64,000 nucleotides of DNA. It comes from Setaria digitata. Its lineage: Eukaryota > Nematoda > Chromadorea > Rhabditida > Setariidae. The position numbers and the translations under genes are program-made. This document shows positions 1 through 64,000 of the stretch, piece by piece. The DNA is taken from NCBI GenBank assembly GCA_003640385.1, contig RCAB01000163.1:1-64000 (forward strand). The letters are read 5' to 3'. The notes beneath the pieces are model-generated. The model saw only the letters and a program-made list of their open reading frames with translations, had not been told where the DNA came from and searched no databases. The first letter of the stretch is position 1. Every line of letters begins with the position of its first letter.

Positions 1-1
1 A

Positions 2-1696
2 GCTGTTGGTGAAGAGAAGGTTGCTGAATTGAAAAAAATGAAAGAGTCAGGTGTAGATTTGAAAGAGCTAAGTGCGAAATTCGATGAAATATTGAAGAGT
101 GTTCAAGACGACGGTATGAAGCAGAAAATGCTTGAATATGGTCCTGGTTGTCGTCAGGNATGTAGAAGGTATCGCCCGGCAGAAGCGTACTATTCATGAA
201 TTTTTGGAACAGAAAAAAAGATGGAAACGCGAGGATGGAAAAGACCGCTCTCTTGAAACTTATCTGCAGGAATATTTGAGATGGCTGTCGATGGAGCAAG
301 TGGAGGAACTGAAGAAGATGAGGAATAATGGTATTTCGAGGGCTGACATTACCGCTAAAATATTTCATTACTGGGATGAATTATCCGGTGAAGCAAAAGA
401 TCGTGTTACTGAACTGTTATATGGTAGCTGTCAACGAATTTTGAAAGAGGTTATTGGTGAGAATAAGTATAATGAACTAAGGAAGATTAAAGGCTCTGGT
501 GCGGACGTCACTGAATTGGAAGAAAAAACTGATGCAATGATAAGTCAAGTAACAGATGAGGAGAAGAAGGAAAAAATTAAAATTTACGGATCCGGATGTA
601 AAAGGGTTTTTGCAGCTATACATCACAAGCATTCGTTGGAGGAATACTTCAGAACTGACTTGAAATGGCTAACTGAAGAACAGATGAACGATATAAGGAA
701 GATGAAAAAGGAGAAAAAATCGAAGGCAGATATTCAGGAAAAAATATTCCATTTCTACGATAGTTTAGAAGATGAAAGCAAAAAGGAAGCTGCTGAATTC
801 CTTCGTGATTCATGCTATAATTTCATTGTGCACATTTTTGGTGATGAAAAGGCAGCGCATCTAAAGGAACTCGCGGAATCTGTTGCTGCTGCAGACAAAG
901 TTAAATTTTATTTCGATACAGTGATTAATGAGGTCGGAGATAAAGATCAAGATAAGAAAACAAAAGCAAGAAAATATGGCCCAATCTGTCAAAAAGTCCT
1001 TATTGATTATCGTGGTAAGCATAATCAGCGTTCCTTGGAACGCTATTTTGTTACACATTTGAAGTGGCTTTCTGATGAACAGAAAGAGGAAATCAGGAAA
1101 ATGAAAACTGTTGGTTAGTTTTCTTGTTTTCATTTTTGCCTCCATTGAATTGTCAAGATAATTTTAGTGATTGTAATGACAATTCAGTGTCATTCGAAGT
1201 CAGCGTTTTAAGATTTGCCAAGAAATATTGTTAAAAATCTGTCATCTCCATTAATTTCTCGGAGCATTTCTGCTGTAACGTATTTGAATACTTCTTTGAT
1301 TTGCTTAAGAATTTAGGATATATGTATCCTATGCTATGCTTGATTGCAGGGAAAAGTCGCGAGGAAATGCAATCCAAAATTTTTGAATTTTTCGAGAGTG
1401 CAAGTGGCGAAACGAAGAGATTAGCTACAGAATCACTGTTAGAAAGTTGTCACGAATTGTTCAAGGAAATTGGTGGGGAAGAGAAAGCCTATGAATTGGA
1501 TGTGTTGATACGCAGCGATGTAGCTTCCAAAAAACTAGAAGAGAAAATCAATTTAATAATCGATTCTGTGAATGATGAATCCGAAAAAGCTCATGCTAAA
1601 CTTTATGTAACACCATGCAAGTATCTCTACAGCATCCGCAGTAATAGACAGAAGCGAGGTTGTGATTTTTTTCGTTCTATAAACTTAATAATGTAG
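2..1696 (+). CDS. Nematode polyprotein antigen (NPA/ladder), 3' part of array
   Basis: NPA proteins are secreted tandem-repeat precursors cut into ~15 kDa helical units that bind fatty acids and retinol. Seen: exon 2-1113 (open at the left edge) and exon 1350-1696, joined in phase 1 so that the repeat motif is rebuilt across the intron (KMKTVG|KSREEMQ). One partial unit and three complete units are visible. Each full unit has the hallmark Trp motif (RWLSMEQ, KWLTEEQ, KWLSDEQ) and a Cys pair (YGSCQ/SGCKR, RDSCYN/PICQK, LESCHE/TPCKY). Furin-type RQKR sites occur near base 175 and at the end of the last unit. The frame changes at the N at position 159, which I treat as an assembly error. After the last RQKR there is a short tail and a TAG stop at 1694-1696; a splice donor near 1660 into further exons cannot be excluded. 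Confidence 0.88.
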
Positions 1697-4600
1697 CATT
1701 CTGTTCTGAGTGGATTTTATCAAGCAGGAAAAAGTGGTACTGTATTAGGAGATATCATTTAAATGTGCAAATTCAAATACCGTTTCCATTCGAGGAATCC
1801 CTTATCTTTCGAATGATATTTAGAAAAATATTATTTGGAGAAACACTGAAATAAATTTTTTGTAAACAGGAGTTTAAATATGTTTGTTTTGACACATATT
1901 CGCATCTTTATTGATTTTTATGGTTTTGCCAGATGAAAATCTTTGTATATAATTATGATATTTAGAGTGTATCTTTCTTTTGCTTTAACGGAGCTTTATT
2001 TTCAGAAAATGGTGTCGCAACAACAAATTAGTTCACAGATTGAATTATCTTAAAATGTTAATGGCTCTTTTGCATCAGTTATTGTTTCTTGATGTTGTTT
2101 GCTGCTGTAGACACTACTATTATTTGCTTGTTTCTTGTTTTTTTTTTACGTGGATACAGAATCCAAATGAATTAATTTAATTATATTTCCGGCTGGTAAG
2201 CTAATGAAATATGATTTTATTGCATTGCTGCTATCTTTACTCACCTTTCAAAAAGGCTTTCCAGGACTTAAATTTTTTTGTAAGCATATGTTTATTTTGT
2301 GTAATCTGAACTGATACTCTTTTACCGTCTTTATTCCGAAACTGTTCTTTCCAAAAAAAAAGAAGGATTCATTTTTGTGTAATTCTTCATGGTTTCTATC
2401 GAGATAAACATTATCACCAGACGAAATCCCTTTCATTATTCGAATATTAATCTGCTTTCCTTCTCAGGAATGTGTTTAGAGTTAAATCATCACAGTATAT
2501 AACGATATTTGAAAGAAAAAAAAATCTAAGGACATATCATTCGTTAATTACTAAAGAATTGTGATGTTTCGCATGAAGTTAACATTGGGATCTGGAATAG
2601 ATCTGTAACTTCGTCCGGAATTTACTCTCTTCATAGCAAATATTAATGTTTTATGGTATATTCATATTTTGAAAAGACGAAATAAGTGCTAGACGAACGG
2701 ATTCTACGTGACAACTATGAAATCTCTTGTCATTTTCTTTTTTTTTAAACTCTTAGAAAGAAATGATGCGGAAGGATTTCGTAGATGTTGCTTAATCAAT
2801 GTTTAATTCATTTACACATGAATTACGCAACAACTATTTACAAACGTAATTTATGTTACCTAATAACAATAAAATTCATAAAGCAATTAATCTTAGTGGA
2901 ATATTTTGTCTTATAGGACATTTTCTAATAAAGTGTGTGGAAGATAGATTTTTTTGGTTTCACCGATTAGCTGTAAAGCAGCTATTCTAAAATTGTATTC
3001 GGCGAATGAAATTTACGAAATGAGTCATCAAATTTTAAATGAATTTTTGAAGTCTAAATTCATAATTTTGTAGTAGAGAATTGAATTTCTGGAAATCTAA
3101 AAGAAAATTTACACTTAAGAGCAGAAATTAATGAAAGAGAAGGTTTGGAAGCGATATTCGTTCCGGTTTGTGAGATAAGTGAGCGTCAGCTGTTCTATTT
3201 TAAAAGTTACTTGCGAATGTTGCCTCATAAATAATCGCATTCCCACGGATCAGCTGAGGCTTCGAGGCGGGAGGAGACGGTAGTAGAAAAAATGAACGAG
3301 AGCTCGAGCTTCCTCTTTTATTCTCAAAAATATTCCTATCCTCAACAGAATAATTATCATTATCTGAGGCATCGTCGGCATCGATTACATTCATGTTGCT
3401 TTTTTTTCTAAAGCCTTCTCTTTTATGGATCTTTCTTGATATTATTACGGTTAGTTTTTTTTTTTTTGAAAACTTATAGAATATTTTAATTTGAGATGCA
3501 ATTCAAATTCAGAGCATGTTTTCTGACAGCTCTGGTGAAAAAATTCAGTCTCTGTTATAGTTTCCAAAATACCACTCTATTAATAAAGACAATAAAATCT
3601 GGGATTTCAATCATGACATGAGTTTTTTTTTAATTAATTGCTGCCCCCTTTAAATAGTTCAATTTTTCTACAAATCCTAATGACTAGATTAAGCTAAATC
3701 ATATTACTTTAAATCAATTCCTTTATTCACCAAATGTAGTATTGTTTAGTATTTAGGAACAAATTACTCAGTAATGAGGAAGGATTACTGAACTACCATT
3801 GTTTATGATGACCAATTCAGTTTCTGATCTATCCTTAGTTGGTTCTTGCTGAAGTTGATATTGTTGATTTGTTGCTTCTGATAAGATATATTTATCATTT
3901 ACAGTAAAAGCACGATCTTAGCAAGATCCAAAAAATAAAATTCCAGATACAAAATCTCGGAGCGTACAATGCGAAAGTACTAACGTTTGCAGATAACAAT
4001 GCACAGCTCATTTCGAAGGTATTTCTTTATCCATTACTTTCTAGATCTCTCATCAAATCAAAAATTATTCATAATATTCGTAATTAATATTCATATTATT
4101 GAAACTATGATTGAATATTTCTTCATCCCTTTCTACTTCATCATTAATTAAAGGATTACGATGCTTTACTAAGTGGAACTGATACAAAATTTAAGCCTTA
4201 ATTTTATAATCATTACTGCATTTCGTGGATAATATCTTGTAGCAACAATGCCTCTGAGATTGCTTCACAGATATGACATGCAAAAAAAGTAAAGCAAAAT
4301 GATTTCTCCTTTTTATTTGAATTTTGAATTTCGAAAGAAATTAAAACAAGAAGCAATAAAACGAGCTTGTATTTCTACAATTAATTTCTTCACAGTTATA
4401 TTGATTTATTAGCAACGTTTCGTTTTTATCACTGAAAGCTTCCATTTTCAGCTTAATAACAATTTACATCTTTTTTTTTAAATTCAAACATAAGCTTAGA
4501 AAACTCCTTCTAGCTTTTGTGATCCACCAAATCCATCAACACTTCTCACCTTTTCTTCTTGCACTTCGTAAAATTCCTATCATTCCTTGACGTTTTCGTC

Positions 4601-5563
4601 ATCGCTACAAATTACTTTCATCTGAACAAAATGTATTAGCAAAAGCTAAAGCAAAGTGAAAAAAAAAGAGAGAAGGAAAGGAACTTCAGAAATACGTTTA
4701 TAATAGTTCGAAATGAATTTTTGCTATTGCGGTTTTTGAATTGTGAAGCTTTTTCGACAATATGATAATAACCAGCCAATGTCTAGGTAAGACTAAATGA
4801 GAATGTCACATTGTTGCTACTCAGTGCTTCGATTAAGCTATTTCTCAGTGAAAAAAACATTTCAATTTTATAAAGGGATGTTTATATTCGTTTTCTTGTC
4901 ATGCAGTGGGCGATTAATAGAGATTTATCACATGGCGGTGTGTGCTGGAATCATACGAACATATAAACATACTAAATTTTGAATAAATATTCTGTTAAGA
5001 TTTTGAATTTAAAAAAAAAAATAAACTAAGGAATTTACTTAACATGATCTTTTGAGTGAAATTAGAAAAAATCCAATTTCTAGTCATGGAATTTGGCTTT
5101 ACAGGAAGCAAGATTTTTTTTTGTGAGATAAAAGGATCCCAGTTTAAAGTTTATATCAATTAATTCTAATTTTTCGGAGCCTTCTCTTACATAATTTAAA
5201 TATTTAATTTAATTTCCAGTTGTAAAAAATTTGCACTGTTAAATAAATAACAAAGCATTTTCGCTTTTAGTTGTCATCTGTTGCCCAAATAGCAACAATC
5301 ATTAATTTAATAAATTAACATCCACAAAACCTCTCAATTCCACTGATCTGGACTACATTCGTTCACTAAATCCTTTTCCTTTTTTCTTTTGTCGTTCCCT
5401 AATGATAGAGTGGTTTATAATCTTAGTATTCTCTAAAAATAACAGCATTTGATTGTGTTAAATAGTTGAATGATCTGTATCAATTATTGTGTTTAATAAT
5501 GTCTCATTAAATCATTAGTATCATCTTATCAGTAAGTGATAATGATATAGTTGAACAGTGATA
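1697..5563. other. 3.9 kb AT-rich region without a recognised gene
   Basis: Apart from the polyadenylation signal at 1850, there are only homopolymer T/A runs and short chance open frames. It could be the intergenic gap between the NPA array and the next gene, or a long intron if the two are one transcription unit. The phase of the last NPA exon (1) does not fit the acceptor at 5620/5621 (phase 0), which favours two genes or a missed small exon. Confidence 0.5.
1850..1855 (+). terminator. Candidate polyadenylation signal of the NPA gene
   Basis: Canonical AATAAA 154 bases after the TAG stop of the last recognisable NPA exon, followed by a T-rich stretch. This supports ending the NPA gene here, but the motif is common in AT-rich DNA. 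Confidence 0.4.
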
Positions 5564-8500
5564 ATGAAAGTATTCTTTGTTAGGAGCACGTTCATCCTTT
5601 TAAAATTATTTTTACAGCATCGAAATGAATATCAAAAAATACCATTGGCGATACAAGACGACGACTATGTTGACGAATTTTTTGTAAGAAATGAACAGTT
5701 TACAAAAATCCAAAAAGTAATCAGCAATAAGAAGCGAACGAAAAGAAATGTGAAACCGAGAATTAGACCGATAGAAACTGAAAATTTCGAGTCAGATGAA
5801 AGTTAGTTTCTGTGCTTCCCGATTTCTTTTGCTTTATCCTTGCATAGAATTTTATTGGAAAAAAATGCTATACTTGATGCAATATGAAGTGCACGTGAAA
5901 AACTCAAGTTCATTGAAACTTTTTCTGCTTCATTAGCACGCTCACACTATTAAACAACGCTTTCTGGTTTTGATTTGCCGTAACTAACACTACTAGTGTT
6001 TTAAGTTATGGCTTTTAAATTGTTTTTTTTTTTGCGTAAATTATAAGTTACTGCATTACTAAAAAAAAATAAAATATTGCTGAAATATTTCTCTTATTGC
6101 TAAAATGCCAATGATATTATGGTCAGCTACGCTTTTAGATCATTATGAAATCATTTAAAAAACTTATGGCCTGTGCAAACTTCTGCTCTTAATTAACTAG
6201 AAAAGTTTTGAAAATTTTGTAGTAGAAAGTATTTGTTTAATCTTTTTCAGGAGAGGACGTGTTATTAGCTATTCCGGTTGACGCATTCAGAGAGGAAGGA
6301 GGAAATGAAAAATGGGAACAAATTGGTAATTTAAATATGTGGAAATGGCTGACTTTAGAGCAAGTTTATATGCTTAATAAGCTATATAAAACAACAGGTG
6401 ATATAGCGGTAGTATTAGAAAAAGCATACGCTCTATTGCTTAAGACTGATGGAGGATTGCGAGAGATGGTAAGATTTCAAATTTCAAATTTAAGCGGTTT
6501 CTATTCACAGAGTTATGATACTTTTCAGGATTATATCAAACACAACTACAAATAAGAAAATTAAATTCCACTTTTTGAAAAGAATAGGTTTGAAGAGTAG
6601 TTTTGTGATTCAGCAATATTTTCTTCAATAAATGAGAGCAGAATTAAGATACTGAATTAGCTTGACTTGCAGATCTTTACTTTTCAAAGATTAAATAAAA
6701 TGAAAGTGAAGGGCTATCTTTTCGAGGTTCACTTATTTCATCGAAATACTTTTTAAGGAGTCATTTTGTTTGAATTTTTTTCTTTATCATTTTTGAAAAC
6801 TAACTTCAGTATTTCGTAAATTTATAATTACTTCAAGACGAAGTAGAATCAGATGCTTTTTTCGAATCCCCAATTATTCACTTATATTTTGCAACTAAAT
6901 TACTGTTGTGATAGCGGATGGTGAATCATGTTCATATTATTTCAGTGTGATTTTATATTTTATTATGATTCTGTTCAGGGTTAGATCTAAGTAACGCTAG
7001 TAACGTATAGTCTTAGAATCCAAATCTACATCGCGATTTTTGCGACTCTGTTTGTGATGTAGAAAATCCGATGCAAATTTTATCACTAAATTTCATTAAA
7101 CATATAAATTCTCTATTATAAATATTCTAAAAAGCTAAGGTCTATAGAGAAACATTTAGTAATAATTTGTGTTTAGATAAGTAAAAATTTTTATCTACAG
7201 GCAGTACGAAGCTTTCGAGAAACATGCAAAGAGTTGTCAAGAGTGATATTGGGCAATCGAAATTATGATTTAATTGCTGAAATGTATAATTTTGGTCGAA
7301 CAGGAGCAGAAATTAGTAGGAAACTGAATCAGTTTTATGTGGGATTGAGTGAAATGAACAAAAAGTTTGCTGACATGGTAACATTCACTTTACAAATACA
7401 GTTTATTTAGATGGTGATTCAGCTAGCTAGCGATGCCATGAAAATGAAAAACGATTCAAGTTATGACATTAGTTGTCTTCTAGGAAGTTATCTCAATTCT
7501 ACTTGAAATGTTGCAAAGAATTCTTATTATTAGATGAAAAGAATGAATTTAAAGGTTAAAAATATGAGATTTCAGATTGCTCCAACTTGCATGCTTGTTT
7601 ACAATATTCGCGAATCACGATCGCTGAGATCCCCAAGAAAAATTAATGCCGATAATTTATTTATTAAACAAATTCATTGGTTTACTAGAGAACAAGTAAA
7701 GTTTGAAAATGACGATAAATTAGTTTGATCACTTCAAATCCAAGTAGCTTAATATGTTACATAAAAAAAACAATTGGATCAGAGATGTAAATTTCAGCAA
7801 GATGAAATCGAAACAATGTTGGCAGCGGGTTCGCCAAGTAAAAATCTTTTGGCCAAAATTTTAGGCTACTACGATAATCTTGATTCGTTGAGCCAGGAAA
7901 AAGTATCCCAGTAATGTTTTTAAATTTGAAAAAAAAAAACCATTTTAACCAATAGATAGAATAAACATTTCTTAAGCTCATCTTTCAAGCACGATTAGTA
8001 TACTTAAATAATTGCATTTACTCTTATATCATGCTAATAATTTAGGATCATTTGATCTAAGCAGTCTTAGCTTAAGGCTGTAATCTGTTTCTGATATCTA
8101 AATATTTTTTATAATGAGGTCGCACTTAACAGAGTAACCGATTTCACGAAATTAAAAATACAAGTGGTTGTGGTGAATTCATTGTACCAGTACTAGACTG
8201 AGACTGATTGATAGGAAGTTACCGAACACCAAATAAAATCTTTATAAACTAAGTTTTCTTTTTTTTATTTTCTGCAATTTCAGGGAATTAAAACAACTCT
8301 GTCAAGATCGAGTAAAGCGACTTTTGGGAGCTGATGGTTTTGAAATGCTCAAAACCATGTACAAAGAATCAACACGTCCCGAATTATTAGTAATCAAATT
8401 TACTCAGTTAGTTGGAAATTTAACAAACGAGAATCAGCGTTTGGAAGCGGAACAAGTGGGCACCTTCTGCCAGAAAATATACGGCATTGAAAGATTCGAT

Positions 8501-10916
8501 CTTGGAGAATTAACATCATGGCTAACGTCTGATCAGGTTTAGTTCTTTTAGTTCTTCTCAAAGCACAAGGTTCAGCATTTAAATTTGGATTTTTAGCAAA
8601 TAGGAATCTATGATGTTCAGTTACTTTTTTTTTTCACTTCACAATTATGATTATCTATTGAATTAAAAAATTCCAAGAAAATGAAATGTGAGGAAAACTA
8701 ATTTAGCCAATTCTTGCAAAAATTGATCTTTTTTTTCAGAAGCTTGAACTGGGTCATTTGATTCAAGATCATGACATAAGTGATGATGTTGTTTATGAAC
8801 GTATTTTTGAATTTTATGAAAAAGCTGAACATAAAAAGAAAATGGACGCGCAAAAAGTTATCGAATCCGGATGTAAAAGATTTGTTAGCCGAATGTTTGG
8901 CGATGAAATTGCAACTGTAAAAATTTTATGAAAATGCCAATTTGTATTTTGCAAAGGATCCAAATTATAATTATTCTACCTTTTTTTCTCACTTTTTGTT
9001 GTTTATTTAGCTATTTTTGTTTCCTCGGAAGGGATTTTCTCTTTTAGCATATTCAGTAGCATTTCAGAAACTTGAAGAACACAGATCGGATGGAAACTAT
9101 ACAGCGCAGATGCTTAGTGCGGAATTGGCAATGTATACAGCTGAAATAAAAGACAAAAAGAACAGACTAAAAGCCGAGTAAGTTTTGTCCGACATTCATT
9201 TATCATCCCTTTTATTTGGTAAAAATTTCTGAATTCAACTTTCAGAAAATCTATTCCAATTTGCAATCGAATCTACCTTGGCTACAAGGGTGATTGTTTC
9301 TGCAATGGTCATTCTAGCATTTGTGGTCCATTCACCTATCAGTGCCTAAACTGTGCTGACAATACATTTGGCATACAATGCGAAAAGTAAGTTAAAGAGT
9401 AGACAAATTACGAAAATAAATGGTGGCGAAAAGTTCTGATAAATCATTAATTGAAAATGAAAATTTCATTTTTTTCAAAGTATTGCTTTTACCATTCACT
9501 CAAATTTCTAATTTTAACTTACTGCAAATAAAACGATAGAATTAACCTGGCGATATCTTATTTGAGAAAACGCATTCATACAAATGAATGAGAATTAAAC
9601 AATTGAATTATCAAATTTTATATCTGCCATTATCAGTCTACAGTTTAAGTTTCATTATTTGAGTGGACTGCAGCAAATGAAATGTCTTTTAGATGTTTGG
9701 ATGGATTTGAAGGCAGTGCTTTAATAGATGGAATGGGTTGCGTATCAACCCGAACAAGCAGTGAGTTCATGGAATGTCTATGTAATAATCATTCATCACA
9801 ATGCGATGCGAACGGCGAATGCTTTGTAATATTTGTCTGATCACTTATTCTTCTCTAACTTTCAGTCAGAATAGGCCATATGATCGGTACAGATGCTGAT
9901 AGTGATAGAACGGGTCATTCAGGTATGGCTGACCCGAACACTCTACACATAGAAGTATTTGTTTCGGAATACGAAGCAATTTGCTCACCCCTACAACTAT
10001 AGCAGTAAAGAAAGGATGAAAAGTTTCATGTAGTCATATCTTTTTTTCCTTGTTAGCATATAGCGCGACTGATTAGATTACATCGCCTTGAAGTACTGAT
10101 GTAGTTATCAGTTTTATTCAAGTGACTAATTTTGTTCCTTTTGATAAGTCATATCAGTTTATTGCAGTCCTGCTTGCACAACACAACAGGTAGTCAGTGC
10201 GAAAACTGTGCCGAAGGCTTTTACGGTGATGCTACCCAAGGTACAGTAGAAGACTGTATTCCCTGTCCATGCCCGTAAGTTTATACATGGAAATTTGGAA
10301 GAAGCTGAGAAAATAGCACTGATAAGAAATAAGCTTAAAAGAATTACTCACTTGCTATTTCTAGAACTTTTGAGTGAGCTAGCCTGAAGTACAAGCAGTT
10401 CATATAAGTAAGTCTCCTCCGGTTTTTTTTTTTTACTAAGCTTGCTAAAAATATATAACTCACAAATGTCAGCTACGAATTTTGCTTGAATCTACGCCAA
10501 TTAGATTGTTCCTTTTTTTTTTTCCAATTAGTCCAGTTAATAACGAAAAATGTTGCAATGTACTTTTTAATTTATCTTGTTACAAGATTGTTTCCATGGT
10601 ACGCTCGATAGTGTGTCTTAGTGCTTCCTAATTAAGAATAGCAGTAGTTTGCTGTTTCATTTTTTCAGTAAACTGTTGTTTTCAAGACTTCTTAAGGTGA
10701 ATTTGTTTATTTAGACTTTTCTACTTGAAAAATTGAAACATAGAATTTTATTTGAATATAAATTAATTTTAAATTTAAAGGGATGGCGGAGACTGTTTTA
10801 TAAACGGTGATGCGTTAGTAGAATGCAGAAAGTGTCCCAGTGGAACTTACGGTACCACTTGCGAATTGCAACTTCAGTCCACAAGAGAAGAAAAAATTAT
10901 TGGAGTTATTATATAA
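5564..10916 (+). CDS. Secreted protein with degenerate NPA units and laminin-type EGF repeats
   Basis: Twelve exons join in frame to ~640 aa: 5564-5801, 6251-6468, 7201-7377, 7576-7695, 7798-7910, 8284-8536, 8740-8916, 9068-9177, 9246-9386, 9693-9825, 10168-10274, 10781-10916 (TAA). The N-terminus ([18 protein letters not shown]) resembles a signal peptide and is followed by a basic KKRTKR furin-like site. Three divergent NPA-like units follow, each opening with the Trp motif (KWLTLEQ, HWFTREQ, SWLTSDQ) and keeping spaced Cys. The C-terminal third is Cys-rich with laminin-EGF spacing ([44 protein letters not shown]). Function unknown; lipid binding coupled to matrix or receptor contact is inference. 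All splice phases match. The main doubt is whether 5564 is the true start or whether upstream NPA exons splice in. Confidence 0.72.
9246..10916 (+). other. Laminin-type EGF block of the NPA-like gene
   Basis: Exons 9246-9386, 9693-9825, 10168-10274 and 10781-10916 encode about three laminin-EGF modules. Each shows the C-x-C start, an HSS(I/Q)C motif in the first two, and a ...GFxG/FYGD/TYG segment near the last Cys. The block is in continuous phase with the NPA-like exons to its left, so it is part of the same reading frame rather than a separate gene. Confidence 0.7.
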
Positions 10917-11122
10917 AAGTGATGTTTGATACTATTATCTCTTGTTCATTTTTGTTTTCAAACTTCTGCTACACTTCGTTAACTTGTTAACGTCGTTTGA
11001 AGCTGACAATTCCGGTAATGGTTATAAGTTGATTCTGCTACATCCTGTGAGAGGAAATACTGTAACTGAATGAGGTAGTATGACCATTAATTATTTCAGA
11101 ATTTCGAATTTACTCTTTTCTC

Positions 11123-11128
11123 AATAAA
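11123..11128 (+). terminator. Candidate polyadenylation signal of the NPA/EGF gene
   Basis: AATAAA about 210 bases after the TAA stop at 10914-10916, inside the 518-base gap that separates this gene from the convergent thrombospondin-domain gene. That gene has its own candidate signal on the other strand (TTTATT at 11214-11219). Nothing else is recognised in the gap. Confidence 0.4.
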
Positions 11129-11434
11129 ATGACTTGCACTGTTAGCCAAGGAAGGCTTTTAAAAGAGTTGATTTAACACTCACTGATCAATATTCAGAGA
11201 TGAATGGAGAGAGTTTATTACGAAAAATCTTTTTAGTAAGCTGAAAATCTCCGACTTATAACAAACAACAATTGAACGAAATATTTCATTTTTAAAGAAG
11301 AAATTAATTGGCTTATTTTCAATTTGAAATTTAGCAGCCGAGAAATGAGGACAAAAAATACTTTCCAACAAAGTGCCAATTTTAGAGAAATATTTTCGAA
11401 CACATGCAAGCATGCTTTGCATAGAAAAAAATTA

Positions 11435-13148
11435 TTAAAAAATAGTCTGAGGACATTCACAATCTTCCGTAACATTTACGGTATCGATATGAATAAGCTG
11501 ATTGACAGTAGGAATATCACGAACTCTATAACAACCATCTGATGCACCTTTACTTGGATTCTTATAGAAGCATTCGGTCCAATTAGTAATTGAACTGAGC
11601 TTAATTGGACATCTGCAAAGGATCTAGATAAACTTGTTGGCATTTATAAAATGTATGATTTGGAATTTAAGAAAATGAATGTTGAAATTAACACAATTCA
11701 ATCTTCTACCTGTAAATATTGCAAGGCATTCTCTCAGTCACTTCTGCTAAATTTTCAGGACAAGACGGAAATTTGCCACGTGAACGAATAATGCTGTAGT
11801 TTAGGATATGACGTGATCGAAAAGGCATTTTTGCAGTTGCCATGCATGTCTCCGAACAAGCACTCCATTCACTCCACTGATACATACACGGAAATTCATT
11901 TCCCGAAATTTTCGCTACCTGCAATTTTTTTATTTCCATTTGGAAAGATTTAATTTTTTTTTTTTTTTTTTTTCAAAGCATACCTAAACATAAAATATCA
12001 CCTGCATTATCATGTTATTACGTCTAGATATTTTATTTTCTAGCATGCTCATTTTTTTTTAATTAAAGAATTTTCCACAATTTATAATAAATTAGTATAA
12101 GAGTGGTAATGTTGGTAGAAAAGGAGTGATTTAAGCATATAAAAAGTTACACCATATGTTCAATAAATAGAAAGTATGCATTAAATTTGAAATTTCCATA
12201 AAGTCCAGCACTGCATAATACTTTAAGATATTAATTATGAAATGGATAAATTATGCGGATTTTTAAGTCTTTGTTATTTGATTTAATCTTTTTTCTCTAA
12301 TTTTATTTGTAAGTTCCTTAGCTCCCGCGAAATATGCTAAATGATGTAATAAAAATCTCAATATTGAAAACCACCAGAAATTGGTAATTGAAATGGGTAC
12401 CATACTATTGATGTTGAGTGCTTTAATCAGGAATACCACCATTGTTATAAATAAGGAAAACGATATTAAACCTATCACTAAGTTCAGTGCGGTAAGTGCT
12501 CGTACCCGTCGATCACCGATCACTCGCTATAAAAAAGATGGATTTTATAAAAATATGACAATTGACAAATGTCTTAGTTAGCAGTAAAGTAATTAATTTA
12601 ATTTTAGCATAACTTGCTTCATTTCACATCAGTATAACTTAATTAATTAATTTTCATATCAATGTGCAGTTATCATCTCGTTTAGAGTCTTCATCAAATT
12701 TTTAACCCTCTTAAATAATATTTCAAATGAGCAGCCAAATTGCATTAATCACCTTAAATATATAATATGAAAGAGATAGAGAAACTACAGGAGCATCTTC
12801 TGCTAAATCAGTCGCATCAGAGAGCTGGAAAGCCGTTTTTTACGAACTTATTTAAGTAAATTTTTAAACAATTGATTTTTTTTTTTAAATTCTGGAAAAT
12901 GCACAGAGCCCTTTAACTAAACTTTCTCTCTTTTTTGCATATTATTACTTTTACTAAATATCACGAGAATCAGTTTGACAAAACTGATCTGTGCAGCAGT
13001 ATTCGATGAACTCAAAAATTACTTCATTCGTCAAGGAGCCATCTTTGATTTCAGGTCCTTCCTTGAGCGTGTCTTGATCAACTTCTGCCTCAGGTATCAA
13101 TTCTGTTGCCTGTTTAGATAAGGCTGATTTGTGCGCATATCCATGCAT
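11435..13148 (-). CDS. Type II membrane protein with one thrombospondin type-1 domain (copy 1)
   Basis: Five exons on the minus strand: 13148-13023, 12824-12753, 12526-12401, 11918-11710, 11612-11435 (TAA). They give ~236 aa. Residues 1-66 form a hydrophilic, probably cytoplasmic tail. A basic segment (DRRVR) precedes a hydrophobic helix at ~77-100 (NLVIGLISFSLFITMVVFLI), so the orientation should be N-in. The ectodomain has a TSP1 start (MYQWSEWSACSETC), carrying the WSxW mannosylation and CxxTC fucosylation motifs, and ends in a Cys-containing tail with NWTEC. The start is the ATG matching copy 2; an in-frame extension upstream to 13337 exists, and an acceptor (ATTTTCAG) lies between. No family name recognised. 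Confidence 0.72.
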
Positions 13149-13337
13149 GACCTTTGTAGCAGTCAGTTCTTTTTCATCTTCTGAAAATTTCCGAACGATT
13201 GTTGCATGCAGTGAAGAACGAACGGTATCAAGGAGTACTTCAGAAGAAATTTTTGCATTCTTAAAATAAATCCTTTCAGTTCTTCTGAGCTTTTTTTTTT
13301 GAAAATCTAATTGATGTAACCCATTTTTAGCATACAA
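12954..13337 (-). other. Extended open frame over first exon of TSP1 copy 1
   Basis: The frame of the first exon stays open upstream to 13337 and downstream past the donor at 13022 to a stop at 12954. I place the coding exon at 13148-13023 because the paralogue has the equivalent ATG and donor, and because an acceptor (ATTTTCAG) directly precedes DEKELTATKV. A longer N-terminus is the alternative. Confidence 0.4.
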
Positions 13338-14240
13338 TTTTGCACTAATTAGACAGTCCGATAAATGTAATTCATTTTTGGCCCAGCTTTGAGAAATTTT
13401 CTAATTGAGATTCTAAATTTTTTTGAGTTTACACTTTATGAATTGAATAACAACATGAAACAATTAATAAATACTGTTTTCTCTCAGCTGTGATTTTGGT
13501 GGAGCAACATTTTCTGAGACGGTCGGCATTTTTTTGATTGCTTATGAGAACCTGCCACCGGCCAACAGGTAATTTGATCAACTAACTAATTTATTCTTTT
13601 TTAATTTGATTTTACTAATTTGGAATAATTATTGTTGCATACATGCATAAATTTTATGAAAAGAGCATTAAATTATGAATTTTAAGTCACCACGACTTTT
13701 TTCATTCTGAGAAACTGTTAAAACTTTGTTAAAAAATGAATTCTAGTTTTCCTTACGACAAGCTTAACTAGAAAAAGAATGAACTTGAAGTCAGTTTGAG
13801 TTTTTTAAAAAAAAAACCAAAATAAAAGCCTTATAAGTAATAATCACTTCAACTATTTTCTTTTTTATTCTTTCTAGTTTCCACTTTTATATTAGCGTTG
13901 GTTTCGTGAAGTATAAATTCATAATTCGTACTACTTCAGTAAGGGCTTGTAAAGTTATTTTACTTTTACTTTTATCTTTTTTTTTTTTGCATCTGTTTAG
14001 GACAGAAACAATTTATGAAGTTAAAGTTTTACGGGCAAATAAATTTCTGGGAAATTCGATGACATTTAAAGATTTCTAAATGTATGATACTGATATACAT
14101 TTCTTATAAATCGATTTCATTATTTACTGCTGGAAAAAAAAGCCTGAAAACAGAAGGACTTTATTTGCCTAATTTACATTAAGGTAATTACAGTAAATAA
14201 TTGTTTAACGAATTGGGAGGCGCATGAAGAAAAGAAGCAT
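13149..14240. other. Spacer between the two TSP1 paralogues
   Basis: AT-rich spacer with homopolymer tracts. The only notable content is an ~80-base higher-GC island at 13491-13568 with splice-like borders, reported separately. I see no promoter motif. Confidence 0.45.
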
Positions 14241-15891
14241 TCAAGGGATGTGATCGGGACATTGACAGTCTTGGACGATATCATCGATATCGATGTAAAA
14301 CAGCTGATTTGTAGTAGGAAGATCACGCATTCTATAGCAACCACCTGCTTCAAGAATATTCGGGTCCTTGTAAACACATTGAGTCCAATTAGTTATTGAG
14401 CTAAGAGGCACTGGACATCTGGAGAATGCATGAATATAAGAGTATTTTTGAAGCAATTATAATTATTTGTTTAAATTTCTATGCTTATATCCGAAATAAA
14501 TTTTCCATCATATGATAAAATCAGTGATATTGAGAGAATCAGTGTTAGTTATGATGGACCTGTGAATGATTTTTGGGAAAATTTTCCTCTTGAAAATTAA
14601 ATTTTAAAATATGCTACTTGAAAAAAAAAAGGAAGAAATTAGTCCATACCGGTAAATGTTACAAGGCATATGCTCGACCATTGTTGCTAAATTTTTGGGA
14701 CAACTTGGGAAACGACCACGAGCCTGAACGATGCTTCTGTTAAGGACACGTCGTGTTCGAAAAGGTAAACGTGAAGAAGATAAGCATGTTTCGGAACATG
14801 GGCCCCATTCACTCCATTGATACAAACATGGCTGTTCGTGGTTGCCGATTTTCGTTATCTATTAAATTTATTTTATTTTTCTTTTTAAATTAATAAAATT
14901 TAAGGATAAAAACGAAAACAGTAAGAACAATTTTTGATCTTTCAATTATCATAGCTCTCGAAATGTTTGAAAATTGTGCGAAATTGTATGTGAGATAAGC
15001 AGTACTGTTTTGTTGATATCGAATATTTTGATAAGAAAGATTGCGGTAGTGAGAAAAATGATGAAGGATAACAGAGCTATCACGAAATTCGCTATTGTCA
15101 TCAAGCAAAGACGTGTATCATGTAAAAATGGTGCCAGGAGCTGCAAATGATAATGATTAAATTAAATAAACTTCCCCGAAATAGGAGTGAGGCTTTTTGT
15201 CGATTTTAATTTAATTAAAATCTAATTCGATACCACTGGAAATGTAAGTCATGCTGTTTAGGATGTGACTTTATTTGCGGTGCCAAGTATCAGTCAAAAT
15301 CTTTAAAATAATATTACTGTATAGAAGGAAAGTGATGTCGAATGAGTACGACCAGCATCTTCTGCATCGGTTAAATCAGAAAGCTGGAAACAATCAACTT
15401 TTTTTGTTCACTTGACCCTATTCTTTCTTTTTTTTTTTAATTTAAAATAGTTTCAAGAGGTTCCTTGTAGATTTCAGCAACGAAGTGTTTCAGTTTTGTA
15501 CCTATTAATAATGAGCACATATTGATAAGACTCAATTCCTAACAACTGTAGAACTAGTAGCATTTTGGCATAATACCAGTAAAAGTAGAATACTTTTTGC
15601 TTAAAATCAACTCATTTCTCTCTGTCTCGCTTTCTTTCTCTCTCTGTTCCTCTCTCTTTCTCTCTAATATAATCTAAGCTGGAATACAAATTTTTTTAAT
15701 TATATTTAAATGATTAGTATGATTAAATTTAAGATTGCAGAAGAGACCTCTTTAGTCAGTTCACCTTCGCCTGTCTGAGGTTCCCCTTTAAGAGTTTCTT
15801 TATCAAGAGCCAAATCAGGTGGTTGAACTGCATTTGGTTCTGATATTGCTGACTTTCGAGCATAAGCTCGCGTGATTGGTTTTTTATGCAT
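14241..15891 (-). CDS. Type II membrane protein with one thrombospondin type-1 domain (copy 2)
   Basis: Tandem paralogue of the gene at 11435-13148. Exons 15891-15748, 15383-15318, 15140-15006, 14858-14650, 14418-14241 give ~243 aa. The last two exons have exactly the same lengths as copy 1 (209 and 178 bases), and all intron phases agree (0,0,0,2). Features: hydrophilic N-terminus (MHKKPITRAYARKSAIS), membrane helix (MTIANFVIALLSFIIFLTTA), TSP1 start (LYQWSEWGPCSETC) and C-terminal NWTQC module. The ectodomains are clearly more similar to each other than the cytoplasmic tails are. It is likely a cell-surface or matrix-contact protein. Confidence 0.74.
15608..15667. repeat. Imperfect (TC)n pyrimidine microsatellite
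   Basis: Almost pure pyrimidine tract of TCTC, TTTC and CTCTCTG variants, located in the first intron of TSP1 copy 2 (sense strand reads as a purine tract). Confidence 0.75.
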
Positions 15892-15905
15892 ATCTTCCTC
15901 ATTCT

Positions 15906-15912
15906 CTAAATT
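15906..15912 (-). promoter_or_regulatory. Candidate trans-splice acceptor, TSP1 copy 2
   Basis: On the minus strand, AATTTAG lies about 14 bases upstream of the ATG at 15891 with no matching coding exon further upstream. An isolated acceptor this close to a start codon fits spliced-leader addition, which is common in filarial nematodes. A cis-spliced non-coding first exon is the alternative. Confidence 0.35.
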
Positions 15913-17241
15913 TTATTGAAATTATTCAAATGGAAAGGAAAAATAAAAGGCCGAAAAAGGATTAAAACATTTTGGGAGCAAAATTTTTCAAGGATTCAGG
16001 AAAAATTTATCGAGAAAACTTGCTTAATCTTATTTTATGAGCTCAATTTCTTTCGCTTCAGGCCTCTATAGTATCAAAGTATTTCGAGTCCAATAAAAAC
16101 CCATTTCTCTCTGAAAAATGCCGCTTTATTAAACGAAAGAAAAGATAAATGCTACCATCTCGAACTTTTGACATCGCTGAATCGCTTTGTGTAGCATCGG
16201 TTTGGCGTCTCATTTTCAGCTATTATCAGAATAGACCGATAAAAACAAATGCGTCAACTTAAATGATTATTGTTTCATTTTATTCTGTCCAGGTATATTT
16301 CACTGATAAGGAAAAATTTGCTTGACATTAAAAATTTTAAAATAATGCCAACAGGAAAGTGAGACAAAAGCGCCAAAAACTGCGATTCCGTTGCACGAAA
16401 ACAATATGGAGGATTTTTTTTTCTAAACTTTCATTCAGATTCCTTCCTATACTTCTTACCGTTAAGTTTGCGATTCGTTCTACTTGATTAAATAGAAACT
16501 TGCCTGGTTCCATTCATTATATCTGATGCTACCACCGACCTGACTCTCTCCTACATTTGATCTCTTTATTTCATTCACTTTCTCAAGTATAACACAAAGT
16601 TATCTCTTAATTATTTAGCAACTCAGTTATATGTTCATAAATACTGCAATCGATAAGAAAGCCAATTACATGGATGTCCTATGAAGGCTGCAAGATTTTA
16701 TAGAGCAATACCAGGAAATGCCTAATTTTGGTTTTGGAACCGCTCCGTATATTTCCTTTCAGCCAATCCTCTCATAGGTACTATAATAATTTCATTCCAC
16801 CTTTGCACTACTCAAAACAGATCGTTTCTTGAGTCAATACAAATTGATTACGATTCTCGCCATATTCCTGGACCGAATTCAGCTAATCGATAGCATTTAG
16901 CTCATCTTCAGGCACTTTGTTATGAGACTGAGCCCAGAAGTGCTGAGAATTTTCGAAATAACTTGTCCTAACAATCAATTTACATCAAGACAAGTTGCTC
17001 AGAAACATTCAAATACCGTGAAAGATTTTAGGTACAAAAGAGTATGTTAATTTGTTCTGACAATGTAAAAACATTGAAAAATAGTGCTTTTGTTCTGTTT
17101 CTGAGAGGTACTGATAGGTATTGATAAGTACCAACTGAGTCTGGTAACTATTATCAATCTCGCTGATGTCCAGATACAAATTCCGAAATAAATAAAAATA
17201 TTTTGTTACCTTATTCAAATCAATAGCATATTAATTATATT
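15913..17241. other. Divergent intergenic region, TSP1 copy 2 / GTP cyclohydrolase I
   Basis: 1.3 kb with no credible exon on either strand. It must hold the promoters of both flanking, divergently transcribed genes, but I cannot point to a specific element. Confidence 0.45.
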
Positions 17242-17249
17242 CTTTGCAG
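17242..17249 (+). promoter_or_regulatory. Candidate trans-splice acceptor of GTP cyclohydrolase I
   Basis: TTTGCAG ends two bases before the ATG at 17252, and no coding exon upstream fits. A strong acceptor so close to the start codon is typical of spliced-leader addition in nematodes. Confidence 0.45.
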
Positions 17250-17251
17250 AG

Positions 17252-19028
17252 ATGAGTGAGAATAGCGATTATTTAAGCGTTACCCATAATTCTTTGGTAC
17301 ATATTTTATTTTTTATTTAAAATTTTTCATTTAAAAAGGATTTTCTGCATTTTAATTATGAATTATCCAAATATTTGGTGAGAAATTTTTGAAATTTAAA
17401 CATCAATTAAGCTTTTGTCCACTTTTGTTTTATTTCAACACTTAACAGTAATTTATTTTTCAAATTCTTTATTTAAAAATTCAGATATTAACTGGATTAA
17501 AATGCTCATGAGTTTCAGAAGTTTAACAAAAGGATATTTTATCTGGAGTATCAAAAGTATTCATTGTTAGATTCTAAATTTCAATAGTCTTTTCGCATTA
17601 TGTATTTCTCCTTGTTATACAGTTTTCTTTTTTGATATAAATTATTTTCAAACGACTTTTAGTAGTGCCGAAAACTAAGAGTAAATTTTTACATATATAT
17701 TTACAAAGGGTTGAAAAATAATAGATAAAATATTCAGATGGAACATGTTCAGTGCAATAATTTGGTTCAACATTCGCCAGTTCTTTCCAGCCAACACGAA
17801 AATTTGTGCCAAGCCTATGAAACTATCATCCGACAGTGTGGAGATGATCATACTCGTCAAGGATTAATTAAAACACCTGAAAGAGCCGCTCGAGCTATGC
17901 TTTTCTTTACCAAAGGCTATGAGGATAATCTCGAAGGTGGCTTCCATTTATTTGCAATCAACTTCTGTTTCAAGAATAATAATTTGAAATGGACTGTTAG
18001 CTGATAGTTAACTTCCAAAAGTTCTCAGGGGAACATAGATGAAGTTGAAATAATAAGCAAAACAACCTCTTCATCCCATTTTCTGTACAAAAAAATGCAA
18101 ATAGTTGCGATGTTGAAAGTAGAAGAAACAACAAATTGTTGACTAAAATTAAAGATGATTTTTTTTTTTAAATTATCTAAACTATTTAATTCACCTAATT
18201 TGTTTTCACAACCAAAATAATCTTTTGGCACAACCTGAAATACATTTTTAGATTTAATTAACGGTGCAGTGTTTAACGAAGATCACGATGATATGGTACT
18301 CGTGAAAGATATCGAGATTTTTTCGCTGTGTGAACATCATCTAGTCCCTTTCATTGGCAAAGCACATATCGGTTACATACCGAACAAGAAAGTTTTGGGC
18401 CTCAGCAAGATTGCCCGTGTTGTTGAAATGTTCAGTCGGCGTTTACAAGGCCCAGTTTAATTCAAAATCATTTCAGTTGATTAATAAATGACGATAAATC
18501 TCAATTTTTTGAACTAAAATCATAAAGGTTTTTCTTTTCTGAATCCGCTAACTGACTGCTAAACAAGTCAACCAGGAAAAGCAGTTATAATAATTATTTT
18601 ATGTTAATGATAACTGAAAACTACATGATAGCATCATTTTAGTGCAAGAACGACTAACAAAACAAATAGCAACAGCACTAACCAAAGCAATACAACCAGT
18701 TGGTGTTGGCGTTGTTATAGAAGCAAGGTTTGCTTATTCGTGATAGAGTATTTGTGTAATTTCGAAATATCGCTTCAAGTTATAATAATTAGGAGCTAGA
18801 ATGGAAAGTTAGCCGTTGCTTTTTATATTTTAGTACTTAGAACAAAGACACAAGAGAATTTGACTAAATTTTGATTAAACTGATAATGATTGATCTTCTA
18901 GTCACATGTGCATGGTAATGCGTGGAATTCAGAAAATCAATGCTGTCACCATAACGAGCAGCATGATGGGTGTTTTTCGAGAAGATGCAAAAACAAGAGA
19001 AGAATTTTTGAAACTAATCAAAAGTTGA
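17252..19028 (+). CDS. cat-4: GTP cyclohydrolase I
   Basis: Catalyses GTP to dihydroneopterin triphosphate, the first step of tetrahydrobiopterin synthesis; BH4 is the cofactor for tyrosine and tryptophan hydroxylases. Exons: 17252-17296, 17738-17936, 18252-18449, 18643-18727, 18902-19028 (TGA), ~217 aa. Recognised by the family core [13 protein letters not shown], the Zn/active-site [39 protein letters not shown], the second Zn ligand in SHMCMVMRG, and the C-terminus [20 protein letters not shown]. Phases fit throughout if exon 3 ends at a GC donor (18450-18451). The first 15-aa exon is less certain; translation could also start at the ATG at 17738, which directly follows an acceptor. The symbol is the C. 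elegans orthologue. Confidence 0.9.
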
Positions 19029-19338
19029 TATTACTGCTGATGGATAAAAGTTTGCATTGTTTTACAGGGCATTATAAAGCGTTAAACTTTTAGAAGAAAA
19101 GTCTAATTAGCAAATATTACACTTTATTAGTAGCAAAATAAGAGAGAATCACAAATACTGATAACAAAATACACTGCCATTTCAGATGGAACATTATATT
19201 TCAACCGACGATTTTATTCTCATTTTCAACAGATGACCTTTGTCATCTTTTTAACCTTTGTCTACTTTCTCTTATTACTTTCCACTTATCACTGTTCATT
19301 TGCTCCTTTTTCTCGTTCACCTTGATTTCTGTATATGA

Positions 19339-19344
19339 AATAAA
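19339..19344 (+). terminator. Candidate polyadenylation signal of GTP cyclohydrolase I
   Basis: AATAAA about 310 bases after the TGA stop, in the convergent gap towards the ANKRD40-like gene. Motif match only. Confidence 0.35.
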
Positions 19345-19535
19345 TAAAAAATTGAAGTATAAAAAATATTTAAAATTTTCTCCCAATCTTTCAAAATTCT
19401 TCCCAGCACTATTTTGACTGGCTACAGTACGCCTTGAAATTTAAATATTATACTCATCGCAATTTGACAGAAAAAGAAATTAAATAAAGGCGTCATAAAT
19501 TGACTTCTCAACCAATCAAACGATCAGAACTGTCA

Positions 19536-19674
19536 TTATCTACCCATCCTTATCACTAATTGTCAATAGTCAATAACTATAGCATGTTCAATATCAAATC
19601 ACTTATCTACCCATCCTTATCACTAATTGTCAATAGTCAGTAAGTAGTGTAGCATGTTCAATATCAAATCACTT
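19536..19674. repeat. Two-copy 67-base direct tandem repeat
   Basis: The block beginning TTATCTACCCATCCTTATCA and ending AATATCAAATCACTT occurs twice in immediate succession (19536-19602 and 19603-19674). The copies are nearly identical apart from a few changes and a small insertion in the middle (CAATAACTAT against CAGTAAGTAGTGT). It is intergenic and not part of an array. Confidence 0.85.
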
Positions 19675-20052
19675 TGTCGGATGCAAATTGAAACAAAAGC
19701 CATAATTGGAAAATATGATGAATCATAACTCTCGATTCCCTGGATTTATAAACACGAAACTTTCTTTTTCTTCCAGTATTTCCTTTTTATAGCACAGTCT
19801 ACGATTCAATACAGTTTAACTTCAATTACTATTTCTACAAGATTACATCTAAATTAAAACTGTAAAAGATTGAAAAATGGAAGTTCTTGTGATTGGCTTT
19901 CTTCATTTTTCAATATTGGCAAAAAGGAAAAGTTAAAATCTATTCCACTTTAGAAAAAATTTTCAGTTGAAAAAAAAAAGTGGAGCAAAGTAAGTCAACA
20001 AATTCAGTAAGATTATTTTACGTAGTGAAGGTTTTTTTAAAACATCAGATGG

Positions 20053-20289
20053 ATGCATTCGATTTTGTCAATAAATGATAAGGAACAAACTGTTTTCGAA
20101 ACTAATGGTTTATCATTGATGCAATTACTTTCCATGTTCCTTTTGTTACACCTTTCCCTAATAATGATTATGTTTAAAAGATTAACAAAGCGAAAGATAC
20201 AGCAGCGACTCGAACAAAAATGCTGTTGCCATAAAAGTATCATAAGTTACTCTTCTGAATCTTCGAATAACATTGCAGATTTCACATGA
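20053..20289 (+). CDS. Candidate small single-pass membrane protein (78 aa), uncertain
   Basis: Open frame of 78 codons in the convergent gap between GTP cyclohydrolase I and the ANKRD40-like gene. The predicted peptide has a polar N-terminus, one hydrophobic stretch (LMQLLSMFLLLHLSLIMIMF), a basic segment (KRLTKRK), a CCCHK cluster that could be palmitoylated, and a Ser-rich end. An AACATCAG acceptor-like site lies upstream at 20041-20048. I recognise no family, and the AT-rich context makes chance hydrophobic frames common. Confidence 0.25.
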   Translation: MHSILSINDKEQTVFETNGLSLMQLLSMFLLLHLSLIMIMFKRLTKRKIQQRLEQKCCCHKSIISYSSESSNNIADFT

Positions 20290-20776
20290 ATTCAGCAGAT
20301 AATAGATGAACGACCAGCAGATGGAACAATAAATTCATTAAAATCAAATTTACTTTTCAACTAAACTTGAAAATTCTGACACTAGATATTTTCAAATTAA
20401 ACTGCACTTTTTTTCTTTAAAAAAGATGAACAAAATTAGTAACAACAAAAAATATGGAAATAGCTTTTATGCACAGTTCTTTTCATTGGAAATAAATTTA
20501 ATGATATAATTCGATTAACTCAACCCTGCATGAATTATTCTGTTAGAATCAACATTGAGACAAAAAGTCTAAATTTCAAAAGCACAGAGACAAGGAAATT
20601 GTGGAGCGAGATGTAATGCGTAATGTCTTGACATTTAAAATGTTTAAAAATTTAAAAAAATAAAATTTCATAAAAGCAGGAGTAAAAACCGGAAAAATTT
20701 GATCTTGTCTTCCAAAAATATATGAAGAAAATCGTTAAAACTATCTCTTCAGAAACAATAGCTAGGTCAACTTATT

Positions 20777-23700
20777 TCATTTCTTATAAAACATATAGGT
20801 TAAGCCACCAAAGCCAACGATGCAACCGATGAGCAATGCTATTTGAAGCTTTCTTTTGTTGGAATCATTCCTGATAATAATTCTATCCCAATCTTCTTTT
20901 GCTAGCAAGTGATCATCCACCTACAAATTTATGCTAAGTACTCACAAATTGTGAACAGTCTTGTTTGATACATCATCTCTATATATGTGTATGTCTGTAT
21001 ACAAAATGCAAAGAGGAAAAACTCACCTGTTCAGCAGCAAAATCATTTGACTTCATGATATCATACACAACGCTGTTATCTACAACAGCATCCAACACAG
21101 TAGTATCGCCTTCTGTTTCCGTTTCCTGCTCGGCTATCTCATAATCATCCTTTATTTTCAATGAAGGTGTCTGTAAATTTGTTGCCAGTTCATTCACCTA
21201 TGATATTTTTATATAAGACGTTAAGTGGTGTTTGCCAAAAAAAAAAAAACGAAATGAAAATCCGAAATACTAAACAGAAAAAGTTCACTGGTTAAAAATC
21301 AAAGAGATCTTGATTTTTGAATCTTGATGAATTTTTGAACTGGCTTATAAACAAAAAAAAAATAAAGAAGTGCGACACCGACCAGCACAGATTCATCTGT
21401 AGTGCACTCAGTTTTATTCTTTTCCAAACTAACTGCTTGCAGATCAACCATTTCCTTTGCTAATATTTTAGATGGAAATATGGTATCAATAGTAGAAATG
21501 GAAGAATGGGCAGTCAACAAATGTTCGGATGTCACTGCTATTTCGGGTGTTTTCACACGGATTAGCTGCTCTTCCAAAGACATTAAGTCTAAAAGAAATC
21601 CATTGTTTAACTAGAAAATTTTTAAATTTAAAAACCAAACTTGAATTGTCTCAAAATCCAAATACCATCCAGCACATCTTTTTTTTTATCTTTCAATCAT
21701 AAACTAACAGTATTTATGATGAAAAAAAATTTATTCTTTTATAAATAATCGCCTTCTAGAATGAGAAAAAGGTAAAGCATCACTTGAGTCATCATTCTTT
21801 CTAGTGTTAGGATCAGCTACACTGGTGGAGTTACCATCGTCGTTTAGCGATATGACATTATCAGTGGATCTCAAATAAGACTCGGGTTCATTTGAATATT
21901 CAGTAGTCGTAGTAGCTGACTTTCTTTTCAATAATGACCCACATTTAGAAAATCCATTTTTATTCCCATCATCCACTGATAAATTCTGCTCGTGATTAGT
22001 TCCATCCGTTTTTTGAAATAATTCAAGAATAAACAAATAGATTATGTACATGCAAAAGTGAATGAACAGCAGTTTTTTCAAAATTTTGGAAATAACACTA
22101 AATCTCTCCATTATCCATTGGATCAAGCAAATGAAGAGTAAAAGTTACCTTGTCGGTTCCGGCTAAGTCAAAAACGACTTCTACTTTTTGCTGATCTGTC
22201 AAATCTTTAACCTGCTGGTCTGTTTCTATTTTGATTCTGTTTGGCAACATAATCACTTCTAAAACTTTCCCTTTTTTCATAGTTTCTTCAATTGTGAATT
22301 TCAGATCATCAATGGAACTACACCCTGGAAGGGCAATGCGTTTGAAACCTTCTTTTCCGTCTTCAGCGCTGAAATAATTCAAGATGATTCATAAGTAGCT
22401 CAATTTATTAACCGTCATGGTTTTCACTGTTCTCTTTTCTACAAACAAATTTTTGGCCTAAATCTTTACAATGAAGTGCAAAAAAGTAACTACAAAATCA
22501 TATGATATTTACAAAAGAAAAAATCAAGTTTATAGTAATGCTATGTCACAAAAAACACCTTGGTCGGACAAGAAGGAAATGGACATGGCGCAAAGAACTA
22601 GGTTGGCTACAAGAGCGGATTTCATGTTTGAGCTGATTTGGATAGGCATCTGAAAGTGTGACTTTAAACAAGGAAAGTTAAACAACAAAGAAAAAGTTCA
22701 ATAAAGAGATGCTGATTAAAAAATTAAAAAAATGATGTCTATAAATAAGCCAACCTGTATCCATCTCAACAGCCACGAAATTAAGCGTCTTTGCTGCTTG
22801 TCTCGATCTAGGCAGAGTATCCTTATTTTTACAGACCTTTTTTTCTTGCTCTTTCTTCTTGTCAGTATGATTTTCTGCCAGGAGCTTTATTCCCGAAGCA
22901 GAAGTGGCTGAAAAACTTGAAATATTAACGACAATAACTTGCTGCATCAACAAGTAAATGCTAAGAGTGTGCGAAACATTAAATGTTAGTAACTTAACAA
23001 ATAAAAAAGTGTTGTTAGTCTGTAATGATTTCAATTTAAAATGAAAAAAACAAATTAGCATACTTTCTCAATATCACACGTTCGTTAGTTAGCAAGATTA
23101 TCGTAATACTGTAGAAAAAGCACCTTGAATCACTTTACTACTGTTAATATGGTTCATAAAAATCTGCTTCACAGCCTCACTGGTTGCTAAATCCAAAGGT
23201 GTTTTCCCATCTTTCGCAGTCGAATATGGATCAAAACCTGCTTTCAGAAGAAGCGCAACAACATCCTCGTGATTGCGTCTACTTGCCCAATGAAGAGCTG
23301 TCCTGGAAAAGTAAAACTATAAAACAGCAAAGATTGTTGAAACTACAAAAGCTATAATTTCAACAGCAACCTTTGATGATAAAAATTTGATTAATTCGAA
23401 ACAGCTGTCTTCTTTCGTATCTACATGAGCTAAAAAGTTACAAAACACGAATTTATAAGCTACTAAAATAATGAATGATTGAAGATTTAATTCTCAAGAA
23501 GACAACATTTTTGACCACTGAAACATACACATTCTCTCAGTGAATGTTATGGTAAAGATGAAACTGTAATTCACCAAAAGACAATATCCAAACACTATGA
23601 ATTTGTTAACTGAAATGTGCACTCATAATTCACCACCTATTCTAGCTATGTCTACTAGTTAATTTGCTAGCCAAAATTAAACGATGAGTTTAGCAATTTG

Positions 23701-26688
23701 AATTTGTTACACTCGTTAATTCATGCTGTTACAATTTCAAATAAAAATTTATATGGCCTTGAAAAGATATGTAGTAAGTGTTTAGAAGGACCTACGCCAT
23801 TATTTATTTCATTCTAAAGCATTTATTCAATGCTAATCACGAAATGAACAGTTGCATTCTCATCATATCATCAAAATTATTCGCTTCTTAATGAAACAGT
23901 TAGTAATACGAAAGCAAGGAATTATTATTAAGTGTTAACACTATGATGGAGAAAAATGTTGATTATAGCTACAAGGCTCAATAATCCATTCAGGAAATGC
24001 AACTCCGTGGTTTTTAAAATTTTTGCAATACAGCAATCGTAGATCCATACTCTAAGTGAGGATAATTTCACTGTCCGAAGGTATCGTGAACAATGAATGG
24101 ATTTTTCCACCGTTCATTGTTCACGATGTGGAAATCCTTGAAACATCAGTTAAATGATCAACTCTGTGTAATAAAAGATTGACTGCAGCAAGAAAAAACG
24201 AAAAACGAAAAAGAAAAAGAACTGAAGAATTCAGTATAGACAAAACATAAGAATCGTATATCATTCACTTTTCACAACCTAAAAAAAAATTGTTATGAAC
24301 AACTTAGGGAGAAAACAACTAACATATGATTTAAAACTTTTTTTAAATCTTTGGTTTACAAAATTTATTAGAAAAAAAAAACAAAAGTCGTGACTAGAAA
24401 TCAGATTTTCTAAATGAATGACCAATGAAATGTCACCATCATCAAACTTAAACAATGGATATTAACGGTAAATATTTAAGGAAAAATATATGTATTTTTT
24501 ATAAAAAATTATAATTTTCTACAGTTTTCCTTAATCTATAGTGTAATAATTTTTAGCTTACTTTTACCTTATATATATATATATATAATTTCGATAATTG
24601 ATGTATTAATATATATATATATATACTAATTTTTAATTTAAGACTTTAATCAACAAGCAGTATTTTAATTGGTAACTGTCGCCCGACTAATGGTAGTTAA
24701 TTGTCAATACATTAATACTACCATCAATTATCGAAACATCGCCCTTGATAAAATCGTAACATTCAAAGAAGATAGTGTCTGTAAGTGGAAGTAACAGCAG
24801 TAATGCATTATAATTGCTATAAAAGTGTGGTGTGGTTCATTTTATAAAAAAAAAAAAAAAAAGGAAAAAAAAGGGGATCCAAAAGGACATGAGGACTAGG
24901 CATTAGTGTGAATACTTTATACAAATGGTTTATTAAAATCTATAAAACATTTAATCAACTTGCTTTGTATCCAAACAGTAGAATATATTTCAGCCTTTCA
25001 ACTAACGAATTTTAGAAGAATGTCAAGTAGCAACTTTCACTGACCCAACTGTATTACCTGTATTTTATTTTTTTCACACTATCTTAGCAGTGATACGGAG
25101 AACTGACTTTATTAGTTCATAGATACTGATCAAATTAGATTAATAAAGGAATGAGGAACTATGAACTATGTCAGATACTTCGAAAAATCTTTTCTTCTGA
25201 ATTTTCAATGAATTTATAGCAGAATGTAATTCAAGAATAACGGCTGAAATATAATTTCACTGCAAATAATTTCCAAAAATCTTTGGTTCCTTCGCAACAA
25301 AAAATAGCGTTTTAAGAACTTTTCAAGTCATAAAATTTCATAATCCTTTCCTCATTTTATTTATTCGAAAACTGCCAAGTTACGCCAATTCCTCAAAAAA
25401 AAAAAAAAACAATATTTTTGTTGAACTTACTTTTTTTTTTTTAAATTCATTGCTGCTAATGAAAGAAATGAATAAGAAATTGCAGACTATGATAAGCTAC
25501 AAAAATGTTACACTTCAATAAACAACCGTTAACTATTTAGCAGTTCTGCCATACATAAGAGATTTTGTCAGAACAATTCTGATCTTATTATTTTTTCTGT
25601 CACTCATCCACAATCTTCCCATTCTTAGCATCATCTCATACAAAGAAATTTCGTTTCGCTTACCTCAGGTGCAAAAATGATTCACTATCTTCAGTGAAAA
25701 AAATTTGACTTCCAGGTTTCTAGTTTTAGATTATTCATCCAAATGGTGGACAGTTTACTATTGCTGCAAGCTACCGATATTCTTAATTTGACCAACTGCT
25801 ATAATGTATTAAAAAAAAAAAGAAAAAAACCAGAGAATTATGAGAAGGTTCGAATTCCAAGTTCTTTTTTTAAGACTGAATATCTACGACTTCAAAAAAT
25901 ACTGCTGTACAAGCAAAAGAAGAATTCCATAATGCGTCATTACCCATATAAGACAACAAAGGAAGGTAAGCTAACTGAATAGAGCTTACGGAAAATAATA
26001 AAATAATGACAGTGCGATTATTTTCCAAATACAGGGGTCCAAATTCTGATGTATTCAAACTCTTTTTTTTAGTTTTATTAAAAGTGAATTAGGACTAAAC
26101 TATGCAAAAAAGCTAAAAGGTCAATATCGGATTAGTAAATGATTGCTGTAGTGGACAGCCTGAGGCTGAAAAAGGAAGCAATTTTAACGATTCGTCTTTA
26201 AAAACAAGTAGTACTGATAAACTACTGATAAACGCTTCAAGCACTTAAACACTATAAAGTTTATGACAGTGTTCATAATTGTGAGGTTTGAACTTACGAA
26301 TATATTACATTGATGATTAGCCAGTAATAACAGACAGAGAGAAATAAAAACGCAGAAATAGCAGCCATAAAAGATAGCAGAAAATAAACATTCATGAAAC
26401 AGAAAATGAACTGAAGCAGTATGATAATAGCTCAAATGAGCTAAACTAAAAAAAAATGAAAAGTGCAAGTAGAGCACTGATAAAAATGTCTGGATATTTT
26501 TGTATTTGCAAATTACTTTTAATTTCAAATTATGGTACCACAGACAGGACATACCATTTGTTGATGTGGTGCCGAAAATTCGTATCGATTTTGCTGTTCG
26601 CCAGCATTGCAATTACTTGCTCCAAATCACCAAAACTGCAAACTTCCAAAAATTCCATCTGAATACGATTGTTTTCATCCTCAGCCAT
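20777..26688 (-). CDS. ANKRD40-like ankyrin protein with C-terminal membrane anchor
   Basis: Nine minus-strand exons join in phase to ~482 aa: 26688-26555, 23302-23124, 22907-22755, 22649-22559, 22368-22149, 21985-21835, 21588-21383, 21197-21027, 20920-20777. Ankyrin repeats span residues ~12-95 (FLEVCSFGDLEQVIAML; W|TALHWASRRNHEDVVALLLK), like the WTCLHWA region of ANKRD40. A Lys-rich linker follows. Exons 4-5 encode the ANKRD40-type C-terminal domain (HFLLVRPS..., EVIMLPNRIK...DQQKVEVVF). Then comes a disordered acidic stretch and a hydrophobic helix ~460-479 (LQIALLIGCIVGFGGLTYMF) three residues from the stop. The boundaries of exon 6 (21985-21835) are the least certain. Intron 1 is 3.25 kb. 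Molecular role unknown. Confidence 0.75.
24083..24127. repeat. Short perfect-stem inverted repeat
   Basis: 18-base arms (24083-24100, ATCGTGAACAATGAATGG; 24110-24127) pair with one mismatch around a 9-base loop. It lies in intron 1 of the ANKRD40-like gene. The stem is too short for a typical pre-miRNA; it could be a transposon remnant or an intronic hairpin. Confidence 0.7.
24571..24736. repeat. Palindromic AT-rich cluster, possible MITE remnant
   Basis: Two (AT)n tracts (24571-24587, 24607-24626) flank and overlap an arm TTTCGATAATTGATGTATTAAT (24589-24610). This arm recurs inverted at 24711-24736 with a 4-base insertion. A second nested inverted repeat uses ATGGTAGTTAA (24690-24700) against ATTAATACTACCAT (24711-24724). 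The nested symmetry suggests a degenerate foldback element in intron 1 of the ANKRD40-like gene. Confidence 0.5.
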
Positions 26689-29260
26689 TCTCTACATCAA
26701 TTTTTGCCTTCGAATGAATGAAACTGACTGAAAGGAGCAGGTAAAAATGTGATGTAGAATTTCAATGATATCAAGGACATTTTTGTGGTGCAATTAATAG
26801 ATGCTAACAGAATGCGATCATACAATTCGATGCATGCATCTTTTATAGAGATCAAATGAATTTCAAACCTAATAATGTCATCTATAGTATTCATTTGTAA
26901 CGGTAAATTTTAAATACATCACATAAGGGAAAAGGGAAAAATTTGTAATGATTAAATTAATAGTAGCAGAGAAATCACATGAAAATGGAACTGATCACGT
27001 AACTCGCAAGCATTAGTTTCCACAAAATAGGTCAGATAATGCACATTTTACTAGAGTTTTCCTAAATTACCATAAAGTATATCAATGGTAGATAGTGATA
27101 GCTGCGATAAAAATAATTTATTTATTTGTATCAAAGAGGGTAGGATATCAGAAATCTTCATAATTCCTTATACTTTTCTAAAAATGATTAGGTTTCAAAA
27201 TCCATTCTTTTTGTACCGAAATAATTGTTAGTAACTATTCGGCTATTCTGACACGCTTACTGAAAAAGATTTGTTTACGAATTGGGCATTAACAATTAGC
27301 AATAATTATTTATCCGATGCTAGATCCTGTATGAACAACTGCTACCTTCATACTTCCTAGTACAAAAGAACCAAACTTGTTGCATAAAAATGAGTGAATT
27401 CCTCAGCTGCTCACGTCACCAAATCCTCGGAGACTAGATGGAAAACTCCTTGGTGCGTCTCTTCACCTTCTCTCCCTGTTCTTCCAGGAATACCAACCAC
27501 ACAATCAATGCAACGAGATGAACCATAAATCAGACTCTATCGGAACAGCACCGACTGCAACTGCCTCGTCCAAGGCGACAAATATTCAAATTTTTGGCAG
27601 CAACGAAGGGATCTTTGGAACGAAATAATCACCGCTTCCAAGTTATCACCATCAGCAAAGAATGCATGAATCATGCAGAGTGATATCTGAAACAATCAAT
27701 AACTCTCCCCATCATGACATCCATAAGAATGCTAATTGACTGTCATTGACACTGGTGATCCAGCAGATGAACAGAAAGCAGACTGGTTACTCTAGTTTGG
27801 ACTAGTTAGCAGACAAGTAATAGACCAAGTATAGAAATATTTACATAAAGAGAAATTATCCACGCTATTTACGCAAAAGGCAAACTCAGAATGTCAACTG
27901 AAATCTGCTCGGATTTTAGCTGAGAAGCTTGTGACAGTATGGCAACTGTAATGATAAGCCAAAGCTGAGACAAGAAGTGGCCCGAAAGAAGTATGTCACG
28001 TAAACAGAATGCAAGCAGCAACTGCATGGCATGCATTCATCCATGCACAAAGACAGTGAAGTAATGCTGATGCTAGTGAAGAAATGAAAGAAACAAGTGA
28101 AGCTACCTGATAGCGGACTAGTTTAGTTCCCGGGAGTGCGCGGTATGCAAGTATGATAGCCTGGAAGACCAACGATAGTTATGAGTGTGCGGGTGTATGA
28201 CTGTTTCTCAACAAGTAACAAATGCCATTCACATGTTGCCTTTTAAAATCCGAATTTGAAGTAAAATATTTAGTTGAGAAAAAACGAAACGAATCCAAAC
28301 GCGACAGCATTCGACGCAAACGTGTTCTTTACGTGTAACCATCTTCCTAGCACGTTTAGCTTCCAACTTTCAGTTCATTCTAGTTGAAGAGATACTTAAC
28401 CTTAAGTAGCCAGTGTAGAAACTTTTGCATCATTAATTGCGTAACTATCACGCTACGATAAGATAGCTCAGTTCGGAAAATTGGTTTCAAGTTTCAGACG
28501 TTTACACGAATATCGTAAGGCGAAATTTCTAGGAACTTAGACAAAACTTTCGAAGACATGAAACCGCCAAAATAGAAACTGACAGAATTAACGAAAATTA
28601 TCAGTATTCAATTGATCAGTTTAGCAATTTGTTGCATTATTTATACGCATCATTTTTCATTTTTTTTTTTTGAAAATGATTGTGTATAAATAAATTGTAA
28701 GAAATAATTGCTAAATGGTATTATGCAATGAAAACTTCATTTATGGCAGCATTTTAATTAAAGCTTTAATTATTTAGCTGATTATTAATATGTATGTTTC
28801 ACTTATCATACTTCTAATAGATGGATGAGTTATAACTTATTTCGTGTTTATGAAATAAAAGTGAAGGATGATTGGATGCCAACTAGCTACTAACTAGGCT
28901 ACATAAATATTGAAATTTTTTCCGAATATATACTCTCTGTTTTTTTTTTTTTTTTTTTTTGAGGTTTACCACCAAAAATTGAAATGTCATTATTCCAAGC
29001 TATTGTTAGTTCTTATAGATAAGCTATTGATCAAGCTGGTCACCCCTTCCCCATCAAAGTTTATATGAAATGTAAATTGAACCATCACGATATCAGGTTT
29101 ATAAAGGGCAGCAACATCTATGCTGTTGCTTATTCTCTTTCCGCCAAACTCTCAACAGTAGTAGGCTTACGCAGCAGTATCATGATGATTTGATTACGGG
29201 CTAATAGATTTAGTGAAATTTCAACTCATTAATTAATAATTATTAATTGTACTGTTGAAG
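26689..29260. other. Divergent intergenic region, ANKRD40-like / cubilin
   Basis: 2.6 kb between two divergent start codons, so it should contain both promoters. 27350-28350 is clearly less AT-rich than its surroundings but has no open frame of note. On the minus strand, CTATCAG|GTAGCT near 28110 is a good donor and could end a non-coding first exon of the ANKRD40-like gene. No coding feature is supported. Confidence 0.4.
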
Positions 29261-32200
29261 ATGTTGTGGAAGTCTGCAAGGTGGAAATACCACTTCTACT
29301 CCTTGGTATTTACTATTTTGGTCCTTCATCCTTGTTTATCTGATTCTGATCAGAAAACAAATCTTTTCGATGAAAATGACTCAAGGTAACATCCTCGCAT
29401 TCTTACCCTACGAATAGCTCACTACATAACGTTCGATGAAGATTCAAGTTCAAATTTCAGTTTTTGAACACTTTCTAGATGAGAAATGACGAAATTCAAC
29501 CTTAAAGTCTACTTTATATCAATTATTTCCAGATCTCGTCTTGTAATGCTCAACGGTAATATGTATTTTCATGCTGCACGACAGAAAAACATATCGTTCA
29601 TACCTGGTATTGGAGGTTCTATTTATTTTGGAGATAAAGATCTTGCCTTACTGCCGGATATGGTACGTTATGCGCTTAATAACCTACTTCTCATACCATT
29701 TTTTTGAATAAAACTTGAAATTTATTCAAATTAGAAGCCTGACTAATTCACAGAAATGAATACGGAAATCCCACTACCTTTACTCTGATCTCTAGTAACT
29801 TTATATTTCAGACTGAATTTGGAGTCATGAAAGAGGGAGTGGACGAGACTAAGGTTTACTTTTAATTTTATTAATACTTCGCTTCACATAATTTATTTCT
29901 GGTATCATTATCTAATTATTTTGGAATACTTTGTTCATTCAGAGTCGGGTTCGTCAACTCGTAAAGATGGCTGACTTATTAAAACAACAGATTAAACTGA
30001 AGAGTAGCGATATCGCAGCATTGAATAGAAAAGTTAGCTTGCATTTTGATTTAAAATCCCATCTTAAAAAAAAAAAAGAAAAGGAATAGCAAAATAACAA
30101 ATCGTTTTACAATTTCAAAGTCTTTATCAATTAAAAAATCAACCTTATAAAAAAATTGTCAGAAGGTGTGTGTGTGTGTAACTTATTTACTAATTACCAA
30201 CCAAATTTTACAATGTAAGCACATTTATACCTTTATATCACGATTTATGGTTTGCAAATAACGGATTATTAATAATTATTTATCACAGTACAGACAACAT
30301 GAAATATCTCAAAATCGATTTTTTTTTTCAAATTCAGGAAGTGAGAGGAGCAAGTGAAGGGGTACATTTATATGGTGTAAAGCAATAGCTGAGAAAATCT
30401 AGGATAAAAAAAATCATTCAATAGTTCAGAATAAATACTTTTTAAAAGCTTCATCTCTTTCAACAATTACTTTGTCCTGGAAAAGTAAAACGCCATAGGT
30501 CTAATTACACACTACTAAAAAGTATTACAAGGTATAATAAAGACACATAACTACAAAACATTTGTGGGCCGTGTACATATAAAATGAAGTTATTATTTTT
30601 CCATCATGAAATTTTGTAATACTTTTGTAGAAATTTTTAGTGGTCCCATCAATAAGCGCTTTGTTTGTGATAATGAAATAATAACTAACTGTACAAATTT
30701 AAGTGGACTTTTAGAGAGACCTATTACTCTTCCAAATTCCTGAAAGCAGTTTGCATTTGTTCTAGTAATTCATCATAATCTTTTTTGATTTTCTGCTCAC
30801 CGTCCTTGACTGGATCCTTGAATTTCATGGAAGACAACTGGTACATAATATCACCCATGTGATCACGAATTATGGCCCAGGAAATTTTATTTTCAGCTTG
30901 TGCGGTTGATTCTACTGCGTGTTTTGCTAGGTCGTAGAAAGCGATCATGTTTTTCAGCATCCCTACTGTTTTGTAGAACGGACAGAATCGATCATAAGGT
31001 GTATAACCATTCTGCTGCAGGAAGTCATCCTTGATCAGTTTAGCTACTTCCAAAGTGATTTTATCCGATTCAGCCAGTGAGGCTTTACCTACCAATTGCA
31101 CAATTTCAGATAAATCCTCTTCTTCCTGAAGAATTTCTTTGCATTTCGTACGCAAAGAGACAAATTCTGGGAAATTTTTGTCGTAATATTCATCCAATGC
31201 TCTCATATATTTGCTATATGATATCAGCCAGTTTATTGATGGAAAATGTTTACGCTGCGCCAATTTCTTATCCAAACCCCAGAATACCTGAACAATACCA
31301 AGAGTGGCCGAAGTGACCGGATCAGCAAAATCACCACCAGGTGGTGAGACAGCACCCACAATAGTCACCGACCCTTCACGTTCCGGACTCCCGAGACATT
31401 TTACTTTACCAGCTCGCTCATAGAACGATGCAAGACGGGCGGCTAGATATGCTGGATAACCAGAATCCGCTGGCATCTCACCCAAACGACCAGATATTTC
31501 ACGTAGAGCTTCAGCCCATCGTGACGTAGAATCAGCCATCATAGAAACATTCAAACCCATGTCACGAAAATATTCAGCCAAAGTAATACCGGTATAAATC
31601 GATGCTTCACGTGCGGCTACAGGCATATTTGATGTATTCGCTACCAAAGTCGTTCGCTTCATGATTGATGTGGTGACACCATTGACTTCCATAGTTAATT
31701 CCGGAAAGTCACGCAAAACTTCTGACATCTCATTACCTCGTTCACCGCATCCAACATATATAATAGCATCGGAATTCGAGAATTTGGAAAGCGATTGTGA
31801 AATAACAGTTTTCCCACAACCAAATGCTCCTGGAATAGCGGTGGTACCACCTTGAACGCAAGGGAACAGCGCATCCAGAACTCGCTGGCCACAAAGTAAG
31901 GGGAAGTTAGCAGCTAACTTCTCAGCGCATGGACGCGGCTGACGAACAGGCCAAATCTGAAGCATAGTGAATTTGGATTTTTCACCCGCAAATTCAGTTT
32001 CCAACACGGTATCATTGATATGATATTGAGCAGCTGGTGCTATGTATGTAATTGTCCCACATGCTGTTGGTGGAAGCATTATTCGGTGATTGATGAGAAC
32101 GTTTTCACGGACAAAACCGATAGTATCACCACCCGTGATGTGATCCCCGACAGTAAGTTTACGGTCTGGTTCAAAGTCCCAAGCTGCACCACGTGAAAGT

Positions 32201-35200
32201 ACGTTGACGTTAACACCTTTAGGGATGTAAATTGAATGCGTTAGTTCCACGATATCTTTCAACGGTCGTTGAATACCATCGAAAATTGAACCCATTATGC
32301 CAGGACCTAGTTCTACTGACAATGGTTTACCAGTTCGAAGTACAGGATCACCTATTGCTACAGCTGATGTATCTTCGTAAACCTGAATCGTAGCATAGTC
32401 ACCTTCCAAACGGATAATTTCACCGACCAGTTCGGAATGACCAACGCGTACTAGTTCGTACATTGCTGAACCGGCCATTTTCTCGGCTGTTACAACGGGT
32501 CCAGAAACACCGTAGACAAAACCATACGAACTTTCTTTAGCATCTTCCATTAGGTTGATAGTCGGCGGCATTATTCCAGTATATTTATATATTCCTCCCT
32601 GAAAAAGAGAAAAGAATTAGCTTTAATATAGAAAACTGACGTTAGTCTTGAATCAGAAATCGAAAAGGTGGAAATTTCTTTCTTGCAACATGAGCACTGA
32701 AAACAAATCACGCATACTTTTAGTTAACAATCAGAAAACTATTTTTGTTTAGTCGTTCAATATGAGCAAATAATTACATAACCAATACACATTAATAATG
32801 TTCTGAACAACACTAACCATTCAAAGAGAGAACCAAATGATCATACTGCTGGTTGAAGGGATTGGTTATAAGTGAGATAGCATAAACATAAGCTTACATC
32901 TCAATAAACATCTAACTCACAGACGAATAGTTTCATCTATTCTGTTACAGTTAGCTTTGGGATGATCGTAGTTGTACTAATATTACAGTAGCTCCGCAAA
33001 TACAACTTGTTATATAAACTGGAAACTTTAACTTTGACGAATTGCACTTATGGTACCAATTCGAATTAAAATACGTCGGGAAACAGATTTCGTGCATCCA
33101 GTAGAGTAAAAAATAAAAAAAATTTAGGTAAAGTTTAATTTTGGATGATCGTTTGAGAGGAAAGGAGAAAATGGTAATGATGACGTAGTGGTGTGTTGAT
33201 GATAATGGAGTGATATATGATATGAGATGACCAGATAGTCGATATCCTTTATCTAACTTTTCAAATTCACTGTTAAAACTATACTTTTGGCAAGACAAAA
33301 AAAGGTGATAAAAAAGACAAACATAAGCGAAAAGAGAGAGAGAAGGGAGAGAGAGGGGGAGAGGGAGAAGGTGAAGCAACTTCTCCAGAGAATGTCACCA
33401 AATCAATGGTGACAACGTCAACTTATCACACGACGATTGTTCTCTGTTCTTTCGTTTAATGGTTTTCAGATTTTCGTCCTAGGATTACTTTTCAAAGATT
33501 GTAGCTATAAATTATTTCAAAGTTTCAAAAAAAAATACTGAAAATAAAAAAGAGATGACAATTGCAAGAGCCAAATCATTGAATGATGAAATAATTTGCT
33601 GAAATGTGGATGATTTTGTTCAATGAACAGCCTTTTTGCACATTTACACAATGGCATAATTTAGTTGATAAAATTATAAACTAAAAGCTATTAGATAGAG
33701 ACATTGGAGCAGTAGAGAATTTCGTTTTTTTTGGAAAATTTGAAAATTCCTTTCAATGACTTCCTTGATACTTAGATAGCGGATATCACAAAACGACTAG
33801 ATTTAATCAGTTCGAAAAAGAAAGAAGGAAATGGAAGGAAATTTCGAAATTTGTTAAATGCTTTGAAATCGCATGTGGCGCTATTGGATGCTCGATTAAG
33901 GAAGGACGAATGTGCCGATAATCCATGCATGAATGGCGCAACATGCATTGATCTTTACAACAAATTCATGTGCATATGTGCACCACATTTTGAGGTACTT
34001 CCATCGTTACCCAATCTTTGCATGCTTGGTGAACGAGGCAGGAGAGCAATCTCTGTATCTCGGTATTCAGGATTATCTCCAAACAAATTTCACTGAAGAG
34101 TTTTACATTTCTAAATTAGCCAGGACTTTAATTTTTTTCAAGTTTACCCTTTTTTTTAAACTTTCTTTTAGGGTGAAACATGCGAGAAACGTATAGACGA
34201 ATGCAGCCTTTATCAAGGAACTCCTGCTGGATGTCAAAACAATGCATCTTGCTTGTTGAGACCGGGTGGATTCCAGTGAGTTAGTTACCTGGAGAATTGT
34301 GGAACTTCAAGTTAAAGTTCGGGAAGGGAAGGGGAGAGAGGTTTAAATATTAGTTCAAAGCTTTCACCGTTCTTTTTCTTAGATTATATATGCAAATATT
34401 GAAGCATACAAACTTCACTTGTGCATTTATTTCTATTGCTTTATTTGTGATTAAATTATGAGATGCAATTTCTTCCATTATTCTGTGAGGTCATACATTA
34501 AGCTTAATCTCCTTCATCAGGTTTAGATGAAAATATTTTAAGTTAATTTTTTTTTTTTTTAATTGCCTTATTAGAGTTGGAATAAAAAAATCTTTCCTGT
34601 CATAAACTTTTCGATTTTTAAGTTGCGTTTGTCCACAAGGCTTTCATGGAACTCTGTGCCAGTTGCGAGCAACAGCATGCGAATTTTCCCTGGATCTTTG
34701 TGGTCCCGCCGGACATTGTATACCAACTCAGCCAGATCCAGAACTAAATGAGGTTAATTAATCAACGAACTTGAGAAACTTCAAGTTTTTGGGGCTTGGG
34801 AGAGTGTTTTATTTTTCACTTGACGAAAATCTTCTTCCTATTTGAGCCTGGTTATCGTTGTCTATGTGAATGGGGTTACCGGTCTTCTGCCGACAAGAAA
34901 AATCCAGTTTGTGAGGATGTAAATGAGTGCGACTCAAATCCTTGCTATCCGGGAACAGCTTGCATCAATTTGCCTGGTTCTTTCAAGTGTGCTGGTTGTC
35001 CATCCGGCATGACTGGTAATGAATTTCTCATGACACAAGCAAGAATAACGATTATTGCTGCGAATATATTGATACGCTGAGAGTGATAAATTTCGAGTAG
35101 TATAATTAATAAGTACAAGTATAGCAGGTAGTATAATGAGTATAACTAAACACCTGTTCTTTTTTCGTAATGTTAATATCTTAGAAGTAACGATGGCAAT

Positions 35201-38200
35201 TGTCCATGCAGTTCATTTATTAAAAAATGACTATAAAAAGTAGTTAAGTTAGTGAAAAAAAAAAAAAAAGAAAATTTTTCAAAAAAATTACAATGGCAAA
35301 ATCGAAAATGAAGCGATTTTGAGGTAATGGCATGGTATGTGTGGATATCGATGAATGTGCAGATGAGAATCTGGATACTTGTTCTAAGGATCCGCCAGTA
35401 AAATGTATCAATACTATTGGCTCGTATGAATGTGCACCATGCCCGCCAGGTTGATTTCCTATATTCCATACTGGCATTAATTTTTAGAATTGTTTCCTCA
35501 AATTATTGACAGAGAAAATTATAAANTTTCCATAAATACTGGCATTAATTTTTAGAATTGTTTCCTCAAATTATTGACAGAGAAAATTATAAAAAATTTC
35601 ACCATTCATATTTTTCTAAATTACATTCATTGTAAGAATTCATTATAGGTTATAAAGGTGATGGGCGCATTTGTAAGAAGCAGAATCCATGTGAACTGTC
35701 ACCATGTCATCCGAAAGCTAAATGTTATAATATGGGCACGAGTTCGTTGAATGAGGAAGGCTTCCGATGTGAATGTCCCTCCGGTATGATTGGTGATGGA
35801 ATTGGTACTGAAGGGTGTTATCACTCAAATGTAACGCTTTGCCGTAGTGATACATGCTACAACCAGGGCACATGTCAGGTAAAAACACTAAGAATATTTG
35901 AAAAGAAACAGAAAGAGATACTTATCACTTATCAGTACGATTGTTTTGAAATGTCGCAGAAGAAAGAAGGAGAGATAAATGAAAGTGTAGATTTTGGGAA
36001 TATCCTTTTGATAAAATAAGTGGCACTTTGAATATAGTTTTAAAGTTCATCCATAGCACGTTTTTTCCAGATAATCTCGGAAGAGGAATACAAATGTCAC
36101 TGTAGATGGGGATATGTTGGGAAACACTGTGAACTAGCTACTGCTTGTCTAAATAATGTATGCCGGGGTCGAGGTGAATGTCTAATCAAGCAGGATGGCT
36201 CAACTGAGTGCATTTGCTTGAGAGGTTATTATGGTCCAACCTGCGAATATGAGGAAGATGGTTTGTTTTTGTTTTTTGTTTTTTTTTTTTTGGATTTTTA
36301 AGATCCATATATCAAGATTTAATATTTTAAGGTTGTGGTGGCCATATTACAAACGAAACGGGCACTATCAAATACCCGGATTGGACATGGTATCATTTTG
36401 GTCGCAATAAGACTTGCGAATGGATCATTACAGTTAGCGAGACACATAAAGTGTGTTGATCATAAGTGCCAAATGTTTCACACTCATGATTAAGCTACAC
36501 CCGTTTGCTTAATAATTCAGTAGTTGAATCAAAAATCAGATTCTGGTTTAAAGGCTCTGGTGATAAAAGTTCATACTAGGAGCTAAGTGTGAATATTTAG
36601 ATGAATTCTTATTCAAGAGTTGAAGTAAGGAATAATGCTTTCAGGTAATTGAGATGAAATTCACAACTTTTCATTTGCCATCTAGACTTGCTACGTGTGC
36701 TGTGGCTGACGCAAATGTTACTTTACGTGATGGAGAATTTGCAAACAGTCCATTAGTTGGCGTATTTTGTGGTCCTCGGGGATCTACCACGGTAACTTTT
36801 CTTTTGCTTGCCTCTTACCTTTCGAATGCTTCCTATATTTTAACAAATTCTATTTTTGCTATGGCAGATGATCATATTTTATCGTTTATAAGTACCTTAA
36901 GGTCCCGACTTCACGTCCGATCTATTTTTCATCAAACAAAGCTTATATTGCATTTGCCTCTGGCACAAGCAGTATCGGAATTGGTGGCTTTGCACTAGAA
37001 TGGAGGACTGTTGAGAAAAGTTAGTTCTTTACATGACTAGAAATATTTCGCAAGAGTTAAATATATTTTCCACAGTTTAGTTCTAATAAGATTTCAATTC
37101 TAAAATTTTTGAAGAATGTGGTGGACGACTGTATAGCGATGATGGAGAAATATCATTGCACGGCTATGAAAGAAACGAAGTTTGTCAGTGGCATGTTTCT
37201 GTTAATCCAAAAATGCATATTGAAATTACTGTTGAACCAATGAAACTTGCCACAGGCGACATCCGAAATTGTTCTCTCAATTCCTTGGAGGTTAACTATC
37301 ATTTTTTTATAGTTCCACATAATTTTTAGTCTACTAATCTTCGACAAAATTCGAATCGATTTGAAATTTAGCTTTTTGATGGTTCCGAGGTAGACGAGAC
37401 GGAACGTATACTGCATTTATGCAGTAGTGAAGCAACACGGACTCTGGTACGTACCACTTTGCCTTACTTCACGGTTTACTTCAGGAGCGACTATCCTACT
37501 GATTTTCCGGAGGAGCATTGTAAGTTTCCAATATTTTTACTGTTTCGATAGTTCATTTATTCTATGGAAGTGATTCAAATTCATAAATTTCTTTTTTAGG
37601 TGATGGTGACCCTATTTGCAGTCGTGGTTTTACTATTCGTTATAGAACCATCAAACGTATGTAAACTGTGACGCAATTTATTCTATTTAATTTCCAAAAT
37701 TCTTTTCTGGAAAGCAATGATTTTATTAATTCGATTGGAAATGAAGTGAAATTAATGGGTAAAAAAAATAGAAATCAGAAGTTATTAATTTTTAGTTGAT
37801 AAAGACTGTGGAGGCATAATTTTACCCAATGCTGATGGTGTTTTTGACGGTTACATTTATTCGCCCAATTACGGTTTCAATTATTTTCCAAATTTGGATT
37901 GTCTATGGCTGCTTGATGCTTCTGCTACTGCTGCTGTAAGTGCAGGACATGCTATAACAGATGTTATTTGTTCTAAGAAAGTAACTAAATACCACGAAGT
38001 ATCAAGCAAAGACTCTATTCATCCTTTCTAGGGCTATGACGAAAAAGTGATAAAAGCGGAAATAGTTGATTTGGACGTGCCCTCGGCATCTGCAAGATCT
38101 ATTCAAAGTAAATTTAACAATATGTAAACACTTTAACACATAAATTATGAGGATTCTTTGAATTTCTTATTCATAAAAGTAAGTAGCATTTCGCATTTCA

Positions 38201-41200
38201 GGTTAGATTAGTTATGTTTGAAATTCTGTGCATGATCAAACTTCGCAGCATGTTATTACATTTTTTTCCTCCTTTGATTTGCTTTCCTTTTTCATTTTTG
38301 ACTCCAGTAAAATTTTATCTCTGCTTAATTTTCTTTAATTGCGACATGAATCAGGATATTGCAGGAAGTTTTAATTTTCGCTTTTCTCATTTGGAAACAG
38401 GAGGTCCTTCGCAGCGCCTATTGAGTTTGTTAAGACCATGTCGTTTTGATTATATTACGGTAAGCAGCAGAATATACGGTAGTTTATTATTGCCTGTTTT
38501 TCAATGTTTCACTTTCTTTCTACATTTTATCAGTAGATATTTCCATACCTAATCAACCTTCTTTGAGATAGCTTAGGTGTTGGATTTCTTTCATTCCTTC
38601 TTAACTAAATTTTCTTTCTCTAAATATCAAGTAGAAATGGTGAATTGGCTTATATATGTGATGATAATGATCTGGAATTTCTCCCCGACCCATCAGCATC
38701 AAGCATTCTCATGATGCAGCAAATTACTCACTTTTCTCCTTAAGAAATTAAAATCGGAAAAGGCTTGCTCGTGTTTCCTTTCGAACCGGAAATTATAACA
38801 GACAACTGAACAGTCTAATTAATTCCATGTCGTAAAAATTTCCACTGTGCTTTTTCATCGAGTGATATTAGTCATTATAGTTTAAAGATGGGGGTGATGC
38901 ATCACATCCTATTCTGGGACGATACTGCAACAGTAAACGACCTGAAGGTCCGATTGTATCTTCTGGCCCAAAAATGGTCATACAGTTCCATTCAAATCAA
39001 TCGATTAATGGAAAGGGATTCAAAATTCATTATTCTGCGGGTACAGCATACATTCCCTTCACATATTCGATAAGTTTTTTCAATTAAATGATTAATTAAA
39101 GTCATTCCATCGAGCCTACACCACTACTCGCAATATAGCGCTCGTGTAGTTTATTCCTTCCAACGAAGTGATCTTTTGATATCTGAAATCTCTGGAATTT
39201 TTTTAAAATTATGATTAAACTGTTAAGCTGGTCGAACCATCTCTATAAAATTTAAAAATTGAATTTTAGTTTGCGAGAAGCATTTCACATCACCTAACGG
39301 AACCATTCAAAGTTTCAATTATCCGAATGGTAGTGCTCAACCCTTTAAATGCACCTATGTTATTGATGCTGAAAAAACAAAAGCGATACGATTGAAATTC
39401 AGTTTCATTGGACTGAATACGGACATAAAGACATGTTTTTATGACACTATCAACCATAACCGATTGGAGGATTATGTCGAAGTCAGCCTTTTACAAGTTT
39501 TGCGAACTAATTGATTGGAATGGTAATCCCGAGAAGTTCTTAAGAAAATAAAGAGAAATAAGGTTGTTTGTATGAAAGTTTCACTAATAACGGGAATATC
39601 TTTGGCTTTCATGCATCCACCTAAGCTTTGCACATTATTCCAAAACTCTTAATCATTTAATTTTAAAAAATATTTTTTAGTTTTCGGGTAGCCATGAATC
39701 ACACGATCAAATTAATAAACGATATGTTTGCGCTCGATATCCGTTCGTTGCACCTGACGGAGAAATGGTATATTTTCTGAGATTTTTTTTTTTTTTTTCT
39801 TGCATCTTCCATATTTACCAACTTTTTTACACTTTACTTTACATTTTACATTTTACACTTTGCCAGCTTTTTTAGGTAACGAGTGCTTCGAGACCATTAA
39901 AAATTACACTGAGCTCAAGTGGTATTCATAATAAAGGCATACTTTTTTTGTACGAACAGTTTGATGTGGGTAAGTTGTATGCATTTAAACACGTTGAACT
40001 TATTTCTAAATGCAGCATGCAAAGTGTCTTCTATTTTATCTATTTATTTCTCCAGTTTGGCCATTTTCTTCAAATTAAAATTTTCAGGCAAAAATTTTTG
40101 CTCAACTTTGATGCTATTCAAGGTCACTATCAATGCATATTTCGGTCAATTGCAGGTTGTGGCGGAATATTTGAAGGCGAGTCAGGTCAAATAACAAGTC
40201 CGAATTACCCAGAAAAATATCTGGCGCATATGTACTGTATATATGTAATTAACACACCGGTATATTTGCGTAACTCATTTTTTTTTTCTTTTTTTCTTAA
40301 GAACTAAATATTCGAGACAAATTTTTCAAAGGATTTGTCCACTTGATATTATTTGAAGGGTAAGCGAGTTCGACTAACTTTTGGTGCATTCGAATTGGAA
40401 GTCGTGCCTAATCGAGAAGATTGTTCTTTTGACAGCGTCGAAATTTATGATACCTATATAAATGATAATGACCACAGCAAATTGCATGGAAGGTATGGAA
40501 TCTTTTAGACAAATTTGAGTAGTGATAAGATTTCAGTTCAGCTAATGGAAAATAGCATAATCATTGTTTCCATTCTTCTTCACATCTGAACAGCATGAAG
40601 ACGATGTAACTGAAATTATTACAATATTCCTTGTCCATTAGGAAAAGGTAAATGAACATATTCTATCCCTAATTTCTTTGACATCTTTCTTCTGTACAGA
40701 TTTTCAAGTATAATTTATTTTTTGAATTACTCTAATTTCAATTAAAAAATTAATTCTTTTGAGATTCTGCGGCACATTACTTCCTCCTCCAATTTTATCA
40801 ACTGAGAGTCGATTAACAGTTGTATTTAAAAGTGATCGCTCTGTCAATGGTGCTGGTTTTATGGCCAAGTGGGAAGTTGTTGATGATAAGGTAAAATGAT
40901 TTCGCGTTTTGTTTTGCACCTTTTTTGTTTTCATTGTTTTTATAGACTATTTGCTGACAAAATTTCTTAAATTCTAGCTCTCAAGTGATTTGTTGGAGTC
41001 TGAAATCAATTAGATAAATTGGATTACTTGACTCTATTTAACGATTTTGTAGAAATTAGACAATTTACAGACCGATTGTCATAGAACATACACAGCAACG
41101 AGCGGTACAATCACGATTCATGCCGAGACTGAAATGAAATTTGCGCAGTGTGACTATCAGATTGCGGTAATTTATTTCAGTTTTTTTTATTTTTTATTTT

Positions 41201-44200
41201 TTGAGAATTGGAATTCCATTTTAATATCACAATGAAAAAGGGAGTCCTTTTGATATTATTTACCTCTGCAATTACAGTTGCAAACATCGAAACGGATTCT
41301 TCTTCGATTCGAGAACATGTCAGCTCCCTGTGAAGAAGGAACATTGATGTTGAGGTATCATAAAATTTGAGCAAGCTTTTACTTGTGAGAATTATTTTGA
41401 AAGTTATATTCATCTATAAGTATCAAGACACTGCTATGAAATCTTCTATTTTGTTGCTTCGTTTTAAGAAATGGAGTGAATGAGCAGTCACCAGGTTTTG
41501 GTGGACTTTTTCGAGATTCAGAAGTATGTGACGATCATCCAGTTAAGGAACTGCGTTCCCAAGGGAGCCGTGTTTTTATGCGCCTAATGACAAGAAATGC
41601 ACCTTCAGCGTTATTCACAATTCACTATGAGCAAATAGATTCTGGCTAGTTACTAACACTTCGCTGTCTTATTTTGCCATTAAAAAATGATAAATCATAG
41701 AAAAAAATATTTTTCTCCAAATATCTTCAATGAACTTATTTGAAGCATTTTGCCCTTTTGAATTATGCAAGAGATTTTGCAGAGTGCGGTGGACATCTAG
41801 TCGGTTTCAGTGGCGCTTTATCAGCTCCACAATATCCATTAAAAGATTCGCGAACTTTGAACTGCGATTGGCACATTCATGTCGCAGCAGGTACCATTAC
41901 ACATCTAAAACTTTATTTGAGTATGAGAGTTACAAATACTAAAATGTTACGTGTGATTACAGGGAATCGAGTTCGTTTCACTATTACAGTACTTGATGAT
42001 TTGAATTCTGCTGATTCTAGTGGCTTTTGTTCATCATTCGCTCCAAATTACATTGATGTAAGTCTTTTACGAAAAAGTTGCTATATTTAGAGAGGTGTCT
42101 TTTCGAATTATGTGAGAATATATCATGTTCTACATATGTTTAGTTCAAAAATTCATTCTTCTATTAAATAGTATTCTTAGTAAACTTAATGTTCAGGTTG
42201 CAATTTCATCACTTATGATACTTTCAGGTTGCTGAAGGTTCAACTGCATCTGCACGCATACTAAGACGTTACTGTAAGAAAGAAGTTTCACTATCATCAG
42301 TGGATTCCGAAACAAACGAATTAACAGTACGATATCGTCAGCATGGTGGAACCCATTTCGGCTCACTTTTTGGATACCTCGCTCATTACACTACAAGTAA
42401 ATTTTAAATCTTCATTCCATTCTGTTTGCTGTTGATAAGCTTGCTAAGAATATTATAGAGACATATTTTACAAAAATTTATTCTTTACGATGTTATCATA
42501 TCTTAGTCCAAGCCCATTTTGAACTAACTGCATGCTTGCCATTTCATAGATGCTGCTACTGTCGGATCACTAGCCGAGATTATGTCTAAAGAAAATAATA
42601 ATAATGAGATGGATGCAAATTATCTTCTAGGTCTCCTATTGGTTATAGAGCTTTAACTTGGATTATTATAATAATGATTCATGATATTGCAGTATGTAAT
42701 GATATCTTGTTATTTGGCCATCATGGTGTCTTGCAAAGTCCAGGTTACCCAGAACGAACTCTTGAAAATCGTTTCTGTAAATGGCGGATACAAACAACTA
42801 AGGGAAATCGGATAAGATTACTGTTCCATTTCTTTAGTATAACAGAATCAAATACCCGTTTTACACCGTCCTGTCGTATTAATTATCTTGAGGTAAATTT
42901 GAAAGTTTCAGGAATTCCATGTTGAATAAAAGCAACTTATTGTAATGTATGCTTGGATTAAATTTTTATTTAAAAAGGAATGGAAGCGAAATTAATTGCT
43001 AACTGATTTCTTTTTTCATTTTATTCTCATCCGAGCCAGATGCATTTTCTAACATCAATTAGTTCAATGTTGAATTTTTTTTTTTTTTTAATTCTTAGTC
43101 GAAATATTTGAAAATTTTGTCGATAGAAGTTTTTTTTTTTTTAAATCATTTTATTTTATTAGTAAGTATCTTGTTCAAATTCACTTCACATTTTCACAAT
43201 ACAGTTAAATTCCTAAAATTCAATTTGTAGGGTCAGTCATGAAGTTGCCTTGGAAAACTTGTTGTTTTATAGCTTGGAAAACTGCATTATCTATATTTCA
43301 TCATCATATTTTATAAACCGATTAAATTGCATTATTCTATCATATTATATTATAATAAAAGCAACTTATAAAATATAATAATACAGTCTAAGCATTATTA
43401 TATTTTATCATATGTTATTTTTTAGTTTGGTGAAAATCAAATATTGATATCCTCTGTAACAATCAACAATCAACAAAACCACACAAAAACAATACAAAAG
43501 TTTTGTGATCGTGTTGGTAAACCAGTATGGATTTTAACTGAAAATGAATTCATTGATATCACATTTTCTTCAAAAAATGAACCAGAAAATCATTTCTGGC
43601 TTTCATGGTCTAACGAAGGTACTTTAAATCAGCTTTACTTATATTTGAAGTTCTAATTTCCACTCTAGCGTATTTGAGCCTTTTGTGATGATCACTTAAG
43701 GACTGCATTAATTTTTGGAACTCTCTTACTCTAAAATAACTCATAAAACCATTTCCTCTCCAATTAATTATACAGCAATATCGGCAGTGTAAGTATTCTA
43801 AACAGGAAAATAAAATAATTAAAGTAATTTAAGTGATTGGAAACTTCATAGGTTGTGGTGGTGACATCACTTCACCGACAACTGTAATTGTTGATGTCAA
43901 AAAACTGGTAAATAGTTCAAAAATTTACGAATGTACATGGAAAATAGTTGCACCTATTGGAATGCGAGTACTATTTCAAATCGAGAAGCTGTCCATATTT
44001 GAAATTGTGGAAGGATGTACTGGAAATGATGCGGAACAGTTCAGTGGCCTTGCTGTAAGTGAAATCATTTTGAAATCTACCGCAAATGAATGCAAGATAA
44101 AGCAATGAGAAAGCTGAGGGAGGAGAAAAAGTGATGTTCATCATTCATATATGAAAGCTTCATTTCAGTTTAGCATCAAACATACACTTTAGCTGTAAGG

Positions 44201-47200
44201 GAGAAAAAAAGAGGAAGAATTTCAGTTTTACTCGGGTACAAGTAATGCAACTGGTTTTGCTCAAAAAGTCATCTGTTCGAGCACAGAGAAGATTAATTAT
44301 ACATCACATACGAATGAATTATTTGTGAAATTCAAAATTCCCAGCAAGTTGGCTAAGCCAAATTCCGAAAAACATATCATGACCGGGAAAATATCGTTTA
44401 TACCTGCAAAGGCTGGTGATGAATGTGGAGCTGTTGTTGAAAGTAAGAGATTTCTCCCTTCTAATAGTAACAGTCTAAAGTTTGCTGTATTTAGGAATTA
44501 TTTCATGGTTAAAATAGGGCAAACATGTAAGCTACAAGCATCATTTGCTTCCTACTAGTCTTTTGTTGCAAGAGTTCGTTTCATCTTGAGGCTTTTTTTA
44601 GCCTACTTTCATCTTAAAAGGTACCTCTAAGTATTTGGGAATATTACGAAAGGGCAATAAATTTCATGGTGCCAAGCCTCATTTCACATTCCTGTCCATA
44701 TACTTTCTGGAATGATTAATGAGTTTACGTTTGCNTTAAGTATTTGAGAATATTACGAAAAGGCAATAAATTTCATGGTGCCAAGCCTTATTTCACATTC
44801 CTGTCCATATACTTTCTGGAATGATTAATGAGTTTACGTTTGCAGTAAAACAAAATGACACCGTCCAGCTACATTCACCAAATTATCCAAATCTTTATCC
44901 GAAATCAATTGAATGTATTTGGCTGATAAAAGCACCGAATGGTCACTTGATTCGTTTTAATTTAACGCATTATACGGTTCTGAATTATCATCCACAGCGA
45001 CCGGATATGAAAATATGGCGTAGTAATTTTGCTACAAATATTACGTATGTTTTTCCTAGAAACAGTAATTTAATACCAGTCTTTTCATTATCATTTTTTA
45101 CTTCTGTTGCTCAAACTATTATTACAGAATTTGATTTTAAGTTCAGAATACTGCATTTTAATTCATTCCCTGGTGAACTAAGAAGACTTGATCGCTTTAA
45201 CAGCTTTGTGTTTGAACTATATTAAGTTTTTTTTCTTTTTTTGTTTTAGTTATTTATGTTTATAGGTGCCAAAATTCGCAGAGCATCCTTGAAGGATCAA
45301 TCACATTTTATGATGGAAATAATACGTAAGTTTTTTTATGCTTGCATACTTTATTCACTTTCTATTTCATATTTTCCGAGTTTTTTACGTCATAGAGGTC
45401 TGGCGTAATTTTTGTAAAATTCTACGAAAAAAAAAAACATTTTATCGATTTGTAGATAAAATTATAATAAAAAGTGANATAATTTTTGTAAAATTCTACG
45501 GAAAAAAAAACATTTTATCGATTTGTAGATAAAATTATAATAAAAAGTGATGAAATCTCACTGTTCATCACAAATTTATAGAAATATGGAAATGCTGGAA
45601 CGCTTCTGTCACAACTTAAAGCAACCAAAAGTTATTACGTCAACAACGGAACAGGTATAAATCCCTACACATTGACTTTTTGTATTTTCGTTATTTTTGG
45701 GTGCTCTGAAGTGATAATATTTCAGGCATTAGTTACATTCCAAGGTGGTCCTTATGAACGGGCCTATTTATCGGGAGATGATGAACGAGCTCACCATATC
45801 GGTTTCCTACTCTACTTATCTTTAACATGTGGCGGTACGCTACATGCCGAAACTGAACTCAAAACATTCCAATTACATGTAATCAAAGAAGAGGAATGCA
45901 AATTTTTGATTAAAGCTAAAGGTTTCGATATCATAATTGAGTGAAATTAATTTAATTCTAATCTCATTTAAAACGACATATGTCTAATATAATCTGATTT
46001 TCTTTTTCTTTTTTTTTTTTTTTTACAGATGGGCAGCACGTGTATCTTCGTCTCGATCAGTTACATTTTAATAAACGTAAAACTCCGAAAATACGCGGTA
46101 AATCTAGGGCTACCGTTACTGTTTATGACGGCGCATCAGAAGATGCATCCATTCTAGGAATGTAAGCTTTTTGATATTTCTTTGTTTTCATGATAAGTTT
46201 TAGTAATTTTTAAATTTTTAAACATGTTTTATTAATTAAAATAAGCAAAGTGGAATGGCAAAAAGAACCAATTTCTAGTTAATGAGTACTTAGTCTTGCA
46301 GAAGGAAGAGGAAAATTTTTTGTGATGCATGATACCGCAATTCTTATTTAAATGTTGGCTTCAACTTTTTGATAAAAACAAAATCCAAATTTACGATATT
46401 TAAAATTAATGGATCATTCTAGAAAGAACTGAAAAAGCAGAAAAATATTTTTCTGGCCGAAACCCATTTGTAATATTGGGGGAGTTTTATCAACTGTCAA
46501 GACTTGTTTTGAAAGTACTTTTTCCTTATCAATCTCTTTATGTTAATTATACTAGCAAATATGCTTTCATAAAAAGTAAATTGTAGGGTAAAATTCTAAA
46601 CAGTTAAATAAAAAAAAAAAAAAACTTTTCTGATCAAAAACTTCGGGCGACATCATTACTGGATTTTATTGGAAAAATTTAATTAAATTTAAAACATCAA
46701 TTTCTTGTATGATTCAAGGTATCATCTCGAGTGCAATCCTTCGAGTTCAGGACAAATGTCACATACATGTGCTAATCGGGAATTACGCTCTACTGGTAGT
46801 GTTCTGAGCGTCTATTTGAGAGAATTGAGTACCTTACATTTGGAGCACATTCATTTCTCTTATTCAACGCATATTGAAAGTTTGTTTTTTCTATATAATT
46901 TATTTTAATATGTTTTTTTAAAAATTTTTGACTGTTCAGAATCAGGTGTAATTGAAAAATGTATAGGCTGTGGTGGTACCATCCAATCGCTTGCCGGAAT
47001 TATATATTATCCTTTTATTGAAAACGATTTTGAATGTGAATGGTTTATCGGAAATACGGAAGGAAATAAAGTGGAGCTCGAGATTTTGTATATTTTTCTC
47101 TTTTGTTGGCTACTAGTACGAAGTTTTCTATACATCTATTTGCATAACCAAATATTAGCACAATTTTGGTAAACTAAATGGCTCTATTCAAATACACTTT

Positions 47201-50200
47201 GTCTTTTGTAAACGAAGTAATAAAAGTAAAAAAAAATTAAAGAAATGACTTTAAAAAAAATGAAAATTTCGAAAAAAAAAGGTAGATAGTAAGTTTTTCA
47301 GCATGTTGAAGTTACCTTTTTCGGAATATTGCGCGGAATCCTACTTGGAAATTCGTGAAAACAATAGCAGTGGGAAAATATTCTTAAGAGCTTGTTCTTT
47401 TGAAGACGTTATGCCAACTATAGTCGTAAGTTAATTTGCAAATTCTATCTTCTCTCGTAAGCTTATTCCTGTTCTATAATTTCTCTTCTTAAGAAATTTC
47501 TGATTTTTTTTTTTATAGAGCTATTCAATAAGAGGAAGCAGTTCAGAATCTTCCACATTAATCCTGCCTGTTTTCCATGTTATTTTTGCATATCATAGTT
47601 AACCTAATTTCAAATTGCTAATTATTATATTTTGTTTTTTGCCAAGAATTAATAAATTATAAATTACTTCCATCAACTCTTAGCAAAATTATGGCAATAA
47701 TTTTTGCCTTTCGTCTTTCTTCTATATATTTATTTTATTACCATTTCGGTCGCAACGATAACTGAAAAAAAACTCCATCAAACTTTCACATTATCTATCT
47801 CTTTAATGTCTTTTATCCATCATAAAAAATGAACTCAGCTTAGCAATTTTCGGCTTTTTTTTTAAAGTTTTTAACTTTAACGTATATACGCAAACGAAAT
47901 GCAAAGTTCATCTTGTCAAAATAGCATGACAGGTAACACGACACATTTTTAGAGTCGGGCATTCTGGATTAAAATCAGGTATATTAACAGTGAGGATGAT
48001 AATGGTGATGTCGAACCACTAAAACCTGAATTAAAGATTAAATTTAAAAAAAGTAATTCTTTATTTAACACTTTATTATTTTCATCATGCAAGCTTTCAT
48101 TATTATTATTAGCTGCTTTTTGAATGCACTCGTTATATTAAATGACGAATCAATCACCTATTTTTCTGTTATCACTGTATTTTAATTGTAATGCAATATT
48201 TTGAAATATTACAATCCCTCATCGATAACATTACTAGAAACTGAGATTTTGGATTGTAGTAATTAGCTATTTTAATAATTTGTCTTATAGTTCAGACATA
48301 AGTCCTGCGAGCAAATATTATTTCGCTATTATATCAAATAAAAAACCATTGATTTCCATCATTATATGAAGATGCACTGTACCTAGTTTTAGTCTTTGGT
48401 GGAGTGACAAGTGACGCAGTGATAAGTTCACCGGCAGCTGATGATTGGAAATTAATGGATTACGCACCACTGGAATGGACTCTGATTGGCCAAGAGAATC
48501 ACTGGTTGAAAATATCCATAAAGAGTATTGAAATACCGGATGAACGAGATGAAAATAATATTGATGTCGAGCAGAGGGATGCTCTGAAAGGACTTATTGT
48601 ATGTGGTGCAATTTTTTATTTTTTTTTTTATTGAATCCATCCCGTCAGTTACGTTAGAAAAAGTTACGTATTCGTAGGAGAGTCGTTACTTAGGTCGATT
48701 TATTTTCACTTTACTCAAAAGATTAGTTATTAAATAATGAGAAAATATTGCAGTTCAATGAAGGAATCTGTTCATTGAATACTGAAAATGATGGATGTGG
48801 ACAAGTGGAGTTTGTTCATGCTGGATATACACCACCAAAAGGTACTGCTACAGGTTTATTTCAGTTAGGATTCCAGTCTGAATACTTGACACTTTGGAAC
48901 CTTTTTCAGATTTCTTTATTAAATCGCATTTGGCCACAGTTCTCTTTAATGCTCCACCAGGAAGTTCTTTTCGACTTACTTGGAAAAATGTTCCAATTGC
49001 TACAGCTAATGCTTCACTTCATGAATCAAATCGAACCATAACTGTGGGTTCGATGCCGGGTGTGTTTTTATTTTTAAATTAGAAATATTTCATCATTGTG
49101 ATGAGAAGCTTTTTTGTTGGAATATTCTAATTAATTTAAATTTTTTCCCCATAAATCTTCTTAATTAAAAAAGAAATAATTCTCTATTTAAATCTGTTAG
49201 GATTTTGAGTCATCTCCAATTTAAAAAAAAGCACTGTTATAGAATTTGGTTGTGGAGGTACCCTTACGGCAACATATGATTCTCAGTATCTCACAAATCC
49301 TGGTGGAATTTCTGCAGACGGTAAATTCACAACCATTCTTCCGCATAAATCAACTATAGGAATGTGGCGGTCCGTTCATATGCATCGTCTTTCGAGATGT
49401 TAGTTTAATATAAATTCTGATTTCTGTTTTTTATCTTCCCATTTCAAACATATAAATTTTAAATGCTTTAATTCCAATCGAATTTTTTGTTGCAATGGCA
49501 TATAAATTTCAATGGGATTTTCGTATTCCAGGTATGGTACTTCACCAATATCCTATTCCATTTCACACTTTCTTATTTATATTAGTTCTATGATTTGTAA
49601 CAGTTATGAATGTTAACTAATCTCTAGGGAATGGTGGTTATGCAAATAACTTAAAATGTCGATGGACAATAATTCGACCAATGTTTGCTGGTTTAATGCT
49701 CAAAATAATTTCAATGGATCTTGAGGAGCATGTTGATTGTCGTTTTGACTACGTTGCTATTTCATCGGATACAGGTGGTGTTGAATATGAAGGTGGACAG
49801 CTTGTGTAAGCTTTAGCATTATTTTAAAAAGTATTCATTCAGAAACTTTGGATTCTTGTAAAGATTTTATGTGACAAATTACAATAGCAGTATTATTACA
49901 GTGGCAATATTATCAAATTTTGTAAGCATAACGATGTTGGCACCGAAGAGTTATTCAGTTCGGAAGAATCGGTGACAATTTTTTTCATGACAGATCGGAA
50001 TAGAGGTGGTCAAGGATTCGTCATTGAATATAAGCTTGGTAAAGTTAATATTGGAACCAAAATTTGTTTTTACTTTTGCAGCCTTTATATCTTCTTCAGT
50101 TCTGACAAAAGCAAATAAGCTAATGGGACATTCTCTTCACTTAATTCTTTTTACGCTTCTTTATAATTTAAGTATAACTTTTGTTTTATTGCTGCATTAT

Positions 50201-53200
50201 TCTTTTAGAACTTCAGTACTGACTTTTTTCGTGATTTTTTTTCCACATTTTGAAGTTACAAACTAAACATTTGTTAAACTAATTTTACGATTGTTTTGGA
50301 TAATGTAAATTATATAAGTAATTGATATCTTTCAGTTTGCCATTCATTTGATTACATACCAGCATCCCTCGGTGTTTTTAATCGGATAGTACAGAGTCCA
50401 AATTATCCAAAAGCATACAGCAGCAATTTATCATGCTCGTGGACAATCTTGCTAGAGAGTAATCGACCAATCTTGGCCAAGTTTCTTTCTCTGGATATTG
50501 AGGATAGTCCGTTATGTAGAAAAGATAGCATCATTGTTGTAAGTTTTCTCCTCTTCTGTTGAAGATCTCATTATCACGACTAGAAATAATTCTGCTCTCA
50601 TAGCTTCTTTAGTTTAATGACTTAATTAATTAATATCCTTTTTCCAATTTTTTCTTCTCTTGATTCTATAATAAACGCTGAACTTTTCCAGCACTCCAGT
50701 CCTATCTATTTGGAGGGAGCAGTTACTGATAAATTATGCGGGAATCTGTCTGGATGGAATAAAACTTTCCCAAATGGGCGACTTTTTATTAGTTTCACTA
50801 CGGATTTAAATATTACGAGAAAGGTTATTTATATTTGCAGTTTTTACAGCGGTTACCATTGGCTAAAACATGACGGATATATTAATCTCTGAAAATTTGT
50901 TTTTCCTTGGCTCTTCTGTTTCTTACCTAAGACTATATTTTTCCATGTAAAATGTTAAAACTATGTTTGAATTTCTAAACATATTGTAATACTGCGAATT
51001 TGTAAACAGGGCTTTGCACTACAACTGATAGAGCAGGTTCATGACTGTAGTTCAGATCGACTTATCCTGGCCGAAGGCGATCCTCCCAAAGTTCTCAGTT
51101 CACCGGGTTTTCCAAAAAGTATGCAAATTTGTCCTCTTTTCTCATATAATTAGTTTGTATTAAAAAGAAATCTCTCCGAAGATTTAGTTTTTCGAAGTCG
51201 CTGAGAAATATTTAAGAAAAATTACATTACAGTATCACCAAATTCTTTGGATTGCATATGGACAATTAGTGCGGTCAGTGGACACCGCATAAAGTTCACC
51301 GTTGATCCAACTAGTTTCATTCTTGAAGACATTTCGATGGAAGAGAAGTACGTGCGTTGATTGCTTCAGAAAGCATGTGATTTCTAGATTGAATTTAAAA
51401 AGTGTTAATTAATATCGTCTCTCAGGGCAATAATAGCTAACTGTTCTTCTTCGAAGATTAGTTCTAGAGATAAGTATTCTAAGTCGAAAAAAGATATTAG
51501 AAGAATTCAATTCTGTCATTTATTCTTTTTCAGGAAAAACAGTTCTATAAAAATATATGCACAGAATATTTCTTTCCACTTTACACTCAATAAATGGTTA
51601 CGGTAAATTACAGGTGTTCCGGTAATTTTCTTGAGATTCGAGATGGACCCTCAAAATTATCGCCGTTAATTGGCAGGTATTGTGGAAACCAACCGCCAAG
51701 TACTCTTTTTAGCACTGGATCCTATCTGAACATTCATTATCAAACGGATTCATTTTCTCACTCCTCGGCCTGGAATGCTACTTACGAGATTGGTATTTCT
51801 TCTCTAAAAGAATTTTTTTTTTTTTTTCACAAATATTTCTTAAGTTTTGTCGAGAATACTGAAATTTTGCCGATTAGTTTGAATATATTAAAATAAATAC
51901 AACTGGAAGTCAAGTAAAATTTTTTTTAAAAAAAAATTGCAGTCATTTTTTTTTTTACAAAGATATAATTGGATTTTTCTTCAGTTGACACTGTTACAGC
52001 TGTCATCAAAACTCTGTGAAATTTGATTTCAATATTCATTCTACTAGCTCCTTCATAACTGCCAGAAAGAAAATCTGTACGTTTCATTAATTTATTAAGT
52101 GCTTTGTTCCAGCATCATGTGGAGGTAGTGTTGTTATTCCTGTCGATGGAAATAGTGTGATCACCAGTCCAAATTATCCAGAACCTTATCCGAGCCAAAC
52201 TTCTTGTGATTGGACTGTAGTAGCACCTCGAGGACATTACGTTAATGCAACGTAACAATTTAAACCAAATTTTAATGCTAATGTCTGAGAACCATTGCAT
52301 ATAATTTAGACATAATCTCAAGTTCATCGCGATTTAATCTTAGATTCGATCATCTATGGATTTTATTTTCCGAAAATTGCACAGAGGACAGTGTTGCTCT
52401 ACGAGAACGAAATAGTACTGGTAAATGTTAGAACAGTTTTCTCTTTGGTTTTTATTGGACTAATTCGACATCTGCCATGCAAAGCAATAACTGAAAGCTG
52501 GTAATTAGTGCTTGAAAATTTGTTTCAATATTCCTGGCTAATTTTTAGGCGAATACATTGTGAAGCCAGTATGTGCGTCGAGTGCGGTACGCGGTAAACA
52601 TTTCACATCATCACGAAATATTATGGATGTTTCATTCCGGTCAAATAATACAGTAGGCCGGTCGAGTCGTTTGTTTTGCCTAGAAAGGAAATGTGGCTTC
52701 CACCTCAGTTTAGCTTCCAGCAAAATAGGTTACAGTTTTCATTTAAATCAAACTTTTTCTCATCGATATTAGATATTAAGCTTCAACTGTGGTCCCAGTC
52801 CAGCATGTATCTGTGAACAGTTTGATTATGAACTTTTTGCAGAATGTGGAGGAGATATAAGTGACGATTCTGGCTACATTACCATACCAGGTTATCCAGA
52901 CCAGCTCCAGACGCATATAATATGCGATTGGGAGTTCCGAGCCGGAATTGGCTTCCGCTATGTTTTCGACTTTGCATTTGTCAAAGAAGAGGTAAGTTTC
53001 GGAAACATTAAGAAACGGTGACTTGATGCAATAAAGTCTAACTTGCTTTGCATGGGGCTTTATTTATTGTATGTATACCTGAAGCTTTTTAAACAGAAAC
53101 GATCTGCCTCTGAGTTTTATCTGAGTTTCTTTTTACTCAACAGTTTTAAGAAAAATGATAAAATAAGTGTTTATATTATGCCAAAATACAAATCAGGTTA

Positions 53201-56200
53201 TATCGTTCAATTTCATAATTTGTTTTATAGAATTTCTATCAAACTACATACAATGAGTTGGGCTGTTATCCAGATGTTTATATCGCCAATGGTCTGAACA
53301 GTTTAACGGATTACTACGGTTTTGTTCATCGTACTTTCTGTTCTAATGAAACACGATTTGTGTCGACAGCAGATTTAGTCACGATACATTATAATGATCG
53401 AGCTACTACATATGAAAGACAAAATATGCGAGAACATGATATTTCATCAGAGAAAATTTATGCTCCATTTCGAATTACTTATTTCAAGGTAATATAGTAA
53501 TATCAGCGGGCAAATCAGGTTATATTAGCAGTTACGAATTATTTGCAAACTGAAAAACACTTTTTTTGTTAACTCCCAGATTTTTTGATTACTTCTCAAT
53601 CCTGTGAATTTTAATTGCTGCAGTATTATCGCTAATTACATATGAATACTAAGTTTTGAAAATATTAAAACATTGTTATTCATATTTTGTTTAGATGGAT
53701 TCCTATAAATTTTTATAAGCAGTAGCTTTATTTTCAGGTACCGGCTGAATATGATGAAAATGCTTGTATGTACCACGTAAAAAAGAATAAAACAATTGAA
53801 CTGCTAGGTGCAAAGATTCCAAGATATCATAGTGCTACGTCATCTGATATTGGTCACTATTATTTTATATAAGATGTGCTTCGTTCTATGAGATGTCATC
53901 TAAATATTGCGGTTACATTTCATATTACGAACAGTAATCATTATTCTTTATTTCAGACTATTGCCACTTTTTCATACAGCGGGAATTTGTAGCAGGTACT
54001 ACAGTGCTTTATTTCAAAAATTTTTCCACTTCTGAAAATTCATCTTGGAAATCTAACAGTCGGTGTTTGGACACTGAAAGTTATGTATTTATAGAAGGTA
54101 ATTTCTCTAATCTAAGTCGTATTTTACTGTGGTTCTTTCGATTTCATTTATTAGAGATTGCTTGGAAAAATAATGTTTGCTTAAATAATATTTTATACAA
54201 TCTAATAATGGAAATTCCCAAAGTTTTTCAGTGTTGAACCGTAAGAATGTTTTGAAATCCCTAGAATATTGTGGCATAAATTATACTTGCATTAAAGTGT
54301 GGAACTTTTATGAGTATTTGAGTATTTCAGCCTTTGGTAATGAGCCATGGCCTTTCGAAGCGCGTTTCTGTGAAGGATCATTAAAAAAAGCTGATAATTT
54401 TACAGTGGCACTGCCACACAAAAGTTTCAATATCCATGTATTTCAAAGACTGCACCTGTCATCAATATCCTTCAATCTTACCATCCAATTCTTACGTAAC
54501 ATTTGCTACATAAATGACTAGAAATGAAACTATCGTTTTATAATTTTTTTTTCAGTTACGTGAAATTTCTGTTTGAAATGTGATGTGCTTCTGTGTGTTA
54601 ATTTATACGTTTGTTAACTGAATATCATGAAATTATTATTTTAGCTTGCGGTGGCTTAATCCGTGGACCGGAAGAAGGTGTTTTAACAAGTCCTGGCTTT
54701 TCTGGGAAAGAAAATAGTACCTATAAGTCGAATACACAATGTGTCTGGAGTCTAAAAGCTCCCAAGGGACAAATTGTTAAGGTTTGATTAACATTTAAAA
54801 AATAGAAGAAATCATACATGTTATGTAGAAATGAATTGTGTTATTAAGAATGTAAAGGACTACAGTGAGTTTAGGCCACGTTGTATGTACACTGATAGTT
54901 TCGAAAGCAAACTTCGATTTGCAATGTTTCGCACTATTCATTATGTGAGAATCAAAATTTTAGGTCAAAATAACTGATATGGATTTGGAGTATAATGTGG
55001 AGTGCAAACATGATTTCTTGAAATTATTTGAAGGTAAAGATTTGAAGCTGTGTATAATTTTGTATTGAGTTTCTTTTTCTTACAATAATAATTTATTTGT
55101 AATAAAGGATGAGAGTCCTTGTTACCGATTTCTTTAAGTACAACTGAATTTCTGATTACTTCTCATTCCCTGAACAAAAAAGACTATTTACAAGAAGTTC
55201 AGTAACAGGACATCATTTTTTACTTGAAAATTAAAAGTAATTCTTTTTACAGGAGGTGGTACTGATGCATCACTGGTACACGTATACTGCAATAATCCAC
55301 AAGATGAACCATTACAAGATCGTTTCAAAGAAGTAAAATCGAAGGGACGATATTTGACTCTTTATTTTTACTCGGATAGATCTATTGAACGAAAAGGCTT
55401 TCGTTTGGAATACAGTTTTTCTAGTTTTGAAGATGGTCAGTTCCTTTCGTACACGTCGCTTTCTCTATCTTTAGCAATAGAATCATATAAGTACTAATGT
55501 TTTTTTAAAAACTATTATTTTGCAGAATGTGGATTTACGACGAATCGTATGACAGGTATTGTAACAAGCCCGAAAAGTCCACATGATTACCCAAATAATG
55601 CTTACTGTTTGTGGGATATCTCGGTACCATTAGGATATCATGTCGCATTACATTTTAATCGTTTTGACGTGCAGCAATCGGATGACTGCAGCAAAGATTA
55701 TGTTAAGGTTATTTTTAAAACTATAAAAAATTCTGCATATCAGTACAACTGATGTTCATTAAAGTGCTGAAAATTTCCCTAGTTGGCATTGAGGCTCAGT
55801 GTATCAGTCTAAAATTGAGATAAAATTGTCCTGAGATGGTAAGGTATTTTTAATCAAAACTTTAGGATAATTTCGCCATTGATTCTTTTTCGGTCGCAAA
55901 ATAAAGCAACGTCATAAGCTTTATCACTCCTGAAATGTTTTGCGTAATTGCTTGTAATATTTAGTATCTGCTTTTTGTTCTGAATCCCTAGGTTTTTTTC
56001 GAGCTCCATTTTAATTCTTTGTTAAGCTAAATTTTGCACTTCAGATAAGCCAGGAGCATCAATCAAGGGCTTTAGCTCCTGTTGGAGGATATTATTTCTT
56101 ATTCGATCATGAAGAAGAGTTGAGAAAAATTTGTGGGTACGAAACGCCTCATGTCTTTCGTTCTGAAAGTAATCGTATCAAAATTGAATTTAAATCAGAC

Positions 56201-59200
56201 GATAAAATAACAGGGAAAGGATTCAACATAACATGGAAATCAGGTTACACTGTTACAATGTATTACTGTTTCTTCTAATAATAATCTCGAAATTGATGAT
56301 TTGAAAGTTATGAAAGTGGTTCATCAGTGGTTCGAATTATAGAATCGCTATGAATCATCTATCAAATACTTCCATATAGCACTATTAAATATGAAAATGG
56401 AGACAGTTTCTCAGCAGCATTTGAAATGGTAACCAGAAATATTTTAGAGTGTGGCACTGTTTTTCGGTTGAACCATGGTGTAGTTACATCTCCTCACTAT
56501 CCACGTTTTTATCCAAACGAAGATATGGAATGTAATTATCTAATAGAACCTGAGTATAATGGCACACTTATAATCATGTTGAAGATTCTTGACCTGGAAC
56601 TTGACCCCTACATAAGTGCGTTTCTCTTATTTACTTTCGTTTAAAGTTTTTTTTCACTTGCTATTACTGTGTCTGTTATGGATTATTATATTAATACTAT
56701 TATTTACCATTTTTGCAGAATGATGCGCAAAAATTTCAGCATTTGAATATGAGACACTTACATTTTATAATTTTCATATAAAATTAGCTCCGAAAAAGTA
56801 CTCAATGGCAAAAAAAAATAGAGCACATAATTCTTATTTGCTAATTTTCAATATTTTTTAAAATCTTTAGCTGATTATAATCGTCAGCCATGCAACACAG
56901 ACTTCTTGGAAATAAGAGATATTTCATCGAAACGTGTTATTGATACATTTTGTGCCAATCGTGATATCAGTAATGAAATAGCACCTTTATCTATTAAAGT
57001 AAGCTTTATTTTTTGGTGCAAATAGTTGTCACTTTCTATAATCAAAGCGCTTTTTTGATTTTCGATTGCAAAATTTTGATTATCTCAATTTGAACTAGTA
57101 AAATAAGAAGGAATTTTTAAAATTAAAAAATACTCTTAGATTAGAATTATGCAGAGCGGCAAATCATAAATATTTCAGGCAAACAGAAAAGGGTGACCTT
57201 TTTTTTGAAAAAAAAGTTTCAAAATTTCTCTGCCACTTTCGTTCTGTGTTCTGTTCATTGGTAAAAAACATACGGAATATACGTGAAATTGTATTCTGTT
57301 GAGCCACAACACAAAATTTCGAATGAGAGGAAGTGAACTTAAAATTTTAGGGACCAGTAGGTGTACGTTTCATCTCGAATACATCACTCTTTGAAGATCT
57401 CCTCAATCGTCGTAAACATCGTCGTGGCTTCAAGATATCATATGCTTTGTCGAGTAAGTAATATGAATAGTCATAATTTTCAGTTATGTTGTTGCTAAAA
57501 GATGGAATTAAGAAGAATTAGGGAAACTTTGCTAAATGTTTCCATCACAAAAGTAATCATTTTCATTACAGATTTCTGAATTCTGTTCATGAAAAAGCAG
57601 AGAGAGTGATAACAATCAGTATGATATTCTAAAGAAGTTATATTTTTTATTTATTTTATTCTTATGAAATAATCAAACTTAGTTTTACAGAATGTGGTGG
57701 TGAAATTAACTTAAAAGAGGATGCAGGATTGTTGTCGGCAGTTGTTTCGTCTCCTGGCTTTCCATTGCCGTATCATCATAATCTTGACTGTGTTTGGAAC
57801 ATAACGGCTCCAGAAAAACGCATTATTAGCATTAAGCAAGTTTTATTTCAGAAAATTTTCATCTTGCACACTTGTATTGTAAGTTATTAGTTGATTTCAA
57901 CTGCACGTTCCATCTTCAGGCTAAATGAAAAACTATCTGCAATAGTTACAGAAGCATTCATTAGCTTCCATTGAAAGGCAGATTCTTATTAGCTGAACAA
58001 ATTTTAAGTAACAGAAGGCTGAAGGATTATCAGACTAGAATGTCTCTCATTTTGTGCTAGATAAGCTTATCACATCTGCTAATGGCTCACTTGACAACTT
58101 TATCTTTCTGACAGAGAGAAAACCTGAAACTAAAGGAATTGAAGTGCAACATGTTTTCTTGCTTATTTTAGATATACAGATTTGAATTTGGAAGAGTCAT
58201 CTGACTGCTTGTTTGATTTCGTGGAATTTTTCGATGGTCCACAAATGAGTAATAAAACTAGTATGGGGAAATTCTGCGGTACGATCGTTCCTACCAATCA
58301 GATGCTAACAACAGGCCGATTCCTAGTTGTACGATTTTATTCAGACAGAAGCGCCAGCAGAGGAGGATTCAAAATCATTGTAACAGCTTCCCTCGGTACT
58401 TTATTTTTCCTTCCTTTTTGAGTAAGATATTAATCGCTCCTTGTTAGACTGTTCCATTTCGGATTTTGAGAGCCAATGAGTCAAAAATTGTATAGTTGAA
58501 GATAATCTCTTTCACTATTATATTTAATGACAGAATTTTTTTTGCTTCAGGCCCGGATGAAGGATGTGGTGGAGAGATTAACATTGATAACACTTATGAG
58601 CTCAGGGCACCTTTGAACCCAAAAACAGGCCAGTATTACAATTTTCTGCGATGTGGTTGGACAATGAAAGCTCCGATAGGGAAAGTGTTGGAAGTGAAGC
58701 TGGAAGATTTTGAGCTGGAAGCACCTGATGTGGAAACAGAGCGTTGTTACGATTATATTGTGGTAATTACTGTTAATGTTTTAGTAATAAAACTTGAAGC
58801 AAACGGAACCTGTTTCTACTGATTCTCCTCCGGGAAACATTTTATGTATCTTCTTATCCTCTTTGCTTATTACTTCATATTTAACAAAAAATTTTAAAAT
58901 TCAGATTTATGATGGTTACAAAACGATATCTCCTATGCTGCTATCAAATACATGCAAGATTACAGAACAACTCCCTTTAATTATGAAGAGCTCTTACCGT
59001 ACTTTGTACATCTATTTTGAATCTGATTCGGACAAAACTTTCCACGGATTTACTATAAAATTTCAAGTTATTGCAGGTATGGTATTTTACAGGTATTTTT
59101 GCTTCTGAAAAAAAAAAAAAAAAAACACTACAGAAACAACGCTGTATTTTACTGCCTTGAAGTCGTTTTTTACTTCATTCTTTAATATCCGAGAGTGAGG

Positions 59201-62200
59201 TAGGGTAGGACTAGTTGCAGTTTCGACTCTTTTTTTTTTTTTTTGTTGTTGTTGTTTTTGGGAAGGATAGTCAAGTCTACGATACCTTACGCTTGCGAAT
59301 GAAATATTTCTTAATAACTTTTTTTTCTTAACTACTGGGAAGTTTAATTTTAAATCCATATCGATAGTTTAAATTCAGGTAGTTCTATTCCCTAATATGG
59401 TAAAAATACTGAAATATTTCTGAATTTCTGTTACAGCACCATGTGGAGGTCGACGAATTGCAGCCACCGAGCCTGTTGAACTGCATTATGAAAGTGAAAA
59501 AAGTAAGATATAGATTTTCCACAGCTAAATATTCTTTTTTACTTTTTTTGACAAATATTTGATTATTTTTCATCCCTTTGCTAGCAGTAATTTCTATTTT
59601 CATTATGATTTAAGATGCAACTTCTAGCTTAATAATTGGAAATAAAAGGCTATTCAACTTTAGTAAAGAATTCGTAAAAAAGAACCTAATAAATCAGAGA
59701 TCAAGCGATTCAATGTATCACTTTGACAAATTTCAGCGCTTACACGGACATTCCCGAAGCATGAACGTTGTCGCTGGATAATTTATTCGAAGGAGCAGAT
59801 GCCCCTACATGTTAGCTTCAGGTCTAGCATTTCTTTCTCTTTAAATTTTTGTATTTCCAAAAATTTCGACAATTTTTCAATTTTTTGAAGTTCATATGGA
59901 AAATACGAAATAATACATTCCCTTTGTTTAAGAATATTTAATATTTTGTTATTACTTTTCAGTCAGTTCTCATTTCCCTCTCTAACTCCTGATTGTACCG
60001 ATGAATATATGGAAATACGTGATGCTGGCACATCAGCTGATTGTCATCATCCTGCTTGTCGTGATATCGGTAGTGGACTGCAAACTGTTCGATTGTGTGG
60101 TAATACACTACCGGCTGATTTTATTTCGGGAACAAGTGTTATTCAGGTGAAAATATTTGATTTTATGGAGTCGAAATACTTCTACTGATTTGTTAAACAT
60201 ATCAGAAAGACACTGAAATTTAATCTTATTTAATCTTAAAATTTGATCTTATTTTTCAAACAATTCAAGCTTCTTGCAAAAAATGTATTTAGCATATTTT
60301 TTTCTCGCCGAAATTATATTCAATAATTTCAGATAACAACGTCTGCAGTTCTGCAGAGTGAGCATACCGCCAAATTTCACCTTCATTACCAAACTCTTAA
60401 TTGTGAATTTTCATTTTTATTTTCAATTCCAAAAATTCAGTCTAAAATTTATTGCTCCCTCTAGAATGCTTCAAAATGCGGTAATTTTATGGATTGCCCA
60501 CTCATTTCTTCTGGCTAAGAAAACATATATGAAAAAAATGAGTGTCACTATTGGGAATTGTGTAAAGTATTCCTGAATATCAGTTTTTACAGCCTGTAAT
60601 CGGACAATTGATACTCGGAAGTCAACGAACGGTCATATAACCAGTCCAAATTATCCAAATGCTTATGATCACAATAGCTCGTGTTCTACTACTCTGGTGA
60701 CTTCTGATGGATATCAAATATTTTTGGTTTTTAAGGATTTCAAACTAGAAAAAATGCGACGTTCGTTTAATGGCCGATTATCCAGTTCTATCCGAGAAAT
60801 GTTTGTCTCGATTTGCTCTTACTTCCTTTTTTGATTTCATTTTTAACTCCTTAACAGAAAATCAATTCCATATCGTTTAATGTGTTTAGATTAGAACGAG
60901 GGATAGCAGTTTCTAGAAATAATTTGCTCTAAAAGATATATTTGAATTACTTAGGTTAACTGGTCGACGGGGTTTTGGACCATTTCAAAATGTTATTGAT
61001 CAGTATAATGGCTTTTACAACAATGAATTTTGTGAGTATGACTATATTGAGGTTAGCCATTGTTATTCTGTAAAATGTTTTAAGCTATTTGTATCATATT
61101 ACGATTTAAAGAAGCTATTTCATTAGAAGCTTTTAGTAGCAGTAGCACAATTTGACATGGAATTAGCGTCAAAAATTTGTCATCATTACAGAAAGTTGAT
61201 TTGTTTCCTGCAGTTCTCTTTGTTTAAGATCTGCATATTAAATTATCATTCTGCTTTTCTAATACAAGTGATGATCTGAATGTTAATTTATCATCCTACT
61301 TTCCTGATACAGATTAGTGATCCTTTTGAAAATCGAACAGAACGATACTGTGATTACAAATTACCACCTAGCTTCCTGAGTTCTAGCAATACGCTAGAAA
61401 TCTATTTCAAAAGCGACAGCACGATGGCAAATGGAGGATACGATGCATACTATTACACTGTTAAGCCATCAGGTGGGAAGTGTGGATTTCAAGTTCTGAT
61501 TCTCATGAAATGTTCTAAACTTTCTGTGTCTAACCTCTGAACTTGTAGTAGACAGCCCAGCATTCGTTTATTATGATTTTGGCGTTATAAGTGAGCCCCA
61601 AGGTGCAGTCACGAATATTGGATACCCGGGATACAAAAATCGACAGAGGATGAGGTATTTCATAAAATTCATCGATGACTGATCCCCTTAATCCTGTCTT
61701 TGTTATAATTTCGTAATTTCAACTTTAAATTTCCTTTTTTTTTTTTCCTTTCAACGATTCTCAATAGTTCGTGGATAATTGAGCAATCATTCAGGGACTT
61801 TCTTCATAAATCCTAACCTAAATTATCCAAATGACTAATTATTTGGGCAGTGACATTCAGTTTATTTTGTAATGTAATTGGTTGATTATATTATTAAGTG
61901 TTCTAAGCTTTAAATAATGTTACAGATGGAGAATCGCTCCACCAAATGGCCACAAATGTAAGCTAACTCTGTTAAAAATGGATTTTGGGAAGAGTATAAA
62001 TGGTGAATGTACCGAAGGTGACCATTTGGTGTTCGGTGAGATCAAATCTGAAGGATTAGAGAATATACCACTCAATTATCTCCCATGCAGAGATGCTGTA
62101 AGAGTTTGTAATTTGATAATTTAACGTATTTATTTAATTTATTATGTCGCACATTTAAATTGAACTCAAAATAAGTTTTAATAGAAATTTGGTTTGTAGT

Positions 62201-62545
62201 GTAAAATAGTAAAACAGAAGTTAGGAATAACATCATGTAATATTAGGAGGAACTTCGTCAAAACTTTGTCAAAGTTCAAATTATTTTCCATTCTGTGTGT
62301 AACGTCTCAGTAAAATAATGAACTTCAGACATGTGGAAATTTATTAGACGTGCCGAATATGAAAACTGGAACGGTTTACGTCCACGTGATGACTTGTATT
62401 TCAGGCAACCTTCCCGAAAGACATGTCTATCGAGCCAGGTACCTCAGTCCTTCTTGAATTCTACACTGATGATAATGTGGCTGATAACGGTAGCGGATTC
62501 AGAATCGAATGGAGTTGCGAGAATTATTATATCATGCAAGTGTGA
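29261..62545 (+). CDS. Cubilin orthologue (giant EGF/CUB endocytic receptor)
   Basis: Cubilin is a large peripheral membrane receptor for endocytosis of protein and vitamin-carrier ligands; in vertebrates it needs amnionless for anchoring. Architecture read from the exons: signal peptide ([16 protein letters not shown]), a short N-terminal region, coiled coil ([18 protein letters not shown]...[11 protein letters not shown]), 8 EGF domains, then ~27 CUB domains to the stop at 62543-62545, with no transmembrane segment. The order and numbers match human cubilin (8 EGF, 27 CUB). First exons 29261-29385, 29533-29662, 29812-29853, 29943-30032, 33776-33994 and 34172-34275 join without phase conflict. 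For the end I prefer exons 62329-62349 and 62405-62545 (55-base intron), which restores the motif [14 protein letters not shown]. elegans has a comparable probable cubilin. Exons are many and short; individual CUB borders need transcripts. Confidence 0.93.
30724..32571 (-). CDS. vha-13: V-type proton ATPase catalytic subunit A
   Basis: Subunit A forms the ATP-hydrolysing sites of the cytosolic V1 sector, driving H+ pumping into endosomes, lysosomes and excretory/epithelial compartments. One uninterrupted exon encodes 615 aa, normal for the family (about 610-620). Seen: N-terminal beta-barrel ([19 protein letters not shown]), the A-specific non-homologous insert, Walker A GAFGCGKT (248-255), the catalytic-Glu region CGERGNEM (~275-282), [18 protein letters not shown], and the [16 protein letters not shown] motif. 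The C-terminal helical domain is complete. Lack of introns contrasts with every neighbour. The gene lies wholly within intron 4 of the cubilin gene on the opposite strand. The symbol is that of the C. elegans orthologue. Confidence 0.97.
32599..32606 (-). promoter_or_regulatory. Candidate trans-splice acceptor of V-ATPase subunit A
   Basis: On the minus strand, CTTTTTCAG ends 27 bases upstream of the ATG at 32571, with no upstream coding exon required. It fits spliced-leader addition. A cis-spliced 5' UTR exon further upstream (32620-33770) is the alternative. Confidence 0.5.
32607..33775. other. Rest of cubilin intron 4: probable V-ATPase promoter region
   Basis: Contains no exon of either gene. 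It should hold the promoter of the nested V-ATPase gene. A purine-rich simple tract (GAGAGAGAGAAGGGAGAG type) occupies 33328-33374, a possible GAGA-like element upstream of the V-ATPase start. Confidence 0.4.
33328..33374. repeat. (GA)n purine tract
   Basis: Nearly pure purine simple sequence of GAGA, GGGAGA and GGGGGAGAGG units inside cubilin intron 4, about 0.75 kb upstream of the V-ATPase start on the minus strand. Confidence 0.75.
33893..36260 (+). other. Cubilin EGF block (8 domains)
   Basis: Six-Cys EGF modules in order begin [92 protein letters not shown] and [18 protein letters not shown] and DIDEC starts indicate calcium-binding EGFs. An N at 35526 falls in an intron inside this block and is an assembly artefact. 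Confidence 0.85.
35450..35600. repeat. Assembly-induced direct duplication around N (35526)
   Basis: About 65 bases (CTGGCATTAATTTTTAGAAT ... GAGAAAATTATAAA) occur on both sides of the N at 35526 without change. This is the pattern of two contig ends that overlap but were not merged. Confidence 0.85.
36332..40890 (+). other. Cubilin CUB domains 1-5
   Basis: Domain starts: [10 protein letters not shown] (36332), [10 protein letters not shown] (~37116), [11 protein letters not shown] (~37805), [10 protein letters not shown] (~39272), [10 protein letters not shown] (~40157). CUB3 and CUB5 show complete C-terminal halves ([20 protein letters not shown]...[28 protein letters not shown]...GAGFMAKW). 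Confidence 0.82.
44625..44844. repeat. Assembly-induced direct duplication around N (44735)
   Basis: About 105 bases (AAGTATTTGGGAATATTACG ... GAGTTTACGTTTGC) are repeated on both sides of the N with only a few substitutions, consistent with two haplotypes joined head to tail. Confidence 0.85.
45405..45550. repeat. Assembly-induced direct duplication around N (45477)
   Basis: About 70 bases (ATAATTTTTGTAAAATTCTA ... AATAAAAAGTGA) are repeated on both sides of the N, differing mainly in the length of a poly-A run. Confidence 0.85.
48393..54520 (+). other. Cubilin CUB domains 13-19
   Basis: Starts: [13 protein letters not shown] (~48393, first Cys replaced by Phe), [10 protein letters not shown] (~49250), [12 protein letters not shown] (~50339), [12 protein letters not shown] (~51047), [11 protein letters not shown] (~52118), [10 protein letters not shown] (~52845), [10 protein letters not shown] (~53762, atypical). 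CUB15-18 keep the SPNYP/SPGFP or PGYP signature; CUB19 is recognisable mainly by position and length. Confidence 0.7.
54645..62545 (+). other. Cubilin CUB domains 20-27
   Basis: Starts: [11 protein letters not shown] (~54648), [10 protein letters not shown] (~55527), [10 protein letters not shown] (~56451), [12 protein letters not shown] (~57692), [10 protein letters not shown] (~58566), [10 protein letters not shown] (~59443), [13 protein letters not shown] (~60597) and [11 protein letters not shown]...TNIGYPGYK (~61552). CUB26 resembles the CNRDY-type CUB26 near the end of vertebrate cubilin. CUB27 ends 15 codons after [10 protein letters not shown]. Confidence 0.8.
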
Positions 62546-62660
62546 TTGCAGCGATGTTATTTTTTTTGTGTACTTTCATTCATTTGTCTGTATCTAAGCT
62601 GACTACGAAAGGAAAATGGTCCCACTAAGCACTGTTTAACTTTGTTGTTTTTGTTTGTCT

Positions 62661-62666
62661 ATTAAA
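62661..62666 (+). terminator. Candidate polyadenylation signal of cubilin
   Basis: ATTAAA variant 116 bases after the stop at 62545, followed by a T-rich stretch. Motif match only. Confidence 0.35.
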
Positions 62667-64000
62667 CTTTTTATTTTATAACATTAAAATAATATCCCTT
62701 GGATCACGTATCATCTGAATACAACGACGATAGTGAACTACAATTGTGAAAATCAGTTAAATTAAGTTTAAAATTGAGATTAAAAAACTAGATTATACCG
62801 ATTAGATTGAATTTAATGGAGCCACTGTTTGACAGAAGAAAGCAACACTTTGTATTGAAAAGTACGACACACTTGGATTTATAGGATTTATCTCCAAAGT
62901 GAGGTCCAAAAAATTCCATCTAAATAATGAGGTTACATCAATACGATTGTCCAGTTTGTTAGGAGACAGCAATACCTTGCTCGTATTATGGACTAATGAA
63001 GCTCAGGTTTCCCTTTATCCTTACTGACATATCGAAAAGTTCAGGCACTACTTAAAACTTCTAGAATTAGAACTGAGGCCGAACTCTGATCTAGAAGATC
63101 TATCTCGAATATTGATACACTTATTTGATAGAATCAAATAATTGTCGAGAAATCCTAGACTGTGTTGAGAAACAATGCGAATAAGCATTTGAGGAGAACG
63201 ATGTTTGAAATCATTTGCGACAAAAACGAGACTGTGAGACGATGCGTTCGCACAACGAGTAGGGCCGTGATGAGGCAGAGGCTAGGGCGCGCCTGTGTCC
63301 CGGTGCTATTGTCCGGTGGATTTCTTGATCGATGTAGTAGATTAATTATCTGGATTCTCTTCATTCTCTCATTTTCTCTCACTATTTCTAGATCAAACTA
63401 TGCTAAGATGAAATTACACATCGCAGAATTCTGCCAAATATTGCTAATTAGTTGATTCAACATAGATTCTCCATATCTTTGATGCATTGTTAACTAGGAG
63501 AGATTTCATCACAGAATATATCCTTCAGTACCATCACGGTTGTCTGGTAATTTCTTGAAATGTTTTCTAGATAAATTGCCGAAACTTCTTCAGAAAGTTC
63601 TTTTTCTGAATATTTTACCTTTCTTTTTTAATTTTAACAGTCTTATAAGGTAATTTGGAACAGTGACTGTGTCCGTTAAGATAATTTTGGTAAACGTTAG
63701 ATAAACATTATTCATAAGATCAAAAGATGCATTATATTTTTTTCCATTCATTGCAGGAAATTATTCTTATTTAATCCTTGCTTGTTTTCTTGTTCCATCT
63801 GATTATTCAGATATTGAGAAGAGCAAAATGAATTTAACTGAACTTTTATGAATTTGCAGCTGTTCTTTACATATTTCATCAAGTCAAGATATTTTTTTAC
63901 TTGAATGGTTCAAATTTTATATACCTGATGCTGGTTTAGGTCAGCAAGCGTGCACACACTTTATCTAATTCTTATTCTTAAATTATGAAAAAAGATTTCG
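62667..64000. other. Right-end region without a recognised gene
   Basis: No convincing exon on either strand. An ~100-base segment at 63230-63330 is strikingly GC-rich and open on both strands over the same stretch; its origin is unclear. Confidence 0.4.

What the first reader, a model, noticed from the sequence alone, without database searches (positions are those of the whole stretch)
5564..10916. Fusion of NPA-like lipid-binding units to laminin-type EGF repeats
Twelve phase-compatible exons encode three degenerate NPA-like units followed by laminin-EGF modules. Classical NPA proteins are simple arrays cut into soluble units, so an EGF tail implies an uncut protein that tethers lipid-binding domains to matrix or a receptor. 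It sits directly downstream of the standard NPA array, so it probably arose from an array duplicate. I do not know whether this architecture has been described.
Basis: partly seen in the sequence, partly recalled or inferred. Interest (0 to 1): 0.75.

Follow-up and report, generated by a model that had tools for sequence, protein, structure and literature searches.

The report
Lipid-binding units joined to laminin-type modules
A parasitic roundworm has, beside its well-known gene for small lipid-carrying allergen units, what is probably a second gene whose lipid-binding units stay joined to modules like those of the matrix protein laminin; relatives of it occur in other filarial and ascarid worms, and I found no paper describing it.

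Summary
Twelve exons (5564-10916, +) splice with GT/AG borders into one 640-aa frame. Each of three units passes the Pfam NPA cut-off (35, 98, 102 bits); two full laminin-type EGF modules and a truncated third follow. A Setaria digitata record is identical over blocks of 520 and 80 residues. A search gave 13 homologs: filariae, Thelazia, Toxocara, Parascaris and two unnamed. One is an unbroken 645-codon frame on contigs of at most 2,209 bases, best read as spliced RNA.

Corrections: units 2 and 3 are not degenerate. It is no recent array duplicate: the three units form ortholog groups shared with ascarids. 'Uncut' is too strong: an R-x-x-R sits at the unit 1/2 junction in 12 of 13 rows; at 2/3 in 1 of 16 and at 3/EGF in 0 of 16.

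Best reading: a separate, secreted, matrix-docked lipid carrier. Main rival: the 3' end of the gp15/400 polyprotein, as a Dirofilaria model and Brugia glycosite numbering suggest. Lipid binding, secretion and docking are inferred. My paper searches found no description of the architecture.

The parts
5564..5801 (+). exon 1: start codon, hydrophobic leader ([17 protein letters not shown]) and pro-region
   Evidence: model; leader in the same place as MWLFLLKFCLLCLF-type starts of P0003, P0005-P0008; KD mean 1.63 here, 2.06-2.69 there
6251..7695 (+). exons 2-4 (6251-6468, 7201-7377, 7576-7695): NPA unit 1 (aa 111-220) and start of unit 2; R-x-x-R (RSPRK, aa 229-233) at the unit 1/2 junction
   Evidence: unit 1 PF16469 35.4 bits; limits; junction
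7576..8536 (+). exons 4-6 (7576-7695, 7798-7910, 8284-8536): NPA unit 2 (aa 244-355)
   Evidence: PF16469 98.3 bits; PDB 2xv9 ABA-1A 5e-14; intron after the Gln20 equivalent, phase 0
8284..9386 (+). exons 6-9 (8284-8536, 8740-8916, 9068-9177, 9246-9386): NPA unit 3 (aa 366-479), running without a spacer into EGF module 1
   Evidence: PF16469 101.7 bits; 2xv9 5.7e-6; linker [15 protein letters not shown]
9246..9825 (+). exons 9-10 (9246-9386, 9693-9825): laminin-type EGF module 1 (8 Cys, aa 486-532) and first part of module 2, with the NHS sequon (aa 548)
   Evidence: PF24973/PF00053; Cys positions; sequons
9693..10274 (+). exons 10-11 (9693-9825, 10168-10274): laminin-type EGF module 2 (8 Cys, aa 544-590)
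   Evidence: PF24973 stretch aa 544-586; Cys positions
10168..10916 (+). exons 11-12 (10168-10274, 10781-10916): truncated third module (6 Cys, aa 593-623) resembling the first stretch of the laminin gamma-1 chains 1npe_B/1klo_A, short tail and stop codon; no membrane anchor seen
   Evidence: 1npe_B/1klo_A first piece aligns CPCP..C....V.C..CP.GT.G..CEL; best C-terminal hydropathy 0.25
120..1696 (+). neighbour, not part of the gene in the reading preferred here: 3' end of the NPA array (exons to 1113 and from 1350; three units), own stop codon at 1694-1696
   Evidence: PF16469 196.3 and 58 bits; splice, units and stop

Best explanation
The locus is a separate gene of a filarial worm, Setaria digitata by protein identity. 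It encodes a probably secreted, disulphide-rich protein with N-glycosylation sequons: leader, pro-region, NPA unit 1, a possible furin-type cut (R-x-x-R), then NPA units 2 and 3 joined by a short fixed link to two and a half laminin-gamma/perlecan-like EGF modules. Most likely it works as an extracellular, matrix- or surface-docked fatty-acid/retinol carrier: units 2-3 hold lipid and the EGF modules keep them in place, while unit 1 may be released. Shown here: exon structure, domains, conservation among the Spirurina records found, near absence of R-x-x-R at 2/3 and 3/EGF, no hydrophobic C-terminal anchor. Inferred: separate transcription, secretion, lipid binding, docking, the cut after unit 1.
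Against: No transcript or peptide of this species was available. The window's own leader is weaker than its homologs' (KD 1.63), and P0002 and P0004 lack one as annotated (-0.0, 0.87). Cavity I is altered (I67 to R/Q and Y112 to E in unit 2; Y112 to K and F116 to S in unit 3), so binding may differ or be lost; cavity positions overlap the hydrophobic core, so their conservation may only keep the fold. R-x-x-R also recurs inside units, where it is unlikely to be a cut site: RSFRE in unit 1 in 9 of 16 rows and RF[VI]RR in unit 3 in 6 of 16, so the motif alone is weak; this protein also has R-T-K-R at aa 58 and R-V-K-R at aa 298. The structure model is weak overall (mean pLDDT 53.7, EGF part mostly under 50). 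Nothing shows that the EGF modules bind anything. A fused gene model exists in D. immitis (P0016).
Confidence: 0.55

Rival explanations
1. The region is not a gene of its own but the 3' end of the NPA polyprotein gene: array and EGF tail are one very long precursor (gp15/400-like), and the EGF modules are its C-terminal anchor or folding cap.
For: D. immitis model P0016 (2,578 aa) runs from array units into this tail. In the window a phase-0 donor-like GT (TAT|GTAACA, after 1606) and the acceptor-like TTTTTACAG|CATCGA (exon from 5618) would join in frame (read).
Against: Five homologs have a strong hydrophobic leader directly before the shared region, and the cDNA-sized P0005 carries it. In P0005-P0008 the residue before LPNE/LQNE/LRNE is Thr; its codons ACN cannot end in AG, so an acceptor at that place is impossible there. 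P0016 drops the last array Cys and pieces of units 2 and 3 that P0003 of the same species has. The array has its own stop.
Confidence: 0.25
2. The EGF modules do not tether anything: the protein is a soluble secreted carrier, and the EGF part only stabilises unit 3 or serves solubility, dimerisation or secretion.
For: No hydrophobic C-terminal anchor; the third module is cut short. Bm6084 is listed as 'uncharacterized' in a table of a B. malayi vesicle study (PMC11732158, one passage), though the table does not say which part was seen.
Against: Modules 1 and 2 keep their cysteine layout from filariae to Thelazia (P0001 is the exception, by a doubtful splice), more than a cap would seem to need.
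Confidence: 0.3
3. Two adjacent genes, an NPA-like one and an EGF one, were joined by eye.
For: Exons 8 and 9 are only 68 bases apart, and such fusions are easily mispredicted.
Against: P0005 reads through on a contig too short for genomic DNA of this structure; unit 3's last Cys (aa 475) and the start of EGF module 1 (aa 486) lie in the same exon 9 (9246-9386, aa 469-515), so the join is within one exon; homologs of several genera have it.
Confidence: 0.02

Closest known systems
Nematode polyprotein allergen / ABA-1 family (Pfam PF16469; ABA-1A, PDB 2xv9; gp15/400; DVA-1)
   Same: Unit length, profile match, Trp15/Gln20/two Cys, predicted fold of unit 2.
   Different: Only three units, divergent from the array, R-x-x-R not shared at 2/3 or 3/EGF, and a laminin-type EGF tail; separate ortholog groups in the unit tree.
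Laminin-type EGF modules of laminin gamma-1 and perlecan (PDB 1npe_B, 1klo, 9i5a; closest own-genome match outside the locus C135:286691-286888, 53% over query residues 84-150)
   Same: Eight-Cys module layout in modules 1 and 2, and the CPCP..C..V.C..CP.GT.G..CEL half module.
   Different: No laminin N-terminal or laminin IV domain matched; only two and a half modules.
Database entries 'Laminin EGF-like domain-containing protein' (Setaria, Onchocerca volvulus, Elaeophora, Litomosoides, Cercopithifilaria, Thelazia, Parascaris equorum), 'Basement membrane proteoglycan' (D. immitis), 'Laminin EGF-like (Domains III and V) family protein' (A. viteae)
   Same: Homologs with NPA and EGF domains.
   Different: The names come from the EGF part; no functional description found in my searches.
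Trichuris p43 (Tm-DLP-1)
   Same: Works-alike only: a secreted nematode lipid carrier that also binds matrix proteoglycans (PMC12238268, abstract and passages).
   Different: The paper says its structure does not resemble NPAs; not a relative.

Membership tests
NPA / ABA-1 (PF16469) | Profile match over the curated cut-off | tested here: met
   Three of three units: 35.4, 98.3 and 101.7 bits, cut-off 27
NPA / ABA-1 (PF16469) | Conserved Trp15, Gln20 and the two Cys (stated in PMC3079579, passages) | tested here: met
   W15, C64, C120 in 9 of 9 rows in each unit; Q20 in 7, 9 and 9 of 9 (the window protein and P0002-P0009; P0001 and P0010-P0014 not used)
NPA / ABA-1 (PF16469) | Seven-helix ABA-1A fold | tested here: met
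NPA / ABA-1 (PF16469) | Polyprotein cut into single units at basic sites | tested here: inconclusive
   R-x-x-R at junction 1/2 in 12 of 13 rows, absent in Thelazia P0009; at 2/3 in 1 of 16 and at 3/EGF in 0 of 16. No peptide data
NPA / ABA-1 (PF16469) | Binds fatty acids and retinol | not testable with these tools
   Cavity conservation only
Laminin-type EGF module | Profile match and eight-cysteine layout | tested here: met
   PF24973 and PF00053 over cut-off, two stretches each; eight Cys in module 1 (aa 486-532) and in module 2 (aa 544-590), six in module 3
Laminin / perlecan proteins | Other laminin or perlecan domains (laminin N, laminin IV, Ig, LDL-A) | tested here: not met
   Only NPA and the two EGF families matched in the window protein at E 0.01, and none of these among the 20 families listed for 12 homologs
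gp15/400 polyprotein gene | Same transcript as the NPA array | tested here: inconclusive
   Fused models exist but leaders, codon argument and array stop speak against

The most novel reading that the evidence does not exclude
Spirurine worms carry a second kind of NPA protein, a tethered one: unit 1 is released by a furin-type cut, while units 2 and 3 remain locked to laminin-like modules in basement membrane or cuticle-facing matrix. There they form a fixed lipid depot or hand-over station that exchanges fatty acids and retinoids with the soluble array units made by the neighbouring gene.
Probability: 0.25. Interest if true: 0.7.

Novelty: new variant of a known kind. Interest (0 to 1): 0.52.

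Why it matters
NPAs are described as polyproteins cut into small soluble lipid carriers, and the value of making them as tandem polyproteins 'remains mysterious' (PMC3079579, passages). A conserved neighbour that joins the same fold to laminin-like modules suggests lipid carriers with a fixed address and gives a direct test: localisation and binding of units 2-3 with and without the EGF part. It may also matter for annotation: if this is a separate gene, proteomics that assigns its peptides to gp15/400 (perhaps Brugia glycosite 2867) is reading a different protein.

Tried and rejected
Recent array duplicate: rejected by the unit tree and by gene structure: units 2 and 3 share a phase-0 intron after the Gln20 equivalent, which the window's array units lack. 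Against this: the tree's array group has only 80/87 support, P0016_77 and P0012_234 are long branches of unsure place, and the tool warns that long branches meet.

Relatives outside Spirurina: none with NPA plus EGF among 13, 12 and 34 matches. In one search P0016 is the only one with NPA; the others are laminins, perlecans, or unnamed or hypothetical proteins with laminin-type domains. Searches scored only the best 7,998 and 7,994 candidates, and the search needs shared exact words, so absence in C. elegans or strongylids is not shown.

RNA families: 0 matches in the window. tRNAs: 0 (bacterial settings).

Paper searches; in their listings, and in the passages opened from five papers, no description of the architecture was seen. 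The library lacks most subscription journals.

Synteny in other worms could not be checked: no other worm assembly could be searched here.
Full report
What is there. The window is the start of contig C72 of a 75.6 Mb genome. Its spliced protein agrees with a Setaria digitata record (P0001) in unbroken blocks of 520 and 80 residues; that species is a filarial nematode. Twelve exons from 5564 to 10916 on the + strand give 640 aa without an internal stop, with GT/AG at all 11 introns.

P0001 differs in two places: its first exon comes from further upstream, and it skips the ...[21 protein letters not shown]... stretch of exon 10.

Domains. Pfam gives NPA in three stretches, EGF_LMN_ATRN in two and EGF_laminin in two. 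Each unit scanned alone passes the NPA cut-off (35.4, 98.3 and 101.7 bits against 27). Against ABA-1A (2xv9) the units score E 0.0099, 5e-14 and 5.7e-6. So unit 1 is divergent and units 2 and 3 are good NPA units.

In nine sequences with complete units (the window protein and P0002-P0009), Trp15, Cys64 and Cys120 are kept in 9 of 9 in each unit, and Gln20 in 7, 9 and 9 of 9. The cavity II positions listed in PMC3079579 (section 14 read) are hydrophobic in 95/108, 95/108 and 97/108 cells; cavity I positions in 66/90, 80/99 and 70/99. The background is 0.46, 0.34 and 0.35. Some cavity I positions are polar or charged in units 2 and 3, so cavity I may be changed. These positions overlap the core, so this supports the fold more than the binding.

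The EGF part. Modules 1 and 2 have eight cysteines each; module 3 has six and stops. The nearest solved relatives are perlecan (8.5e-12) and laminin gamma-1 (2e-9), the latter also matching the half module. The nearest own-genome relative outside the locus is C135, 53% over query residues 84-150, which I take for a laminin gamma gene from its layout (recalled). Unit 3's last cysteine (aa 475) and the start of module 1 share exon 9, and the link keeps one length and the frame IC..IY.GY.G.CFC in 16 of 16 rows. No hydrophobic C-terminal segment is seen.

Relatives. One search returned 13 proteins, from Setaria, Onchocerca, Dirofilaria, Elaeophora, Acanthocheilonema, Cercopithifilaria, Litomosoides, Thelazia, Toxocara and Parascaris (two), plus two unnamed; 12 of 13 carry an EGF annotation beside NPA. 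One search added one partial Onchocerca flexuosa protein. Scanned here, 12 of 12 aligned members (P0001 was not among them) match NPA and PF24973, and 11 of 12 match PF00053. The ascarid records lack much of the EGF part after module 1, and P0011 has repeated stretches; they may be incomplete models.

P0005 is an unbroken 645-codon frame from contigs of at most 2,209 bases. The gene here spans 5.3 kb with 11 introns, so this is best read as spliced RNA. Its source tag 'lgn' I take to be a public assembly of sequencing runs (recalled).

Age and origin. In a tree of 28 NPA units, tail units 1, 2 and 3 form starred groups of their own (99/98, 98/95, 100/100), each with its Toxocara and Parascaris counterpart. 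Array units with ABA-1A form another group, less well supported (80/87). Units 2 and 3 share a phase-0 intron after the Gln20 equivalent that the window's array units lack. The gene is thus an old sister of the array, not a recent copy. Two long branches are of unsure place, and the tool warns of long branches meeting.

Separate gene or polyprotein end? For a separate gene: strong hydrophobic leaders in P0003 and P0005-P0008 in the same place (P0002 and P0004 lack one as annotated); the array's own stop at 1694-1696; a Thr codon, which cannot end in AG, at the would-be acceptor in P0005-P0008. For one gene: the D. immitis model P0016, and Brugia Bm6084, whose glycosite 2867 NHS (PMC10187950, section 17 read) fits the EGF sequon of P0005. 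P0016 lacks pieces that P0003 of the same species has, so I rate a merged gene model likelier. If the Brugia site is the EGF one, the tail is translated and glycosylated in adult worms.

Processing. R-x-x-R stands at the unit 1/2 junction in 12 of 13 rows (two of them, the window and P0001, are one gene) although the flanking residues change (RSPRK, RHPRR, RYRRS, RLSRS, RRIRK, RFSRE); Thelazia lacks it. At 2/3 it is in 1 of 16 rows (Toxocara), at 3/EGF in 0 of 16. Against a strong reading: related rows are not independent, and R-x-x-R also recurs inside units, in unit 1 in 9 of 16 rows and in unit 3 in 6 of 16. So this is suggestive only. It points to release of unit 1 and retention of units 2-3-EGF.

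Novelty. The domain combination is visible in database records, but in the listings, and in the passages opened, I did not see it described. I call it a new variant of a known kind.

Noticed in passing
C264, roughly 1-3900 (locus L009), minus strand: The 5' part of the NPA gene (divergent units, then RQKRDEHTLESYFQTH running off the contig end) lies on another contig, so the assembly seems to break inside the array and its true length is unknown.
   Followed up: partly
window 1-160: The array frame changes at an undetermined base (n, 159) near the contig edge; probably an assembly flaw.
   Followed up: no
window 9866-9954: The Setaria digitata record P0001 uses this stretch as an exon in place of the end of exon 10; the other homologs aligned do not, so it looks like a misprediction.
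   Followed up: yes
window 11709-11972, minus strand: Frame with a spondin-like TSP1 stretch (PF19028 30.4 bits, E 4.9e-7, below its cut-off of 41), a convergent neighbour.
   Followed up: partly
window 30727-32616, minus strand: Unbroken 630-aa frame of a V/A-type ATPase catalytic subunit (PF00006 9.6e-75, PF22919 4.1e-31), notable for lacking introns.
   Followed up: partly
window 39876-40304 and 44770-45222, + strand: Frames with partial CUB domains (PF00431 29.3 and 32.6 bits).
   Followed up: partly
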